A stretch of 64,000 bases of DNA from Gemmatimonadota bacterium (lineage in GTDB: Bacteria; Gemmatimonadota; Gemmatimonadetes; Gemmatimonadales; Gemmatimonadaceae): NCBI GenBank assembly GCA_016182795.1, contig JACPFW010000005.1, positions 62,001-126,000 on the forward strand, in the 5' to 3' direction. Below are positions 1 to 64,000 of the stretch, in pieces; position 1 is the first letter of the stretch, and each line of letters opens with the position of its first letter. A program made the translations under genes and the position numbers. The notes beneath the pieces are model-generated. The model was given only the letters and a program-made list of their open reading frames with translations. It ran no database searches and was not told the DNA's origin.

Positions 1-1614
1 CTTTCCTCCCGTGGTGTCCGCCAGTGGGTCGCCGTCGCCGTGCTGCTGGCGGTGGCCGCGCCATTATCGCCCGCCCAAGCGAATCCGGCCGTGGCATCGG
101 TCCGGGCACTGGCGCCGCAGACTGGCGGCACCAACAAACGGCGGACGGCAACGAAGCGCCGCGCGGCGGCCAAGCCCTCGGCGACCAAGGTGCGCTCCGT
201 CGCCAAGAAGCGTGCGCCGGCGCCGGCACCGCTCAAGTACACGGCGCCGCGCGGCAGTTCGCAGCTGGCCCTCGACCTCTCGGCGATCCTCTCCCGTTCG
301 ACGCGCAGCGGCTCGTGGGGCGTGGCTGTTGTGTCGCTCGAAAGCGGTGACACCCTCTTCACGCGCAATGCCGACCGGCAGCTGCTGCCGGCCAGCACCA
401 TGAAGCTCTACACCTCCGCCGTCGCGCTCGAGCGGTTCGGCGCCGACTACCGGTTCGTAACCGAGGTCCTGCGCGAGGGCGCGCTGGGCAGCGATGGCAC
501 CCTGCGCGGCAACCTCGTCCTCCGCGGCGCCGGTGATCCGTCGTTCAGTCGCCGTTTCACGGATGAGACCTCGGGCGAGACGCCGATGGCCACCATCGCG
601 CGTCTCGTCGCGCAGGCCGGCGTGCGGCGCGTCTCGGGCGACATCATCGGCGACGCGTCGGCATTCGAAGACCGCGCCGTGCCCGAGGGATGGCGGTCGC
701 GCTACCTCGGCGCATCGTACGCGGCGCGCGTCTCGGCGCTGTCCTACAACGAGAACCTGCTGCGGGTGACCGTCAAGCCGGCCGGCAAGTCGGCGGCGAT
801 CACCTTCGAGCCCGCACTCTCGGGCATCCCCGTCATCAACTCCGTGCGTGTCGTCGCCGGTCGCGGCGCGCGGGTGAGCGTGATTCAGCGCGAAGGCAGC
901 CTCGAAGTGCGCGGCACCGTTGGCGCCGCGGGTTCGGGACGGAGTGTGCAGGTGGTCGCCGAACATCCGGCGCTCATCACCACCGCCGCGTTTCGCGCGG
1001 CGCTGGAAGCGCAGGGCATCGACGTCGGCGGCGGCGCGCGGCTGGCCCGCGCCGCCAGCGGGGCGCCGCGTGTCACGATGCTCCCCTCCGCGCCGCTCGG
1101 CGAGCTGGTGCTGACCATGAACGGCGAGTCGAACAACCATTTCGCCGAACTGCTGTTCCGCAACGCCGCGCGCAGCGCCGGAGTGGTGGGATCCGCCGAC
1201 AACGCCAACATCCTGCTCCGCCGCTTCCTGTGGGAGAAGGCGCGGGTGCAGCCCACGGACATCTACGCAGCCGACGGCTCGGGCCTGTCCACCGCCGACC
1301 GCGTGACGCCGCGCTCCATGGTGCAGCTGCTCGACTACGCCTCGCGCGCGCCGTGGCGCAACGTGCTGGAGCAGTCGCTGCCGGTGGCCGGCCGCACCGA
1401 GACGCTCCGCCGTCGCATGAAGTACACGCCGGCCATGGGCAACCTGCACGCCAAGACGGGCACCACCAACGATGTCGCCTCGCTCGGCGGGTATGTCACC
1501 GCCCGCGACGGCGAACGCCTCGCTTTCTCGTTCATCTACAACGGCAGGGACCGCTGGCGCGCCAAGGAAGCGATGGACGCGATGGGCGCGACGCTGGCGA
1601 ACTACCAACGATAA
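1..1614 (+). CDS. dacB: D-alanyl-D-alanine carboxypeptidase/endopeptidase (PBP4, peptidase S13), 5' end outside window
   Basis: Periplasmic penicillin-binding protein of the PBP4/DacB type, which trims or cleaves peptidoglycan stem peptides. The frame is open to the left edge: codons before the first internal GTG (40) read LSSRGVRQWVAVAV and run into the hydrophobic stretch ending ...SPAQA. The start and the first residues of the signal peptide therefore lie left of the window. Counting from the GTG at 40, the three active-site motifs are SxxK (S119-K122, STMK), SxN (S235-N237) and KTG (K472-G474). A Lys/Arg/Ala-rich linker separates the signal peptide from the catalytic domain. All catalytic residues are intact, so an active enzyme is expected. 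The gene is convergent with the next one, with a long foldback between them. Confidence 0.93.
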   Translation, partial: LSSRGVRQWVAVAVLLAVAAPLSPAQANPAVASVRALAPQTGGTNKRRTATKRRAAAKPSATKVRSVAKKRAPAPAPLKYTAPRGSSQLALDLSAILSRSTRSGSWGVAVVSLESGDTLFTRNADRQLLPASTMKLYTSAVALERFGADYRFVTEVLREGALGSDGTLRGNLVLRGAGDPSFSRRFTDETSGETPMATIARLVAQAGVRRVSGDIIGDASAFEDRAVPEGWRSRYLGASYAARVSALSYNENLLRVTVKPAGKSAAITFEPALSGIPVINSVRVVAGRGARVSVIQREGSLEVRGTVGAAGSGRSVQVVAEHPALITTAAFRAALEAQGIDVGGGARLARAASGAPRVTMLPSAPLGELVLTMNGESNNHFAELLFRNAARSAGVVGSADNANILLRRFLWEKARVQPTDIYAADGSGLSTADRVTPRSMVQLLDYASRAPWRNVLEQSLPVAGRTETLRRRMKYTPAMGNLHAKTGTTNDVASLGGYVTARDGERLAFSFIYNGRDRWRAKEAMDAMGATLANYQR

Positions 1615-1630
1615 CAGCGATTGAGGATGT

Positions 1631-1764
1631 GGACTTAGGATTGCGATTTGGGAGTCCGACAAAGGATGCCGATTTGCGATTGAGCCCCGGTGCCATGTGC
1701 GGCGCCGGGGCTCAATCGTTCATCGCTATCCTGAATCGAACTCGTAAATCGCAATCCTAAGTCC
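1631..1764. repeat. Long imperfect palindrome (64-nt arms, 6-nt loop)
   Basis: The outer 19 bp are a perfect inverted repeat (1631-1649 with 1746-1764). The inner 18 bp pair except for one position (1677-1694 with 1701-1718), around the loop 1695-1700. The 27 nt between these in each arm have equal length and pair at about 17 positions, so the whole block folds as a single hairpin. It lies between the convergent stops of dacB and the next gene and could terminate both. It is far longer than a simple terminator and may be a REP- or MITE-like element. Confidence 0.8.
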
Positions 1765-1774
1765 CAGTCCCCAA

Positions 1775-2488
1775 TCAGTAGTCAATCTCGAACATATCCA
1801 CGATCTGCCGCGTCCGCGTGTCGATCACGAGCACGGTATTGCCGTAGATGCGGCGCTCCATGTACCACGGCAACTCGCCGAGCTCGATCTCCAGTTCGTA
1901 CGGCAGCACGCTGAGCTGGCCGTAGACGGCGAACGAGAGCGAGAGTCCGGGTCGGAAGACGTACCGGATGCCGCCATACGTCGGGCCGTAGTAGCCGTAC
2001 GCGACCAACCGCGCGGGCGGGAGCGCCCGGAACCACGTCGAGATCGTGACGTACTCGCGATGACGATAGTCGCGGTCGCCGTACCGGTACCGCACCGGAT
2101 GCCCGTAGCGGCCTGGCGGCACGAAGCGCGGACCGCGCGCATCATACCGGTCGATCACCACCGGCTGCCGCACCACCACGCGCGGTTCATCCCGGCGATA
2201 CACTCTCGGATCGGGAGCGCGGCGCGCACCGTCCCATCCGCCGCGGTCGCCACGGTCCGACGTACGCGGGTCAACGCGGGCACCGCCCCGCGGATCGCTG
2301 CGACGGTCATCACGCCGTTCCACGCGCGTCTCGCCCCTGTCACCCTTCGCCTGCTCGCGGCGGGTGTCCGGCCGATTCACAGCGCGGCCGCCCTGTCCAC
2401 GATCGCCATCGCGTCGGCCCGGCTGTGCCATGATTGGCACGCTTGCCACCACCAACCCGACAGCCAACATCGTACGCATCACACCCAT
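1775..2488 (-). CDS. Secreted Arg/Asp-rich basic protein of unknown function
   Basis: A 237-residue protein with an N-terminal signal peptide (hydrophobic to about residue 21, ending ...PIMAQ). It is followed by about 90 residues of low-complexity Arg/Asp/Gly sequence and then a folded C-terminal region rich in Tyr and aromatics. The C-terminal part recalls RcnB-like or other small periplasmic proteins, but I do not recognise it firmly. The ATG at 2488 is supported by a GGAGG four bases upstream. An in-frame ATG three codons later is an alternative. It is transcribed towards the foldback at 1631-1764. Confidence 0.7.
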   Translation of the reverse strand: MGVMRTMLAVGLVVASVPIMAQPGRRDGDRGQGGRAVNRPDTRREQAKGDRGETRVERRDDRRSDPRGGARVDPRTSDRGDRGGWDGARRAPDPRVYRRDEPRVVVRQPVVIDRYDARGPRFVPPGRYGHPVRYRYGDRDYRHREYVTISTWFRALPPARLVAYGYYGPTYGGIRYVFRPGLSLSFAVYGQLSVLPYELEIELGELPWYMERRIYGNTVLVIDTRTRQIVDMFEIDY

Positions 2489-2620
2489 GGTGCCTCCAAT
2501 AGGGTTCTGAATTGCCTACCCCCGGCAAAAGCCGATGATCCCACGGGAACGGGTAAGAGGCAGACTGTGGTGCAGGGAGCGGGGGAACCTGGTAAGCGAC
2601 ACGGTGTTTCAGGCGCGCAG

Positions 2621-2653
2621 AAAAAAGCGAGCGGGGCCTCTGCGCCCCGCCCG
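2621..2653 (-). terminator. Rho-independent terminator of the saccharopine dehydrogenase-like gene
   Basis: On the minus strand an 11-bp GC stem (2643-2653 pairing with 2627-2637, one G-T wobble) with a 6-nt loop is followed directly by six T residues. It lies 26 bases past the stop of the gene at 2679-3824. Confidence 0.85.
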
Positions 2654-2678
2654 CCTGATTCCGACACAGACCGCCGGG

Positions 2679-3824
2679 CTACGCCACGGTCTGCGCGATG
2701 TGAATGCCCCGCTTGGCCAACTCGGCCACGTACGTCTCGCCCGGCATGCACTCATCAGAGGTGTGCACGCCCGACGGCTTGATCTTCCCCTGCGCCTGCA
2801 GCAGGCCGGTGATCGCCAGCGAGAATCCCGTCGTGCGTTCCATCGACGTGATGTGCGTCTTCTCGTCGAAGCGATCCACCATCTCGAACGTGTGCGTCAC
2901 CGGCTTGCCGCCCTTCGTGCCGGCCACAATCACGCGCATCGCCACGAGGTCGCGTCCGTCGGGTTTATTGAGGCGCGGGGCCATGCACGCGATCGCGACG
3001 TCGCGCGGCACGACCTGCGTTCCCTTCACGTTGATCGCGCCGAGATCGAGCAGCCCGAGTTCACGGATCGCCTCCATGATCTGCGCATGCCCGGGATACC
3101 GGAGCGTCTTGTACTCCATCGTCGGAATCTTCCCCTCGTATCGGAAGCCGATCGTGGAGAGTCCGCCCGCCGTATGGAACGCCTCCAGCTCGCCGAGTTC
3201 GCTGAAGACCACGGGCTCGATCTCCGACAGCGCCTTCACCTGGTGCCGCTTGCCGTCGCGAATCACCCATGACAGCGTCGTGTAGTAATCGAGCACGCCT
3301 TCCAGCGAGTATACCACCTGGTAGTTGAGCGGCGGCTCCGGTTTCTGCGGCAGGCCGCCCACAAAGATCTTCACCGACGACACGGCGTCGCAGCGCGCAA
3401 TGCCGAGCTGGGCCAGGATGTTGACCATGCCCGGCGCCAGCCCGCAGTCGGGAATCACCGTCACGCCCGCGGCCTGCGCCTTGGCGGCGAGCGTCTTCTG
3501 CTGAAAAACGATCTCGGTGTTGCCGCCCAGGTCACAGAAATGCGCGCCGGAGGCGATTGCCGCCTCGGTCATCGGCATGTTGAAGTAGTACGGCACGGCG
3601 CACATCACGGCCTTGACGCCGTCCATCGCCTTCAGCGTTGCCGCCTTGTCCGTGACGTCGAGCGTCATCGGCTTCAGTTTTCCGCCGACGTACGGGGCCA
3701 GGAACTTGGGAAGGTGGTCCACCGCCTTGTCGGCGAGGCGAACCTCGGTCACATCGGGTTGGTGCAACAGGTCGTAGGCGCAGGCGGAGCCCTGAAGTCC
3801 GGCGCCAAGCACAAGCATCTTCAT
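2679..3824 (-). CDS. Saccharopine dehydrogenase family protein (NADP-dependent)
   Basis: Cytoplasmic Rossmann-fold oxidoreductase of the saccharopine dehydrogenase (Lys9/Lys1) family, acting in lysine metabolism or a related amino-acid pathway. The N-terminus MKMLVLGAGLQGSACAY is a classical nucleotide-binding GxGxxG loop, which supports the ATG at 3824 over the longer GTG start at 3857. The middle carries the family pattern ISDCGLAPGM-like (IPDCGLAPGM) near residues 130-140. The C-terminal half is the substrate domain. Length (381 aa) fits single-domain bacterial members. No strong ribosome binding site is visible. The precise substrate cannot be read from the sequence. Confidence 0.85.
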   Translation of the reverse strand: MKMLVLGAGLQGSACAYDLLHQPDVTEVRLADKAVDHLPKFLAPYVGGKLKPMTLDVTDKAATLKAMDGVKAVMCAVPYYFNMPMTEAAIASGAHFCDLGGNTEIVFQQKTLAAKAQAAGVTVIPDCGLAPGMVNILAQLGIARCDAVSSVKIFVGGLPQKPEPPLNYQVVYSLEGVLDYYTTLSWVIRDGKRHQVKALSEIEPVVFSELGELEAFHTAGGLSTIGFRYEGKIPTMEYKTLRYPGHAQIMEAIRELGLLDLGAINVKGTQVVPRDVAIACMAPRLNKPDGRDLVAMRVIVAGTKGGKPVTHTFEMVDRFDEKTHITSMERTTGFSLAITGLLQAQGKIKPSGVHTSDECMPGETYVAELAKRGIHIAQTVA

Positions 3825-3928
3825 GGGAATCGTGGGTACGGGTGAAGTGCGGCGCACGTCAACGCGCCGGCTGCTAATAATCTACTCCACCTCGGCGAGG
3901 CCTGTTGACGACTCCGCGTGTCGGCCTC

Positions 3929-4897
3929 TCAACGCGCGCCGTCCACCCAGATGACGCCGCGACGCACATCGACAGTCCACGCGTGGCCGCGAAGCGCCGC
4001 GCGCCCCGCGGGTGACGCGATCGACGCCGGCGCTTCACCGGCGCGCAGCGCCAACCGCACACCGGGGAAGCCGAGAATGAACGGCACCGCGGCAGCGCCG
4101 GCGGGCTCGACGACGCGCCCCGCACGTCGGAACGTCACCACGCCCGCGCGCGCGTCGACCGTGGGCGCGAGCTGCGCAAACACGTCGAAGCCGATGCGCG
4201 CGCGCCCCGCGCCCAGCGAGGCGTCGAGTCGCATCGGCACGTTGCGCACGGTGAGTCCACCGAGGGCGAACTCGCGCACGATGCCCAGCGCACCGCGGCG
4301 ATCATCGCCGGTCACTTCCACCAGCCCCGCGCCGCGCCCGAGTCCGGGGAGCACCACCCCCTCCTCCTGCGGATCAACCTCACCCCACAGTGTATCGACC
4401 CCGAGCACCAGCGGCACGCGCCCCAACGCGCCGATCTCGAGCGGCGCAAACGGTATAGTCGTCGAATCCACGCCCTCGACCGTTGTCCCGCGTTCGGCCA
4501 GCAGCGCCGCGCGCGCCCGTTCACCAGGCGTCAACGGCGGCGCCGGCAATGCCGCGAGCGACGCCCAGTCGCGCAGCCACCCGTACACGGGGCGCAGCCG
4601 CGCCGAGAGCACCGCACCATTCCCGCCGAACAGGCGCGCCTCTTCAAGCAGGACCGCGCCGGACTTCAACTGTCCGCGCGCCGCCAGCCATTCGCCGAGT
4701 GCGGCCCGCGCCCCCGGATCACGAGGCGCGCGGCGCGACGCGTCATACAGCCGGCGCTCGGTGGCGTCGAGGTCGGCGGCGCCGCTCGCGACCGACGTTG
4801 CCCCACCCGCCGCCTGGGCGCGTGCCGCCGCACTCGTCGCCGTCAGAGCAGCGACAAGCAGTGAAAGTGCCAACCGTTGTAGGTGAGAGCTAGGCAT
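3929..4897 (-). CDS. Secreted protein resembling a degenerate retropepsin-like aspartic protease
   Basis: 322 residues with a signal peptide (residues 1-30, ending ...SAAARAQA). An alpha-helical N-terminal part follows, then a beta-rich C-terminal region in which phrases such as GGLTVRNVPMRLDA and RIGFDVFAQLAPTVDARAG match the second half of retropepsin-like domains. The expected catalytic D-T/S-G triad is not present: the closest place reads GVDTLWGEVD. It may be non-catalytic or the resemblance may be partial. The ATG at 4897 overlaps the upstream stop by one base (TGATG), which favours it over the in-frame start at 4912 and suggests translational coupling to the M1 peptidase. Last gene of the operon. 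Confidence 0.6.
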   Translation of the reverse strand: MPSSHLQRLALSLLVAALTATSAAARAQAAGGATSVASGAADLDATERRLYDASRRAPRDPGARAALGEWLAARGQLKSGAVLLEEARLFGGNGAVLSARLRPVYGWLRDWASLAALPAPPLTPGERARAALLAERGTTVEGVDSTTIPFAPLEIGALGRVPLVLGVDTLWGEVDPQEEGVVLPGLGRGAGLVEVTGDDRRGALGIVREFALGGLTVRNVPMRLDASLGAGRARIGFDVFAQLAPTVDARAGVVTFRRAGRVVEPAGAAAVPFILGFPGVRLALRAGEAPASIASPAGRAALRGHAWTVDVRRGVIWVDGAR

Positions 4898-6564
4898 CAC
4901 TCTGGTGTACACACCGCCAGCAACGTGTGATCCCCCGCGCAGCGCACCGTCGCCGGGGCCGCGGCGAACGTGCCCGGCAGAACGATGGTCTGGCTGGCAC
5001 GCGCTTCGACCGCCACGCGCATCGTCCGGCGTGCGCCGCTGGCGTCCACGACCTCAACCGGCAACGTCAGGCGATACGCGCCAAAGCGCGCCCCCTGCCC
5101 GACCGTCAATGACACGCGTTGCGTCGCGCGGTTCCATGTGAATGACGTGCGCAGTTCCGCCCATCCGGGCCGCCGCAGCCACTGGTCAAAGAACCAGTCG
5201 AGCGGACGCCCCGATGCGTCTTCGAGGCCGCGCTCCAGATCCTGCGTCATCGCATTGCCGTGTCGATGCGCTGCGTAGTAGCGCCGCAGGCCGCCAAAGA
5301 ATGCGCTGTCGCCCAGCTCGTCGCGCAGCATCGCCAACACGAGCCCGCCCTTGGGATACGAGTTCTCGTTCAACAGCTTGTTCGGGTCGGCCTCGACGCT
5401 GTCGATCACCGCGTGCGTCGCCACGATCGGCGCGCGCAACACGGCGGCGCGCATATCGGCGAGTTCGCGCGTGTAGGCCGTGTCGCCGTGCGCGTGCTGT
5501 GCCCACAGCGCGGCGAAGAACGTCGCGAACCCCTCGCTCAGCCACACGTGCGCCCACTCACGCTCCGTCACCGCGTCGCCAAACCACTGGTGCGCCGTTT
5601 CGTGCGCAATCAACCCGTCGCCAATCCCGCCCGCACGGCGGAAACCGCGGTCGAAATAGAAGATCGCCGACGGATTCTCCATCCCACCGTAGCGAGTGGC
5701 CGATTGCAGGTGGCCGAGTTTCTCGTACGGATACGGCCCGATGGTCCGCGCAAAGAACTCAACAATCTGGCCGGCGCGCGCGAACTCCCCGGGCATGAAC
5801 CGATGCGATTCGTTCGCAAACCAAACGGCCTGCGGCACGCACCCGCCATCCTCGGCCAGGCCGCACGCCGTGCGCCCCAAGTCGAGCATCGTCAGCGGCC
5901 CCGCGGCAATCACCATGCCGTACGTCGGAATCGGACGATCCTCTCGCCACGTCGTGATCCGTCGGCCGCGATTGTCGAGCCCCTCCTCCACCAGCGCCCC
6001 GTTTGCCACGACGGCGCGATCCACCGGAGCGATTACGCGGAAGGTCACCTTCGCCTTGCGCGACGGATGATCCATGCTCGCCAGCCAGTGCCGTGCGCGG
6101 TTTGGGAAGTTGTCGCCAAAGGCCTGCCATCGCCCCTGCGCATCCTTGCCGATGATCAATCCATCGGCCGGTTCGCCCTCGTACACGACGCGGATGCAGC
6201 TCGTCTGCGACGACACGAGCCGCGCCGTGTCGCCGCTGCGCTCGCGCACCACCACCTTCACCTGCCCCGGCGCGCGCACCCAGCGCGCCGTCTCCATTCT
6301 ATCGTGGCAGATGAACGAGACCTCGGTCACGTGCATCGCGTCGTTGAGGTCGAACACCACGGTATCCACGGCCGGGGGCGTCGCCAACCGCGCCAGCGCG
6401 CTGGCGTAGAGATGCTTGCCGGTATCGGGCAGGATGAGGACGTATTCGTACCGCTCCACCACCGGCTGCCGTGGATCGGGCGGCGAAGCGGACGGTACCT
6501 GCTGCGCGAACGCCGCCACGCTCAGGGCGCTGAGCACACCGAGCGTGCCCACCAGCGCCCCCAC
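4897..6564 (-). CDS. Secreted M1 family metallopeptidase
   Basis: Zinc aminopeptidase of the M1 (aminopeptidase N-like) family, exported by a signal peptide (GALVGTLGVLSALSVAAFAQ). Zinc site HExxH is at H321-H325 (HETAH) with the third ligand E344 in WLSEGFA. The substrate-anchoring GGMEN motif (family GAMEN) lies about 30 residues before. About 555 aa, a short member without a large C-terminal helical domain. The open frame extends upstream into the kinase gene, but the first start giving a clean signal peptide past the kinase stop is the GTG at 6564. No ribosome binding site is visible, so the start is tentative. Tightly linked to the kinase gene upstream. Confidence 0.88.
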   Translation of the reverse strand: MGALVGTLGVLSALSVAAFAQQVPSASPPDPRQPVVERYEYVLILPDTGKHLYASALARLATPPAVDTVVFDLNDAMHVTEVSFICHDRMETARWVRAPGQVKVVVRERSGDTARLVSSQTSCIRVVYEGEPADGLIIGKDAQGRWQAFGDNFPNRARHWLASMDHPSRKAKVTFRVIAPVDRAVVANGALVEEGLDNRGRRITTWREDRPIPTYGMVIAAGPLTMLDLGRTACGLAEDGGCVPQAVWFANESHRFMPGEFARAGQIVEFFARTIGPYPYEKLGHLQSATRYGGMENPSAIFYFDRGFRRAGGIGDGLIAHETAHQWFGDAVTEREWAHVWLSEGFATFFAALWAQHAHGDTAYTRELADMRAAVLRAPIVATHAVIDSVEADPNKLLNENSYPKGGLVLAMLRDELGDSAFFGGLRRYYAAHRHGNAMTQDLERGLEDASGRPLDWFFDQWLRRPGWAELRTSFTWNRATQRVSLTVGQGARFGAYRLTLPVEVVDASGARRTMRVAVEARASQTIVLPGTFAAAPATVRCAGDHTLLAVCTPE

Positions 6565-6580
6565 AGCGCGCAGTGACCCG

Positions 6581-7657
6581 CTACCGGCCAAACAGCTTCC
6601 CAAGCAGTCCACCGCCGCCCGCGCCGCTCGCCGCCGCCAGCGCATTGGCAAACTCCACCGTCGTCTGGTACCGGTCGTCCGCGTTGCGCGCCATGCCCTT
6701 GTACAGCACCGCATCCACCGCTTCTGGAATGTCGGGGCGCCGCGTCCGAATCGAGATGGGCTCACTGCGCAGCCGCGCGATCATCATCTCCTGCTGGTTC
6801 TTCCCCTCGAACGGCAGTTTCTGCGTGAGCATCTCGTACGTCATCAGCGTCAGCGAATACACGTCGGTGCGCGGATCCAGCGGCTTGCCGCGCAGCTGCT
6901 CGGGACTCATGAACTCCGGTGTGCCGAGAATGATCCCCGTCGCCGTGAGCTTCTCGAGTTCCGCGCCCGCCTTGCGCTCCTTGGCCAGCCCAAAATCCAT
7001 CACCACCGCCCGCTCCGTGCCGTCGGGTTCCTTGGTGATCATGATGTTTTCGGGCTTCAGGTCGCGGTGAATGATCTTGAGATCGTGGGCCACCTGCAGC
7101 CCCGCCGCGATCTGCTGCACGAACGGCACCACCTCGGCGAGCGGCAGCTTCCCCTTGCGATTGTTGCGGTCGCTCAGGATCTCGCCCTGCACAAACGGCA
7201 TCACGACGTACACGATGCCGTCTTCCGTCTCGCCGAGCCGCACAATGTGGCAGACATTGGGATGCTCGAGTCGCATGCCGAGCGCCGCCTCGCGCCGCAG
7301 GCGGGCCATCGCATTGGAGTCCTTCACCAGCGAGGGGGACAGCACCTTGATGGCGAACTGCTCCTTCGTCGCGACGTCCTCGCCGAGATACACGTACGAC
7401 ATGCCGCCTTCACCGAGTTTCCGGATGATCGCGTACCGTCCCTCGAGCACCTGGCCGGCCAGCGCGGCGGGATCGAAATGCTTGGCCACGCCGATCGGCG
7501 GCGTGACGGCGCGCGGCGTCGTGTGCGATGCCGACGCGGGGACGGCCGGCGGCGCGGCGGCGGCGCTCGGCGGCGCGATCAGACGCGTGCCGTCGCGCGT
7601 GCAGAACTTGGCGTCGTCCGCATACTGGGTGCCGCAGGACGGGCAGCGCATGCTCAT
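6581..7657 (-). CDS. Zinc-ribbon Ser/Thr protein kinase (PknB-like, soluble)
   Basis: Hanks-type kinase with a zinc-ribbon-like N-terminus (C5, C8, C19, with Asp where a fourth Cys would be expected), a Pro/Ala linker (29-60) and a full catalytic domain: glycine loop GEGGMSYVY (82-90), K104, HRDLKPEN (197-204), DFG (221-223) and a TPEFMSPEQ activation-segment end. No transmembrane segment or extracellular sensor is present, so it is probably cytosolic. The ATG overlaps the stop of the diguanylate cyclase gene by four bases (ATGA), implying co-translation and a shared signalling role. All kinase residues needed for activity are present. Confidence 0.92.
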   Translation of the reverse strand: MSMRCPSCGTQYADDAKFCTRDGTRLIAPPSAAAAPPAVPASASHTTPRAVTPPIGVAKHFDPAALAGQVLEGRYAIIRKLGEGGMSYVYLGEDVATKEQFAIKVLSPSLVKDSNAMARLRREAALGMRLEHPNVCHIVRLGETEDGIVYVVMPFVQGEILSDRNNRKGKLPLAEVVPFVQQIAAGLQVAHDLKIIHRDLKPENIMITKEPDGTERAVVMDFGLAKERKAGAELEKLTATGIILGTPEFMSPEQLRGKPLDPRTDVYSLTLMTYEMLTQKLPFEGKNQQEMMIARLRSEPISIRTRRPDIPEAVDAVLYKGMARNADDRYQTTVEFANALAAASGAGGGGLLGKLFGR

Positions 7658-9126
7658 AAGCAGACCCGGTTGCGCCCGTCCGCCTTGGCGCGGTACAGCG
7701 CCTCATCGGCCCGGGCAAAGAGATCATCCACGGTGTTGATCGTCGCCGACGGATACGAGCTCACCCCGATGCTCGCCGTCAGGTGCAGCGGTTCCACCAT
7801 CGACGCAGCGAACGGGGTTGCCGCAATGTGCTCACGAATGCGCTCGGCAAACGTCGTCGCGCCCACCAGCGACGTCTCGGGAAGCACGGCGACGAACTCC
7901 TCGCCGCCGTAGCGGGCGACGACGTCGACGCTTCGCACCTCGTTCTGCAGCAGCGTAGCCACCTCGCGCAGCACCTCGTCGCCGACCAGATGCCCGTGCG
8001 TGTCGTTGACGTTCTTGAAGTGGTCGAGGTCGACCATCAGCAGCGTCAGTACTGAGTCGTAGCGGCGGGCGCGCTCGAGTTCCGAGGCGAGGCGCACCGT
8101 CAGCGCCCGTCGGTTGAGCACCTGCGTCAGCGGATCGGTGTGGGCCAGCACTTCGAGGCGCGCGTTGTCGGCCTTGGTGGTTTCGATCACCTGCGCGCGA
8201 TGAATCGCCGCCACCGCCGCCTTGATCACGGAGTCGGCGAACTCGACATCTTCATTGGTCAGCGGCGGTTCGTTCACCATCCGCCGCAGGAAGAAGACGC
8301 CGGCCTGCACCTTGCCCAGCGTGAACGGCAGCGCGATGACGCTGCGGATCGGCACCTGGGTGCCGTTGGCCGCCCACTCGCGGCGCAGATCTTCGTACAA
8401 CGGACTGGTGTGCAGATCTTCGACGAGCACCGGATGCCCGTGCTCGAGGGCCGCACGGATCTCTGGGTACGCCTCGAGGTTGATCTCGAAGTTCCGGATG
8501 GCGGGATTGTCGAACGCCGTCGCCACCACGCCCACCCGGTCGCCGGGCCGCGCCAGGATCACCGAGCAGCGCGACAGCGACAGGGCGCGCGCCACGCGGC
8601 GCGCCAGAATATGGTAGATCTCGTCCGACGACAGGTCGCCGGTGACTTCGTGCAGGATATCCACCAGCTTGCGCCGGTTCTCCGAATCCTCCAACACCCG
8701 CGCCAGCTCGTCCTCGGCCGTGTGCAGCGAGTTCTGCGTGGACCGCAGCAGCGCCTGCGCGCGCAGGTGCGCCTGCACGCGCGCCACCAGCTCGCGCGGA
8801 CGGAACGGCTTGCGCACAACGTCCGTCGCTCCCAGCCCGAAGGCCAGCTCCGTGAGTTCGTCGGGCAGTCGCGTGGCAAGCACAATCACCGGAAGATCGC
8901 GCGTCGCCTCGCCGGCCCGCAGTTCCTGCAGCAGGTCCGTCCCGCTGCCATCGGGCAGCGCGGCGTCAAGCAACAGCAGATGGGGCTCCCACGCGCCGAG
9001 GGCCGCGCGCATGGAGGCGGCATCGGCCGATTCCCGCACCTCGCATCCGACGTCAGTCAGCGCCGTGACGAGCGCACGGCGCACGCCCTCGTCGTCATCC
9101 ACCACGAGGACGCGCGCCTCAGACAT
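7654..9126 (-). CDS. Response regulator with REC, GAF and GGDEF domains (diguanylate cyclase)
   Basis: 490-residue cytoplasmic signal transducer that should make cyclic di-GMP when its receiver is phosphorylated. The receiver domain starts at MSEARVLVVDDDEG and has phosphoacceptor D54. A coiled linker (about 125-160) leads to a GAF domain (about 165-315), then a GGDEF domain with intact active site GGEEF (407-411) and an RxxD inhibitory site (RSVD) five residues before it. The ATG at 9126 starts eight bases inside the threonine dehydratase gene, and only this start matches receiver domains. No partner histidine kinase is adjacent. Its operon partner is the Ser/Thr kinase downstream. Confidence 0.93.
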   Translation of the reverse strand: MSEARVLVVDDDEGVRRALVTALTDVGCEVRESADAASMRAALGAWEPHLLLLDAALPDGSGTDLLQELRAGEATRDLPVIVLATRLPDELTELAFGLGATDVVRKPFRPRELVARVQAHLRAQALLRSTQNSLHTAEDELARVLEDSENRRKLVDILHEVTGDLSSDEIYHILARRVARALSLSRCSVILARPGDRVGVVATAFDNPAIRNFEINLEAYPEIRAALEHGHPVLVEDLHTSPLYEDLRREWAANGTQVPIRSVIALPFTLGKVQAGVFFLRRMVNEPPLTNEDVEFADSVIKAAVAAIHRAQVIETTKADNARLEVLAHTDPLTQVLNRRALTVRLASELERARRYDSVLTLLMVDLDHFKNVNDTHGHLVGDEVLREVATLLQNEVRSVDVVARYGGEEFVAVLPETSLVGATTFAERIREHIAATPFAASMVEPLHLTASIGVSSYPSATINTVDDLFARADEALYRAKADGRNRVCL

Positions 9127-10105
9127 TACCGAGCAACTCCTGCAGGCCGTCCCACTCGATATTGCCGCCGCTGAGGACGCACACCGTGTCGCCCTCGGCG
9201 CGCACGAGACCCGCCTGCAACGCGGCGACGGTGATCGCCCCACTCGGCTCGGTCACCAGTTTGTGCCGGTCGAGCAGGAAGCGCATGGCGTCCACCAGCA
9301 GGGCGTCCGGCACCGTGACGATGTCATCCAGCGCGGCGTTAAGGTGGGCGAAATTGCGCGTGCCGATCTGTACAGCGAGCAATCCATCGGCCAATCCCGT
9401 TGGGTTCGCCGGAATCTGCACCGGCCGGCCGGCGGCACGCGCCTTGGTGTACTTCGGCGATCCCTCCGGCTCGACGCCGATGACGCGCGCTGAGGGGGCC
9501 AGCGCCTTGATCGCCGTCGCCACGCCGGACGACAGGCCGCCGCCTCCCACCTGCACAATAACGGTGCCGACGCGTGGCAGGTCTGCGGCGATTTCCAGAC
9601 CCACCGTGCCCTGTCCCGCAATGATCGTGAGGTCGTCGAACGGCGGCACGAACGTCAGGCCCTCGGCCGCCTTCAGCTCCTCGGCCTTGGCCAGCCGCTC
9701 GGCCGTCGTGGTGCCGACGTAGAAGCAGCGGGCGCCCAGTCGCTCCGCCCCCGCCCGCTTCGCTCGCGGCGCGGTGGTCGGCATCACGATCGTCGCTTTC
9801 ACACCAAACATCTGCGCCGCGAGCGCGACCGCCTGACCGTGGTTGCCGCTCGACCCGGTGACAACGCCGCGAGCCCGATCGGCCTCGCTCAGCGAGGCCA
9901 GAAAGGTGTATGCGCCGCGGAACTTGAACGCTCCACCGCGCTGCATCTGCTCCGGCTTGAACCAGACCGGCGCGCCGCACTGTGCGGTGAGCGCGTCGGA
10001 GGGGAGCAGTGGCGTTCGAACGGCGACGCCGCGCAGCACGGCGGCGGCGCGGCGAACGTCGTCAATCCCGACGAGCACCGGCTCGGCGGTCATGGCCTGC
10101 GGCAT
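9119..10105 (-). CDS. Threonine/serine dehydratase, PLP-dependent
   Basis: Fold-type II PLP enzyme of the threonine dehydratase family, converting threonine to 2-oxobutyrate and ammonia. The Schiff-base lysine is K61 in GGAFKFRGA and the phosphate-binding glycine loop is VGGGGLSSG. At 328 aa it lacks the C-terminal ACT-like regulatory domain of biosynthetic IlvA, so it resembles catabolic TdcB or serine racemase-like enzymes. The ATG at 10105 has AGGAGG nine bases upstream. An internal ATG at 10093 is possible. It lies in one operon with signalling genes downstream and a secreted protein upstream. Confidence 0.88.
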   Translation of the reverse strand: MPQAMTAEPVLVGIDDVRRAAAVLRGVAVRTPLLPSDALTAQCGAPVWFKPEQMQRGGAFKFRGAYTFLASLSEADRARGVVTGSSGNHGQAVALAAQMFGVKATIVMPTTAPRAKRAGAERLGARCFYVGTTTAERLAKAEELKAAEGLTFVPPFDDLTIIAGQGTVGLEIAADLPRVGTVIVQVGGGGLSSGVATAIKALAPSARVIGVEPEGSPKYTKARAAGRPVQIPANPTGLADGLLAVQIGTRNFAHLNAALDDIVTVPDALLVDAMRFLLDRHKLVTEPSGAITVAALQAGLVRAEGDTVCVLSGGNIEWDGLQELLGNV

Positions 10106-10129
10106 AGGCGCCTGCCTCCTGCGCGCGCG

Positions 10130-11413
10130 TCAGCGCGCGGCGGAATCCCATCGCGAGATGGCGGCGCCCTTGGCCTGCAGCTCCATCGAAATCAGCGACA
10201 CTGAGGGGGAGCGTGCGTCCTCGCGCCGGCCGACCACGAATCGCGCCATCAGCGTGAGCGGTGTGTTGATCACGTCCACAGAGCGCGCGACCGTGCGCGG
10301 CAGCCGCCAAAGGTCCGTGCCGTCGTAGGACATCCCGGCATCGGGACTGCACCAGAAGTACGGACGCGTGTAGCACGCCACGCTCAGGCGCGCGCCATCG
10401 GCCGCGCTGAACGAGCGGGCCGTCGGCAGCGCGATCGGATCGACCGTGAACTCCATGACCTCGCGGTCGGGGTCGTACTTCACGCTCTTCACCGGGATCG
10501 ACACCACGTACGTGCGCGTGTTGCGCGCGTAGAACTCGGCTTCCCGACGCTGGAATGCCGCAAAGGCCGTTGCCACGCGCCCCTGGTACTCCGCCGTGCT
10601 CTCGTACGGGTCACGGGCCACGTCGGGCATCTTGGCATTCGACACGTCGAGCGCGGCGGCGACCATCGCGCTCAGCCGCTCGGTGAACTGCACTGGGGAG
10701 ACTGCCTCGGTGACACCCGCATCGGCGACGCCGCCGGCGGCTCGCGTGGCGGCCAACGCCGCGCCGGTCGACGGCGCCCGCGCCGGCAACTCGACGATCG
10801 TTGGCACCGCACCCGGCGCGGCCGCGCGACGCGCCGGCGGCCGGCGATTTACGACCTTTGTTGGCGTCTGGCGCGGAGCGGACGGCTGCTGCGCCTTGGC
10901 CGCCGGGGCCTGCGTCGTCGGCGCCGCGGTGCGCGGCGGGGTGACGGTTGGCTGCTGCCGCGGTGCCGCCTGCGTCGGGGTGGACGCCACCTGCCCGCCC
11001 GCCGCTTCCGAGCAGAACGGCCGATCGGCCGCGCCGCCGCTGCCAGGCTGCGAGACGACGATGAAGCAGGTCGTCGGCTGCAGGCGGGCGTGCGTGGCGT
11101 TGGCGGCCCACGACCGCGCCGACGCGTACGACATCGTCACGGAAGCGCCGCTCGTCGGCTGGAACCCAAGCGCGCGCAGGTCGGTGGTAAAGGTGCGGTT
11201 CTTCTCAAACCAGCCGCGCTCGAGCTCGGCCAGTCGCGTCAAGTCGGCCTTTACGGCCTCGGAGAGCTGCCCCCTGTCGCCGCCCTGCGCGCCAAGCGCG
11301 GCGGTCAATCCGAAGAGCGCGACGACAACGACGGCGGCGCACGAAGCGCCTCGTGCCAAGCGTGACGTGCGGCTGCCGCGCGTGTGATTGGACTCGCGGG
11401 ACTGAAGCGCCAT
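10130..11413 (-). CDS. Secreted protein of unknown function with Pro/Ala-rich linker
   Basis: 427 residues. A signal peptide or membrane anchor (about residues 22-43, ending ...AALGAQ) is preceded by a basic segment. The first globular part (about 50-140) resembles the small extracytoplasmic domains with text like FTTDLRALGFQPTSGASVTM seen beside pilin-type proteins. A Pro/Ala/Gln-rich linker (about 145-225) then leads to a second domain of about 190 residues containing paired Cys. I do not recognise either domain. The ATG at 11413 has GGAG about ten bases upstream. Only 24 bases separate its stop from the threonine dehydratase start, so it is probably the first gene of this operon. Confidence 0.6.
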   Translation of the reverse strand: MALQSRESNHTRGSRTSRLARGASCAAVVVVALFGLTAALGAQGGDRGQLSEAVKADLTRLAELERGWFEKNRTFTTDLRALGFQPTSGASVTMSYASARSWAANATHARLQPTTCFIVVSQPGSGGAADRPFCSEAAGGQVASTPTQAAPRQQPTVTPPRTAAPTTQAPAAKAQQPSAPRQTPTKVVNRRPPARRAAAPGAVPTIVELPARAPSTGAALAATRAAGGVADAGVTEAVSPVQFTERLSAMVAAALDVSNAKMPDVARDPYESTAEYQGRVATAFAAFQRREAEFYARNTRTYVVSIPVKSVKYDPDREVMEFTVDPIALPTARSFSAADGARLSVACYTRPYFWCSPDAGMSYDGTDLWRLPRTVARSVDVINTPLTLMARFVVGRREDARSPSVSLISMELQAKGAAISRWDSAAR

Positions 11414-11571
11414 ATGAACAGATCTCCAACTATAAATGGAGAGGATACCGCAAAACGAGTGCGGAATACGCGATGGATCGCGACTAATCTGCGCTGGCGC
11501 AATGGGTTCCGCAACATCACGTCCCAGTCGCAGAACCGGAATTCCGTGTCAAGTCGCCAACCCATCACCTG

Positions 11572-12426
11572 TTACCGGCCCGATGACCTCGGTTTCGCGG
11601 CGTCGGAATCGGCGTCGGCCGTTCCGAGCATGCGGGCCACCGCCTGTCGCGTGCGGTCGCGCACCGCCTCGGGTCCCTCTTCGCGCGCGAGGTGCGTTAC
11701 GTCACTCGGCGACATCCCCAGCGTGCGCGCCAGCAGGCGGCGGGCGGCCCGGACATCGGGGAGGGCGGCGAGGCGCCCCTTGAGTCGAGTCCCGCCGCGC
11801 AGCAGCACGCGCGTGACCACGTTGAGGACCCGCGCCACGTCGACGAGGGTCGACGGCGAGACACCGACTTTCGCCAGTTCGCGGTGCAGCGCAAACCGCG
11901 AGCCCTCGGGCTTCTTCGCGGCCCATGCCGTGACCGACAGATCCGCGGTGTCGTTGAGCAGCAACTCCTCGAGCAGGGCGTGCAGCCCCTCCGGCGCACT
12001 CTGGTGCGCGAGGCGCAGCGCTTCGACTTTCTGCCGGCAGCGGTCGGGGTGCAGGCTCCACGCCGCCACGAGCGCATCCACGCGCTCCGTGTCGGTGTAG
12101 ATCAGGTCCTCGATCTGCCCCGACTCGATCTGCGCGCGCCCCTGCTGCCACGCCGGTTCGCGGGAGTTGGTCACGACGACGATCGACACCGAGGCGTCGC
12201 GCAGCGCGTGGCGAAGCCGCGCCGGCAGCCGGCCATCGGCGAACGGCGGCACACCGTGCACGACGATGAGATGCACCGGGCGTGCGAGCCGCTGCAGCAG
12301 GTCGTGCTCGGTATCCACGCATTCGACCTGTGCATACGGGGCCATCGCTTCACGCAGCCGAACCTTCATGGCGACGTGATCCGACAGAATGAGCACCGGA
12401 CGCGAGACGTCGGCCTGGGGGGGCAT
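11572..12426 (-). CDS. Pseudo-receiver protein with C-terminal helical (HTH-like) region
   Basis: 284 residues. The N-terminal part (about 8-125) has the alternating pattern of a response-regulator receiver (VLILSDHVAMKVRL, LIVVHGV, VSIVVVTNS). The aspartates expected at the acidic pocket and phosphorylation site are absent: LIVVHGV stands where a phosphoacceptor Asp would be. The C-terminal half is helical, with SPSTLVDVARVLNVVTRVLL and LARTLGMSPSDVTHL, which looks like a one- or two-helix-turn-helix DNA-binding unit. The ATG at 12426 has GGAG three bases upstream and is preferred over the start at 12459. Likely a phosphorylation-independent regulator; targets unknown. Confidence 0.55.
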   Translation of the reverse strand: MPPQADVSRPVLILSDHVAMKVRLREAMAPYAQVECVDTEHDLLQRLARPVHLIVVHGVPPFADGRLPARLRHALRDASVSIVVVTNSREPAWQQGRAQIESGQIEDLIYTDTERVDALVAAWSLHPDRCRQKVEALRLAHQSAPEGLHALLEELLLNDTADLSVTAWAAKKPEGSRFALHRELAKVGVSPSTLVDVARVLNVVTRVLLRGGTRLKGRLAALPDVRAARRLLARTLGMSPSDVTHLAREEGPEAVRDRTRQAVARMLGTADADSDAAKPRSSGR

Positions 12427-12645
12427 GGCTCCGCGACGTAGGTGAAAGGTGCCGGCCACCCGCCAAGCCGCTTCGCCGGCGCAGCACCGTAAACCATTCT
12501 ACCCCGCGTGACGCCTGATGGTGCACGGTGTCACGCGATATCTGGTAGAGACTATACCGGTTCTCGCATTCCCGCCACCGCCACCCCCGGCGGGGGACTG
12601 GATTCTGGCCCCCAATCCCTCAGATTGGAGACGGAGGGTTTACCG

Positions 12646-13026
12646 ATGCGCGCCGTAATTGCTGTGGTCCTACTCGTAATGTCCGCCGCCTGCCTCGACA
12701 CCCCCGTCGATACGACCGGCGTGCCCACGCACGGCGTGGCGCCGTCGGCCAACGCGATCATCGGTGTCACGATGCGCTACGTGTCGGTCGATCTGGCGGT
12801 CGGCGAGACCATGCAGCTCTCGTACACGCCGAAACTGTCGAACACGGGCGCGTTCATACCACAGTCGTACAACTGGCATTCTACGACGCCAGCGGTGGCC
12901 ACGGTCGACCCCAACGGCATCGTCACCGCGGTGGCCCCAGGCTCCTCGTTCGTCATCGTGACGATCGACGGCTACTCCGGCCAGACCACGGTCAACGTGA
13001 AGGCCGCTCCGGCGGCGAGCCGGTAA
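12646..13026 (+). CDS. Small lipoprotein with bacterial Ig-like (Big_2) domain
   Basis: 126 residues. A lipoprotein signal peptide (MRAVIAVVLLVMSAAC) has Cys16 as the lipidation site, followed by a Thr-rich spacer and one Ig-like domain with the characteristic phrase TPAVATVDPNGIVTAVAPG. Probably surface- or periplasm-exposed and involved in adhesion or cell-envelope structure (inference). The ATG at 12646 follows GGAGACGGAGGG. The frame remains open upstream, but the signal peptide fixes this start. The 219 bases upstream hold a possible -10 box (TATACC near 12562). A terminator hairpin follows. Confidence 0.75.
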   Translation: MRAVIAVVLLVMSAACLDTPVDTTGVPTHGVAPSANAIIGVTMRYVSVDLAVGETMQLSYTPKLSNTGAFIPQSYNWHSTTPAVATVDPNGIVTAVAPGSSFVIVTIDGYSGQTTVNVKAAPAASR

Positions 13027-13063
13027 GCCGCGCGTCCTCCGCGCATCACATCCGCCGAACAAC

Positions 13064-13090
13064 AAAGGGCGCCCGTGACTGGGCGCCCTT
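13064..13090. terminator. Terminator hairpin between convergent genes
   Basis: A 10-bp stem AAGGGCGCCC / GGGCGCCCTT (13065-13074 with 13081-13090) around a 6-nt loop lies between the lipoprotein gene and the gyrA stop. It can serve both directions, although the T tract is short. Confidence 0.75.
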
Positions 13091-13117
13091 CGCGTGTCGC
13101 TGACCTGGCGGTGCGCC

Positions 13118-15643
13118 CTACTCTTCGCCTTCCGTCAGCTCCATCTGCGCCTCGGGCGTCCCGTCCTCCTCCGACGCCCCCTCGACATCCTTGTCCTCGG
13201 CGACGAGCCGCGCCACAGCGGCCACGACGTCGCCCATGTCGAGCTTCTTGAGCTGCACGCCCTGCGCCACGCGCCCCGTTGCGCGGATGTCCTTCACCGC
13301 GCACCGCAGCGTCTGGCCACCGCGCGTGATCAGCATCATCTCGTCTTCCTGCAGCATCTCCAGCAGGCCCACGACGTCGCCCGTGCGCTCGGTGCGCTTG
13401 ACGGTCAAAATCCCCTTGCCGCCGCGTCCCTGCACCCGGTACTCGTCGATGTTCGTGAGCTTGCCGAGCGCATGCTCGGTGACGACCAGCAGCGACGCCT
13501 CGCGCTTGACCACCACCATGCCGACCACCTGGTCGCCGTCGCCCAGGGCGATGCCCTTCACGCCGGTCGTGTCGCGCCCCATCGCGCGCACGTCCTGCTC
13601 GTGGAAGCGGATGCTCAGCCCGTGGCGCGTGACGAGCACCACGTCGTTGGACCCGCTGGTGATCTGCACGTCGATGAGGTGGTCGCCCTCCTCGATCTTG
13701 ATCGCCTTGATGCCCGTGCTGCGCACGTTCGAGTAGTCGCTCAACGCCGTCTTCTTGACGGTGCCGTCGCGCGTGCAGAAGAGCAGGAACTCGTCGTCGC
13801 TGAACTTCTTCACCTGCACCACGGCCGAAACCTGCGTCTCCGCCGACACATTGATGAGGTTGGGAATCGGCTTCCCCTTGGCGGCGCGCCCGCCTTCGGG
13901 GATCTCGTGCACCTTCAGCCAGAAGCAGCGCCCGTCGTTGGTGAAGACGAGCAGGTAGTCGTGCGTCTTGGCGGTGAAGAAGTGCTCCACAAAGTCGTCG
14001 GTCTTGAGCTCCGTTCCCTTGAGCCCCTGCCCGCCGCGCTTCTGCTTGCGGTACGTCGCGATCGACGTGCGCTTGATGTAGCCGGTGTGCGAGATCGTGA
14101 CGAGGACTTCCTCGTTGGCGATCAGGTCCTCGATGGAGAACTCGCCTTCGTCGGCGATGATCGTCGTGCGGCGCTCGTCGCCGTACGTCTCGGCGACGGC
14201 GATGAGCTCCTCCTTCATGAGCTGCATGCGCGCCGGCTTGTTCTCGAGCAGCGCGGTCAGCTGCTTGATGATCGCCCGCACTTCCTTGAGCTCCTCCTCC
14301 AGCTTCTCGCGCTCCAGCCCGGTGAGCTTGGCGAGGCGCATGTTGAGGATCGCCTCGGCCTGCTTCTCCGACAGCTTGAACCGCGCCTGCAGCTCCGTGC
14401 TCGCCGACTCGGTGTCGGCGGCGGCGCGAATGACCTTGATGACCGCGTCGATGTTGTCGACGGCGATCTTGAGCCCTTCGAGGATGTGGGCCCGGTCGCG
14501 TGCCTTGTCGAGATCGAACTGCGTGCGGCGGACAATGACGTCGTGCCGGTGGTGGATGTAGTGCAGCAGCGCCTCGCGCATGCCCATGACGCGCGGGACG
14601 AGGCGCTTGGTGATCGGGTCGGGCACCAGCGCCAGCATGATGACGCCGAACGTCGTCTGCATCGCCGTGTGCTTGTACAGCTGGTTGAGCACCACACGCG
14701 GGATGGCGTCGCGCTTGAGCTCGATGACCACGCGCAGGCCGTCGCGGTCGGACTCGTCGCGCAGGTCGCTGATGCCGTCGAGCTTCTTGTCGCGCACCAG
14801 CGAGGCGATGTCCTCCACCAGGCGCGCCTTGTTCACCTGGTACGGCAGCTCGGTGATCACGATCTGCTGCTTGCTGCTGCTCTCCTTCTCCTCGATCACG
14901 GCGCGGGCGCGCATGATGATCTTGCCGCGCCCGTGCTCGATGTACTCCTTGATCCCCTCGCGCCCGTAGATGAACGCGCCGGTGGGGAAGTCGGGGCCCT
15001 TGATGTGGGTGCGCAGCGTCGCCGAGTCCGTCTCCGGATGGTCGATGAGCTGCAGCAGCGCCGAAACGGTCTCGCGCAGATTGTGCGGCGGAATGTTGGT
15101 CGCCATCCCCACCGCGATGCCCGCCGAGCCGTTCACGATCAGGTTCGGGATGCCCGACGGCAGGACCGTCGGCTCCTCGAGCCGGTCGTCAAAATTGGGG
15201 GCGAAGCCGACCGTGTTCTTGTCGATGTCGGCCAGCATCTCGACCGCGATGCGCGTGAGGCGCGCCTCGGTGTACCGATACGCGGCCGCCGGGTCGCCGT
15301 CGACGGAGCCGAAGTTCCCCTGCCCGTCCACCAGCGGATAGCGCAGCGAGAAATCCTGCACCATGCGCACCAGTGCGTCGTACACCGACTGGTCGCCGTG
15401 CGGGTGATATTTGCCGAGCACGTCGCCGACCACCGTGGCCGACTTCTTGTACGCGCGCCCCGGGACGAGGCCGAGTTCGTTCATGGCGTACAGCACGCGC
15501 CGATGCACCGGCTTCAGTCCGTCGCGTACGTCGGGGAGCGCGCGCGACACAATCACGCTCATCGAGTAGTTGATGAACGATTCCCGGATCTCTTCGTCGA
15601 TCAGGCGGGGGAGGATCCGCTCGCGGTTGTTCGGTGCGGTCAT
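13118..15643 (-). CDS. gyrA: DNA gyrase subunit A
   Basis: ATP-dependent type IIA topoisomerase A subunit, 841 aa. The N-terminal breakage-reunion domain carries the active-site Tyr124 ([11 protein letters not shown]) and the quinolone-determining region. The six-bladed C-terminal domain contains a GyrA-box-like [11 protein letters not shown], with Gln at the last basic position of the canonical QRRGGKG. This favours GyrA over ParC. In the quinolone region the positions equal to E. coli Ser83 and Ala84 are Gln85 and Ser86, while the Asp87 equivalent (D89) is kept. An acidic tail closes the protein. The ATG at 15643 has no strong Shine-Dalgarno sequence; a promoter lies about 80-105 bases upstream. 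Confidence 0.97.
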
Positions 15644-15721
15644 GTGCCGTGTCAGGGGGGTGGAAAAAGACCCTCGACCAATCCGGAAAATTTACCGAAC
15701 CGCCCCCAAAAAAGCAACAGA

Positions 15722-15751
15722 AAATTACCGCTGTAACCCGTTATTTGACAA
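15722..15751 (-). promoter_or_regulatory. Probable sigma-70-type promoter of gyrA
   Basis: On the minus strand TTGTCA (15751-15746) is followed after 18 bases by TAATTT (15727-15722). This stretch is AT-rich compared with its surroundings and gives a leader of roughly 70 bases before the gyrA ATG. Confidence 0.5.
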
Positions 15752-15835
15752 TCGGTTATGAGCGCCCGATTCTCGCGCATCGCCAACCGGTCCCACGGGA
15801 CGCCGCGCAGCGGCGAGTTTGCCTGCAAACGCGAG

Positions 15836-15876
15836 CGCGCGCCGGCGTACCCGAGAGGTACTCTTGCCGGCGCGCG
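15836..15876 (-). terminator. GC hairpin past the MscS-type gene
   Basis: A perfect 11-bp stem (15836-15846 with 15866-15876) with a 19-nt loop lies 26 bases after the stop of the gene at 15902. There is no T tract, so it may be a processing or Rho-assisted stop rather than a full intrinsic terminator. Confidence 0.45.
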
Positions 15877-15901
15877 GGCGAACTGCGGCGTGCGTGAAGC
15901 G

Positions 15902-16645
15902 TTACGGCTGGGTCGGCGGCGGCACCGGCTGCGTGCCGGTATCGGACAGCACCTCGGCCTCTTCTTCGGCCACTTCACGGTCGATCGCCTCGCGCTCCGC
16001 CTTGTAGCGGTCGTACCACTCGCGCGTGATCTCGGCCGCGAGTTCGCGGTTGCCAAGGCCGAACGAGAGCGAAAGCGCGAGCGCGATGGCGCCAAAGATG
16101 ATCGCGAAGGCCGTCGTCACGATTTCAGTGGCGACGCCCAGCTCCTGCAGCGACATGAACACCGCGAGCAGTACCACGCCGCCCTTGCCGACGCGCGCCA
16201 GCGTTGGCCCGCCGTGCAGCGACACGGTGCTAGCGCCAATCAGCCCGCCCACGAAATCGCCGAGCACGATGCCGACGATGATGATGACGACCGCGGCGAC
16301 GACGCTCGGGATATACCCAACCAGTTCGCCGAAGAGCGACGCCAGTGACTCGAGACCAAGCGCATTCGCCGCCAGCAGCAACGCGCTGAACATCACCAGC
16401 CAGAAGAGCAGGTTGGCGATGGCGAGCGTGGGATTGAGATGCGCGCCGACGCGGTCGAGCGGCACCACACCGCCCTTCCTCAGCACGTCATTCAGGTGCA
16501 GGCGGCGCAGCACGCGCGCCGAACCTTTCTGCACGAGCTTGGCCAGCAGATAGCCGGCCAGCAGCACGACGACGGCGCCAAAGAGCGCTGGGATGTACTC
16601 CCAGAACTGGGCGAAGCTTTCCTGCAGTCGATCGAGAAAAGTCAC
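15902..16645 (-). CDS. Multi-pass membrane protein related to small mechanosensitive channels (MscS-TM/CmpX type)
   Basis: 247 residues with about five hydrophobic helices: near residues 17-37 (ALFGAVVVLLAGYLLAKLV), 75-95, 110-130 (VVAAVVIIIVGIVLGDFVGG), 150-165 and 175-195. The conserved TM-helix repeat of the family (FGAVVVLLAGYLLAKLVQK and VVAAVVIIIVGIVLGDFVG) occurs twice. The beta domain typical of full MscS channels is missing, so it matches the TM-repeat family often annotated as mechanosensitive channel component or CmpX. The C-terminus is acidic and Pro-rich. I chose the GTG at 16645 because the longer TTG start at 16699 would overlap the neighbouring gene. Confidence 0.75.
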   Translation of the reverse strand: MTFLDRLQESFAQFWEYIPALFGAVVVLLAGYLLAKLVQKGSARVLRRLHLNDVLRKGGVVPLDRVGAHLNPTLAIANLLFWLVMFSALLLAANALGLESLASLFGELVGYIPSVVAAVVIIIVGIVLGDFVGGLIGASTVSLHGGPTLARVGKGGVVLLAVFMSLQELGVATEIVTTAFAIIFGAIALALSLSFGLGNRELAAEITREWYDRYKAEREAIDREVAEEEAEVLSDTGTQPVPPPTQP

Positions 16646-16679
16646 GGCGGAGGGACTCGATGAGGGTCCCTGTAATGTA

Positions 16680-17843
16680 CTAGAACGAGAACCGAACAAG
16701 GGAATGGGTTCCCGGCACTCGGGCGCCGGCGAGGGCGAGCGCCTGCGGCATCACGGTGAGCCGCTCGCTGAGGCGCCGCCCGGCATCAGGGCGCGTCCCC
16801 ATCCACCGCTCAATCATGTAGATCCCGCCCGCCGCCCCCGCCGCGCCCAGACCGGCGGTGGCGGCGTTGAATCGGTCGCTCGAACCGACGATCACTGCCA
16901 CACCGCCCCCCATCAGCGCGCCGGCGAGTCCGCCGAGGCTCACGAGCGTCGCTTCACTGCGTGTGTGATCGATGCGCCGCACCAGAAGACGATCGCCCGC
17001 CACGATCCCCGCCACCGCGCCACCAAGCACGGCGAGCGTGCTCTTCTTGTGCCCAGGGTGCCCGTTGGCCACAAACGCGCCGCCGGCTGCCGCGCCGACA
17101 AGCGAAGTCGTCCAGAGGGTCTGCACATCGCCGGCCGTGACATTGTACCGCGAATACGTGCCGTACATCGCCCCCAGCTGCATGCCGGCCACGGCGACGC
17201 CGGCGCCAACCGCGGCGCGGGAACGGGTGTTCGTGTAATCCTCATCGAAGGCGTACATCGTCCCCACGGCAAGTCCCGCGGCGGCCTCAGCGCCGAACAC
17301 CGAGGCCACAGCCGCGCCGGTGGTCAGCCGCCGTCCAAGCGTCAGCGCTCCGGTCGTACCGAGAATCGATCCGAAGAACATCCCCGCCGCGTAGTCGTTC
17401 TTGCCGGTCATCGCGTACTGCGCCGCGGCGCCGGCGGCGGCGCCGAGTATCGGCGCGCGCGTCGCCAGCAGCTCCATGCCCTCGGTGATCTGCAGATCGC
17501 GCGCCAGTTCGGCCGCGGCAAAGAAGCTGCCGCCGGCCATCACCAGATACGCGGCAATCGCCGGCACGGGTCGATCCGCGACCGTGGCGGCGAAGGTGGG
17601 CCCGTAGAGCACAACGCCCAACAGCGTCTGATTGCGAACAAATGGTGTGGAAGTCAGCCGTGCCACGGCCGACACGCCGGTGTCGGCGGCTGCGCGCGCG
17701 GCAGGACGCTGCGTTTGCGGCGCAGGGGCGCCGCGCACGCTCGTGTCGCGCAGGTCGGGACGCGGCTTGGGATATCCAGCGGGTTCCTGCGCCGTAAGCG
17801 ACGGCGCGAGGCAGAGCAGCAGGCAGAGCGAGAAGCGGAGCAT
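16680..17843 (-). CDS. Gly/Ala-rich membrane-associated protein of unknown function
   Basis: 387 residues with a signal peptide (MLRFSLCLLLCLAPSLTAQ), a Pro-rich spacer and then about ten short Gly/Ala-rich hydrophobic segments such as GAAVASVFGAEAAAGLAVG and GGLAGALMGGGVAVIVG (glycine-zipper style). The protein ends in ...SLVRFSF. A C-terminal Phe is typical of outer-membrane proteins, but the hydrophobic segments look helical rather than beta-barrel. Function unknown. The ATG at 17843 is set by the signal peptide, since the frame remains open upstream. Confidence 0.55.
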   Translation of the reverse strand: MLRFSLCLLLCLAPSLTAQEPAGYPKPRPDLRDTSVRGAPAPQTQRPAARAAADTGVSAVARLTSTPFVRNQTLLGVVLYGPTFAATVADRPVPAIAAYLVMAGGSFFAAAELARDLQITEGMELLATRAPILGAAAGAAAQYAMTGKNDYAAGMFFGSILGTTGALTLGRRLTTGAAVASVFGAEAAAGLAVGTMYAFDEDYTNTRSRAAVGAGVAVAGMQLGAMYGTYSRYNVTAGDVQTLWTTSLVGAAAGGAFVANGHPGHKKSTLAVLGGAVAGIVAGDRLLVRRIDHTRSEATLVSLGGLAGALMGGGVAVIVGSSDRFNAATAGLGAAGAAGGIYMIERWMGTRPDAGRRLSERLTVMPQALALAGARVPGTHSLVRFSF

Positions 17844-17934
17844 CGGTCGTCGTTGAGGTCGCTCTATAGACGGCTCGCACGCCCCTGACGTTTCGCGCCG
17901 CTGGTGCGCCGAGGTGCGGCGCGCCGCGCCCGTG

Positions 17935-18180
17935 TCAGTTCCGTGTGCCGCGTCGGACGTCAAACAGCACGGAGCGCCGGCAGGTGGGGCACATCAGCCA
18001 CTCGCGACGCCGCGCGTAGCCGAGGCCGAAACTGCCGCCTCCGATCGCGCGCGCGGTCAGCGCCACGGCGCAACGCGGACACTGCGGCGTCCCGCCCGCC
18101 GCGAACGTCTCGCGGATGGCGCGCTGCTCCGGTTCAGTGAACTGGGCGCGCTCGCCGGTGACGTCGCGATCGCGAGTCAT
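17935..18180 (-). CDS. Small zinc-ribbon protein
   Basis: 81 residues with two CxxC knuckles, CPRC and CPTC, spaced as in a single zinc ribbon. A basic segment (YARRREWLMCPTC) between the knuckles may contact nucleic acid or protein. Its ATG overlaps the stop of the dehydrogenase gene by four bases (ATGA), so the two are probably translated together. Nothing else reveals its role. Confidence 0.7.
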   Translation of the reverse strand: MTRDRDVTGERAQFTEPEQRAIRETFAAGGTPQCPRCAVALTARAIGGGSFGLGYARRREWLMCPTCRRSVLFDVRRGTRN

Positions 18181-19217
18181 GCGCCGATCTGCAGGACGAT
18201 CTTCCCGAACTGCGAGCCAGCCTGCAGCCGGTCGAGCGCCTCGCGGCCGCGCTCGAGAGGGAAGGTGGAGTCGATGGGCAGCGTGAGACGTCCGGCGATC
18301 AGTTCGCCGACCACCGCGTCGAAATCGGCGTCGCTTCCCATCGTCGAGCCCATGATTGTCCACTGGTTCCAGAACAGCCGGCGCACATCGGTCGTCAACG
18401 CGTGACCCGACGTGCCGCCGCACGTGACCAGCCGACCGCCGCGGCCGAGCGCGCCGAGCGACTGCTCCCAGGTGGCGGCGCCGACGCTGTCGACCACCAC
18501 GGTCACGCCGCGCTTGCCGGTGCGGGCGCGCACTTCGCGCCCGACATCGATGCCGGTGTGGTTGATCACCTCGTCAGCGCCCATCGCGCGCGCCCGCTGC
18601 AGCTTTTCATCCGAGCCCGACGTCACCCACACACGGGCCCCGCGCGCCTTGGCGATCAGCAGCGCCGCCTGCGCGACGCCGCCGCCGATGCCCCAGATGA
18701 GCACCTCGTCGCCGGCCGTCACCTGCGCCCGCGTCACCAGCATGCGCCACGCCGTCATCGCCGCGAGTCCAAACGCCGACGCCGCGGCATCACTGACGCT
18801 CGGCGGAATGGCGCGCACATTGGTGGCGGGAACGACCAGCGCGTCGGCAAACGTGCCGTGCACATGCTCACCGAGCACGCGGAACTTGACGCACAACGGA
18901 TGCGCGCCCGCGTTGCAGTACTCGCAGTTCCGGCATGAGAGCCCGGAATTCACGACGACGCGGTCGCCCGGCCTCACCGACGTGACGTCGGCGGAGACCT
19001 CGTCGACGATGCCCCAGCCGTCGGCGCCGATGACCCACTTGGGTGTAACCGTCACTCCCGGCAAGCCGCGGATGGTCCAGAGGTCGAGGTGGTTCAGCGG
19101 CGCCGCCTGCATGCGCAGGCGCACCGACCCCGACGCGCCGAGCGCCGGTGGGGCGATGTCGCGACTGAACTCGACGCAGTCGAGGGAGCCGGTGGCGGAG
19201 ATGGTGAGGGCGCGCAC
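18177..19217 (-). CDS. Zinc-containing alcohol dehydrogenase / quinone reductase-like (MDR family)
   Basis: 346-residue medium-chain dehydrogenase with a GroES-like N-terminal domain, the structural-zinc cluster CRNCEYCNAGAHPLC and a Rossmann domain with VLIWGIGGGVAQAA as the NAD(P)-binding turn. The substrate cannot be deduced. The open frame extends far upstream, but family alignment from memory begins at RALTISATGSLD, which gives the GTG at 19217. No Shine-Dalgarno sequence is visible. Divergent from odhB with about 150 bases between the starts. Coupled to the small zinc-ribbon gene downstream. Confidence 0.85.
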   Translation of the reverse strand: MRALTISATGSLDCVEFSRDIAPPALGASGSVRLRMQAAPLNHLDLWTIRGLPGVTVTPKWVIGADGWGIVDEVSADVTSVRPGDRVVVNSGLSCRNCEYCNAGAHPLCVKFRVLGEHVHGTFADALVVPATNVRAIPPSVSDAAASAFGLAAMTAWRMLVTRAQVTAGDEVLIWGIGGGVAQAALLIAKARGARVWVTSGSDEKLQRARAMGADEVINHTGIDVGREVRARTGKRGVTVVVDSVGAATWEQSLGALGRGGRLVTCGGTSGHALTTDVRRLFWNQWTIMGSTMGSDADFDAVVGELIAGRLTLPIDSTFPLERGREALDRLQAGSQFGKIVLQIGA

Positions 19218-19369
19218 GGAGAGTAGAGAGACGAGGGATGATCGACGAGCGGCAAGGCAGGCCCGCGGCCTGCTGACGCTTGTCACGCTCGAATATATTA
19301 GCTTGCAGTGCGGATTCGGCCTCGCCGGACAACCGTCCCCCGTCCACCGTTCACCGTCAGACCCACCGC

Positions 19370-20713
19370 ATGCAAATTCGCGTTCCACCCCTTGGCGAAT
19401 CGATCACCGAAGCAACCATCTCTCGCTGGCTAAAGCGCGAGGGAGAGGCGGTGAACATCGGTGACACGCTGGTCGAGCTTGAGACCGACAAGATCACAGT
19501 CGAGGTGCCGGCGCCAAAATCGGGCGTCCTGGGGCGCCGCGCGAAGCTCGAAGGGGATGTCGTGAAGGTCGACGAAGTGCTGGGCGATCTCGATGAAGCG
19601 CTCGCCGCCGCGGCGCCGAGTGTCGCCGACGCGCCAGTCGCCCAGCCGGCTGCGGCACCGACGACGCCGAGCGCGGTGCGCGCCGCGCCGAGCGCGATTC
19701 GACTGGCCGCCGAAACCGGTGTAGACCTCAACACGGTCGCGGGGACCGGGCGCGGCGGCGTCGTCAGCAAGCCCGATGTGATTGCGGCGATGAGTTCGCC
19801 AACGCCTGCGCGCCCCATGCCCGCCGTTCCAGGGCGCACGCCGGCGGCGGTGCCGGCCGTGACGCCGGTCGCCGTTCCCGCTGCCGCGCCGGCCGTACAG
19901 GCAGCACCAGTCGCCCAACCCGCCACACCGGCGCCAGTCGCTGCGCCTGCCGCTGCTGCTGCCCCTGTCGCTGCCGCCGCGCCAACGACGGTCTTTGCGC
20001 CGACGGCGCCGGGTACGGCGCGCGAGACGCGCGAGAAGATGACGACGCGCCGCAAGCGCATCGCCGAAAACCTGCTGCAGGCGCAGCACGCGACGGCGCA
20101 CCTGACGACCTTCAACGAGATCGACATGAGCGCCATTTCGGCGCTCCGCGAGCGCATGAAGGAGAAGGTGGAGAGGGAGCACGGCTTGAAGCTCAGCTTC
20201 ATGCCGTTCTTCGCGAAGGCGGCCTGCCTCGCGCTCAAGGCCTTCCCCACCGTGAACGCGCAGGTGGATGGGGAGGAGATCCTCTTCAAGCATTACGTGA
20301 ACCTCGGCATCGCGGTGGCGAGCGAGGCCGGACTCGTGGTGCCAAACATCAAGGATGCCGACCGCATGTCGATCCTCGACATGCAGCGCGCCATTGCCGC
20401 GCTCGCCAAGAAGGCGCGCGACGGCAAACTGGCCATGGACGACCTCACGGGCGGGTCGTTCACCATCACCAACGGCGGCGTCTTCGGCTCGCTCATCTCG
20501 ACGCCCATCATCAACTATCCGCAGGTGGCGATCCTCGGCCTGCACAAGACGCAGGATCGCCCGGTGGCGGTGAACGGCGCCGTCGCAATCCGCCCGATGA
20601 TGTACGTGGCTCTCTCCTACGATCATCGCATCATCGACGGTCAGCAGGCCGTGCTCTTCCTCGTCAAGATGAAGGAACTGCTGGAAGATCCGGCGACGAT
20701 GCTGATCGATTAG
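19370..20713 (+). CDS. odhB: Dihydrolipoamide succinyltransferase, E2 of 2-oxoglutarate dehydrogenase
   Basis: E2 core subunit of a 2-oxoacid dehydrogenase complex, 447 aa. One lipoyl domain has lipoyl-lysine K41 in [10 protein letters not shown] peripheral-subunit-binding domain ([20 protein letters not shown]) lies near residues 105-140, then a long Ala/Pro/Val linker and the acyltransferase domain ending with the catalytic YDHRIIDG. One lipoyl domain and the N-terminus [15 protein letters not shown] favour the succinyltransferase (SucB/OdhB) over acetyltransferase. The ATG at 19370 is fixed by the lipoyl domain. E3 lies 1.1 kb downstream, separated by an opposing glycosyltransferase; E1 is not in the window. 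Its stop overlaps the opposing stop. Confidence 0.93.
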
Positions 20714-21708
20714 GCGCCCCGCCGTCCCCCAAGCAGCGCGATGAGCGCCCGGAGCCACCACGGTTCCGGGCGTTCGTGCACCAGGCACAGCGCCGCCGCG
20801 TCGCCGGCCGCCGCCGCGACGCGGGCGCGCCACACGACGAACGGACCGGCCATCGGCACCGCGCGCACTGCGCGGAGCCAGGCCCGCCCTGGGCGGCAGG
20901 GCGGCGGCGGCTCGTCGCGCAGCACCTCGAATCGCGCCGGCGCCGCCGACTCATGGATGCCGAAGACCAGGCGGCAAACATAGCCGGCCGTCAGGCGGCG
21001 CGATGGAATCACGTGCGTCACGCGCATCGCAGGCACCGCGCCCACAGCGAGGCCGCTGCGCACACAGAGCCAGACGAGCTGGGCGTCCTCTCCGCCGCTG
21101 AGGTGGCCGCGACGGCGCGACGCGTTGCGGAGTTCACCGCGCTCGACGCCGTCGGCGAAGGCCTCGGCAATCTGCCGACGCACCACCATGCCCGTGCCCG
21201 GCGAGTAGTAGTCCTGCCATGCTCGGCTGCACCCATGCATTGGCGTCGTCAGGTGGCGCTCCTGGAACAGCCGCCGCACCCACGGATCCGCCGCCCACGA
21301 GGGAGCCCTCTCCGGCAGCGACACTGCAATGTGACCCGCGCCGAAGATGCCGACGTCCGGCAGCTCTGCCGCCGCCGCGATCACGGCCTCGAGGTAGCCG
21401 GCGTCGAGTACGTTGTCGTCGTCCACCGTGATGAGCAGTTCGCCCGCCGTCGCGCGGATGGCGCGCGCACGCACGGTCGCCAGGCCGTCGGTCTCGTCGC
21501 GCAGCAGGCGCGCCGCCGGACAGGCCGCCAGGTGCCGCGCCACCGAGTCGCGCTCGGCCAAGGACGGCGTGCTCGCGTTGTCCACGAGCAGGTGCTCCAT
21601 CCGCCAGCCGTCGGGCAGACGCAGGGCGCGCACCGCCGTCAGCACCGCCGCGACGATGGCGTCGTCCGGACTGCGACTGCAGGTGATGAGCGAGACGAGC
21701 GGGGTCAC
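20710..21708 (-). CDS. Glycosyltransferase family 2
   Basis: 332 residues, GT-A fold. It has the early strand VSLITCSR, a substrate segment DNAS, the metal-binding DDDN ([16 protein letters not shown]) and a later [10 protein letters not shown] segment, all typical of GT2 enzymes that extend surface polysaccharides. Lacks transmembrane helices except possibly a weak C-terminal segment. The GTG at 21708 starts directly at the first strand. A longer start at 21783 would add about 25 residues with no family match. The stop overlaps the odhB stop tail-to-tail. It interrupts the E2-E3 gene pair on the opposite strand, which suggests insertion between them. Confidence 0.82.
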
Positions 21709-21804
21709 GACGACAATGTGCAGGACGCTGCGGCGAATGCCAATGGGCGCGTCTTGGTTACATTTGAACGCAGCAGTAACCATTCACCGTGTGAGGCTGG
21801 TAAG

Positions 21805-23208
21805 GTGTCTACGTTGACTCCTGACGTGCTTGTCATCGGCGGCGGCCCCGGCGGCTACGTCGCCTCGATTCGCGCCGCGCAGCTTGGCTTCTCCACCGTC
21901 TGCGTCGAGATGGACCGCACGCTGGGCGGCACCTGCGTGAACGTCGGCTGCATTCCCTCCAAGGCGCTGCTCAGCTCCACCGAGCACTACGAGTTCGCGC
22001 GGCTCCACGCCGCCGAACACGGCATCGACTACCAAGGCGTCGCGTTCGACCTCGAGCGGATGATGAAGCGCAAGGACGACGTCGTTGCCCAAAACACCAA
22101 GGGCGTCGAGTTCCTGTTCAAGAAGAACAAGGTCACGTGGGCCAAGGGGTTCGGCACGCTGCGCGCCGGCAATGTCGTGGAGGTGAAGAGCGACGACGGC
22201 GCGGTCACCACGTACACGCCGCAGCACGTGATTCTCGCGACCGGCTCCGTGCCCGTCGAACTGCCCTTCCTGCCGTTCGACGAAGAGCGCATCGTCTCCA
22301 ACGTCGGCGCCCTCAAGCTCCACGATGTGCCGGCGCACCTGATCGTCATTGGCGGCGGCGTCATCGGCCTTGAACTGGGCTCCGTCTGGCGCCGCCTCGG
22401 CGCCAAGGTGACCGTAATCGAGTACATGCCGACAATCCTGCCCGGCAACGATGACGACATCACCAAGGAAGCGACGCGCATCTTCAAGAAGCAGGGGATG
22501 GAGATTCACACCGGCACGAAGGTGACGGGCGGCCGGCGCGAGGGCGAGCAGGTGATCGTCGAAGTCGAGGAGAACGGCGCGCCGGCGACCTTCACGGCCG
22601 ATTGCGTGCTGGTGTCCATCGGCCGCAAGCCGGCGCTCTACGGCGTCGATGCCGCCGCGCTCGGACTCGCGCTTGGCAAGCGCGGCGAGATCGTGGTGGA
22701 CGACCACATGCGCACCAACCTCCCCAACGTCTACGCCATCGGCGACGCGGTGGGCGGCAAGCTGCTGGCGCACAAGGCCGAAGAAGAGGGAGTGATCGCC
22801 GCCGAGGTGATTGCCGGCCGCAAGGTGCACATGCACTACCACAACATGCCGGGCGTCGTCTACACGTGGCCCGAAGTCGCCACCTGCGGCCTCACCGAGG
22901 CTGAGGTGAAGGCCAGCGGCCGTCCGTATGGCGTTGGCAAGTTCCCGTTTTCGGCCAACGGACGCGCCCGGTCGATGGCGGAGATCAGCGGCTTCGTGAA
23001 GTTCATTGTGGACGCCAACACCGACGAGATCCTCGGCTGCCACATGATTGGCGCCAACGTGAGCGACCTGCTGAGCGAGGTTGTGCTCGCCATGGAGTAC
23101 CGCGGCACGGCTGAGGATATCGGGGTGACGGTGCACTCGCACCCCACGCTCACCGAGGTGGTCAAGGAAGCGGCGTTGGCAGCGTTGGGGCGGGCGATAC
23201 ACATCTAA
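21805..23208 (+). CDS. lpdA: Dihydrolipoyl dehydrogenase (E3)
   Basis: FAD flavoprotein that reoxidises the lipoyl group of 2-oxoacid dehydrogenases, 467 aa. It has an N-terminal FAD loop (VIGGGPGGYVA), redox disulphide C44-C49 in GGTCVNVGCIPSK, an NAD-binding loop VIGGGVIGLELGS near 180, a second FAD motif (YAIGDAVGG) and the C-terminal dimer His in HSHPTLTE. The GTG at 21805 has GAGG eight bases upstream and is the only start that fits. Partners the E2 encoded at 19370-20713. The stop TAA touches the left end of a repeat element. Confidence 0.96.
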   Translation: MSTLTPDVLVIGGGPGGYVASIRAAQLGFSTVCVEMDRTLGGTCVNVGCIPSKALLSSTEHYEFARLHAAEHGIDYQGVAFDLERMMKRKDDVVAQNTKGVEFLFKKNKVTWAKGFGTLRAGNVVEVKSDDGAVTTYTPQHVILATGSVPVELPFLPFDEERIVSNVGALKLHDVPAHLIVIGGGVIGLELGSVWRRLGAKVTVIEYMPTILPGNDDDITKEATRIFKKQGMEIHTGTKVTGGRREGEQVIVEVEENGAPATFTADCVLVSIGRKPALYGVDAAALGLALGKRGEIVVDDHMRTNLPNVYAIGDAVGGKLLAHKAEEEGVIAAEVIAGRKVHMHYHNMPGVVYTWPEVATCGLTEAEVKASGRPYGVGKFPFSANGRARSMAEISGFVKFIVDANTDEILGCHMIGANVSDLLSEVVLAMEYRGTAEDIGVTVHSHPTLTEVVKEAALAALGRAIHI

Positions 23209-23393
23209 AGGGCAGAGAAACAACAGAGAGACAACAGAGAGACAACAGAGAGACAACAGAGAGACAACAGAGAGACAACAGAGAGACAACGGACAAACAA
23301 CAGAGGGGCGGCCAGTTGGCACGCCCCTCTTTCACACCCCCCTCTGCTTCTTCTCTGCTTTCTCTCTGCTTTCTCTCTGTTTTCTCTCTCAGA
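23206..23393. repeat. Foldback element A built from 11-bp units
   Basis: Left arm: six exact tandem copies of CAACAGAGAGA (23221-23286), preceded by a variant. Centre: a perfect 9-bp hairpin (23302-23310 with 23322-23330). Right arm (23341-23391): pyrimidine-rich with the same 11-bp period (unit TCTCTCTGCTT), approximately complementary to the left arm. The right end contains the stop codon of the DinB gene and the left end abuts the lpdA stop. It shares both ends (AAGGGCAGA... and ...TCTCAG) with element B at 24218. Probably also acts as a bidirectional terminator. Confidence 0.8.
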
Positions 23394-23916
23394 CTCCGTA
23401 TCGCTCCTTCAAAATTCTATCATGATGCCCCGCGTGCCCCGCCGCGATCCACGCGAGCGCGCGCACGCTGATCTCCTTGCTGCTGGCGATGCCGCGGCGG
23501 GTCCACGCGCTTTCGGGGAGCCAGCGAAACAGCTCCAGGGTGGCGCCGCGCACCGCGGCACACTCGCCGAGCAGCGTGTCCAGCGGCCGGCTGTTCGCTT
23601 CGCACGTCGCGGCGTAGGCGTCCTCGTCAAACGGGGCCAGCGGCGTCGCGTCGCCGCGCGCGATCCGCAGCGCACGGTAGGCGAAGATGCGCTCCGCGTC
23701 GGAGATGTGGCAGATCACCTCCTTGATGGTCCACTTACCGGGCGCGTACGCCGCGGCGGCCTGCTCCTCGGTGAGTCCCTTGAGGCGGGCGATCATCGCG
23801 TCACCCTGCGTCGCGAGGGCGCGCGTGACATCACCGTCGGGGACGCCGGCCACATACCCGCTGTAATGCGGGGCAAACTCGTCAGCACCTGGACGTACGG
23901 TCGCAGCATGGCTCAT
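23389..23916 (-). CDS. DinB family protein (putative metal-dependent hydrolase/transferase)
   Basis: 175-residue four-helix-bundle protein of the DinB/YfiT-like family. The metal-binding histidines are recognisable at HISDAERIF and in the C-terminal AGHAGHHDRIL. Family members include thiol transferases that use bacillithiol or mycothiol, but many are uncharacterised. The ATG at 23916 has a very good AGGAGG six bases upstream. The stop codon lies in the right arm of repeat element A. The 400 bases upstream carry no gene. Confidence 0.85.
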   Translation of the reverse strand: MSHAATVRPGADEFAPHYSGYVAGVPDGDVTRALATQGDAMIARLKGLTEEQAAAAYAPGKWTIKEVICHISDAERIFAYRALRIARGDATPLAPFDEDAYAATCEANSRPLDTLLGECAAVRGATLELFRWLPESAWTRRGIASSKEISVRALAWIAAGHAGHHDRILKERYGV

Positions 23917-24133
23917 TCAAATCCTCCTGTAGAATTCCACTTTCCCGCTGAAAAACGGGTGTAAGGGTTTCGTGAGGAATTGCCTCACAAAACTTCCATA
24001 ATTGCACCCCATACCGCGACGCTTGCCCGGAGCAGACATTCCCTTTGCGATCGAGAGCGCGCTGAACCATCGTGGCGATGCATCGATCAGTAAAATACGA
24101 GGGAACGCCGGGTCGCTTCAAGCGACCCAGCGT

Positions 24134-24213
24134 GTCGCGGTAGGCACAGCGTGGGGCGCGTACAGTGCGCCGGGGGGCCGTCACTGGCTCGTTCACCGCT
24201 GACCTACCGCGAC
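24134..24213. other. Possible structured RNA or attenuator
   Basis: An outer perfect stem GTCGCGGTAGG / CCTACCGCGAC (24134-24144 with 24203-24213), extendable by more pairs on both sides. It encloses a hairpin GGCGC/GCGCC (24154-24170) and a weaker GCC/GGC hairpin around 24178-24188. A separate perfect 9-bp palindromic hairpin lies just before it (24111-24129). About 80 nt of branched structure in a gene-free stretch. No known RNA family was recognised. Confidence 0.35.
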
Positions 24214-24217
24214 TCGT

Positions 24218-24329
24218 TAAGGGCAGAAAGACAACAGAAAGAAAGCAGAGAAAAAGCAGAGAGAAAACAGTGCCCGCGTACCTCGGGTTCACTGCTTTCT
24301 CTCTGCTTTCTCTCTGCTTTCTATCTCAG
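24218..24329. repeat. Foldback element B, relative of element A
   Basis: Left arm (about 24221-24272) and right arm (24290-24325) are complementary at about nine positions in ten, built from 11-bp AGCAGAGAGAA-type units, with a CCCG/CGGG tip hairpin. It starts with TTAAGGGCAGA and ends with CTATCTCAG, as element A does. The right arm contains the stop codon (24321-24323) of the glycosidase gene. The gene-free stretch between the DinB start (23916) and this element holds an AT-rich segment and the structured block at 24134-24213, nothing else. Confidence 0.8.
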
Positions 24330-26948
24330 CCTGATTTCGCGCCTCACGTATCCATCCGCATCTGCTCCATCGCCCGGCATCCGCACGTCCAACGCGGTCG
24401 CTCGACTGGCGAATCGCTTGAATGCGGTGTCTGCCGATTTCCAGTCATTCGCAATACCGCCGGCCACACCGCCGCCTTCGTCGCCCCTGACCCGGCTCCC
24501 CGCCGGTGCCTGCACCCACAAACGCACCACGGCGCCTGCGGGCGCCTCGACCGTCACGCGATACTCCGCCCCCTCGCGACGCTCGGCCACGATGCGCGCC
24601 GACGCTGACCGCTCGCCGATGCGTGCCGGCTGAACCGGTAGATACACGGCCCAGGTGCGCGGCGCGGCGACCCGCAGATGCAGCGCGGTGGAGCCGGCCG
24701 CCAGGACGCCCTCCACGGTCCCGCGCCCCGGCGGCGCAAACCGCACCTTCAACCCCGACGTGAGCGGTGCGGCCCGGTCCGCGGACACTTCGAGCGTCAC
24801 CTGACCATCACCGGCGTCAGTGACGACCAGCGTCAGCCGCGCACCGCCGACCGACAGGTTCTCCACGCGGAGCTGCTCGGAGGTGGGCGGCACCCACGGG
24901 GCTACCGTCAGCGTCCCCGCTGGCGCGTCCACCTCGAGGCCGAGCATGCCGCGCAGCAACGGCGTGAGGATCATGGATGTCGCGAAGAACTGCTGCGGCA
25001 CCGCCGTGTCGAGCGGCTTGTACAGGCGTCCGCTGATCACCTCGGGGTTGCGCCCCCGCGCCTCATCGAACGTCGTGTTCGCGATGGCGCGCAGCGCCTG
25101 CCATCCGGCGTGCGGATTGCCGTAGCGGAACTGCGCCGTCGACACCCACCCGGTCACGAATCCCCACACCGCGCCGTTGTTGTAGTGGAGCGGATCAAAC
25201 AGCGGACTCGTCGTCGAGAGCGGGCGCGCCCCCCAGTCGGTCATCAGGTCGCTGCGCGCCATCCGCTCGGCCATCAGGCGGCCGTTGGTCGCGTTGAACA
25301 CGTCGAACGCCATCGCAGTGGCCGGCCACGCCGTCATCGTCTCGTTGATCTTCCCCTGCTCGAGCACGGCGAAGGCATACTGTCCCTTCGACGGGATCCA
25401 CAGCTTTTGGTCGAGCGCGGCAATCGCGCGCGCGCGCTCGGCGCGCGCCTCGGCCGCCAGCGCCGGCTCGCGCATCGCCTCCGCCATCCGCGCAAAACGC
25501 TCCAGCGACGCGGCCCAGACGCCATTCAGGTAGACATCGCTGACGATGCCGATCTGCAGGTCGCCGACCTCGAGCGCCCCCGCGCCGGCGCAGGTATTCT
25601 CCATCAGGCCGTCGCCGTCGGTGTCGCATTTGCGCGACCACTCGTACGCCTTCTTCACGTTCGGCCACAGCGTGCGCATGGTGGCCGTGTCGGCGGTCTG
25701 TTTCCAGTACTCGCCAAACGCGAGGATCCAGAACGGCGTGGTGTCGCCGTGGTAGTACGCGTACCCGTACGAGCCAAACCAGTCGATCTTCCCCGCCCCC
25801 TGCGAGATCTCGTGCGTGATCTTGCCGTCGGCGCGCTGGTACTTGGCGAAGAACTGCAGCGCGCCGTCGCGTACCAGCGCGTGCTGCCCCGCCGCGCTCA
25901 TCGCAAATGAGTTGATGGACGCGTCGCCGCCGAAGAACCAGCCGAAGCCCGGCCGGTCGCTGGCCGCGCCCGACAAGCCGTAGCCGGCCACGAGCCCGCA
26001 GCCGAGGTCGGGGTTGCAGACCATCGACTCATCGAGGTTCACCTTGGCCCACTCAACCGCGCGGTCGAGCGTCGCGTCGCCGGTGCGCACCGACACCTGC
26101 TGCGTGCGAATCGAGTCGGCGTGCGCCACGCGCTTCTTCCACTCGCGTTCGATTGCCCCGGGTTGCAGCAGCGACCGGTAGAGCGCCAGCACGGTGTCGC
26201 GCGGCATCTCGCCGCCGGCCATCACGATGGGGATGTACTTGGCGTGGATGTTCACATTGCCGCCCGGCGGCTCGCCGAGCCGCGGCTCGGTGTAGCGCTC
26301 CGTGTCGGAGCCCACGCCGATGGTGAACTGCGGCGGCGCCGCGGAGAGCATATGCGCGGGGACATCGCTCGCCTGCGTCACGGCCGGCGAGCCGAGGAAG
26401 GCGCTGACTTTGCGGCGGCTTTCGCTGAAGACGAAGGCCTTGGCTCCCGCATGCCACGCCACGTACTGCCCGCCCAGCGAGGCCGGCCAAGCGAGATGAA
26501 CGTCGGGAACGAATGACGCGATGATCTCCATCGGCCGGATGGCGTCCACTTCGAGCAGCATCATCACGGCCGGTTTGTCGATCGAAGCAAACACCGTCTG
26601 CTTCACGGTGAACGTTTCGTACGCATAGGTGATGGTCACGCCTTCGGGGCGCACGGTCACCGACCGGGCGACGTCCTTGGCCGGGATCGGCTGCGTGTAC
26701 TTGGGAACGCGGAACGACAGCTTGAGGTCGTGCATCCACTTGTACGGCCAGCTCCACAGCTCAAAGGCGCCATCCTCGGTGCCCATGGCGATGGCGCGGC
26801 GCCCGACGGCGCTGACGAAGTAGCCGGGGCGCGCATCGCCGGTGAGCGCGATGGGCGATTGACCAAGGTCGAACGCGGCGATGCTCTGCGCGTGCGCGCT
26901 CGCGGCCAGCGCCGCGGCGAGAGCGGTGACGATGATGAACGGTCGCAT
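24321..26948 (-). CDS. Secreted glucoamylase-/amylo-alpha-1,6-glucosidase-like glycoside hydrolase
   Basis: 875 residues with a signal peptide (MRPFIIVTALAAALAASAHA). The N-terminal region (about 25-330) is a beta-sandwich. The central part (about 345-690) is an (alpha/alpha)6-barrel with phrases such as WFFGGDASINSFAM, CDTDGDGLMENTCAGAGALEVGDLQ and HYNNGAVWGFVTGWV, like glycogen-debranching and GH15-related enzymes. Acidic residues in these segments are probably catalytic. The C-terminal part is a beta domain of about 190 residues. I take the ATG at 26948. The frame continues 390 codons upstream, but this overlaps the opposite-strand kinase gene. A -10-like CATATT lies seven bases before the ATG. 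The stop codon is inside repeat element B. Confidence 0.8.
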   Translation of the reverse strand: MRPFIIVTALAAALAASAHAQSIAAFDLGQSPIALTGDARPGYFVSAVGRRAIAMGTEDGAFELWSWPYKWMHDLKLSFRVPKYTQPIPAKDVARSVTVRPEGVTITYAYETFTVKQTVFASIDKPAVMMLLEVDAIRPMEIIASFVPDVHLAWPASLGGQYVAWHAGAKAFVFSESRRKVSAFLGSPAVTQASDVPAHMLSAAPPQFTIGVGSDTERYTEPRLGEPPGGNVNIHAKYIPIVMAGGEMPRDTVLALYRSLLQPGAIEREWKKRVAHADSIRTQQVSVRTGDATLDRAVEWAKVNLDESMVCNPDLGCGLVAGYGLSGAASDRPGFGWFFGGDASINSFAMSAAGQHALVRDGALQFFAKYQRADGKITHEISQGAGKIDWFGSYGYAYYHGDTTPFWILAFGEYWKQTADTATMRTLWPNVKKAYEWSRKCDTDGDGLMENTCAGAGALEVGDLQIGIVSDVYLNGVWAASLERFARMAEAMREPALAAEARAERARAIAALDQKLWIPSKGQYAFAVLEQGKINETMTAWPATAMAFDVFNATNGRLMAERMARSDLMTDWGARPLSTTSPLFDPLHYNNGAVWGFVTGWVSTAQFRYGNPHAGWQALRAIANTTFDEARGRNPEVISGRLYKPLDTAVPQQFFATSMILTPLLRGMLGLEVDAPAGTLTVAPWVPPTSEQLRVENLSVGGARLTLVVTDAGDGQVTLEVSADRAAPLTSGLKVRFAPPGRGTVEGVLAAGSTALHLRVAAPRTWAVYLPVQPARIGERSASARIVAERREGAEYRVTVEAPAGAVVRLWVQAPAGSRVRGDEGGGVAGGIANDWKSADTAFKRFASRATALDVRMPGDGADADGYVRREIRLR

Positions 26949-26961
26949 GACTGCGAATATG
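26949..26961 (-). promoter_or_regulatory. -10-like box for a leaderless transcript (glycosidase)
   Basis: CATATT at 26961-26956 ends seven bases before the ATG at 26948. No Shine-Dalgarno sequence lies between them and no clear -35 is visible. Confidence 0.4.
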
Positions 26962-27140
26962 CCAGCGCCACCGCGCGTTGGCGACCACACGGTGCGCGGG
27001 CCCGATCTATTGACGCGGCACCGTGCCGTCCGCGATGTTGACAGGGCGACCGAGCTGGCCCCCCCAAGCCGCGGGACGTTGAACGATGGCAGGCACGATG
27101 TGCCTCGCCCGGACTCCAATGAGCGTGACGGGAGGGCGGC

Positions 27141-28088
27141 ATGAAACTGGTTTCGCGCGCCGGCGTCGTCGCCGGCACCTACATGGTGGTCGCCGGCGCG
27201 TACATCGTGCTCAGCGGTCAGGCGGCGCGCGCCATGGCGGACTCCGTGGATGCGCTGGAACGGCTCGAGCGCTACAAGGGCATCGCCTTTGTCGTGGTGA
27301 CCGGACTCGCCCTCTTTCTGGTCACGTACCTCGTCCTGCGGAAGCAGCAGACAGACGCGGACCAGGCGCAGCGCGCGCGTGAGGCCCTGCTGAAGGCGGA
27401 GCGAAACGCCCTCGCCGGACTCTTTGTCAGTTCTGTGGCCCATGATGCCAGCAACCTGGCGATGGTGATCAGTTCGTCGCTCGAGCTGCTCGACGACGAG
27501 CATGGGCTGGACCCCGACGCCCGGCGCAGCCTCGACGATGCGAGAGAGGCGATGCAGACGCTGACCCGGCTCTTCAAGGACCTGAAGGAGATGGGGCGCG
27601 ATCGCAACCGCTCCCTCGTGCCGATGGAGCTGGGCGCGATAGCGCGCCGCATTGCCGATTTGCTGCGGGGGCACGGTGCGCTGAGGCACTGCGCGGTCAC
27701 CGTTGACGCGCCCGTCGCGATTTCGCTGCCGGTCTTTCCGGTGCTCATTGACCAGGTGCTGATCAACCTGCTCCTGAACGCCGGCGAGGCAACGGAGGGG
27801 CGTGGACGCATCGTGGTGCGCGTCCGTGCCAACGGCGACCACGTGCGCCTCGAGGTGCACGACGACGGCAAGGGCGTGCCGTCCAGCGTGGCGGACTCGC
27901 TGTTCAAGCCATTCACGTCGACCAAGCCGCAGGGCACCGGCTTGGGACTCGTGTCGGTGCGGGAATGCGCGCTCGCGCATGGCGGCTACGTGGAGTATGA
28001 CCGCTCCGACCTCGGGGGCGCCGCCTTCCGCGTGGCCCTGCCGCTCACTCCCCCGACGTCGGGATCCCCCGAGACTCGCGCCGGCTGA
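27141..28088 (+). CDS. Membrane sensor histidine kinase
   Basis: 315 residues. Two transmembrane helices (about 8-27 and 47-66) bracket a very short periplasmic loop, followed by a coiled segment. The phospho-acceptor region has H101 in SSVAHDASNLAMVI, with Asp instead of the usual Glu after the His. The ATPase domain has an N box (NLLLNAGEA), G1 (DDGKGV) and G2 (GTGLGL). With almost no periplasmic domain it may sense the membrane or an intracellular cue. No response regulator is adjacent. The ATG has GGGAGG six bases upstream. Divergent from the glycosidase gene. Confidence 0.88.
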   Translation: MKLVSRAGVVAGTYMVVAGAYIVLSGQAARAMADSVDALERLERYKGIAFVVVTGLALFLVTYLVLRKQQTDADQAQRAREALLKAERNALAGLFVSSVAHDASNLAMVISSSLELLDDEHGLDPDARRSLDDAREAMQTLTRLFKDLKEMGRDRNRSLVPMELGAIARRIADLLRGHGALRHCAVTVDAPVAISLPVFPVLIDQVLINLLLNAGEATEGRGRIVVRVRANGDHVRLEVHDDGKGVPSSVADSLFKPFTSTKPQGTGLGLVSVRECALAHGGYVEYDRSDLGGAAFRVALPLTPPTSGSPETRAG

Positions 28089-28123
28089 GCGCGACGCATT
28101 TACGTGGAGAGGTGGAGCAAACG

Positions 28124-28157
28124 ACAAGGCCGCCCAGTCGAGACTGGGCGGCCTTGT
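28124..28157. terminator. Strong bidirectional terminator hairpin
   Basis: A perfect 16-bp stem (28124-28139 with 28142-28157) with a minimal loop, between the convergent histidine kinase gene and the small gene at 28174. Confidence 0.85.
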
Positions 28158-28173
28158 ACGCGTATTGGCGCGG

Positions 28174-28458
28174 CTACTTCTGCTCGCCGAGCTTCGCGAG
28201 AATCTGCGCCGGCACGTGCGCGGGCGTCGTCATGCGGCGGCGCACCGTCGTCTCGGCCTCCACCTTCGTCCAGAACGCGACGTCCCGCGGAGCCGCGCTG
28301 AGCGCGCTCTCGGACACCGGTTCGCCATCGAGCCAGGCCTGCACCGCCTCGGAGATGCGCCCGGTCGGCGCCAGCTCCTGTTCGGCCAGCGGCGCATCCT
28401 TCGGCGTGCGGGGCGCAACCGGCTCGAGCCCGTCGCGCGGATCAAGATTGTTCTGCAT
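28174..28458 (-). CDS. Small protein co-translated with the ECF sigma factor (possible anti-sigma factor)
   Basis: 94 residues. A Pro-rich N-terminus is followed by a helical region (ISEAVQAWLDGEPVSESAL, VAFWTKVEAETTVRRRMTTP). Its length, position and the helical AWLDGE segment match soluble anti-sigma partners of ECF factors. However, the zinc-binding HxxxCxxC motif is absent and there is no membrane helix. The ATG overlaps the sigma-factor stop (TGATG). The role as anti-sigma is inferred from context only. Confidence 0.6.
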   Translation of the reverse strand: MQNNLDPRDGLEPVAPRTPKDAPLAEQELAPTGRISEAVQAWLDGEPVSESALSAAPRDVAFWTKVEAETTVRRRMTTPAHVPAQILAKLGEQK

Positions 28459-29024
28459 CACTGATATCGCTCCTCCAGCAGCGCCTGAAGCGCCTCGCGT
28501 GCACGGTGCACGCGCATCTTCAGGGCTCCCACGGTCGTGTCGAGCAACTCGGCCATCTCTTCGTACGACCGACCCTCGACGTGCTTCATCACGAACGCTT
28601 CCCGCAATGACGCGGGGAGCGCGGACAACGCGCGGTCCAGGTCGGATCGCAGTTCACCCCGGTCGAGTTCTTCCTCCGGGGTCTCGTATCCAGACGGCTG
28701 ATCGTCCTCTTCGTAACTCAGGTGGGTCCGGCGGATGTTCTTGAGCCAGTCCTTGCACCCGTTGGCCACGATGCGGAAGACCCATGCATCGAAGCGTCCG
28801 CGCACCTCGCTGAGGTGGTTGTACGCCTTGATGAACGAGACCTGCAGGATGTCCTCGGCGACGTCGGGACTCCCCGTCATTCCCACCGCATGGCGATACA
28901 GCGGGTCGCTGTAGCGCTGGATGAGAGTGCCGAAAGCGTTCCGGTCCCCGGCGAGTACGCGGTCAATTACCGCCTGATCCGCGTCGGCCTGCTCTTGCTG
29001 CGGCGAGGGCTGGGTCAGTTTCAC
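28458..29024 (-). CDS. ECF-type RNA polymerase sigma factor
   Basis: 188-residue group 4 sigma factor. Region 2 is visible as FGTLIQRYSDPLYRHAVGM...DVAEDILQVSFIKAYNHL. A linker rich in Glu follows, then region 4, LPASLREAFVMKHVEGRSYEEMAELL with the HTH TTVGALKMRVHRAREAL. Recognises -35/-10 elements of its own regulon (family knowledge). The start is taken at the GTG 29024, since the longer frame from 29108 has no family match; a TACACT box ends six bases before it. The probable partner regulator follows with a TGATG overlap. Confidence 0.9.
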   Translation of the reverse strand: MKLTQPSPQQEQADADQAVIDRVLAGDRNAFGTLIQRYSDPLYRHAVGMTGSPDVAEDILQVSFIKAYNHLSEVRGRFDAWVFRIVANGCKDWLKNIRRTHLSYEEDDQPSGYETPEEELDRGELRSDLDRALSALPASLREAFVMKHVEGRSYEEMAELLDTTVGALKMRVHRAREALQALLEERYQ

Positions 29025-29036
29025 GACGCTAGTGTA
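29025..29036 (-). promoter_or_regulatory. -10-like box for a leaderless transcript (ECF sigma)
   Basis: TACACT (29036-29031) sits six bases before the GTG start. No Shine-Dalgarno sequence is present. Confidence 0.4.
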
Positions 29037-29168
29037 ATGCCACACACGCGCTGAGGACAGGCCCACCCCCACCGTCGCCCGCACAGGCCACGCTGGGGTG
29101 TCGCACAATTGAGACGAGCCGTGGACGACGCGGGTAACGGTGCTGCCCGGGAGCGCCTCGCATGGGGA

Positions 29169-30395
29169 CTACAGCGGCCGCGGCGGAATCGGAATGCTCA
29201 GCCCGTACCGCGCATTCAATGCGGCGGCCACGCGATCGGCCAGCAACTCGTGGCCGTACGCGCTCGGCTGCATGCCGTCGAGCGAGGTGGCTAGCCCGAA
29301 GGGCGCGTCGGCGCCAAGGAAACCGGCGGCCGTGAACGCCGGGGCGTGGAACGGCACCTCGCTCGAGAACAGCGGCACGTCCACGTAGGCAAACTCCCGC
29401 TTGTCCGCCGCGGCCTTGATGGCGGTATTGAGCGCCGCGATGGTCTGCGCAATCAGCGCGGCATCCGCGGGGGTAAGGATGAAATCGCTCTCACCCGGTC
29501 GGTCGGCGCACGAGAAGGCCTGCGCGGTGCCGCCGCTGCGGGCAGCCGCCACGAGTGGAGGAAGCGCGGCCACGGTGTTGACGAGGTTCGCGCTCCCCTG
29601 GCAGTCGGCCGCAAGCGTGATGCCATACGACGCCAGCGCGTCGCGCTGCTGCCACAGCACGTCGCCGGCGCGCCACGCCGGCAGCGACATCAACTGCGGC
29701 ACGCCCACGAACACGGCCTTGGCGCCCGTCGCCTTCACGCTGTCAGCGATGGAATCGAAGACGGGGGCAAAGACGGACGCCGGCATCAGCGTCCACGCCG
29801 TCTTCTGCACGTAGCTCGCACCGGCGATCACCAGCCCTGACGTTGCGGCCCGCAGCACTTCGCCGGCGCCGAGTTCCACGGCGACGAGCGTCGGTCGCTG
29901 GCCCTGCATCGCCTGCACCTGCGTCTGCACCGACGGCAGCACCAGCGGATAGCGCGCCTGCGCGAGCGACGCGGTCTGCGTCACCAGCGACCGCGGCGAG
30001 GTGTGCAAGGCGTCCCACGCGGTTGCGCCGGCAATCGCCACGTTGTTGGCGGGGAGCGTCTCGGCGCCGAGTCGGCCACTGCAGGTGACGATAGTGGTCA
30101 CCGGCCCCGCGAGCGTGCGGTAGAGCGCCAGCGGGGCGACGAGCGGCGGCGTGCATCCCGGCGTCTTGAGTGCCGGCACGCGGAATGGCATCTCCACGCG
30201 CGCCGCGAGGCGCGCCGGCCAGGCGGTGAGCTGCGATTCGTACACGACGCCACCCGCCTGCTCGCCCATCGTGAGGCCCGTCCCAATGCTGACGAAACGA
30301 CGAAACGCATTGGCGCCCTCGGGCGCGGTCACGCGCGCATCGCCGCTGCAGGCGGCGAGCACGACGAGCGGGAGGACGAGGAAGCGCGGGCGCAT
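29169..30395 (-). CDS. Lipoprotein with SGNH/GDSL-hydrolase-like fold, nucleophile missing
   Basis: 408 residues. A lipoprotein signal (MRPRFLVLPLVVLAAC) has Cys16. Block I, normally GDSLT, reads FVSIGTGLTMGEQ (G38-T42), so the catalytic Ser and preceding Asp are replaced. The C-terminal block V is kept (LDGMQPSAYGHELLAD), with Asp and His in the expected spacing. Between them are alternating strands and helices typical of the SGNH fold (LVAVELGAGEVL, AVFVGVPQLMS). It is probably an inactive or altered relative of lipolytic enzymes, anchored to a membrane. The ATG at 30395 follows CATATT by seven bases with no Shine-Dalgarno sequence. Confidence 0.7.
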   Translation of the reverse strand: MRPRFLVLPLVVLAACSGDARVTAPEGANAFRRFVSIGTGLTMGEQAGGVVYESQLTAWPARLAARVEMPFRVPALKTPGCTPPLVAPLALYRTLAGPVTTIVTCSGRLGAETLPANNVAIAGATAWDALHTSPRSLVTQTASLAQARYPLVLPSVQTQVQAMQGQRPTLVAVELGAGEVLRAATSGLVIAGASYVQKTAWTLMPASVFAPVFDSIADSVKATGAKAVFVGVPQLMSLPAWRAGDVLWQQRDALASYGITLAADCQGSANLVNTVAALPPLVAAARSGGTAQAFSCADRPGESDFILTPADAALIAQTIAALNTAIKAAADKREFAYVDVPLFSSEVPFHAPAFTAAGFLGADAPFGLATSLDGMQPSAYGHELLADRVAAALNARYGLSIPIPPRPL

Positions 30396-30408
30396 CACGG
30401 GGAATATG
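30396..30408 (-). promoter_or_regulatory. -10-like box for a leaderless transcript (SGNH-like lipoprotein)
   Basis: CATATT (30408-30403) lies seven bases before the ATG, the same arrangement as at 26949-26961. Confidence 0.4.
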
Positions 30409-30426
30409 GGCGGAGCGTCGGATGAT

Positions 30427-31539
30427 TCACAGCGCGGCAAACGCTTCCCACCCGCGGTCGCGCACGAGCGCGCCATGCTCGTCGAGCATCGGCGGCCGAC
30501 GCCGCACCGAGGCCGGCGGCAGCGGTGCCACGCCAGTGAGCGGAGAGGCCGCAACGTCGCGCAGCGCCTCGAGCACCGGCTTGACGACACCGCACGGCAC
30601 ACCGGCCGCGTCGAGTGCGGCAATCCAGACCGCCGCCGCCTGCGAGCGCACGCGCTCACGGATCGCCGTCACCACCGCGTCGCGATGCGCGAGCCGCCCA
30701 GCATTGGTGCGGTACCGCGTGTCTTCGGCAAGCGCATCGAGCCCCAGCGCGCGGGCGCAGGCCGCGAACTGCGCGTCGCTCCCGACGGCAATCACAAACG
30801 GGCGGTCGAGGGCATCGAACAGCTGGTACGGCACCAGATTCGGGTGCGCGTTCCCCCAACGCGAGGCGTCGTGGCCCGAGACCAGGGCGTTTTGGGCCAC
30901 GTTGACCAGCGCCGCCGACGCACTGTGCGCCAGCGAGACAACGAGATGGCGGTCGGCGACGGATGACGCGCCGCTTCGTGACCGCGACGCCAGCGCGGCG
31001 AGAATCGCGATCGCCGCATCCTTGCCGGCGAGCACATCGGCCAGCGCCACGCCCACCTTCATCGGCGCGCCCTCCGGTTCACCGGTGATGGCCATCCATC
31101 CTGATTCGGCTTGCACGACGAAGTCGTACCCCGGACGGCTCGACTCGGCGCCAAAACCGGTGATTGTGCACCACAACAGCGACGGATAGGCGGACAGCAG
31201 GCTCGCCGGGGCGAGGCCCAGGCGTTCGAGCGCCCCCCGCTGGAAGTTGTCGACGACCACATCGGCCTCGGCCGTCAGCGCGCGCACCAGACGCGCCCCA
31301 GGCTCGGTGGAGAGGTCGACGGCCACCGACAGCTTGTTGCGGTTGACGGAGAGGTAGTAGGCGCTCCGCCCCTCGGCGTCGAACGGCGGCCCCCACCCGC
31401 GCGTGTCGTCGCCGGTGCCCGGCCGCTCCACTTTGATAACGTCGGCTCCCAGATCGCCAAGGATCATCGTGCAAAGGGGCCCTGCGAGTACTCTGCTAAG
31501 ATCGAGAATTCTTAGGCCTGAAAGCGGAAGTGCTGTCAT
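30427..31539 (-). CDS. CaiB/BaiF family CoA-transferase
   Basis: 370-residue family III CoA-transferase, which moves CoA between carboxylic acids or racemises acyl-CoAs. The N-terminus GLRILDLSRVLAGPLCTMILGDLGADVIKVERP is diagnostic in two pieces: LDLSRVLAGP and LGADVIKVE. The catalytic Asp is expected in the segment ALADVLAGKDAAIAIL. Slightly shorter than most members (about 400). The ATG at 31539 fits the family start, and TATAAC lies six bases upstream, so the message may be leaderless. The upstream 250 bases are AT-rich and probably hold divergent promoters. Confidence 0.88.
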   Translation of the reverse strand: MTALPLSGLRILDLSRVLAGPLCTMILGDLGADVIKVERPGTGDDTRGWGPPFDAEGRSAYYLSVNRNKLSVAVDLSTEPGARLVRALTAEADVVVDNFQRGALERLGLAPASLLSAYPSLLWCTITGFGAESSRPGYDFVVQAESGWMAITGEPEGAPMKVGVALADVLAGKDAAIAILAALASRSRSGASSVADRHLVVSLAHSASAALVNVAQNALVSGHDASRWGNAHPNLVPYQLFDALDRPFVIAVGSDAQFAACARALGLDALAEDTRYRTNAGRLAHRDAVVTAIRERVRSQAAAVWIAALDAAGVPCGVVKPVLEALRDVAASPLTGVAPLPPASVRRRPPMLDEHGALVRDRGWEAFAAL

Positions 31540-31551
31540 GATGACGTTATA
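31540..31551 (-). promoter_or_regulatory. -10-like box for a leaderless transcript (CoA-transferase)
   Basis: TATAAC (31551-31546) ends six bases before the ATG at 31539, inside the AT-rich divergent region 31540-31700. Confidence 0.4.
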
Positions 31552-31793
31552 GTGATACGATGATGATTTAAAAAATCGAGGAAATATGCTCTGATTGTTC
31601 TTCGCGACGACAGGCAGAATTTCGTTGCGGTCACCTTGATTATCTCTACGAAAATCATATACTTGGCCCCGATCAACTGGTGAGCGCACCTAAATAGTAG
31701 TTCGTGCGCTTCCATTCCCCTTCGCCTACCGCTCGATGCGATGGGGGCCTGACACCTGGCGATTGCCTGGTGGCTCGAGCGAGGAGCACCAAC

Positions 31794-32312
31794 ATGACAG
31801 ACAAGACCCCGGCCAAGCCAGAAGGGAGTGGCACCGTTTTGCCGCGCCGTCATCCTGGCCATCGTGGCCAAGACGTACGTGACGCGGTGGCCGAGATGGC
31901 GGCCAAGGCCGCCGAGATCTCCATGGAAGCCGGCAGCAAGATGGCGGCGGCCATGAAAGATGTCATCAATGCGGCGGCCGGACTGAGCGGCTTCGCCATT
32001 GAGAGCGCGCGCGACGTGGTGCAGTTCATGGTGCGTCGCGGGCAGATGACGCAGGACGAGGCCGACAAGCTGCTGCACGGCGTCGAAGAGGCGTGGAGCA
32101 AGAAGCACAAGTCGGCGAAGCCGGCAGCCGAGGCGGCAAGGCCGGCCGCCCACAAGCCGACGGCGCACAAGCCTGCGGCTCACAAGCCAGCCGCGCACAA
32201 GCCGGTCGCCCACAAGCCAGCGGCGAAGAAGGCCGTACCGGCAAAGAAGGCGGCGCCCAAGCATGCGCCGGCCAAGAAGGCAGCGCCCAAGAAGCCCGCG
32301 CCCAAGAAGTAG
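31794..32312 (+). CDS. Phasin-like protein with histone-H1-like Lys/Ala/Pro tail
   Basis: 172 residues. The N-terminal half is an amphipathic helical domain ending FMVRRGQMTQDEADKLLHG, which resembles PHA-granule-associated phasins and their regulators. The C-terminal 70 residues are Lys/Ala/Pro/His-rich with five consecutive AHKPx repeats followed by KKAAPK-type repeats, like histone H1 and PhaF-type tails that bind DNA. A protein linking storage granules or another surface to the nucleoid is a reasonable inference. The ATG at 31794 follows GAGGAG. A 15-bp DNA repeat underlies the AHKPx units. An intrinsic terminator follows. Confidence 0.7.
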   Translation: MTDKTPAKPEGSGTVLPRRHPGHRGQDVRDAVAEMAAKAAEISMEAGSKMAAAMKDVINAAAGLSGFAIESARDVVQFMVRRGQMTQDEADKLLHGVEEAWSKKHKSAKPAAEAARPAAHKPTAHKPAAHKPAAHKPVAHKPAAKKAVPAKKAAPKHAPAKKAAPKKPAPKK

Positions 32313-32338
32313 GCCGCAACGCTTCCACGCGAGCTTAC

Positions 32339-32376
32339 GGGCGCGCACCTTCAGGGGTGCGCGCCCGTTTCCCTTT
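32339..32376 (+). terminator. Rho-independent terminator
   Basis: An 11-bp stem GGGCGCGCACC / GGTGCGCGCCC (32339-32349 with 32356-32366) is followed by the T-rich GTTTCCCTTTT. It ends the phasin-like gene transcript. Confidence 0.8.
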
Positions 32377-32390
32377 TCTCTCCCTGGCCC

Positions 32391-33557
32391 GTGTCTGTCT
32401 CTCCTCCCGCTCGTGCTGACGCTGTGGCGCTGACCGGCGCGCTCGTCTCCGTGGATTCGCGGAACCCGCACCTTGCCCCCGATGCCGCGGGCGAGGGCGC
32501 ATGTGCGCGCCAACTCGCCGAGGCGCTCGACGCGTGGGGATTTCGCGTCGCACTGATGGAGAGCGCTCCCGACCGGCCCAATGTCGTTGCGCGCATCGGA
32601 CGCCCGGGCGGGCGGACGCTGATGTTCAACGGCCATCTCGACACCGTGGGCGTCGCGGGAATGACGCACCCGCCGTTTGAACCGGTCATTCGCGAGGGCA
32701 ACCTGTTTGGGCGCGGCAGCTGCGACATGAAGAGCGGGGTGGCCGCGATGTGCGCGGCGGCCGCGCTGGCCGCCGACGCGGGCATCGACGGAGAGATCAT
32801 CATCGCCGCGGTGGCCGACGAAGAGTGGCAGTCGGCGGGCACGTCGTCGCTCATCGCCCACGGCGTCCGCGCCGACGCGGCGATTGTCGCCGAACCGACG
32901 CGCCTCGCGATCGGTCCGGCGCATCGCGGCTTCGCGTGGGCGGTGGTCGACGTCCACGGCGTGGCGGCGCACGGATCGCGTTACGACGTGGGCGTCGACG
33001 CGAACACGATGGCCGGCCTGCTGTTGGCCGAACTCGACGCCTACCAGCGCGCCACACTGCCGCAACGCACGCATCCCCTGCTGGGGCGCGGGTCGTTTCA
33101 CGCGGCGCGCATCAGCGGCGGGCTTGGACTCTCGACATACGCCGACCGGTGCCGCGTGGAGTTCGAGCGGCGCACATTGCCGGGCGAAACGGGCGAGCAG
33201 TTTGCCGCCGAGCTGCGCGCCGCGTGCGACCGCGTGGCCGCGCGCGATCCGCGCTTTCGCGCTGACGTCGCGGTCACCTTTGTGCAGGCCGCCAACGACG
33301 TGGCGGTGGACGCGCCGATCGTCCGTGCCCTTTCCAGCGCCGTTGAGTTGGTGGAAGGAACCCCGCCGTCGATCGAAGGCCTCTCGTATTGGACCGACGC
33401 CGCGCTGCTCTCGGCGGCGGGGATTCCCGCCATTTGCTACGGCCCGGGTGACATTCGCCTCGCGCACAGCGCCACCGAGTGGGTGCCGGTGGCCGAGGTG
33501 CGTCGCGCCACCGCGGTGCTCGCCCAGGCGGCGATCACCTGGTTCGAGAGCACATAA
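32391..33557 (+). CDS. M20 family deacylase/peptidase (ArgE/DapE type)
   Basis: 388-residue dinuclear zinc hydrolase. Metal and catalytic motifs: GHLDTVG, GRGSCDMKSGVAAM, ADEEWQSAG (catalytic Glu pair) and a later His in GIPAICYGPGD-type context. The segment VDVHGVAAHGSRYDVGVDA starts the lid/dimerisation domain. Related to acetylornithine deacetylase, succinyl-diaminopimelate desuccinylase and carboxypeptidases; substrate uncertain. The GTG at 32391 directly follows the preceding terminator and has no Shine-Dalgarno sequence. The stop TAA is followed at once by the ATG of the next gene, so it heads an operon of at least three genes. Confidence 0.88.
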   Translation: MSVSPPARADAVALTGALVSVDSRNPHLAPDAAGEGACARQLAEALDAWGFRVALMESAPDRPNVVARIGRPGGRTLMFNGHLDTVGVAGMTHPPFEPVIREGNLFGRGSCDMKSGVAAMCAAAALAADAGIDGEIIIAAVADEEWQSAGTSSLIAHGVRADAAIVAEPTRLAIGPAHRGFAWAVVDVHGVAAHGSRYDVGVDANTMAGLLLAELDAYQRATLPQRTHPLLGRGSFHAARISGGLGLSTYADRCRVEFERRTLPGETGEQFAAELRAACDRVAARDPRFRADVAVTFVQAANDVAVDAPIVRALSSAVELVEGTPPSIEGLSYWTDAALLSAAGIPAICYGPGDIRLAHSATEWVPVAEVRRATAVLAQAAITWFEST

Positions 33558-33773
33558 ATGCACCTGACCGTCAAACAGTACGACGCCCTGGAGCACGCCA
33601 TCGCGCGCGGATCGCGCATTGCCGTGTTCCGCCGCGGCACGGAGTACGTGGTGATCCCCGAGCGGCTCGTGTTGCGCAACCGCCGCGAATGCGTGGAGGC
33701 GCGGCATCCGACGACAGGTGACCACCTGACGCTTTGGCTCGACGAGGTGGACGGCGTGGAGTTGGTGCGATGA
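33558..33773 (+). CDS. Small protein of unknown function (71 aa)
   Basis: A compact, mixed alpha/beta protein starting MHLTVKQYDALEHAIARGSR, with an internal pattern of strands (RIAVFRRGTEYVVIP, HLTLWLDEVDGVELV). Starts directly after the M20 stop (TAAATG) and overlaps the next gene by four bases (ATGA), so co-expression with both neighbours is nearly certain. No family recognised. The strand pattern could fit a small nucleic-acid-associated or toxin/antitoxin-like fold, but that is a guess. Confidence 0.65.
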   Translation: MHLTVKQYDALEHAIARGSRIAVFRRGTEYVVIPERLVLRNRRECVEARHPTTGDHLTLWLDEVDGVELVR

Positions 33774-34381
33774 GCGGCGAACTGGTGGCGATCTACGCGG
33801 ACGAGTCGTGCCTCGGCAACGGCCAGGCCGGCGACAACCCCGGCGCCGCCGGCGTGCTGGTTGAGTACCAGCGCGCCGACGGCGCGTTGGTGCGCCGCGA
33901 CCTGTGGGTCAGTGAACCGTCCACCACCAACAACCGAATGGCGCTACGCAGCGTGACCGAGGCGATGCGTGCGATCGGGGCGAAGGGCGCCCGCTTTCGG
34001 GTCTGCTTCACCACCGATTCACGGTACATCGTCGATGGCATGACCAGTTGGGTGCACGGGTGGGCCCGCAACGGCTGGAAGCGAAAGACCGGCGCCATTG
34101 AAAACCTCGCGCTCTGGCACGCGGCCATCGCGGCGTGCGAGGGGCACGCCATACAGTGGCGCTGGGTGCGCGGCCACGTGGGGCACGCCCAGAACGAGTA
34201 TGCCAACCACCTCGCGACGTCGGCGGCGGCCGACCAGAGCGCGAGCGGCGGGCTAGTGGAGTCCGGGTTCGACGCATGGCTGGCTGCGTACCGGACGCGC
34301 GGCGGTCGGGCCGGCGAGCCGGACGCGTTTCCCGATGGCGCGACCTTTGCGCCGAGCGCATCTTTGCCTCGGATAGGCTGA
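33770..34381 (+). CDS. RNase HI-like protein with altered active site
   Basis: 203 residues with an RNase H fold: first strand LVAIYADESCLGNG (D11), TTNNRMALR at the second motif, FTTDSRYIVDGM (D83) and VRGHVGHAQNEYANHLA. Compared with E. coli RNase HI, the catalytic Glu48 position is Ala (A58, normally NNRMEL) and the Asp134 position is Asn (N146, normally ENERCDELA). Only D11, D83 and the loop His remain. The GWARNGWKRKTG segment keeps the basic protrusion that binds hybrids. It may bind RNA/DNA without efficient cleavage, or be a divergent active subfamily. A C-terminal extension of about 45 aa is unusual. ATGA-coupled to the 71-aa gene. Confidence 0.8.
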   Translation: MSGELVAIYADESCLGNGQAGDNPGAAGVLVEYQRADGALVRRDLWVSEPSTTNNRMALRSVTEAMRAIGAKGARFRVCFTTDSRYIVDGMTSWVHGWARNGWKRKTGAIENLALWHAAIAACEGHAIQWRWVRGHVGHAQNEYANHLATSAAADQSASGGLVESGFDAWLAAYRTRGGRAGEPDAFPDGATFAPSASLPRIG

Positions 34382-34433
34382 CGCGGCATTGGGGCCGACG
34401 CAGGCGATTCCTGACTTGAAGGCGGCACACTCA

Positions 34434-35273
34434 ATGGCTGACCAGCTCGAGCGTCTCTTTCGCATTCTGGTGCGCCGCATCCGCGACGTGCGGCCGGAGC
34501 ATCTCTCCCGCCCGTTCGAGGTGGCGGACATTTTGCGCACCTTCGTGCCGTATCGGCTGACGCGCGCCGATATCGACGTCGACGCGGCGGAGGACTACGA
34601 GGTCCTCATTCTGCGCCTGTTGTCGGGTGAGCGCGGGTTCATCTTCGCCGACGACGTGATGCAGGACGACCTTCGGCGTGAGCTGGAGTCGGGCAATCCC
34701 GATCTGCGCGCCCTGCAGGCGTACGGCACTGCCAAGGTGACGCTCGCGCAGCACGCGATGCGTCAGGTGCTCGAGGCGTCACCGCCCGCCGCCGATGCGG
34801 CGGCCCCGGCCCCGCCGGCCGGGCCGACCGCCGCATCGACGGCAGCCGCGTCCGCTCCGATGGAGATGTGGGACACCGCCGCGCGGGTTGGCGCTTCACC
34901 GGCGCACGGACCGCCGCCGGCTCCCGGTGCCGCGCCCGCGTCGGAGGTATCGGCCGCCTTCGAAGCGCTGCAGCGTCAGCTCCCGCCGACGCTCAATGAG
35001 CTCGGCGATTCGCTGAGCGCCGTGGGCAGCGCGCGCGTGTCGTTCCATCCGCGGGCGTCGCGCATCCCTGATCCGACCGCTGACTCGTCGCCGCGCACGC
35101 CGCGGCCGGGCTGCCGGTTCTGCGGACAGTCGCTCCCCGAGGGGCGGGCCGTGACGTTCTGTCCGCACTGCGGGCAGAACCTGAAGATCCTGCGCTGCCC
35201 GGGTTGCAGCGCGGAGCTCGATCCGGCGTGGAAGTTCTGCGTCGTGTGCGGCCGGGCGTCCACGGCGGTGTAG
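34434..35273 (+). CDS. Double zinc-ribbon protein with helical N-terminal domain
   Basis: 279 residues. The N-terminal domain (1-115) is helical and acidic (EHLSRPFEVADILRTFVPY). It is followed by an Ala/Pro-rich linker and a C-terminal double zinc ribbon with four CxxC pairs: CRFCG, CPHCG, CPGC and CVVCG. No known family recognised for the N-terminal domain. The ATG at 34434 is preferred over the TTG at 34389. Follows the RNase H-like gene by about 50 bases in the same orientation and precedes a membrane protein by 3 bases, suggesting one transcription unit. Confidence 0.65.
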   Translation: MADQLERLFRILVRRIRDVRPEHLSRPFEVADILRTFVPYRLTRADIDVDAAEDYEVLILRLLSGERGFIFADDVMQDDLRRELESGNPDLRALQAYGTAKVTLAQHAMRQVLEASPPAADAAAPAPPAGPTAASTAAASAPMEMWDTAARVGASPAHGPPPAPGAAPASEVSAAFEALQRQLPPTLNELGDSLSAVGSARVSFHPRASRIPDPTADSSPRTPRPGCRFCGQSLPEGRAVTFCPHCGQNLKILRCPGCSAELDPAWKFCVVCGRASTAV

Positions 35274-35276
35274 CGC

Positions 35277-36107
35277 GTGTCCAACTCGCCAACCCCGCCC
35301 CCCGACGACCGCACGCTCGACCGCACCGCGCTGGAGCGGGTGCTGGCGCGTGCCATGGAACTGCATGTGCGCGGCGACGACTCGGTGGAAGCGCGGGCCG
35401 ACCAGCTCAGCGAATCACGCGTGCTCGAGATCGCGCGCGAGGTAGGCATCGCCCCCGAGTCGGTGCGGCAGGCGATCGCCGAGGAGCGCGCCCGCGCGCC
35501 CCTGTCCGTGGCCCAGCGCGAGAGTGACGCGCAACTGAACGACCCAACGGTGTCGGCCGCACGCGTTGTGCCCGGCGCGCCGGCCGACCTGCTCGGTCGC
35601 CTCGAGGCCCTGTTGGCGCGCGAGGAGTCGCTGGGTGTGATTCGGCGCTATCCGGACCGTTTGGTGCTCGAACCCAAGCGGGGCGTCATCGACCAGATTG
35701 CGCGCGCCGTGGATTTTGGCGGCAAGGGGTACTACCTGACACGGGCCACTGAAGTGGTGGTGAGCGTGGGCGGCGTCGACGCGCGTCGCACGCATGTGGC
35801 GCTGGCCGCCGATCTGAGCCGCGCCCGCAAGAGCTATACGGTGACGACGGCGGTGCTGGTGGTGATCGGCGCGCTCGTCGGCCTGCCGGCGGCGATTCTC
35901 ACGGTGCTCCCGTGGCTGGCCGTGGTGCCGCCGCTCGTGCTGGGCGGCATCAGCTGGGTGTGGACGCGCAGCGCGTGGCGCGCACTCCGCCGACAGGCGG
36001 TGGTCTCGCTGGAGCGGCTGCTCGACCGGCTCGAGTTTCCCGACAAGCCGTCGCCCGGCCAGCAGTTGATAGACGGACTGACGAGGAGTCTGCTCCCGCC
36101 CAAGTAG
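35277..36107 (+). CDS. Membrane protein with N-terminal helical domain, unknown function
   Basis: 276 residues. The first 65 residues are helical (LDRTALERVLARAMELHV, VLEIAREVGIAPESVRQAI) and resemble a helix-turn-helix of the kind found in N-terminal regulatory tails. A central soluble region follows, then two transmembrane helices (about 185-230: VTTAVLVVIGALVGLPAAIL and LAVVPPLVLGGISWVW) and a short basic C-terminus. Start GTG at 35277, three bases after the preceding stop. The helical N-terminus would be cytoplasmic. Confidence 0.55.
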   Translation: MSNSPTPPPDDRTLDRTALERVLARAMELHVRGDDSVEARADQLSESRVLEIAREVGIAPESVRQAIAEERARAPLSVAQRESDAQLNDPTVSAARVVPGAPADLLGRLEALLAREESLGVIRRYPDRLVLEPKRGVIDQIARAVDFGGKGYYLTRATEVVVSVGGVDARRTHVALAADLSRARKSYTVTTAVLVVIGALVGLPAAILTVLPWLAVVPPLVLGGISWVWTRSAWRALRRQAVVSLERLLDRLEFPDKPSPGQQLIDGLTRSLLPPK

Positions 36108-36169
36108 TCCGTCCGGCCGCGCGCGGCGCCACATCGCGGCGCCGGTGGCCGGAGCGCCCGTGCGTCCGG

Positions 36170-36182
36170 TAGATTTGCGCTT
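36170..36182 (+). promoter_or_regulatory. -10-like box for a leaderless transcript (squalene synthase)
   Basis: TAGATT (36170-36175) lies seven bases before the ATG at 36183. No Shine-Dalgarno sequence lies between. Confidence 0.4.
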
Positions 36183-37235
36183 ATGTCCACCGCCGATTCT
36201 CCCGCGCGCATTCGCGAGGCCGAGCGCTTTGGCCGCGAGATCCTGCCGGCGGTGTCGCGGACGTTCGCGCTCTCGGTGCAGCTGCTGCACGGCGAACTCG
36301 GCCGGTCGGTGCTCTGCGCCTATTTGCTCTGCCGCATCGCCGACACGATTGAGGACGACGGCCACGCCGCGCCCGACGAGAAGGTGCGTCTGCTCGGGGA
36401 GTTCGTCGCGGCGCTCGACGATGCGGCCGCGGCCGACGCCTTTCCGGCGCGCGCGGCGCATATCACCGGCGACGCCGCGCACGTGGAGCTGCTGCGGCGC
36501 ACGGACGTGGTGGCCGTGCTGTTCCGCTCGCTGCCCGCCGGCTCGCGGGCGATTGTCGCGCGGTGGGTGGGCGAGATGGGGCGCGGCATGGCCGAGTTCA
36601 CGCACCGGCATCCGGACGGCCTTCGCATTCAGACGGTGGAGGAGTACCGCGAGTACTGCTATTACGTGGCCGGCACGGTGGGGTGCATGCTGACCGAGCT
36701 GTGGCGTGAGCACGGACACGTGCCGGCGGCGCGCTATGAGGCGTTGTGGTCGCGCTGCACCTCGTTTGGAGGGGCATTGCAAACGGTGAACATCCTCAAG
36801 GACATCGCGTCCGACGCGGAGCGGGAGAACGCCATCTACGTGCCGGAGCAGACGCTGCGCGCGCATGGCGGGTCGCAGGCGACGTTGCTGGATCCGGCGC
36901 ACCTCGCCGCCAACCGTGCGGCGGTCGGAGAGTTCATCACGCTGGCATGGGCCGACCTGGACCAGGCGTTCGAGTACCTGCTGCTGCTGCCGCGCCGCGC
37001 CGTCACCGTGCGCGCCTTCTGCATCCTGCCGCTGCTGTATGCCTACGCCACCCTACGCGAACTGACGCGCAGCGACGCGATGCTCCGTCCGGGCGGCGTG
37101 GTGAAGATCTCGCGCGGAGAGGTGCGGGCGCTGATGATCGCCGGGCTCGCCGCGCTGCCGAGCAACGCGCTGCTGCGCCGTCTCGTGGCGGTCGTCCGCG
37201 CGCGCCCCTTCACGCCGCTTCCGTCCTCGTCGTAA
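36183..37235 (+). CDS. Squalene synthase (squalene/phytoene synthase family)
   Basis: 350 residues, all-alpha prenyl-condensing enzyme. First Asp-rich motif DTIEDD in YLLCRIADTIEDDGH, second in VNILKDIASDAE. The segment YCYYVAGTVGCM matches squalene synthases more closely than phytoene synthases. A single full-length enzyme rather than the HpnC/HpnD pair suggests direct farnesyl-PP to squalene conversion, for hopanoid or sterol precursors. The C-terminus is hydrophobic and could attach to the membrane. Followed after 28 bases by thyX. Confidence 0.88.
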   Translation: MSTADSPARIREAERFGREILPAVSRTFALSVQLLHGELGRSVLCAYLLCRIADTIEDDGHAAPDEKVRLLGEFVAALDDAAAADAFPARAAHITGDAAHVELLRRTDVVAVLFRSLPAGSRAIVARWVGEMGRGMAEFTHRHPDGLRIQTVEEYREYCYYVAGTVGCMLTELWREHGHVPAARYEALWSRCTSFGGALQTVNILKDIASDAERENAIYVPEQTLRAHGGSQATLLDPAHLAANRAAVGEFITLAWADLDQAFEYLLLLPRRAVTVRAFCILPLLYAYATLRELTRSDAMLRPGGVVKISRGEVRALMIAGLAALPSNALLRRLVAVVRARPFTPLPSSS

Positions 37236-37263
37236 ATTCTCCGCCAACCCCAACACCCCACCG

Positions 37264-37919
37264 ATGCCGCACTACTACACCGAGCCCAAGGTCACTGTCC
37301 TGGCGCGCCCGTCGTTTGCCGAACCGGCGCATCTGCCGGTGCAGTGGCAGGGCGAGAGCACCGACGGCGAGCGGTTGGCGGAGTTCGCCGGCCGGCTCTG
37401 CTACATGAGCCAGCGCAATCCGGCCAGCCGCACCACCCGCGATTATCTCGAGAACATCAAGAAGCAGGGCCACGGCTCGGTGCTCGAGCACGCCACGTAC
37501 TCGCTGCTGCTCGAGGGGATCAGCCGCTCGCTGACGCACGAACTGGTGCGGCACCGCGCCGGCTTCGCGTATTCCCAGCTGTCGCAGCGCTATGTGGACG
37601 AGAGCGAGGCGGCGTTCGTGATTCCGCCGGCCATCCTTGGCGACGACGCGCTGGTGGCGCAGTGGACGGCGCTGAAGCGGCCCGCGGCGTGCTGCCGAAC
37701 TCCACGGAGACCAAGATCGTGGTGACGGCCAATGCGCGCGCCTGGCGGACGATGCTCGAACTGCGCGCCGGCGAGGGCGCGGAGCAGGAGATCCGCCGGT
37801 TGGCGGTGCGTGTGCTGCGCACGCTGCAGGGCGAGGCGCCGGGGTTCTTCTCGGACTTCGAGGTGTACGTCGCCGAAGACCGGGTGGAGTCGGCCCGTAT
37901 CAGCTATCACAAGGTGTAA
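37264..37919 (+). pseudogene. thyX: Flavin-dependent thymidylate synthase, interrupted
   Basis: ThyX makes dTMP from dUMP using FAD and NADPH. The first 137 residues are normal, with RHRAGFAYSQLSQRY (RHR 96-98) as the FAD/dUMP signature. At about 37673 the frame must shift to continue as EAARGVLPNSTETK...ISYHKV, which ends at 37919. Besides the frame change, about 35-45 residues expected between LVAQWTA and REAARGVLP are missing, so this is a deletion of length 3n+1, not a single-base slip. A repeated GCGCTG near 37649 and 37670 could mark the junction. Unless it is an assembly error, the enzyme is unlikely to fold properly. Confidence 0.8.
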
Positions 37920-37941
37920 CCTCTTACGACACGTGAAGTTA

Positions 37942-37972
37942 GCGGGCCGTTCACCTCGGGTGAGTGGCCCGC
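37942..37972 (+). terminator. Terminator hairpin after thyX
   Basis: A 14-nt arm GCGGGCCGTTCACC pairs with GGTGAGTGGCCCGC (37942-37955 with 37959-37972), with two mispaired central positions and a 3-nt loop. No long T tract follows. Confidence 0.6.
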
Positions 37973-38002
37973 GTTGCCATTTGGGGGCTGCGGGCGCGCT
38001 TC

Positions 38003-38077
38003 TGACGGCTTTGACGCGGCTCTGACGCCGGCGTCAGACATTGTTGGCGTTCGACCGTCAAATGGTCGCACTATATA
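38003..38077 (+). promoter_or_regulatory. Promoter and operator region of the BTAD regulator
   Basis: Three TGACG motifs (38003, 38012, 38023) and an inverted CGTCA (38032) form a cluster that includes a perfect 18-bp palindrome TCTGACGCCGGCGTCAGA (38021-38038). Downstream are a GACC...GGTC inverted repeat (38053-38067) and TATATA (38072-38077), with TTCGAC about 16 bases before it as a possible -35. Confidence 0.5.
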
Positions 38078-38102
38078 GGTGGGAAAGGTCTTAAGAAGAC
38101 GC

Positions 38103-38120
38103 CGGCACGTCGTCGTGCCG
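38103..38120 (+). promoter_or_regulatory. Leader hairpin before the BTAD gene
   Basis: A perfect 7-bp stem CGGCACG-TCGT-CGTGCCG ends 12 bases before the proposed ATG (38133). It could limit ribosome access or protect the short 5' leader. Confidence 0.4.
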
Positions 38121-38132
38121 AACCCAGACTCC

Positions 38133-38972
38133 ATGCAACTCCTCCTCAATACGCTGGGCGCGCTGCAGGCGGCGACAACCGACGAACATGGGACCGAGCG
38201 GCTGCTCGGCCGCGGCAAACCTGTTGCCATGCTGGCGTACTTGGCGTGCATTCCCGGGCATCGCGCCAGCCGAGAGCACCTCGCGGCGCTGTTGTGGGGC
38301 GATGTCGAGAGCGAGGCCGCCCGGCAGAACGTCCGTCAGACGATCTGGTACCTGAAGAAGAAGCTCGGCGACGGCCTGCTCGACGTCACGGGCGAGATGC
38401 TCGCGCTGGTGGCACCGTGCACCTGCGATCGCGACGAGTTCATGAGCGCCGCGCGGCGCGCCGATTTCGCCGCGGCGGTGCGTCTGTACACCGGGCCGTT
38501 CATTCCGGATTTCGCCGCGCCGGGCGCCTCGGAGTTCGAGCAGTGGTGCGAACTCGAGCGGCGGCGAGTGATGGTGACGTTCCTGCGCTGCGCCGATGCC
38601 CTGGCGCGACAGTGGCTTGGCGAGGGAAAGTTTCGCGACGCGCAGGAGCTGGCGCGTCGCGCGCGGGACGTGGATCCCATGGACCAGGCCACGTGGCGCC
38701 TGCTGCTCGAAGCGCTGATTGCGGGCAGTGACAGCTTGGGCGCGGCCAGTGAGGCCGAGCATTTCTCGACGTTCCTGGCGCGCGAGGAGCAGGAGCCGGA
38801 CGCCGCCTCGCGCGCGGCGCTGCGCGCCGCGCCACGGTGGCGCCGCTGCCGGGGGACAGCCGGCTCTCCGCGTCGATCGCGTCGGAGCTGGTGGGACGCG
38901 AGTCGCAGTTCAGCCACGTGCTGTCGGCGTGGGAGCAGGCGCGCGCCGGATCGCCGCGCGTGCTGGTGGTGA
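38133..38972 (+). CDS. BTAD-domain transcriptional activator module (N-terminal part of a modular regulator)
   Basis: SARP/BTAD-type DNA-binding and TPR-like module: winged-helix N-terminus (GRGKPVAMLAYLACIPGHRASREHL, ALLWGDVESEAARQNVRQ), then BTAD helices (EFEQWCELERRRVMVTFLR, LARRARDVDPMDQATWRLLLEAL) through about residue 235. After PDAASRAALRA (about 38830) this frame gives nonsense until its stop at 38972. The expected continuation (TVAPLPGDSRL...LVGRESQF) is in the frame of the following ORF, so one base appears to be missing. Start ATG 38133 fits the family; the GTG at 38079 is too near the TATATA box. A trans-acting regulator, probably split or frameshifted. Confidence 0.8.
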   Translation: MQLLLNTLGALQAATTDEHGTERLLGRGKPVAMLAYLACIPGHRASREHLAALLWGDVESEAARQNVRQTIWYLKKKLGDGLLDVTGEMLALVAPCTCDRDEFMSAARRADFAAAVRLYTGPFIPDFAAPGASEFEQWCELERRRVMVTFLRCADALARQWLGEGKFRDAQELARRARDVDPMDQATWRLLLEALIAGSDSLGAASEAEHFSTFLAREEQEPDAASRAALRAAPRWRRCRGTAGSPRRSRRSWWDASRSSATCCRRGSRRAPDRRACWW

Positions 38973-41900
38973 CGGCGGCGGCGGGGCTCGGCAAGAGCCG
39001 ACTGCTGCGCGACGTGCAGGCGCGCCTTCGCGCCTCGCGGGCGCGCTGCGTGCTGGTGCGCGCCAATCCCGGCGACCGCCACCTGAGCGCCGGGTTTGCC
39101 GCCGAGGTCGCGTCGCAGGTGGCAGCGTTGCCGGGGGCGGCGGCCATCTCGACCGGCTCGGCGGGCGTGCTGGTGTCGCTCGCCCCCGCGCTGGCGGCGA
39201 CCTACCCGAACGCGGCGCCGGACAGCAGCGACGGTGAGGAGGCCGTGCGCCGCCGCGCGCTCGCCGCCATCGACTTGATGCGCGCCGTCAGTGACGAGCA
39301 GCCGGTGGCGATTCTGCTCGACGATCTGCACTGGGCGGACGAGCATTCGGCCCGGGTAATCGCGGCCGCGCTGTCGCGGCTCGAGCACGCGCGCGTGCTG
39401 GTGGTGATGACGAAGCGCGTGATGGCGGATCCGCGCGCGCATTTCTCCGGCTTCGAACAGCTGGAGCTGCCGCCGCTCGATCTCGCGGCCGTCAGCTCGT
39501 TCGTGTCGCACGTGGCGCATCTGCCGGCGACACCGTGGGCGGACATCCTGCCGCAGCAACTGTTGCTGGCCACGGGTGGGTCGCCGCTGCTGTTGGTGGA
39601 GACGTTGCATGACGCGCTTGAGCAGGGGTGGCTGAAGTGCTCGGCGGCCGGCATCTGGGAGTGCGAGGATCCGTCGCGCATCACGCTGTTCCTGCGCGAG
39701 GGGAGCGCGGTGCGGCAGCGCGTGCAGCGATTGTCCCCGACGGCGCGCCACGGGCTGCTGGCCCTCGCCATCCTCGGCCGCCCCGTGCGCCTCGAGGACG
39801 CGCGGGCGATGATGGCCGGCCGCGCGGTCGAGCTGGAGGAGCCGCTGGAGGTGCTGGAGCGCGGCGGGTTCATTATGCGTCACGGCACTGATCTGGTGGT
39901 GGCGCACGATGAGATTGCCGACGCGGTGGCGGAGGCATCGAGTGTGGAGGAGCGTCGGCGCATTCACGCCGCCATCGCCCAGGACCTCGCGTCACGCACC
40001 GGGGATGAGATGGCGCTGCGGCGCGCGGCGGAGCACGCCCGCGCCGGCGGCGTGGACGCGGCGCTGACACAGGCGTGGCAGGCGTTCCTGACCATACGAC
40101 GTCGGGCCGGCGATCGTCGAAGCACCCGCCAGCTGGCGGCGGATTTCCTGACGCTCGAGCCCGGCGCGCAGGCGGTCGATCGACTGGTGGCGTCGACACC
40201 GATGATCCGGCGACAGCGCACGCGCTGGATTGCCGCGGCAGGCGTGCTGCTCGCGGCGACGAGCGCGCTGGCGCTCGTGACGCGCAAGCCGGCGCCGTTG
40301 ACGTCGGACTTCACCGTGTGGACGGTGGACAGCGCAACGGGCCACGGTCATTTCGTTGGCGTGCGGCTGCCGCGCGACATGCACTGGGACGACAACTCCC
40401 CCATCGAAGCCGTCGACCTGGACGCGACGGAGTTCCCGACTTTGGTAAAGGGGACGAAGGGTCGCTGGATGCGCACCCCCAATGCCAAGGAATGGTGGAC
40501 CGACATAGTCGATCCGGTGTTCGGCGATGAGAGCATCTTCCTCGATTCGCTCGGCCGGACGTCGATGCCGATGGCGAGCCTTGGCGACGATGCGATCGCG
40601 GACTTCTCACCAGATGGTCGTTTCTTCCTCGGCGTCACCGCGCGATTCGACACACTCACGGACCACTTGCACCTCGTCACGGGCACCCCCAACAGTGGTG
40701 CGCTGCGCCGTCTGACTCTTACGGCGGACTACGACCGCAGTCCGGCGTGGGGCCCTGACGGCACCCAGATCGCGTTCCAACGTCATTTCTACACACGCCG
40801 AGACCCCGATCAGCTGTGCCTCATCGACGTCGACGGCGGCCACGAACGATGCCTCGCGGGATCGCTGGAGGAATCTGAGTCGCTCGTGGGGTGGATTGAC
40901 GAGCGGCGACTGCTCTTGTCCGGCAGGGGCGGCCGGCTCGCGACGTATGACGCCGTGACTGGTGTGCGCACGCCCGTCGACCGGATCCGATCTCTCTCGT
41001 TCGGGACCTCCGGCAGCCTGAGGCTCTGCGAGTGCACGATCGGAGATGGCGGTGTTCCGTCGTTCTTTGTCTTCCCGGCCTCCGACCCCGCGGCCGCACG
41101 GCCTGTGCGGTACCGCGGCAAACCGTTGCGAGGCAGCCTGCGCCATTGGGCACCGCTGTCCGGCGACCGGCAGTGGCTCGACACGCTCCGGCTTGAGGTG
41201 CGACCGACCAGCTATCTCCTGGGAACATCGCACCGGCTGCAAGTGCACGCCGTGCGCGCCAATGGCGCGCCTGCGTGGGTGCACGATCTCCGGTGGAGCT
41301 CACGCGACACCACGGTGGCGACCGTTGACAGCACGGGACTGCTGCGCCCGCAACGCGTGGGGAGTGTCTGGATCGTGGTCAGCGCTGGCGGATGGCGCAC
41401 CGACTCCGCCCAGCTGCGGATCGTCCCAACCTCGTCGCAGCCGGTAGTGGTGGAGCGGTGGTCGGACGGCTGGGATCGGCGCTGGCGAGTCTTCGGCATT
41501 CCATCCGCGACAGTAGTTCGGACAGCACGCGGTTCGGCCCTCCTGCCCAATGGCGACGGGTCGTACGGTTCGGGCGCGTACCTGCTGACTCCGTTCTCCG
41601 CCGCCTCGGGCGCCGGCATTGAAGCGGATGTCAGTCTTCTTGTCACCGGTACCCAGTGGCAAACCCTCGCCTTCGACATCATCGATGCGCGTATGCTCGC
41701 CCAACTACGAACGTGGGACCACCGCACCGGCGACCGCCCGAGTCCGATCAATCCCTCGTGTACGGTGGGCTTCCCCGGCGCGGAGGGCGCGACCTTTCGC
41801 GATAATTTCTCCGTGAGCGGTCGGTTGAACTTCCGTCTCCTGAAAGCCACGCCAACCCTACTCGACGGCTCGTGGCATCGCATCCGACTCCAGTACCTTC

Positions 41901-42109
41901 CCGACGGTCGATGCCTGCTGGCGGTCGACGGCCAGCCGATGGCGACGGTGTTCACCGTGGCCCCGGTCGACAGCGTGACGATCGTGGTGACGGGGAACGA
42001 CAAGCTGGGCGGCCGTCTGATCGTGGGAACGCTCGACGTCTGGAGCGGTGTCCGCGGCGGTGTGGACTGGACCAAGCTCGACGGCGGCGTGGCGCAGCCG
42101 CCGCCTTGA
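38837..42109 (+). CDS. AAA ATPase - transmembrane - beta-propeller - Ig-like sensor module
   Basis: 1090 residues from the GTG at 38837. Order: LVGRESQF start of an AAA/STAND-type ATPase with Walker A AAAGLGKS (47-54) and Walker B ILLDDLHWAD (159-168), helical C-terminal part to about 455, one transmembrane helix (about 465-483, WIAAAGVLLAATSALALV), then an outside part: TolB-like propeller blades (YDRSPAWGPDGTQIAF, DDAIADFSPDGRFFLG), an Ig-like segment (DTTVATVDSTGLLRP, about 825-870) and a LamG-like C-terminus (about 915-1075). With the preceding BTAD module it forms a membrane-spanning transcription regulator. Separate translation from the GTG is possible, but a frameshift at about 38830 is more likely. 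Confidence 0.78.
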   Translation: MAPLPGDSRLSASIASELVGRESQFSHVLSAWEQARAGSPRVLVVTAAAGLGKSRLLRDVQARLRASRARCVLVRANPGDRHLSAGFAAEVASQVAALPGAAAISTGSAGVLVSLAPALAATYPNAAPDSSDGEEAVRRRALAAIDLMRAVSDEQPVAILLDDLHWADEHSARVIAAALSRLEHARVLVVMTKRVMADPRAHFSGFEQLELPPLDLAAVSSFVSHVAHLPATPWADILPQQLLLATGGSPLLLVETLHDALEQGWLKCSAAGIWECEDPSRITLFLREGSAVRQRVQRLSPTARHGLLALAILGRPVRLEDARAMMAGRAVELEEPLEVLERGGFIMRHGTDLVVAHDEIADAVAEASSVEERRRIHAAIAQDLASRTGDEMALRRAAEHARAGGVDAALTQAWQAFLTIRRRAGDRRSTRQLAADFLTLEPGAQAVDRLVASTPMIRRQRTRWIAAAGVLLAATSALALVTRKPAPLTSDFTVWTVDSATGHGHFVGVRLPRDMHWDDNSPIEAVDLDATEFPTLVKGTKGRWMRTPNAKEWWTDIVDPVFGDESIFLDSLGRTSMPMASLGDDAIADFSPDGRFFLGVTARFDTLTDHLHLVTGTPNSGALRRLTLTADYDRSPAWGPDGTQIAFQRHFYTRRDPDQLCLIDVDGGHERCLAGSLEESESLVGWIDERRLLLSGRGGRLATYDAVTGVRTPVDRIRSLSFGTSGSLRLCECTIGDGGVPSFFVFPASDPAAARPVRYRGKPLRGSLRHWAPLSGDRQWLDTLRLEVRPTSYLLGTSHRLQVHAVRANGAPAWVHDLRWSSRDTTVATVDSTGLLRPQRVGSVWIVVSAGGWRTDSAQLRIVPTSSQPVVVERWSDGWDRRWRVFGIPSATVVRTARGSALLPNGDGSYGSGAYLLTPFSAASGAGIEADVSLLVTGTQWQTLAFDIIDARMLAQLRTWDHRTGDRPSPINPSCTVGFPGAEGATFRDNFSVSGRLNFRLLKATPTLLDGSWHRIRLQYLPDGRCLLAVDGQPMATVFTVAPVDSVTIVVTGNDKLGGRLIVGTLDVWSGVRGGVDWTKLDGGVAQPPP

Positions 42110-42131
42110 TGTCGCGGTGACCGCGAATGCA

Positions 42132-42166
42132 CGACGGGGCGCGAAGCATCGCTTCGCGCCCCGTCG
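42132..42166. terminator. Bidirectional terminator hairpin
   Basis: A perfect 16-bp stem (42132-42147 with 42151-42166) and 3-nt loop, between the convergent sensor gene and the EF-G-like gene. Confidence 0.85.
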
Positions 42167-42186
42167 ACGTTCCGGCGGCGAGGAGG

Positions 42187-44292
42187 CTACTCCTCCACCT
42201 CTTCCTTCTTCTCCTTCTCCGACTCGGCGATCACCTTGGCGGCGGCCTCGTGCGGCATCAGTTCGTACGTGTGGAACTTGTGCGTGAAGGTGCCGCGCCC
42301 CTGCGTCATGGACTGCAGCTTCGTGGCGTAGAGATACAGCTCGGCCTGCGGCACGATCGCCCGCACCTTGGTGCCAATGCCCTCGATGTTCTCCGAGCCG
42401 AGGATCTGCCCGCGACGCCCGGAGATGTCGCCCATCACGTCGCCGAGGTAGGCGTCGGGGGTGAGGATCTCCACTTCGTGCAGCGGCTCAAGCAGAACGG
42501 GGCGGCACTTGGGCGCAATGTTCTTGAAGGCGAGAATGCCGGCCATCTTGAACGACGCTTCATTGGAATCCACCGAGTGCGACGAGCCGTCGAAGCATTC
42601 GCAGATGAAGTCGACCACCGGATAGCCGGCCAGAATGCCGCGCTCGGCGGCTTCCTGCACGCCCTTGTCGACGGCGGGGATGTACTGGCGCGGAATCACC
42701 CCGCCCTTGATGGCATCGACGTACTCGTATCCCTTGCCGCGCGGCGCCGGGCGCAGCTTGACCCAGCAGTCGCCGAACTGGCCGCGTCCGCCGGACTGCT
42801 TCTTGTGCCGCCCCTGCCCTTCGGCGGCGGCGGTCAGCGTCTCGCGATACGCGATGCGCGGCGTCTTGAGCGCGGCCGAGACGTTGAGCGTGCGCTTGAT
42901 CTTGGCCATCGCCACTTCCACGTGACGCTCGCCCATGCCGCTGAGGATCGTCTCGTGCGTTTCGGGATCGTAGTGCGTCTCGAACGTCGGGTCCTCGTCG
43001 TGGATCTTGTGCATGCCGACCTGGAGCTTCTCCTCGTCGGCGTGGACCGCGGCCTTGACCGCATAGGTGACGAGCGGTGGTGGGAACTCGATCAGCGGCA
43101 GACGGACCGGGTGATCCTTGGTGGACAGCGTGTCGTTGGTGTGCGTGTTCTTGAGCTTCGCCACGCAGCCGATGTCGCCGGGGAAGAGCCGCAGCACCTC
43201 GAGGCGCTCTCGCCCCTGCGGCACCGACAGGTGCATCAGCTTCTCGATTACGTCGCGCGTGGCGTTGAAGACTTCCTGTCCGCTGGCGACGGTCCCGCTG
43301 AAGGTTCGGAAGTAGGTGACTTCGCCGACGTGCGGCTCGGTCATCGTCTTGAAGCACAGCGCGGTGAACGGCGCGTTGTCAACGGGATGGATGTCGATCG
43401 TCTTGTTGCCCTCGGCGCCCTTGAACGCCTTCTGCTCTTCCATCTCAAACGCCGACGGCATGAGTTGGACGAGGAAGTCGAGCACCGTGCGTACGCCCCA
43501 CGTGAGCTGGGCCGAGCAGCAGAGCAGCGGGAACAGCTCCTGCCGCTTCATCGCCTGCTTCATGGCGGCCATCTCTTCGTCGCCGGGGATTTCTTCGCCG
43601 CCGAAGAAACGCTCGAGCAGCGCGTCGTCGGTGGCGGCGATGGCCTCGACCATTTCCTGATGGTACTTCTCAAAGCGCGCCTTCTCCGAGTCCGGGATTT
43701 CGGTTTCGGTGTACTCGCCGGCCTTGGTGCCGGCGGTGAAGACGTGCGCCTTCTTGGTGAAGAGGTTGATGATTCCCTTGAGGCCGGCGCCGGCCCCGAT
43801 GGGAATCTCCACCGGCACAACCTTGGCGGTGAGCTTCTCCTTGATGGCCTCGTAGGCCCGATCAAAGTCGGCGTGCTCCTTGTCCATCAGGGTCACGACG
43901 AAGAGCACGGGATCGCGGCGGGTGACCGCCTCGCGGAACATGCGTTCGGTGCCCACTTCGACGCCGGCGGCGGCGGCCACGGTGATGAGCGCTCCATCGG
44001 CGGCGGTGAGGCCGGCGATCGCGTCGCCCTGGAAGTCGAGGAACCCTGGCGTGTCGATGAGGTTGACCTTGGTGTCACGCCACTCGGCATGGGCGCAGCC
44101 CATGGAGATAGAAAAACCGCGCTCGATCTCCTCGGGTGAGGTCACGGTCAACGCGGTTCCGTCCTTGACTTGGCCATGTCGCTTGCTGCTTCCGGACACG
44201 AAGGCGAGGGCGTCTACCAGTGTGGTCTTGCCGCTCGTCCCGTGTCCCACTACCGCGACATTTCTGATTGCCTCGCTCCTGTACTCTTTCAT
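42187..44292 (-). CDS. Elongation factor G-like GTPase (divergent paralogue)
   Basis: 701 residues with the five-domain architecture of EF-G. G1 reads GHGTSGKT (16-23) instead of GHIDAGKT, G3 DTPGFLDF (80-87) instead of DTPGHVDF so the catalytic His is Phe84, and G4 TLMD (134-137) instead of NKMD. Domains III-V are present (GERHVEVAMAKIKRT, GGRGQFGDCWVKL, DAYLGDVMGDISGRRGQI). Such EF-G-like paralogues occur in many bacteria alongside a canonical EF-G, which would be elsewhere in the genome. Role may be ribosome-related but not standard translocation. ATG with GGAGG five bases upstream. Acidic/Lys-rich tail. Confidence 0.9.
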   Translation of the reverse strand: MKEYRSEAIRNVAVVGHGTSGKTTLVDALAFVSGSSKRHGQVKDGTALTVTSPEEIERGFSISMGCAHAEWRDTKVNLIDTPGFLDFQGDAIAGLTAADGALITVAAAAGVEVGTERMFREAVTRRDPVLFVVTLMDKEHADFDRAYEAIKEKLTAKVVPVEIPIGAGAGLKGIINLFTKKAHVFTAGTKAGEYTETEIPDSEKARFEKYHQEMVEAIAATDDALLERFFGGEEIPGDEEMAAMKQAMKRQELFPLLCCSAQLTWGVRTVLDFLVQLMPSAFEMEEQKAFKGAEGNKTIDIHPVDNAPFTALCFKTMTEPHVGEVTYFRTFSGTVASGQEVFNATRDVIEKLMHLSVPQGRERLEVLRLFPGDIGCVAKLKNTHTNDTLSTKDHPVRLPLIEFPPPLVTYAVKAAVHADEEKLQVGMHKIHDEDPTFETHYDPETHETILSGMGERHVEVAMAKIKRTLNVSAALKTPRIAYRETLTAAAEGQGRHKKQSGGRGQFGDCWVKLRPAPRGKGYEYVDAIKGGVIPRQYIPAVDKGVQEAAERGILAGYPVVDFICECFDGSSHSVDSNEASFKMAGILAFKNIAPKCRPVLLEPLHEVEILTPDAYLGDVMGDISGRRGQILGSENIEGIGTKVRAIVPQAELYLYATKLQSMTQGRGTFTHKFHTYELMPHEAAAKVIAESEKEKKEEVEE

Positions 44293-44393
44293 GCGGCCCT
44301 CCGCCGAGCGAATCGGCGTCGCTTAATAGGTATGGGAGCATCCAATTAGTTCAGGCGGACGTCAAGGGTATACGACCCTGACGAGAGTGTAGG

Positions 44394-44516
44394 GGAACGA
44401 GGAGGGGGTAGGGGCGCAGGAAGGAGCAACGGGAGTGGTGAAGGGGGACGGGATGACCTCCCTCCCCGTTCCGCATCTCGGGCCTCGACGCTACGCCCCT
44501 ACCCCCTCCTCGTTCC
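44394..44516. repeat. Foldback element with perfect 23-bp arms
   Basis: GGAACGAGGAGGGGG + TAGGGGCG (44394-44416) is exactly complementary to 44494-44516. The enclosed 77 bases contain further purine-rich and pyrimidine-rich blocks that pair only partly. It sits in the 280-base gene-free stretch upstream of the EF-G-like gene; the rest of that stretch holds an AT-rich segment next to the start and the terminator at 44528. Unrelated in sequence to elements A and B. Confidence 0.8.
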
Positions 44517-44520
44517 ACAA

Positions 44521-44551
44521 AAACAAACCGGGCCCGCGATTGCGGGCCCGG
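44521..44551 (-). terminator. Rho-independent terminator
   Basis: A perfect 10-bp stem CCGGGCCCGC / GCGGGCCCGG (44528-44537 with 44542-44551) is followed on the minus strand by TTTGTTTTTG. It lies 21 bases past the stop of the gene at 44573. Confidence 0.9.
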
Positions 44552-44572
44552 CCACAACATCCAGCTGTACCG

Positions 44573-45115
44573 TCAGTTCTCGTCTGACTCCGTATCGTAC
44601 GGCAGGCCATCCGCTTCGCGTAGGACAGCGAGCACGGCTTCGGCCGTCGCCGGAGAGGCGAACGCCGGCGTCGGGCGGAAGCTGAACGATACGGCGCGGC
44701 GCGTTCCTTCGGGCCAGTCGGCCATCAGGAGCCCGCCGACCAATCGCCGAATGGCCTGCCCGCACTCGAGCAGGAGCGCCTGCGCCGTCTCGGCGAGCAC
44801 CGCCAGGGGAATCTGGAGATCGCGCGTCACGAGTTCGCCCGTGGTCTCATCGCGCCACGCTTCATCGCCCACCGCCCCGCGCTCCGGCCAGACGCCGACA
44901 TGCCGCACGGCATCGGCGCGCTCCTCGGCCGACCGGCGGGACTCGAGGGCCGCGGCGAGCGCCAGCGCGAGCGACTCGGGGCTGGGAATGCCGTACAGCG
45001 TGACGACGTCGCGCGACGGACGTTCCATCGTGAGCGGCGATGGCACAGAGCTGACATGCGCGAGCACGTTGGAATGCTCGGGCGGCTGCTCCTCTACCAT
45101 CACAAGAACGTCCAT
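44573..45115 (-). CDS. Protein of unknown function (180 aa)
   Basis: Soluble acidic protein, 180 residues, starting MDVLVMVEEQPPEHSNVLAH. It has alternating strand/helix segments (DVVTLYGIPSPESLALALAAAL, VGVWPERGAVGDEAW, AVSFSFRPTPAF). The ATG at 45115 has GGAGG four bases upstream, better than the longer start at 45142. No family recognised; single-gene unit ended by a strong terminator. The upstream 275 bases to the divergent lipoprotein gene hold presumed promoters only. Confidence 0.65.
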   Translation of the reverse strand: MDVLVMVEEQPPEHSNVLAHVSSVPSPLTMERPSRDVVTLYGIPSPESLALALAAALESRRSAEERADAVRHVGVWPERGAVGDEAWRDETTGELVTRDLQIPLAVLAETAQALLLECGQAIRRLVGGLLMADWPEGTRRAVSFSFRPTPAFASPATAEAVLAVLREADGLPYDTESDEN

Positions 45116-45390
45116 TACTCCTCCAGGGGGGCGAACCTCCATTGATGATTACCTGCAAGTACCAGGCCGCGTCACCGTCGCACGGTCACGACTTGGTCAC
45201 GGCGCCGCCGCCGATGCGATTTGCCTCTGACAGCGGTTCCGCACGCGTCGGGATAGTGCGTGGTGGCGCCTCGCGGCCCGGCGCCTGATAGTTGATACAC
45301 CGAGGCAGTGTGCATTGCTCCACGCACAACGCGGGATTAACACGGGGCACCTGCCGACGTCTCATCCCGCAGTCCCCTCACGAGCCTCCC

Positions 45391-47157
45391 ATGCGTCGCG
45401 TAGTCGCCCCCGTTGCCGCGCTCATACTCGCCGGTTGCTCCAGCGCCCCGGCGAGACCGGTGGAGATGCGGCCCGGCCCTGACCCGGTCGCGCTCGCCGC
45501 GCGCACGCAGACCGCCGATCAACAGGTCCTGCACGCGCTGGCTCGGCTCACCTTTGGCGCCCGCCCGGGCGACGCCGAGCGCGTGCGTCAAATGGGCGTT
45601 GACCGCTGGATTGACGAGCAGCTGCATCCGGAACGCATCGCCGACGCGTCGGCCGAGGCGTGGGCCGGCGACTTTGAAGTGGTCCAGAAGACGGCGGCTC
45701 AACTCGAGGCGGCGTATCAGAACCCGGGCGCGCTCGTGAACCAGCTTGGGGCGCGCAATTCCGGCGGAATGACCCGGGACGACTCGCTGCGGGTGCGTCA
45801 GGCGCGTCAGAACCTGCGCCGGATCGCGGAGGAAGCGCAGGCGGTGCGCGTCGGGCGCGCGCTACTGAGCGAGCGGCAACTGCAGGAGGTGATGACCGAC
45901 TTCTGGTTGAATCACTTCTCTGTCTTCGCCGGCAAGGGCATCCGCGAGCAGTACTACCTGGCCGACTACGAGAACCGCGTCATCCGACCGCGCGCGCTCG
46001 GGAAGTTCCGCGACCTGCTCGGCGCGGTGGCGAAGAGCCCGGCGATGCTCTTCTACCTCGACAATTGGGAGAGCGCGGCCGACAGCGGGCGGCCGCGACT
46101 CGTGAACCCGGCGGAGCCGGTCGTGCGACGCGCGGTGCGGCGCCGGTTTCCGGCCGCAGCGAACCCGCAGTCGCCCATGGCCCAGCAGGTCCGGCGCCGT
46201 CTGCGCGCCGGTCTGAACGAGAACTACGGGCGTGAACTGCTCGAGCTCCACACGCTCGGCGTCGATGGCGGCTACACCCAGCAGGACGTGATCAACGCGG
46301 CGCGGGCGCTCACCGGGTGGACGATTGCCGGGCCGCGCCAAAGCGGCGGATTCACGTTCACGCCGTTCATGCATGACGCGGGTGAGAAGCGGATCCTGGG
46401 CCACACGCTCAAGGCCGGGCGCGGCATCGAAGACGGTGAGGAGCTGCTCGACATCGTCGCCCGGCATCCGAGCACGGCGCGGTTCATCGCGTACAAGCTG
46501 GCCCGCCGGTTTGTCAGCGACTCGCCGAGCACGGCGCTCGTCGAGCGCGCCGCGGTGGTCTTTCAGCGCACCGATGGCGACCTCCGCGAGGTGGTGCGCA
46601 CCATCGTCACGAGCCCCGAGTTCTTTGCGCGCGAGTCGTACCGCGCGAAGGTGAAGTCGCCGTTCGAGGTGGTGCTGAGCACGCTGCGCGCGCTGAACGC
46701 GCAGCCGGACCGGTCGATGCGCACCGCCCAACTCATCGCCGGGCTGGGCCAGCCGGTGTACGGACGGCAGACGCCGGACGGGTGGCCGGAAACGGGCGAG
46801 GGGTGGATGGGCACCGGCGCCATTCTCAATCGCATCAACTTCGGGCTGTTGGTCGCGGCGGGGCGTGTTCCCGGCGTCACGCCGGCGGCGTTTCCACATG
46901 TCGAGGAACTGCGCCAGGCGCCGCGCGAGCAGCAGGTGGATGGCGTCGTGGGCGTCTTGCTCGGCGGCGATGTGTCGAGCGTCACGCGCGCCGTGCTCGT
47001 CTCGGGGAGGAATCCGCTGCTCGATGCGGCGGCCGACTCGCTGGCGACCGCACGACCTCTGCCCGCGCGAGGGTTGGCGCAGGTGATCGGTCTCGCGCTT
47101 GGCAGTCCCGAGTTTCAGCGGAGGTCGCCCAGCCATGCCACGTCGCGTCTTCCTTAA
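45391..47157 (+). CDS. DUF1800 family lipoprotein
   Basis: 588 residues. Lipoprotein signal MRRVVAPVAALILAGC with Cys16. The DUF1800 body includes RLTFGARPGDAERVRQMG, the ligand-like MTDFWLNHFSVF and GRELLELHTLGVDGGYTQQD. The family is nearly always paired with DUF1501, as here; biochemical role unknown, secreted or surface-located. The ATG at 45391 is fixed by the signal peptide although the frame extends upstream. Its last 23 bases overlap the start of the DUF1501 gene. Confidence 0.85.
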   Translation: MRRVVAPVAALILAGCSSAPARPVEMRPGPDPVALAARTQTADQQVLHALARLTFGARPGDAERVRQMGVDRWIDEQLHPERIADASAEAWAGDFEVVQKTAAQLEAAYQNPGALVNQLGARNSGGMTRDDSLRVRQARQNLRRIAEEAQAVRVGRALLSERQLQEVMTDFWLNHFSVFAGKGIREQYYLADYENRVIRPRALGKFRDLLGAVAKSPAMLFYLDNWESAADSGRPRLVNPAEPVVRRAVRRRFPAAANPQSPMAQQVRRRLRAGLNENYGRELLELHTLGVDGGYTQQDVINAARALTGWTIAGPRQSGGFTFTPFMHDAGEKRILGHTLKAGRGIEDGEELLDIVARHPSTARFIAYKLARRFVSDSPSTALVERAAVVFQRTDGDLREVVRTIVTSPEFFARESYRAKVKSPFEVVLSTLRALNAQPDRSMRTAQLIAGLGQPVYGRQTPDGWPETGEGWMGTGAILNRINFGLLVAAGRVPGVTPAAFPHVEELRQAPREQQVDGVVGVLLGGDVSSVTRAVLVSGRNPLLDAAADSLATARPLPARGLAQVIGLALGSPEFQRRSPSHATSRLP

Positions 47158-48385
47158 AGACTCCGCGCTCGCGCTCGTCACGCTTGGCCTGAGTCCGTCG
47201 TTCCTGCGCCGCACCACCCTGGCGATGGACCTGCCGCTCGCGGCTCGGGGCAAGGTGCTCATCTGCCTGTTCCAGCGCGGCGCTGCCGACGCGCTGAACG
47301 TCGTGCTGCCGTTCGGGGAGCGAGAATACTACGCCTTGCGCCCGAGCATCGCCGTTGCACCGCCAACACGGGCCGCGGGGAGCGTCGGGGCCATCGATCT
47401 GGACGGTTTCTTTGGACTGCACCCCGCGCTGGCGCCGCTGAAGCCGCTGTGGGACAGCGGGCTGCTTGCGCCCGTGCACGCCGTGGGGAGTCCGAGCGCG
47501 ACGCGTTCGCACTTTGATGCGCAGGATTACATGGAGAGCGCGACCCCGGATCACAAGGGAACGCCCGATGGCTGGCTGAACCGGTATCTCGCCACCTCCG
47601 GCACGTGCGAGCAGTGCACCCCAGCGCCGTTCCGCGCCGTGGCGATGACACCGCAGACGCCGCGCATCCTGCAGGGGAGCGCGCCAAGTGTGGCAATGAA
47701 CTCGGTGGCCGAGTTCACGGTGCGGAGCGGCGGTACTCAGGCGGCGCAGCTGGAGGCGCTGTATCGCACCGGATCGGCCGACCTGATCCACGGCACCGGC
47801 ACCGAGATGTTCGAGGCGGTGAAGCTGCTGCGCGCGGCGAATCCGCAGCGGTACCAGCCGGAGCACGGCGCCGTCTATCCGGCGTCACAGTTCGGCCAGC
47901 GCCTGCTCTCGATCGCGCAGTTGATCAAGTCGGGCGTTGGGCTCGAAGTGGCGTTCGCCGATGTGGGCGGCTGGGACACGCACGTCAATCAGGGGGGCGC
48001 CACGGGTCAGCTGGCGCAGCGGCTCGGCGATTTTGGCGCGGCGATTGCGGCACTGGTCACCGACCTCGGCGACCGCATGGAAGACGTGGTGATCGTGACG
48101 ATGTCGGAGTTTGGACGGATGGCGCAGCAGAACGGCAATGGCGGCACTGATCACGGTCATGCCGGCGCGATGTTCGTGATTGGCGGCCGCGTGAACGGGC
48201 GGCGCGTGCACGGTCAGTGGCCCGGGCTTGCCCGCGAGCAGCTGTACGAAGGGCGCGACCTGGCGCTGACGACCGATTTTCGGACCGTCTTCACGGAAGT
48301 CGCCACCAAGCACCTCGGCGCGACGAAGGCGGATACGCTGTTCCCGGGATTCGCGCCGAACGCGACGCTCGGCGTGCTGGGGTAG
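47135..48385 (+). CDS. DUF1501 family protein with Tat-like signal
   Basis: 416 residues. N-terminus MPRRVFLKDSALALVTLGL carries a twin-arginine-type motif (RR-x-FLK), so export in folded form is likely. DUF1501 proteins belong to the alkaline-phosphatase/sulfatase fold class; recognisable segments are CLFQRGAADALNVVLPF, GGWDTHVNQGG and MSEFGRMAQQNGNGGTDHGHAG. Start ATG 47135 with GGAGG ten bases upstream, overlapping the DUF1800 gene. Function of the pair unknown. Confidence 0.85.
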   Translation: MPRRVFLKDSALALVTLGLSPSFLRRTTLAMDLPLAARGKVLICLFQRGAADALNVVLPFGEREYYALRPSIAVAPPTRAAGSVGAIDLDGFFGLHPALAPLKPLWDSGLLAPVHAVGSPSATRSHFDAQDYMESATPDHKGTPDGWLNRYLATSGTCEQCTPAPFRAVAMTPQTPRILQGSAPSVAMNSVAEFTVRSGGTQAAQLEALYRTGSADLIHGTGTEMFEAVKLLRAANPQRYQPEHGAVYPASQFGQRLLSIAQLIKSGVGLEVAFADVGGWDTHVNQGGATGQLAQRLGDFGAAIAALVTDLGDRMEDVVIVTMSEFGRMAQQNGNGGTDHGHAGAMFVIGGRVNGRRVHGQWPGLAREQLYEGRDLALTTDFRTVFTEVATKHLGATKADTLFPGFAPNATLGVLG

Positions 48386-48435
48386 TCGAACGGCAGGGCG
48401 CGAAGGCCTAGTGCCAATCAGCCGTCGCACGCGGG

Positions 48436-48450
48436 TAAATTGCCCGCATC
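48436..48450 (+). promoter_or_regulatory. -10-like box for a leaderless transcript (deacetylase)
   Basis: TAAATT (48436-48441) is nine bases before the ATG at 48451, without a Shine-Dalgarno sequence. Confidence 0.35.
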
Positions 48451-49344
48451 ATGCATCGCTTTCGACTTCTCGCGTTTGCGCTTCTCATCGGCGTGCGCCC
48501 GGCGCTGGCACAGGGCAACGCAGCCGCGCTGCCATATCGCATCCCCGTCCTGCAGTATCACCTGATCGGCGACACCGACAGCCGCTGGCGCCGCTCGCGC
48601 GACGGATTCCGCCGCGACTTGCAGCTGCTGTATGATCGCGGCTACCGGCCGATCACCGTCGCGCAGTTGATCGACCGGAAGTTCGACATTCCTCGCGGGA
48701 CGTCGCCGGTGGTGTTCACGTTCGACGACGCGTCCCCGGGCCAGTTCTCGTACATCGAGCGCAACGGCACGCTTGACGTTGACCCCGCGAGCGCCGTCGG
48801 CATCTGGCTGGCGTTCAGTCGTGCGCATCCCGACTGGAAGCCGCGTGCGACGTTCTGCCTGCTCTCCGGCGCCGCGGCCGGGCACGCCTTCTTTGGCGAC
48901 ACGGGTGTGGCGGGGCAGCAATCCGCGTGGCGCCTGCCGAAGGTCCGGTTCCTCGCGGCGCAGGGCTTCGAGCTGTGCAACCACACCTTGTACCACGCGC
49001 GGCTCGACAGACAGACCGACGCGGTCGTGCAGGAGCAGATCGCGCGCGGCACCCTCGCCATCGATTCGGCCGTTGCCGGATACCGGGTGCGCACGTTCGC
49101 GTTGCCGCTCGGCCTGTGGCCGAGGAACCGCGCGTTGGCCCGGTCGGGGCAGTGGGTGAATCCGAAGGGTGGGCGCGCGGTGTCGTATCGGTTCGACGCG
49201 ATCCTGGAAGTCACCGGCGCGTTGCAGGGGACGCCCTACGGCTCCGGGTTCGACCCGCTCGCGATTCCCCGCACGCAGGTGATTGGGGAAAACCTCGGCA
49301 AGTTACTGGACGCCATCGAGCCAAAGCGGTTCACGCCTCGCTGA
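48451..49344 (+). CDS. Secreted polysaccharide deacetylase (NodB homology domain)
   Basis: 297 residues. Signal peptide MHRFRLLAFALLIGVRPALAQ, then NodB-type motifs: metal-binding TFDDA (VVFTFDDASPGQFSYI) and His pair in ELCNHTLYHARL (HxxxH). It removes acetyl groups from cell-wall or matrix polysaccharide (family knowledge). A loop insertion before the second motif is longer than usual. Follows the DUF1501 gene by about 65 bases, with its own possible promoter. Confidence 0.85.
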   Translation: MHRFRLLAFALLIGVRPALAQGNAAALPYRIPVLQYHLIGDTDSRWRRSRDGFRRDLQLLYDRGYRPITVAQLIDRKFDIPRGTSPVVFTFDDASPGQFSYIERNGTLDVDPASAVGIWLAFSRAHPDWKPRATFCLLSGAAAGHAFFGDTGVAGQQSAWRLPKVRFLAAQGFELCNHTLYHARLDRQTDAVVQEQIARGTLAIDSAVAGYRVRTFALPLGLWPRNRALARSGQWVNPKGGRAVSYRFDAILEVTGALQGTPYGSGFDPLAIPRTQVIGENLGKLLDAIEPKRFTPR

Positions 49345-49382
49345 GGCCGACGCTGCCGCGCACGACGCGCGCCGCGACGCGG

Positions 49383-49970
49383 TTAGCGGGCGCGGAGGGC
49401 GTCGATAGCGCGATCGAGCGCGTCGCGCTGCGCGGGATGCGGCGCGCGCGCGCGCAGTTGGAGGAAGGTGTCGAGCGCCAGCTTGATGGCGACCGGATCG
49501 TCCTCGGCTGATCCCACCGACGCGGCGCTGTCGGCCAGATTGGCGCGCGCCAGGTCGTCGGCGGGAAATCGCTCGGTGACCTGCAACCAGCGTGTCATCC
49601 GCGCGCGTGGATCGCTCTCCGTGAGCGCCCACAGATGCCAGGCGCCCGCATGCGCGGGATCGGAGGCGATGGCGCGCGAGGCGAGTTCGCCAACAACCTC
49701 GGGGCCGCGTCCCGTCAGCCAATAGGCGTTGGCGAGCCGGACGAGCGCACGCGCGTTGGTGGGTTCGCGATCGACGACGACTTCCATCAGCGGCCCGAGC
49801 ACCTCGGGGATGCCCGCGTGCGCATCGGCGGCGGCAAACAGTTCGTCGGTCGGGGCGCCGTCGGCGAGGGTGGAGAGTTCGCCGAGCAGTTGGGCGACGT
49901 TGTGATGTCCCTTGTAGGACTCAACAATCGACGTAAGGCGGGACAGCGTGTGGCCGGGTGGGGTCTGCAT
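49383..49970 (-). CDS. TPR-like helical protein
   Basis: 195 residues, all helical, with repeat-like segments (ALVRLANAYWLTGRGPEVVGELA, AGAWHLWALTESDPRARMTRWL, DLARANLADSAASVGSA) resembling degenerate tetratricopeptide repeats, so probably a protein-protein adaptor. The start MQTPPGHTLSRLTSIVE at 49970 is taken because TAAATT stands seven bases upstream. The open frame continues much further, but that extension is low-complexity and antisense to the rho leader. Confidence 0.6.
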   Translation of the reverse strand: MQTPPGHTLSRLTSIVESYKGHHNVAQLLGELSTLADGAPTDELFAAADAHAGIPEVLGPLMEVVVDREPTNARALVRLANAYWLTGRGPEVVGELASRAIASDPAHAGAWHLWALTESDPRARMTRWLQVTERFPADDLARANLADSAASVGSAEDDPVAIKLALDTFLQLRARAPHPAQRDALDRAIDALRAR

Positions 49971-49983
49971 ATCCCGTAATTTA
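49971..49983 (-). promoter_or_regulatory. -10-like box for a leaderless transcript (TPR-like protein)
   Basis: TAAATT (49983-49978) ends seven bases before the ATG at 49970. Confidence 0.4.
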
Positions 49984-50398
49984 CCGCGGTGCGCCGGTGA
50001 GGGTCCGGCTGAGGGTTGCGCTGGCGGCCGGACTCCGCCATACTCCACCCCAGTCGGTCTGCGCTCTGCGCACTCCGGTGAATGCACCCCTCCGCCTCTG
50101 CCGCCAGTCTGCGGTATGCGACTCCGGCGTGACGCGCCGCGAGTGACGGTGTATCCGTTCAAACCTGCCTGGCCCCGTGTCGTTCCGTGGCCTGGAATGC
50201 CGAGGCGCCTCGCGCGCCCAGTCTCGCCTGATTTCATCAAACGTTCGTCGGTTGGCGCGCCAGCGGCGCGCGCGGTCTGTGGAAGTCACGGATCCCTGAC
50301 CCAGAGGAAGCATTCGGAGTGCCAACTCCCCGCATCGTCGGACCGCGTGTGCGCGGTTCGCACCCTGTTCGTTTCGCACTAACACTAGACACCATCGC
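49984..50398 (+). other. Gene-free leader region upstream of rho
   Basis: About 415 bases with no convincing coding frame. It holds GC-rich segments with several short inverted repeats, including CCGCG-TGTG-CGCGG shortly before the rho start. Long untranslated leaders are usual for rho genes, which control themselves by premature termination (established for enteric rho). No promoter or known riboswitch was recognised. Confidence 0.4.
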
Positions 50399-52009
50399 AT
50401 GAGCGAGAATCAGCGTCCTCGCCGCCGAGGCCGTCCCGCGCGCCCGCGCGGGAAGTCCGCCGCAGAGACTCCGTCGGCCGAGCCGGATCCGTACCTCGAC
50501 GCCGCCGCGCCCGAAGCGCCGGCCGCACTCGAAGCGCCGCCGGCCCCACCTGCCCCGGTTGCCGAAGCACCCGCGCCGGCACCCGCGGCGACACCTGCGG
50601 CGGCACCCGCGGCGCCGCCCGCGCCGACCGAGTCCTCAACCGTCGCGCCGCAGGGCGCACCCGAGTCGAACGGCGCGTCCCGTCCGCCGTTTGAACCGCG
50701 CCGTGAGGGGCGAGAAGGACGCGAGGGACGCGAGGGACGCGAGGGACGTGAAGGACGTGAAGGACGGTTTGGCCGTCGTGGACGCCGGCATCGCGGTCGC
50801 AATCGCGGCGCGGGCGGCGGTGGTGGCAGCGGCGGGGCGGAACAGAGCAACGGTCAGGGTGGCGGCCCACCGGCGCAGCCGATCATCGCCGACGGCGACA
50901 CGATTGGCTGGTACGATCCCTCGCGCGATGCCGGCTTCCTGCGCCGCGCGAACGCGAGCTATCTGGAGGAACAGGGCGACGCCTACGTCCCCTCCTACCT
51001 CGCGCGGCAGTACGGCCTGCGCAAATCGGATCTCGTGCGTGCCACGACCGGGCGCGACCACCGCGGCCGCACGACGTGCGTCGAGATTCTCTCGGTCAAC
51101 GAACACGATCCGGCCGATGCGCTGCGGCGTCCCGAGTTCGCGTCGCTCACGGCGAGCTATCCCGACCGGCGGTTGACGCTCGAGACGGGACGTCCGGCGC
51201 GTGTTGGACCGGAGCTGACTCGTCGCGCCATCGATCTCATCTCGCCCATCGGCTACGGTCAGCGTGCGCTGATCGTGGCGCCGGCCCGCGCCGGCAAGAC
51301 GATGCTGCTGCAGGCGATCACCGAAGGCGTGGCTCTCAAGCACCCCGACGCAACGCTGCTCATCCTGCTTGTCGACGAGCGTCCGGAGGAAGTGAGCGAG
51401 GCGATTTCATGGGGCGTGGGCGAGGTCATCGCGTCGTCATTTGATCAGCCGGCCCGGCGCCACGTCGAAGTCACCGAGATGGTGCTCGAGCGGGCGCGCC
51501 GCCTGGTGGAGCTCGGCAAGGACGTGGTGATCGTGCTCGACTCGCTCACGCGCATGGCGCGCGCGCACAACACCGCCGAACGCGGCACCGGCCGCACGCT
51601 GTCGGGCGGTCTGGATTCGTCGGCGATGGCCAAGCCCAAGGCGTTCTTCGGCTCGGCGCGCAATATCCCGGCGGAAGCGGGCGGCGGATCGCTGACGATC
51701 ATCGCCACGGCGCTCGTCGAGACCGGATCGCGCATGGACGACGTGATCTTCGAGGAGTTCAAGGGCACGGGCAACTGCGAGATCAAGCTCGACCGCGGCC
51801 TCTCGGAGAAGCGCATCTTCCCCGCGTTCGACATCGCGAGCTCCGGCACGCGCCGCGAGGAGAAACTGTACAAGCCGGGCCAACTCGACGCGATCTACGC
51901 GCTGCGCCGCGGTCTGCAGCAGATGCCGCCGCAGGCGGGCATGGAGTGGCTCATCAAGCGCATTGCGAGCACGCCGGACAACGACACGCTGCTGGCGGGG
52001 CTGGTCTAG
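50399..52009 (+). CDS. rho: Transcription termination factor Rho with a long disordered N-terminus
   Basis: RNA-dependent helicase that ends untranslated transcripts, 536 aa (E. coli 419). Residues 1-160 are low-complexity: Pro/Ala-rich, then Arg-Glu-Gly repeats (REG, encoded by 9-bp repeats near 50717-50765) and GRRGRRHRGRNRG. Then a cold-shock-like RNA-binding domain (ADGDTIGWYDPSRDAGFLRR, YVPSYLARQYGLRKSDLV) and the ATPase with Walker A APARAGKT and Walker B ILLVDERPEEV; the ring-lid segment PAEAGGGSLTIIATAL is intact. ATG at 50399 without a Shine-Dalgarno sequence. Convergent with the next gene. Confidence 0.96.
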   Translation: MSENQRPRRRGRPARPRGKSAAETPSAEPDPYLDAAAPEAPAALEAPPAPPAPVAEAPAPAPAATPAAAPAAPPAPTESSTVAPQGAPESNGASRPPFEPRREGREGREGREGREGREGREGRFGRRGRRHRGRNRGAGGGGGSGGAEQSNGQGGGPPAQPIIADGDTIGWYDPSRDAGFLRRANASYLEEQGDAYVPSYLARQYGLRKSDLVRATTGRDHRGRTTCVEILSVNEHDPADALRRPEFASLTASYPDRRLTLETGRPARVGPELTRRAIDLISPIGYGQRALIVAPARAGKTMLLQAITEGVALKHPDATLLILLVDERPEEVSEAISWGVGEVIASSFDQPARRHVEVTEMVLERARRLVELGKDVVIVLDSLTRMARAHNTAERGTGRTLSGGLDSSAMAKPKAFFGSARNIPAEAGGGSLTIIATALVETGSRMDDVIFEEFKGTGNCEIKLDRGLSEKRIFPAFDIASSGTRREEKLYKPGQLDAIYALRRGLQQMPPQAGMEWLIKRIASTPDNDTLLAGLV

Positions 52010-52062
52010 CCGTTCTGCAGCGCAGCGGTCGGTCATCGCACCACGGTAGCTTCGCGAGAAGC

Positions 52063-52093
52063 AGCCGCGCCCAAGCGAGTTAGGGGCGCGGCT
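52063..52093. terminator. Terminator hairpin after rho
   Basis: A 10-bp stem AGCCGCGCCC / GGGCGCGGCT (52063-52072 with 52084-52093), followed on the plus strand by GTTCTTC. The right arm lies within the 3' end of the opposing glycosyltransferase gene, so the stop codon of that gene sits in the loop. Confidence 0.7.
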
Positions 52094-53066
52094 GTTCTTC
52101 TGGCGAGCCATCAGGTGCGCCAGTCCGTGCGGCGCGCTGCCAGACTAGCCCGCGCTCGTTCAGCGAAACATAGGTGCGGCCAAGGTAGGCGCTGATGATG
52201 CCGAGGAACGCGAAAAGGACGCTGAACAGGAAGGTCAGCGTCACAAACAACGACAGCCACCCGAGCGGCGTGCCGCCGCGCGTTACGCTGCGCACGAGGT
52301 AGAACGAGCCAATCGCGAATCCGATCGCCGACACGCCGAACGAACCGATCATCGCGAACTGGAGCGGCAAGACGGACAAGCTTGTCAGATGCGAGAGCCA
52401 CAGACGCAGCAGCCCACTGAATGAGTAGTTCGAAGCGCCTGTTGTCCGCGGTCGATGTGGCACCGGGACGTCGGCGACGCGGTTCGTCATGCGGAAAACG
52501 AGCGCATCAATGTAGGGATAGGGGGTCTCAACGCCGCCAATGGCGCGCGCCAGCTCTCCACGTACGGCGCGTACATTGCTGATCGCAACGTGGTGGACGT
52601 TTCCGATCGTATACTGCGAAAGCCAGCGATTGAGGGTGGATGCCACGCGACGCTGCCAAGACTGCTCAGTCGTCTCGAAGCGGCCGTAGACCACGTCGTG
52701 CCGGCCCTGGCGCGCAGCCGCGAGCGTCAACTGGGCCGCCTCAGGGGGATTCTGCCCATCATCGTCCAGCGTCACCACCCAAGCGCCGCGACACGCGAAG
52801 AATCCGACGAGGGTTGCACGATGCTGCCCGATATTGCCGCCAAGGGCAATGACGCGAACGCGTGGATCCAGCGCAGCGAGCTCACGCATGACGGACTCAA
52901 CATCATCCGGCGAGCCGTCATTCACGAGGATCACCTCGAACTGTTCGCGACCGTCGAAGAATGCCAACAGCTCCGTCACCGTCGTCCGAAGCACTGCCTC
53001 GGACTTGTAGACAGGAATGACGATCGACAGCGACGGTGCGGTGGGCAGGAACGGCTCAGAGGGCAT
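52080..53066 (-). CDS. Membrane-bound glycosyltransferase family 2 (DPM1/ArnC-like)
   Basis: 328 residues. GT-A domain (LSIVIPVYKSEAVLRTTV; VILVNDGSPDD; TLDDDGQNPP) followed by two C-terminal transmembrane helices (about 235-260 and 270-295). This is the layout of enzymes that charge undecaprenyl phosphate with sugars (ArnC, GtrB). Last gene of the surface-polysaccharide cluster. Its ATG at 53066 overlaps the aminotransferase stop by 11 bases. Confidence 0.85.
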   Translation of the reverse strand: MPSEPFLPTAPSLSIVIPVYKSEAVLRTTVTELLAFFDGREQFEVILVNDGSPDDVESVMRELAALDPRVRVIALGGNIGQHRATLVGFFACRGAWVVTLDDDGQNPPEAAQLTLAAARQGRHDVVYGRFETTEQSWQRRVASTLNRWLSQYTIGNVHHVAISNVRAVRGELARAIGGVETPYPYIDALVFRMTNRVADVPVPHRPRTTGASNYSFSGLLRLWLSHLTSLSVLPLQFAMIGSFGVSAIGFAIGSFYLVRSVTRGGTPLGWLSLFVTLTFLFSVLFAFLGIISAYLGRTYVSLNERGLVWQRAARTGAPDGSPEEQPRP

Positions 53067-54177
53067 TTAGAAACTCAAGGGTTCGGCCGACGACCACGTC
53101 TTGGTCGGCATCTGCAAGGTTGTAGAAGAGCGGAAGTCGACACAGGCACGTCGAAAGGCGTTCCGTCATGGGCAGCGGGCCCCCATCATGGAACGCGCGT
53201 CCAAACGGGGACTCATGCAACGCGACATAGTGGAACGGCGTGATGATCTGGCAGTCTCGCATGTACGCGATGAAGCGATCCCGGACCGCAGGCGCAGACC
53301 AGACAATGCCCAGCAGGTGATGATTCGACGACACTCCAGGGCCGGGCTCAATCAGGTAGCCGCCCTTGTCCGCTACGGGTGCGCGCAGCGCGGCGACATA
53401 TGCATGGTGCAGCGCGTCGCGGCGGTGCTGGATCTTCGCGAACGCCTCGAGCTGAACGGACAGGTATGCCGCATTGAGGTCTGACAACGCATAGCTCGAC
53501 CCGACGTCAACCCACGTGTACTTGTCCACCAATCCGGCCATGAATCGCCTGCGGTTCGTTCCTTTGTCGCGCATGACCATGGCGCGATCGAGGAGCGCCG
53601 AGTCTCTCACGGTGAGGGCGCCACCCTCGCCGCACCCAACGTTCTTCGTCTCGTGAAAGCTGAAGGCTGCGCAGACGCCAAACGTGCCGAGGGGTTGACC
53701 CTCGAAACTGGCACCCAAGGCCTGCGCAGCGTCCTCGATGATGGGCACAGACGCAGCCGCGGAGGCCAACGCACGCATGTCGCACGAGTTGCCTGCGTAG
53801 TGGACCACCACGACCGCCTTCGTTCGTGAGGTTCGCCGTCGGTCAACCTCGGTCGGTTCGATGTTCCCGTTGGCATCCACGTCGGCAAACACCGGACGCC
53901 CACCGCGGAGTACGACTGCGTTGGCAGTGGAGACGAAGGTGAAGCTCGGCATGATAATCTCATCGCCATGGCCCACATCGAGGAGCAGCGCCGCTAGCTC
54001 CAGGGCGTGTGTCCCGCTTGTGACCAGCAGCGCGGGTTGACCGAGGTGGCGGGAGAGCCAGGCTTCGCACTGCTGCGAGAATGGTCCACCTCCGGCGACA
54101 TGGCCGTTTGTCCTGATCGCATCGGTCATGCGCTGGGGTTCCGTCCCGAGCCAGACGGGTTTGTTGAACGGGATCAC
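53056..54177 (-). CDS. DegT/DnrJ/EryC1 aminotransferase (WecE/RffA-like)
   Basis: 373-residue PLP enzyme that aminates nucleotide-linked keto-sugars. The PLP-lysine lies in FSFHETKNVGCGEGGAL, the signature that separates WecE/RffA (dTDP-4-amino-4,6-dideoxygalactose transaminase) from other DegT proteins. SGTHALELAALLL and YAGNSCDMRAL bind the cofactor phosphate and ring. GTG at 54177 overlaps the methyltransferase stop by four bases (GTGA). Confidence 0.88.
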   Translation of the reverse strand: MIPFNKPVWLGTEPQRMTDAIRTNGHVAGGGPFSQQCEAWLSRHLGQPALLVTSGTHALELAALLLDVGHGDEIIMPSFTFVSTANAVVLRGGRPVFADVDANGNIEPTEVDRRRTSRTKAVVVVHYAGNSCDMRALASAAASVPIIEDAAQALGASFEGQPLGTFGVCAAFSFHETKNVGCGEGGALTVRDSALLDRAMVMRDKGTNRRRFMAGLVDKYTWVDVGSSYALSDLNAAYLSVQLEAFAKIQHRRDALHHAYVAALRAPVADKGGYLIEPGPGVSSNHHLLGIVWSAPAVRDRFIAYMRDCQIITPFHYVALHESPFGRAFHDGGPLPMTERLSTCLCRLPLFYNLADADQDVVVGRTLEFLNAL

Positions 54178-54836
54178 GTGACGGTCTCCTGCGTCATGCG
54201 GCCGGCTGCGCCAGTCGGCGTTGAACAGGTCATCAACGCATGCGCATAGGGCACCCGCAGTAGATCATCGCGGGGCTGGCATTCCACGTCGCGAAAGGCA
54301 CTGCGGGCCAGCGCGGCGTACTCATCCAGCGTTCTAATCCGCTGCCCTCTATCGAGACTGATCAGGAGTCGTGCGACGAACCCACTCGCAACGTCGCAGC
54401 GGGGATCGGCGGTGAGCATTCGACCAGCACCGCCCAGCGCCGCGGAGCCGAGGCGAAATAGGTGCCGCGCTTCGTCGTCGTCCAGATGGTGCAGCACCCC
54501 AATCGCGAGTACGACATCAAATGGGGGCATGGACAGTACGTCCAATGTAGCCACGGAATCCACGCGGAAGGATCCACGAGGGCCGAATCGCTTGCGCGCG
54601 GCCGCGATATAGCTCGCCGAAGGGTCAACGCCCACGTACTCGACGTCACGGGGCAGGTAGTCCCGCATGTCGCCCGTGCCGCAACCGATATCGAGCACCC
54701 GTAGATACGGTCGTGGGCCCAGGAACTCCGCAACAACTCGGCGTCTGAATCGATCGGACCCGAGCGCCGCTTGCACCGCATCGTAGATCGCGGCGCTCGA
54801 CAGCACCTTTCGGAAACCGCCTGTCGTCTGACTCAC
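54174..54836 (-). CDS. Class I SAM-dependent methyltransferase
   Basis: 220 residues. The SAM-binding motif LRVLDIGCGTGDMRDYL and the acidic post-motif VEYVGVDPSASYI are clear, followed by FDVVLAIGVLHHLDDDEA. Possibly methylates or otherwise modifies a glycan or lipid in this cluster. The open frame extends upstream, but the GTG at 54836 has GGGAGG six to eight bases before it and fits the family start. Coupled to the aminotransferase. Confidence 0.85.
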   Translation of the reverse strand: MSQTTGGFRKVLSSAAIYDAVQAALGSDRFRRRVVAEFLGPRPYLRVLDIGCGTGDMRDYLPRDVEYVGVDPSASYIAAARKRFGPRGSFRVDSVATLDVLSMPPFDVVLAIGVLHHLDDDEARHLFRLGSAALGGAGRMLTADPRCDVASGFVARLLISLDRGQRIRTLDEYAALARSAFRDVECQPRDDLLRVPYAHALMTCSTPTGAAGRMTQETVT

Positions 54837-54870
54837 CAACCACCTCCCGCGGTCCGCATGTGCCCTGCGC

Positions 54871-56367
54871 TCACTTCGGCGTAGACTCCTGGACGGCTCG
54901 AGAGACACGCTGGAAGATACGCACGCCGTATCCGACGCGGCTTCGCCCCACCGTCCACCCGCCAATCGTCTGCGGCACCGAGTCGATCCCGTCGTACACC
55001 AACGCAAACTCGCGAACCATCTTCGGATGTGCCACCTCGAAGTTGCTGATGCCAAGGCGCCGTGAGCCGTAGCCCGCTGAGACCACATAGGCCGCTTCGC
55101 CGTAATGGCGTTCGCCCCAGACTGTGTCGAAGAATCGGTAGCGTTCGACCAGCATGGTCCACGTCGGACTATCACCCATCACAATACTGCCCGGCGGAAT
55201 ATGCGCCTGCACCGCGAGGCGAGAGGTCTCATAGCGGTCGTGAGGAACCATCGATGCGGACCGCAGCAGGAGAACAAAAGAGGGCAGCCACGCCACGCCG
55301 AGGGCCGCACCGATGCAAGTGGCGCCAATGAGACGACGGCTTCTCGTGCGCATGAAGCGCTGCCACGACACGCAGACGGTCACGACGACCAACGGAAAAG
55401 TGAGCATCAAGTACGTTTCCAGGGGCCACATCATGCCCCACAGCGCAAGCACAGCGACGAGACTGATCGCCAATGATCGTGTCATCGTTCGCCAGCGCCC
55501 GCCGCAAGCGAGCAGAACGAGCCCCACGACCGCAAGAATGAACCACGGCAGTGCGTACCAGTTCGTCTTCAACACCGTGAGAAACAGGTCACTCCGTGGA
55601 CCGTTACTGGCGGCGGCCGTGGCGCTCTTGAGAAAGTACCGAAATCCATTGGGATGCCGGATGAACATGGCCCCCTCGATGGCGACCACCAGAATCGCCG
55701 CAGCGACGATGATCCGGAGTGCATCCGTTCGCCACCGATACCATAGCAGGAGCACCACTGTCACGAGCAACCCGTAAAGCACAGTCGCCACCGGTTGGAC
55801 CAATAGGGCACCAGCCCATGCGACGCTGATGATGAGCGCACGACGAGGAGTGGGACGCCTCGACTTGACGATTAGCACGAGCGTGAGCAAGACGAGGCAT
55901 AGCGCAGCGGGATCGGGGCGATCGGTTCGCAGATAGGCGGCCGAGGCAAGGCATGCAACGGCGCCCCACCAATTCCCGTGCTGTGTCGAGAGGCGTGCGG
56001 TCAGGATGCCCGCAAGGCAAGCAGTCGCGGCATGGAGCGCGAGGGGAAACGCCAGCCCCTGTGTCAGCCCGAATGCTGCAAGACGATACCAGCCCGCCAG
56101 CGAGACCATGTACAACGGCGGATATCCGGCGACGAAGAACGTGTCCAGATCCGGATGCAGCCCGAGAGCGCTGTGCAGGGTCCACGTTCCCCGCGTTGCG
56201 AGTTCAAACGCGACACCCTTGTAGAAGCTCTCATCAATACCGCCAATCGGCAGATCACGGGCGAGCAGCAGGCCATAGAACCCGACAACGAGACATGTAG
56301 CTAAGGCCAGGGGCCACTGAGGCCCAATCGCTCGCACTATCGCGAGCGAAACCAGACGGCCGCGCAC
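54871..56367 (-). CDS. Multi-pass membrane glycosyltransferase (GT-C, PMT/ArnT-like)
   Basis: 498 residues with about eleven transmembrane helices and a C-terminal periplasmic part of about 130 residues. The early loop GGIDESFYKGVAFELATRG carries the DE-type acidic motif of GT-C enzymes, which use polyprenyl-phosphate sugars on the outer face of the inner membrane. Start GTG 56367 overlaps the preceding stop by one base (TAGTG). Confidence 0.8.
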   Translation of the reverse strand: MRGRLVSLAIVRAIGPQWPLALATCLVVGFYGLLLARDLPIGGIDESFYKGVAFELATRGTWTLHSALGLHPDLDTFFVAGYPPLYMVSLAGWYRLAAFGLTQGLAFPLALHAATACLAGILTARLSTQHGNWWGAVACLASAAYLRTDRPDPAALCLVLLTLVLIVKSRRPTPRRALIISVAWAGALLVQPVATVLYGLLVTVVLLLWYRWRTDALRIIVAAAILVVAIEGAMFIRHPNGFRYFLKSATAAASNGPRSDLFLTVLKTNWYALPWFILAVVGLVLLACGGRWRTMTRSLAISLVAVLALWGMMWPLETYLMLTFPLVVVTVCVSWQRFMRTRSRRLIGATCIGAALGVAWLPSFVLLLRSASMVPHDRYETSRLAVQAHIPPGSIVMGDSPTWTMLVERYRFFDTVWGERHYGEAAYVVSAGYGSRRLGISNFEVAHPKMVREFALVYDGIDSVPQTIGGWTVGRSRVGYGVRIFQRVSRAVQESTPK

Positions 56368-57257
56368 TACCCGCCCTCGCGATTATGCATTCCGTCATGA
56401 CCCGCAGCAGCCGGAGGACCCGGTACGAAGAACGACGGGACGCCGACCGGCACGAACTTCACGAGGGGCACATTCGCTTTGAGAAAGCCGACTTCAGCAG
56501 GAGAGTATGTGCGCGTGTAGGTGCGAGATTCCACGTCGAACAGCACCTCGCAGTCACGAGCGGAGTCACTCGCTTGGACGATGCCGAGGCAGCCGGCATG
56601 CTCCGGATGCCGCAGCTCGTAGGCGGCGATCAGCCGGCGCATGACCTCCACCTTCTGATCGACGGTCACATTGGCAAACTGTGGTCCGACTTTGTCAGTG
56701 ATGTCACGCGCCGGCGTACCGGCGTAGACGCGGTTCTCGGACATGTCCGATGTGATCACCGAGCCCACCAGCGCCATGGCGCGTGGGGCGACGTTTACGG
56801 GCGAGATAATGCAATGCCCCACGAACCACGCATCGTGCTGAACGTGCATGTACTTCGTCGTGTAGAAACGGCAGCCTTGGACAAGGTCTCCGAACTTGAT
56901 ATGCGTCCAAATCTGGCTGTGTGCTCCGACACCGACTCCGTCGTCGAGGTCGAGCCCGCCCAGGGAATCCAGCACGCACATTCCCCCGATCCAGCAGTTA
57001 CGGCCAATGCGGAGCGGCTCATTTCCGTGACCAAAGGTGAATGCATGCACCTTGGAGTAATCGCCCAGGCGCAGCTCAGGAACCATGATGCGCGTGTCGC
57101 GGCCAATGAAGCTGAAGTCGCCAAGCTCCACGAGCCGAGCCGGTCCGCCATTGCCAGTGATGAGCGCGCGCTCTTCGACCACCACGCCCTTTCCAATACG
57201 AATCTCGTCGGCTTCGATTACGCCGGCGATGATGCTCGGATATTCATCAGCCACCAT
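56367..57257 (-). CDS. Left-handed beta-helix acyltransferase-like protein
   Basis: 296 residues. Hexapeptide repeats (IRIGKGVVVEERALI, LRIGRNCWIGGMCVLD, VGVGAHSQIWTHI, VAPRAMALVGSVIT) predict an LbH trimer, typical of O-acetyl- or N-acyltransferases that decorate surface sugars. The C-terminal part is a helical/extended tail with TYSPAEVGFLKANVPLVKFVP. First gene of the minus-strand polysaccharide cluster. ATG at 57257 with no obvious Shine-Dalgarno sequence. Confidence 0.8.
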   Translation of the reverse strand: MVADEYPSIIAGVIEADEIRIGKGVVVEERALITGNGGPARLVELGDFSFIGRDTRIMVPELRLGDYSKVHAFTFGHGNEPLRIGRNCWIGGMCVLDSLGGLDLDDGVGVGAHSQIWTHIKFGDLVQGCRFYTTKYMHVQHDAWFVGHCIISPVNVAPRAMALVGSVITSDMSENRVYAGTPARDITDKVGPQFANVTVDQKVEVMRRLIAAYELRHPEHAGCLGIVQASDSARDCEVLFDVESRTYTRTYSPAEVGFLKANVPLVKFVPVGVPSFFVPGPPAAAGHDGMHNREGG

Positions 57258-57319
57258 TGCGCGGCTCCGTTTCGCATCATTGCGCGAGTGAGGGTGGAAG
57301 CGCGTGCTGCGAACTCAGC

Positions 57320-58693
57320 CTAACCGCCGAGCTCTTCAAACAGCGCCGCAATGGCGCGCATTCCCTTGTTGAAGTTCTCGACGCTCATCCACTCGTCGGG
57401 CGCATGCGCGTTTTCGCCGGGCAGGCCAAAGCCCATCAGGAGCACTGGCACGCCAAGGATTCGCTCGAAGTCGCCGACCACCGGGATCGAACCGCCCTCG
57501 CCCGTGACCACTGGATCGCGTCCGAAGGCCGCCGACAGCGCCTTCTTGGCCGCCTCAAACAGTGACCCTTCGAGGTCGGCACGCCACGGCTTGCCGCCGT
57601 GCAGGTGCGTGACCGTCGCCGTCACGCCCTTGGGCGCGACCTTGGCGACGTGCGCCTTCATCAACGCTTCGATCTTGGCGGGATCCTGCTTCGGCACCAG
57701 GCGGCAGCTGACCTTCGCCATGCTGACGCCGGGGAGCACGGTCTTGGCGCCCTCGCCGGTGTAGCCGCTGAGCAGGCCGTTCACCTCGCACGTCGGCCGT
57801 GTCCACAGCTTTTCGAGCACGGTGAACTGCGGCTCGCCGCCGAGCGATGGGGCGCCGACTTCCTGAAGGAAGTGCTCTTCGTCGAACGGCAGCTTGCGCA
57901 TGCCAGCGATCACGTCGGGCGGGAACGGCAGCACGTCGTCGTAGAAACCGTCGATCATGATCTTGCCGTTGGCGTCGTGCATCGTCGCGAGGATGCGGGC
58001 GAGCGCCATCGCCGGATTCACCACCGCGCCGCCGTACGACCCGGAATGCAGGTCCTGCGCCGGACCGCGCACGTTGATCTCGAAGTAGGCGAGGCCGCGC
58101 AGCGAGCTGAGGATGCTGGGAATGCCGGGCGCGAACATCGACGAGTCGGAAATGACCACGCCGTCGCAGGCCAGGCGCTTCTTGTGCTCCTCGATGAACG
58201 GCGCGAGGTGCTCACTTCCGACTTCCTCTTCGCCTTCGGCGATGAGAATCACGTTCACCGGCAGCTTGCCGCGCACCTCAAGCAGCACCTCGAGGGCGGC
58301 GACGTGGGCGAACAGCTGGCCCTTGTCGTCCACGCTGCCGCGGGCAAAGAGCTTGCCGTCGCGCACCGTTGGCTCGAACGCCGGAGTCGTCCACAGCTCG
58401 AGCGGTTCGGGCGGCTGCACATCGTAGTGGCCGTACACCAGAATCGTCGGCGACCCGGCCGGCGCCTTGCGCCACTCGGCGAGCACCACGGGGTGTCCGG
58501 CGGTGGGGCACGTCTCCACGGCAAAGCCAATCTTGGCGAGGCGTGCGTGCAGCCAGGCCGCGGCGCGCTGGGTGTCGGCGTTGTGCTCGGTGCGCGCGCT
58601 GACGCTTGGGATGCGGAGGAAGTCGAACAGGTCGTTGAGAAGCTGGCCCTCGCGCGCGGCGAAGCGTTTTTCGAGGTCGGCCGGGATAGTCAT
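57320..58693 (-). CDS. M20 family dipeptidase
   Basis: 457 residues, two-zinc peptidase closest to carnosinase/cytosolic-dipeptidase-like M20 enzymes. Metal motifs: VYGHYDVQPPEPLELW, ARGSVDDKGQLF and IAEGEEEVGSEHL (catalytic Glu pair), with a lid domain (FEINVRGPAQDLHSGSYGG) and a final His in [21 protein letters not shown] at 58693 is the start, with GGAG seven bases upstream; it overlaps the preceding stop (ATGA). Likely cytoplasmic peptide recycling. Confidence 0.9.
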   Translation of the reverse strand: MTIPADLEKRFAAREGQLLNDLFDFLRIPSVSARTEHNADTQRAAAWLHARLAKIGFAVETCPTAGHPVVLAEWRKAPAGSPTILVYGHYDVQPPEPLELWTTPAFEPTVRDGKLFARGSVDDKGQLFAHVAALEVLLEVRGKLPVNVILIAEGEEEVGSEHLAPFIEEHKKRLACDGVVISDSSMFAPGIPSILSSLRGLAYFEINVRGPAQDLHSGSYGGAVVNPAMALARILATMHDANGKIMIDGFYDDVLPFPPDVIAGMRKLPFDEEHFLQEVGAPSLGGEPQFTVLEKLWTRPTCEVNGLLSGYTGEGAKTVLPGVSMAKVSCRLVPKQDPAKIEALMKAHVAKVAPKGVTATVTHLHGGKPWRADLEGSLFEAAKKALSAAFGRDPVVTGEGGSIPVVGDFERILGVPVLLMGFGLPGENAHAPDEWMSVENFNKGMRAIAALFEELGG

Positions 58694-60285
58694 CGGAACT
58701 CCGGAATGGACGGCGTAGAATGCCCGGGCCAGCCGCCGCGCCAGTCGCGGAGCAGCCAGGCGCGCTGGCGCCCGAGCGTGAGACCGTGGGCGGTTCGCAC
58801 CACGGGGGGGCCTTGATCGATACGTGAAAAATACGGCGCGAGCGCGAGAATGGGGGAAGGTTCGGCCGCCTCCGCGGACCTGGCGTCGTCGAGCACCAGC
58901 ACGAGCGCGTCGCCTTGCTTGGCGACCTGCCGGAACCCGGGCCACAAGTCGTACTGGTTGGTACGGCCGCCCAGATTGGTCGAGAAGACCCCCAGCGTGT
59001 CGAAGCCGCTGTGGCGGAGCCCCCACGCCAACTGTGCCGCGTCCTGGTAACGGTCGGCCGCCACCCACACGTGGCGCGGCGCGGGGTCGCCGCGTCGAGC
59101 GCTCAGCGCAAGGCGCACCGCCTCCTGCACGCTGCCGGAAACCGCGTCCCATCCATAGGCCTTGCTCACCGGATCACGCCCGGGGCGCAGCCCGAGCCGC
59201 GGCGCGAGCAGGGTCGCGGCATCGACGTACACCACGACCACCAGTACGGCACCGAGCCAGAGGCCGCCACGCAGCCACGCACGACGGGTGGTGTGCGCCG
59301 CTTCAACCGCTAGCAGGATCATGCCCGACAGCCAGGCGGAGGCCGGCCAATTGGCCTCGACGTTCTTTCGGGTGGCGCTCCACGCGAAGAACACCAGCAC
59401 CACCACGCTGACGGTCGCCAGCAGTTGCAGCACCACATCGTCGCGCTGTCGCAGCGCGCGCCATAGCGCCCCAACGAGCAGCACAAAGAGCACGGGCGAT
59501 GCGAGGCCGGCTTGGCCGCCAATTAGATTGAGCTCGCGCGTCGCAATCGCGGCGAGCCCGGCCTGTTTGGGCGCGCCAAGTCCGTGGCCGAGTTGAAACG
59601 CGAACGAGGCCCAGTCGTGCGTGAAGTTCCACCAGAGATTCGGCGCCAGCACGAGCGACGCGAGGCCAACGGCGAGGTACGGACCCGGCTCCCGGAAGCG
59701 CGCGCGCAACGGCGCGTACAGGAGACACGAGAGGGCGATGGCGGCGGGAATGAGCACCGCCGTGTACTTGGACAGCATCGCGACGCCGATAGCGGCGCCC
59801 GCCACGGCCCACCAGCGCAGCGAGTCGCGCGACCCAACAGGCGATTCCAGCGCCTCAACGACGGCGTGCAGCGTCCACGCCAGCGCGCAGAACAGCGGCG
59901 CGTCGGGCGTGGCGAGCACGTAACCCGCGGCGGCGAGCGGCAGGCAGGCGAAGATCAGCGAGGCCCACAACGCGGCCGCGTCGCCGCCCAACCGACGTGC
60001 GGTGCGCAACACGGCCAGTCCAGCCAGCCCGCCGGTCAGCACCGCGCCAAGCCGCACGCCAAGCTCGGAATCGCCGCCCAGCGCGATCAGCCAGGCGATG
60101 GCCGGCGGATGATCGAAGTAGCCGGCCGCCAGGGCGCGGCTCCACTCCCAGTAGTACGCCTCGTCACTGGTGAGCGGCACACGCGCGGCCATCAGCAGGC
60201 GCAGCACCGTGCCGGCGGCGAGCAGCTGCAGCGCGCGAATCCAGTGTCGTTCGGCCGCTGGGGCCGTTGGAGTGGCGTCGGTCAT
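58690..60285 (-). CDS. GT39/GT83-like membrane glycosyltransferase (ArnT family)
   Basis: 531 residues with about ten to twelve transmembrane helices. The signature loop [21 protein letters not shown] carries the conserved DE and Trp-rich segment of ArnT/PMT-type enzymes that transfer a sugar from a polyprenyl phosphate to lipid A, glycan or protein. C-terminal soluble domain of about 130 residues. ATG at 60285, divergent from the DUF255 gene with 73 bases between. Translationally coupled to the dipeptidase gene. Confidence 0.85.
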
Positions 60286-60358
60286 GGCGCGGCGTTCAGG
60301 GCGTGATCGGTTAGCTTGCGAAATCTACCGTTCCGCACGCCCCCCCGCCCTGACGCCC

Positions 60359-62389
60359 GTGCCCAACCGCCTCGCTTCCGAAACGTCGCCGTACCTGCGG
60401 CAGCACATGGACAACCCGGTGGACTGGTTTCCGTGGGGTGATGAGGCCTTTGCCCGCGCCCGCGCCGAGGACAAGCCGGTGCTGCTGAGCGTCGGCTACG
60501 CCGCCTGTCATTGGTGTCACGTGATGGCGCACGAGTCGTTTGAGGACGGGACGACTGCCGCCCTGATGAACGCCAGTTTCGTGAACGTGAAGGTAGACCG
60601 CGAAGAGCGGCCGGACGTCGACGCCATCTACATGCGCGCCGTGCAGGCGCTCACGCGGCACGGCGGATGGCCGATGACGGTCTTCTTGACCCCCGACGGT
60701 GCTCCGTTCTTTGGCGGCACCTACTTTCCGCCGGACGATCGGCACGGTCTGCCGGCCTTCCGCCGCGTGCTCGCCGGCGTCGCCGACGCGTGGCGCAAGC
60801 GCCGCGACGACGTCGTGCGCGACGCGCAGTCGCTCCTCGGCATCTTCGACGAGCCTCCTCTTCGCGGCGGCGGCGCGGTCAATGCCGGACTGCTGCAGCG
60901 CGCGGTGCACGCCGCGGCGGCGCAGTACGACACGGCGCATGGCGGATTCGGCGGCGCACCGAAGTTCCCGCCCACCATGGTGCTCGACTTTCTGCTGCGC
61001 CGTTGGGCGCGCACCGGCGATGACGCCCTGCTGCGGATCGTCACCCACACCTGGGGCCGCATGACCGGCGGCGGGATCTTCGACCAGCTCGGCGGAGGCT
61101 TCCATCGCTACGCGGTGGACCAGACCTGGCTCGTGCCGCACTTCGAGAAGATGCTTTACGACAACGCGCTGCTGGCGCGGCTTGGCGCGCAGCTCTGGCA
61201 GGCAACGGACGACGGCACGGTGCGCGAAGCGACCGAGGCAACGCTTGCGTGGGTTGAGCAGGAGATGACCGCCCCCGACGGCGGCTTCTACGCCTCGCTT
61301 GATGCCGACTCGGACGGGCACGAAGGAACGTTCTACGTCTGGACGCTCGCCGAACTCACGCGCGCACTCGGCGACGACGCGGCGCTGTTGACGGACTACT
61401 GGGGGGCGACGGCGGCGGGGAACTTCGAGGGACGCAACATCCTCTGGCGACCGCGCCCCGACGCGGCGGTCGCCGCGGCACACGCCATTGACGAGCCTGC
61501 CCTGCAGCGCGCGGTGGCGCGCGGACGCACTGCGCTGCTCGCGGCCCGCGCCATGCGCGTGCGTCCGGCGCGCGATGAGAAGATCATCGCCAGCTGGAAC
61601 GGGCTGATGCTGCGCGGCGCCGCTGAATGCGCCCGCGTGTTCGGCAAGCCGCGCTGGCGCACATTGGCCCTGCGCGCCGCCGAGTTTCTCTCGCACAATC
61701 TGGTTCGCGACGGGCGCGCGTGGCGCGTCTTCGCCGGGGGAGAGGCGCGCATCGCGGGGTTTCTCGAGGACCACGCGGCGCTGGGTCTCGGCTTTCTCGC
61801 CACGTACGAGCTGACCTTTGACCCGCGCTGGCTCGCCGAGGCGCGTGCGCTGGCTGTGTCGTGTGAGCGGTTCTTCTGGGACGATGACGCCGGCGCGTTC
61901 TTTGACACCGCGTCCGATGCGCCACCGCTCGTGACGCGGCCGCGTGATGCGTTCGACAATGCGACGCCATCCGGAACGGCCCTCGCCGTGGAGCTGCTGC
62001 AGCGACTCGCCGCGCTCGATGGTGACGAGGCGGGCGCGGCGCGCGCGCGCCAGGTGTTGTCATCCCTCGCCGATCGAACGGCACAGGCACCGCTCGCGTT
62101 TGGACACCTGCTCGGCGCAGCAGACGCGGAGGTCGACGGCGCCGTGAGCGTGGTGCTCCGCGGCAGCCCGTCGGCCGCGGACTTTCAGGCGCTTGGACGG
62201 GCGCTGGCCGACCGTTACGTGCCGTCGCTCGTGCTGGCCGGCGGCACAGCCGCCGACCCGCCGTTGCTGACGGGCAAGGATGCGCGCGACGGCGCCACAG
62301 CGTATGTGTGTCGCGGCTTCACCTGCGAGGCGCCAACCCGTGACGCCGACGACCTGAAACGGCAGCTCGCCGAGGCGATGCAGGGCTGA
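60359..62389 (+). CDS. Thioredoxin-domain protein, DUF255 (YyaL/SPATA20-like)
   Basis: 676 residues. N-terminal DUF255 thioredoxin-like domain with conserved [14 protein letters not shown], redox motif CHWC ([15 protein letters not shown]) and [13 protein letters not shown]. The remaining 500 residues form an (alpha/alpha)6 barrel ([48 protein letters not shown]), as in N-acylglucosamine 2-epimerase relatives. Function of the family is not established. GTG at 60359 is the family start; a possible -10 (TAGCTT) lies about 40 bases upstream. Confidence 0.92.
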
Positions 62390-62403
62390 ACCGGGGCGCG
62401 GCG

Positions 62404-63318
62404 CTACTCGAAATCGAGCGCGAGGTTCATCGCCGGCGCCGAATGGGTGAGCGCGCCCACGGAAATGCGATCGACGCCCGTTTCGGCGATGGCGCGCACG
62501 GTGTGGAGCGTTACGCCGCCCGACGCTTCGGTCAGCACGCGCCCACCGGCAATCGCCACCGCGTCGCGCAGCATCTCCGGCGACATGTTGTCGAGCAGGA
62601 CGCCGTCGGCGCCGGCGTCGACGGCGGCGCGTACCTGCTCGAGGTGGTCGCACTCGATCTGCACGAAGGTCATGGGCGGCGTCTGTTCGCGCGACCTGCG
62701 CACGGCCATGGCGACATCACCGTCGAGCGCCGCCAGATGGTTGTCCTTGACAAGCACCGCATCGGCCAGCGTTTCGCGATGATTGCCGCCGCCGCCGCAG
62801 CGCACGGCGTACTTCTCGAGGCGCCGCCAGCCGGGGGTCGTCTTGCGCGTATCAACAATGCGGGCGCGCGTCCCGCGCACGGCGTCCACGTACTGGGCGG
62901 TCAGGCTGGCGATGCCCGAGAGACACTGCAGGAAATTGAGCGCGGTCCGCTCCGCGGCGAGCAGGCCGCGCGCCCGGCCATTGATGAACAGCACGGTCGT
63001 GCCGGGCTCGACACGCCGTCCATCTTCCACGTCGACGCGGATCTCCACCTTGTCGTCGCACTGGCAGAATGCGGCGAGCGCCAGCGGTACGCCGGAGATT
63101 GCGCCGGCGTCGCGCGCGACGAGCGCGGCGCGGGCACGGCGCGTGTGAATCACCGTCGCCAGCGTCGTGATGTCGTTGTCCGCGTGATCCTCGTCGAGCG
63201 CCGCGCGGACGAGCCGGGCCGTCTGCGCTTCCGTCAGCGGGAAGTCCGGCTCTCCCGTCGCAAAAGACGGCGCGTCCATGGCGGTGATGCGCCGCGGCGG
63301 CACGCGATCCGGAGTCAT
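62404..63318 (-). CDS. nadC: Nicotinate-nucleotide pyrophosphorylase (quinolinate phosphoribosyltransferase)
   Basis: 304 residues. Converts quinolinate and PRPP to nicotinate mononucleotide in de novo NAD synthesis. Motifs: DEDHADNDITT, FINGRARGLLAAERTALNFLQCLSGIA in two parts, the quinolinate/PRPP-binding DTRKTTPGWRRLEKYAVRCGG and LDNMSPEMLRDAV. ATG at 63318 overlaps the nadA stop by four bases (ATGA); an internal ATG at 63279 is possible. In an operon with nadA. Confidence 0.95.
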   Translation of the reverse strand: MTPDRVPPRRITAMDAPSFATGEPDFPLTEAQTARLVRAALDEDHADNDITTLATVIHTRRARAALVARDAGAISGVPLALAAFCQCDDKVEIRVDVEDGRRVEPGTTVLFINGRARGLLAAERTALNFLQCLSGIASLTAQYVDAVRGTRARIVDTRKTTPGWRRLEKYAVRCGGGGNHRETLADAVLVKDNHLAALDGDVAMAVRRSREQTPPMTFVQIECDHLEQVRAAVDAGADGVLLDNMSPEMLRDAVAIAGGRVLTEASGGVTLHTVRAIAETGVDRISVGALTHSAPAMNLALDFE

Positions 63319-64000
63319 TCGCCGGGGTCCACACCCTCGGCGGGCGGGGTCGGCGTGCCGCCGCCGATGGACACCATGCGCTCGATCGCCAGCCGCGCGC
63401 GGTCGGCGATGTCGGTTGGCACGGTGATGCGATGCTGCAGGTGCCGCAGCGCGTCGCGCACCGCCTCGAGCGTCGTGACCTTCATGTAGGCGCAGGAGGC
63501 CCGCTCGTTGGCGGCGAAGAACTGCTTGCCCGGATTTTCGCGCCGCAACCGATACAGGATTCCCACTTCCGTCGCGACAATGAAGGTATCGGCCCCACTC
63601 AGTCCCGGACGCTTGATCATCCCCTCGGTGGAGAGAATGTGGACGCCCTCGGGATCGACATCGCCCGCCGAAACGGCTTCGACCACGCTGGTGGCGCAGC
63701 CGCATTCCGGATGGATCAGGAACTCGGCGCCCGGATGCAGCGAGCGCTGGAGACGGATGTTCTCGGGGTCGATGCCGGCGTGCACGTGGCACTCCCCCAT
63801 CCAGACATGGATATTCGCGCGCCCCGTCACCCGACGCACGTGCGCGCCGAGGAACATGTCGGGAAGGAACAGGATCTCGCGATCGGCGGGGATGGCGTTG
63901 ATGACCTCCACCGCGTTGCCGGACGTGCAGCAGTAGTCCGTCTCGGCCTTCACCTCGGCGGTCGTGTTGACATACGAAACCACCACGGCGCCCGGATGTT
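63315..64000 (-). CDS. nadA: Quinolinate synthase, 5' end outside window
   Basis: Iron-sulphur enzyme that condenses iminoaspartate with dihydroxyacetone phosphate. The visible 228 C-terminal residues include the three cluster-ligand cysteines: TDYCCTSGNAVE, HPECGCATSV and ERASCAYMKVTTLE. The frame is open to the right edge (HPGAVVVSYVNTTAEVKAETD in two pieces), so about a third of the protein lies outside. Pro/Gly-rich C-terminus, ATGA-coupled to nadC. Confidence 0.95.
   Translation of the reverse strand, partial: HPGAVVVSYVNTTAEVKAETDYCCTSGNAVEVINAIPADREILFLPDMFLGAHVRRVTGRANIHVWMGECHVHAGIDPENIRLQRSLHPGAEFLIHPECGCATSVVEAVSAGDVDPEGVHILSTEGMIKRPGLSGADTFIVATEVGILYRLRRENPGKQFFAANERASCAYMKVTTLEAVRDALRHLQHRITVPTDIADRARLAIERMVSIGGGTPTPPAEGVDPGE

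Follow-up and report, generated by a model that had tools for sequence, protein, structure and literature searches.

The gene at 38133–42109 of the window—the whole 64,000-nucleotide stretch of Gemmatimonadota DNA analysed here—probably encodes, in its intact form, a one-component activator of transcription that passes through the membrane once, its outside sensor gating a STAND switch that in turn controls a SARP domain. Comparison with relatives establishes that a wHTH–BTAD pair, a STAND ATPase, a transmembrane (TM) helix, and a large exported sensor are predicted parts of one chain. These parts are all known singly, and their combination is unusual; no paper with the full architecture was found in the open-licence literature, where absence is not proof.

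Two overlapping plus-strand open reading frames, ORF A (38079–38972) and ORF B (38837–42109), hold all of the modules. Their order is an AfsR/SARP-type DNA-binding half, an AAA_16 ATPase, one TM helix, and about 605 exported residues made up of a TolB-like propeller, a bacterial Ig domain, and a C-terminal beta-sandwich. The domain matches of the two ORFs bear out the first-pass annotation, which had placed a BTAD module one frame away from an ATPase–TM–exported part. In the upstream alignment, the context ATG-CAR-CT at the probable start is common to three of four same-genus orthologues, the fourth having ATG-CAT-CT; against these four, ORF A is 74–81% identical and ORF B 56–64%. An Rfam search of 36000–44500 gave no match. 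The features of the gene are as follows.

38133–42109, plus strand: regulator gene (SARP–STAND, membrane-spanning), probable start ATG 38133
38133–38417, plus strand: OmpR/SARP-type winged helix, residues 1–95 from ATG 38133 (Trans_reg_C; AfsR chain; 19 of 19 relatives)
38418–38831, plus strand: BTAD domain, all-helical and TPR-like, to the end of ORF A homology (BTAD profile; 19 of 19 relatives)
38822–38836, plus strand: frame break between ORF A and ORF B (orthologues read straight through; nucleotide alignment to L050)
38837–40156, plus strand: STAND-type ATPase module and following helical region, with AAA_16 at 38885–39406 (AAA_16; Foldseek)
38975–38998, plus strand: Walker A, AAAGLGKS (GxGK columns invariant in 12 aligned relatives)
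39305–39334, plus strand: Walker B region ending DDLHW (DD, H, and W unchanged in all 12 aligned relatives)
40226–40282, plus strand: predicted single transmembrane helix, N-terminus inside, ORF B residues 464–482 (hydropathy 1.96; charge)
40292–41155, plus strand: predicted exported TolB-like beta-propeller (PD40; predicted model; TolB by fold and profile)
41174–41446, plus strand: bacterial Ig-like (Big_2) domain (Big_2; profile matches to LigA, LigB-like, and intimin chains)
41447–42085, plus strand: predicted C-terminal beta-sandwich, LamG/lectin-like by inference only (beta-rich model, pLDDT mostly high)

The case for a single chain comes from the relatives. Of 60 collected, 58 match ORF B to some extent, much of this confined to the ATPase; the near-full-length matches were taken, together with those from the species-wide scan described below. 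In all 19 complete ORFs left after duplicate removal, which were picked for matching nearly the whole of ORF B, BLASTP finds the wHTH, BTAD, STAND, propeller, Ig, and C-terminal parts in order and in one frame, with the Ig match insignificant in two (L015 and L065). A twentieth uncut relative, L109 (G018:C198), carries the tested modules in one frame, interrupted by an in-frame TAG ahead of the Ig-like part; the remaining relatives examined are truncated at a contig or locus end. The first-pass annotation had supposed one protein, had called for a comparison of domain order, and had named separate BTAD and AAA–TM genes in relatives as grounds for giving the idea up—in 19 of the 20 uncut relatives the modules keep the same order in one open frame. 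Separate genes are rejected accordingly, since orthologues read through. Three apparent counter-examples, G002:C13 and G305:C172 (a frame for the exported part only) and G007:C49 (a short frame), all run into a contig end. A profile scan with the exported part gave seven rows with a stop inside the match, G002:C13 and L011 among them; for L011 (the G055 row) the frame is open over the whole protein despite the stop listed.

When the exported part by itself serves as the profile, hits at E <= 1e-20 turn up in 55 of 298 genomes from the phylum, and the strong hits share the same arrangement; hence we do not regard the architecture as a product of chance. Queried with the exported part, 84,980 species gave 19 loci: 17 with Gemmatimonad- titles, one titled "bacterium", and one Candidatus Kuenenia. 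L067 (CALQGY020000053.1) is an exported-part fragment on a contig labelled Candidatus Kuenenia. The genome of the window itself carries an intact paralogue of the same architecture, L002 (G000:C21:177498-180719), of 1414 aa and about 34% identical.

SARPs are defined in PMC10663231 by the pairing of PF00486 with PF03704. ORF A has a BTAD match above the profile cut-off (E 4e-7) and a Trans_reg_C match below it (E 5e-5, 23.7 bits, cut-off 26.2). A chain of the AfsR transcription complex, 8k60_J, stands at rank 50 among the Foldseek matches of the L050 cytoplasmic model, with a TM-score by target of 0.71. The BTAD profile, the sub-threshold Trans_reg_C, and the AfsR chain by fold together give the N-terminal OmpR-type wHTH followed by BTAD that marks a SARP.

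The ATPase was noted at first as an AAA module with intact Walker motifs. ORF B matches AAA_16 at E 6e-22, and GLGKS and DDLHW are present, with GxGK and DD unchanged across the 12 aligned relatives; however, the first Gly of GxxxxGKS is Ala here. A stricter motif pattern missed three of the 19 (L061, L063, and L065), all of them among the 12 rows with invariant Walker residues. The cytoplasmic half was modelled from the orthologue L050 and folded apart from the exported half (pLDDT 83.6, pTM 0.58). Foldseek ranks the STAND protein 6mfv first and the maltose-system entry 8bob chain C second, followed by Orc/Cdc6, CED-4, and plant NLRs, and in the profile search 6mfv is the only solved chain at E <= 0.001. 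The fold matches of the ATPase point to a STAND/MalT-type switch rather than to a generic AAA: AAA_16, the invariant motifs, and the fold matches fit a P-loop NTPase with NOD architecture in which the first P-loop Gly is replaced. The likeness to MalT and related STAND regulators lies in the ATPase fold (TM-score by target 0.64 for 8bob chain C, which we take from its fold to be MalT). MalT is cytoplasmic and has a LuxR-type C-terminal DNA-binding domain, unlike the regulator here.

Between the two halves there is one candidate transmembrane helix, in agreement with the single helix first proposed. Its flanks carry a net charge of +5 before and +1 after, and in 13 of 13 cases (the window and 12 loci) the flank before the helix carries the higher net charge—a bias that favours the predicted N-in/C-out topology. 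In the same 13, the Cys count of the exported part is even (4 or 6). Predicted membrane insertion rests on hydropathy, and the best 19-residue window falls below 1.6 in three of the 13 (L050, L062, and L063). A DNA-binding domain and a TM helix in one protein, the mark of a transmembrane regulator, occur in the intact relatives; the window copy is frame-broken.

Outside the helix, the domain profiles come close to their cut-offs: Big_2 matches ORF B at E 1.5e-4 (22.1 bits, just under 22.8) and PD40 at E 9e-4 (19.6 bits against 20.9). The exported part was modelled with pLDDT 86.7 and pTM 0.78. In the fold search with this model, sialidases and S9 peptidases come first, their alignments long and their TM-scores low, and TolB comes next at 0.44–0.49 by target. 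The profile search puts TolB first (7e-20), then the Ig domains of LigA, LigB-like, and intimin chains, with the Ig-like stretch at exported residues ~295–385. A model lacking a propeller or Ig-like fold beyond the helix had been set as a refuting test; a TolB-like propeller and an Ig-like fold are what is predicted, and the profile matches agree. The early description of about 600 exported residues with a LamG-like end survives as to the C-terminal beta-sandwich, which the model contains; LamG itself is plausible, and the fold and profile searches gave the sandwich no named match. Most invariant columns of the exported-part alignment fall in this sandwich.

Upstream of the gene, between thyX and the start codon, lies an array of heptamers that the first-pass annotation had not anticipated.

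38001–38038, plus strand: putative operator, consisting of TCTGACG (38001–38007), TTTGACG (38010–38016), TCTGACG (38021–38027), and an inverted CGTCAGA (38032–38038)

Its spacers are 2, 4, and 4 nt, and its direct-repeat units 9 and 11 bp. SARP operators are described as heptameric direct repeats in 11-bp units, and PimR binds three such repeats with 4-nt spacers (PMC5930380); the first spacer here is 2 nt, against 4 nt in PimR's main operator. The array is a candidate SARP site that precedes the regulator's own gene. The four-part pattern has one exact match in the window against 0.02 expected, and the core pattern lies upstream of five of six orthologues with at most one mismatch. A search of 12 genomes for the three repeats, allowing one mismatch, yielded 12 matches, of which three are exact; a backward control yielded four. 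All three exact copies are upstream of the regulator gene, as is one (G008) of the nine one-mismatch matches. The core with the inverted copy, sought in five genomes, is exact in G000, G002, and G010 and has one mismatch in G008, where one unrelated one-mismatch match (G008:C101) also occurs. In G006 the core is exact and the first repeat absent.

Because the only exact three-repeat copies in the 12 genomes precede this gene, the array suggests putative autoregulation. No further exact site was found in those genomes, so the search gives no target beyond the regulator's own gene, and a scan of 37900–38200 for sigma-70-type promoters found none. It is somewhat unlikely that the heptamers are bound by a different regulator. 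Such a reading draws on G004, in which neither the core with the inverted copy (genome-wide) nor an array near the gene was found, although the wHTH is alike; it is opposed by the placement of the exact copies and by a layout that resembles a SARP operator. A simple repeat score on the upstream regions did not single out the operator in L053 or L054, and in most of the more distant relatives it showed nothing comparable. The palindromic half alone matches in all five genomes, in some little above the reversed-pattern control; its two exact matches in G004 are inside ORFs and were set aside as chance.

The window copy departs from its relatives at the frame break, which had been placed at 38.80–38.86 kb and is confirmed there: homology to the four same-genus orthologues leaves the first frame at ~38.83 kb and continues in the next, with no protein sequence lost. 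The nucleotide alignment to L050 across the break has gaps totalling only 7 over 267 columns, and the break is absent from all 20 relatives not cut by contig ends. About 1.2 kb upstream, thyX (37264–37919) is itself broken: its sequence spreads over two frames and, set against relatives, is missing about 100 nt near 37671. ThyA and a second ThyX were looked for in the 93%-complete genome and neither was found, which leaves thyX as the only thymidylate synthase found. The frame break is likely a local assembly error, since two breaks within 1.2 kb, one of them in a gene expected to be essential, fit such a fault better than two losses. We consider it unlikely that the gene is really and recently broken, as a pseudogene or a two-piece product. 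The break is present in the assembled sequence, the state of thyX could mean regional decay, and L109 shows that a relative can have an in-frame stop; however, ORF B is open for 1090 codons, both halves are still 56–81% identical to orthologues, and loss of thyX would be costly. A programmed frameshift is not supported, because the orthologues read through without one.

ToxR/CadC-type regulators share with the intact protein an N-terminal OmpR-type wHTH, a single TM helix, and an exported sensor in one chain; we know of none with an ATPase between the DNA-binding domain and the membrane. Such transmembrane transcription regulators are surveyed in PMC10269533, the main text of which contains neither "BTAD" nor "gemmatimon". 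AfsR, the large SARP of Streptomyces coelicolor, has the same SARP wHTH–BTAD and STAND ATPase in succession, and ends in a TPR sensor, whereas the sensor here is exported; the passages on AfsR in PMC10936776 name no membrane part, and "transmembrane" is absent from its main text. PimR and other SARP-LAL regulators resemble the present protein in having a SARP domain with a large ATP-binding part and a three-heptamer direct-repeat operator. PimR differs in its 4-nt operator spacers and in activating pimM, not itself, and the passages describing it note no membrane part.

That the protein is nucleotide-gated and carries a signal, as first proposed, we infer by analogy with its AfsR, MalT, and ToxR/CadC relatives. 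A ligand or envelope signal (perhaps a glycan, a peptide, or an envelope protein) would bind the propeller, Ig, or sandwich part outside, and this would relieve autoinhibition of the STAND module across the membrane, permitting the ATP-bound form. The released SARP half might then bind along one face of the DNA, at the TCTGACG heptamers, and recruit RNA polymerase without a phosphorelay, with its own promoter as first target. The NOD and TPR parts of AfsR keep its SARP domain inhibited, and this is lifted when ATP binds (PMC10936776); by analogy, the exported part would take the place of the TPR sensor, with the signal crossing a single helix.

Two other accounts of the exported part were weighed. 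It might control cleavage, so that the regulator is released by regulated proteolysis and the STAND switch is not acted on directly. Some membrane-bound transcription factors are indeed released in this way, and an FtsH example exists; an unsystematic look at the conserved neighbourhood noticed no protease gene, and the conserved ATPase suggests a nucleotide switch, which makes this account very unlikely. Alternatively, the exported part might be a structural or adhesive envelope module, the STAND–SARP half answering an internal signal, with the membrane serving just as a tether. Propeller, Ig, and sandwich folds often serve as binding scaffolds, and a sister group (L022–L024) pairs the same cytoplasmic arrangement with an exported part that looks different; however, the order is retained in different genera, many positions of the exported part are invariant, and we find a mere tether quite improbable.

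The sister proteins, of 1013–1075 aa, have a SARP-type N-terminus, AAA_16, a TM helix, and a shorter exported part with shared NW and DGND motifs. Tentatively, they and the present regulator could be members of one Gemmatimonadota class of transmembrane STAND regulators—a fixed SARP–ATPase–TM chassis with exchangeable exported sensors, an NLR/MalT-like switch thrown from outside and acting on DNA, and positive self-control. The regulator would join two hitherto separate ideas, ToxR/CadC-type signalling from outside to DNA and the nucleotide switches of STAND proteins (MalT, AfsR, NLR); the bacterial STAND transcription factors named here, MalT and AfsR, respond to signals within the cell. Should the switch be worked through a single TM helix, it would have to be asked how one helix frees an autoinhibited STAND module, and the regulator, with its defined candidate operator, is a system open to test. 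It also points to a function for a set of large proteins found in part of a little-studied phylum. On the far side of the gene, a convergent elongation-factor-G-like gene (42187–44292, minus strand) adjoins the regulator in all four same-genus orthologue regions.
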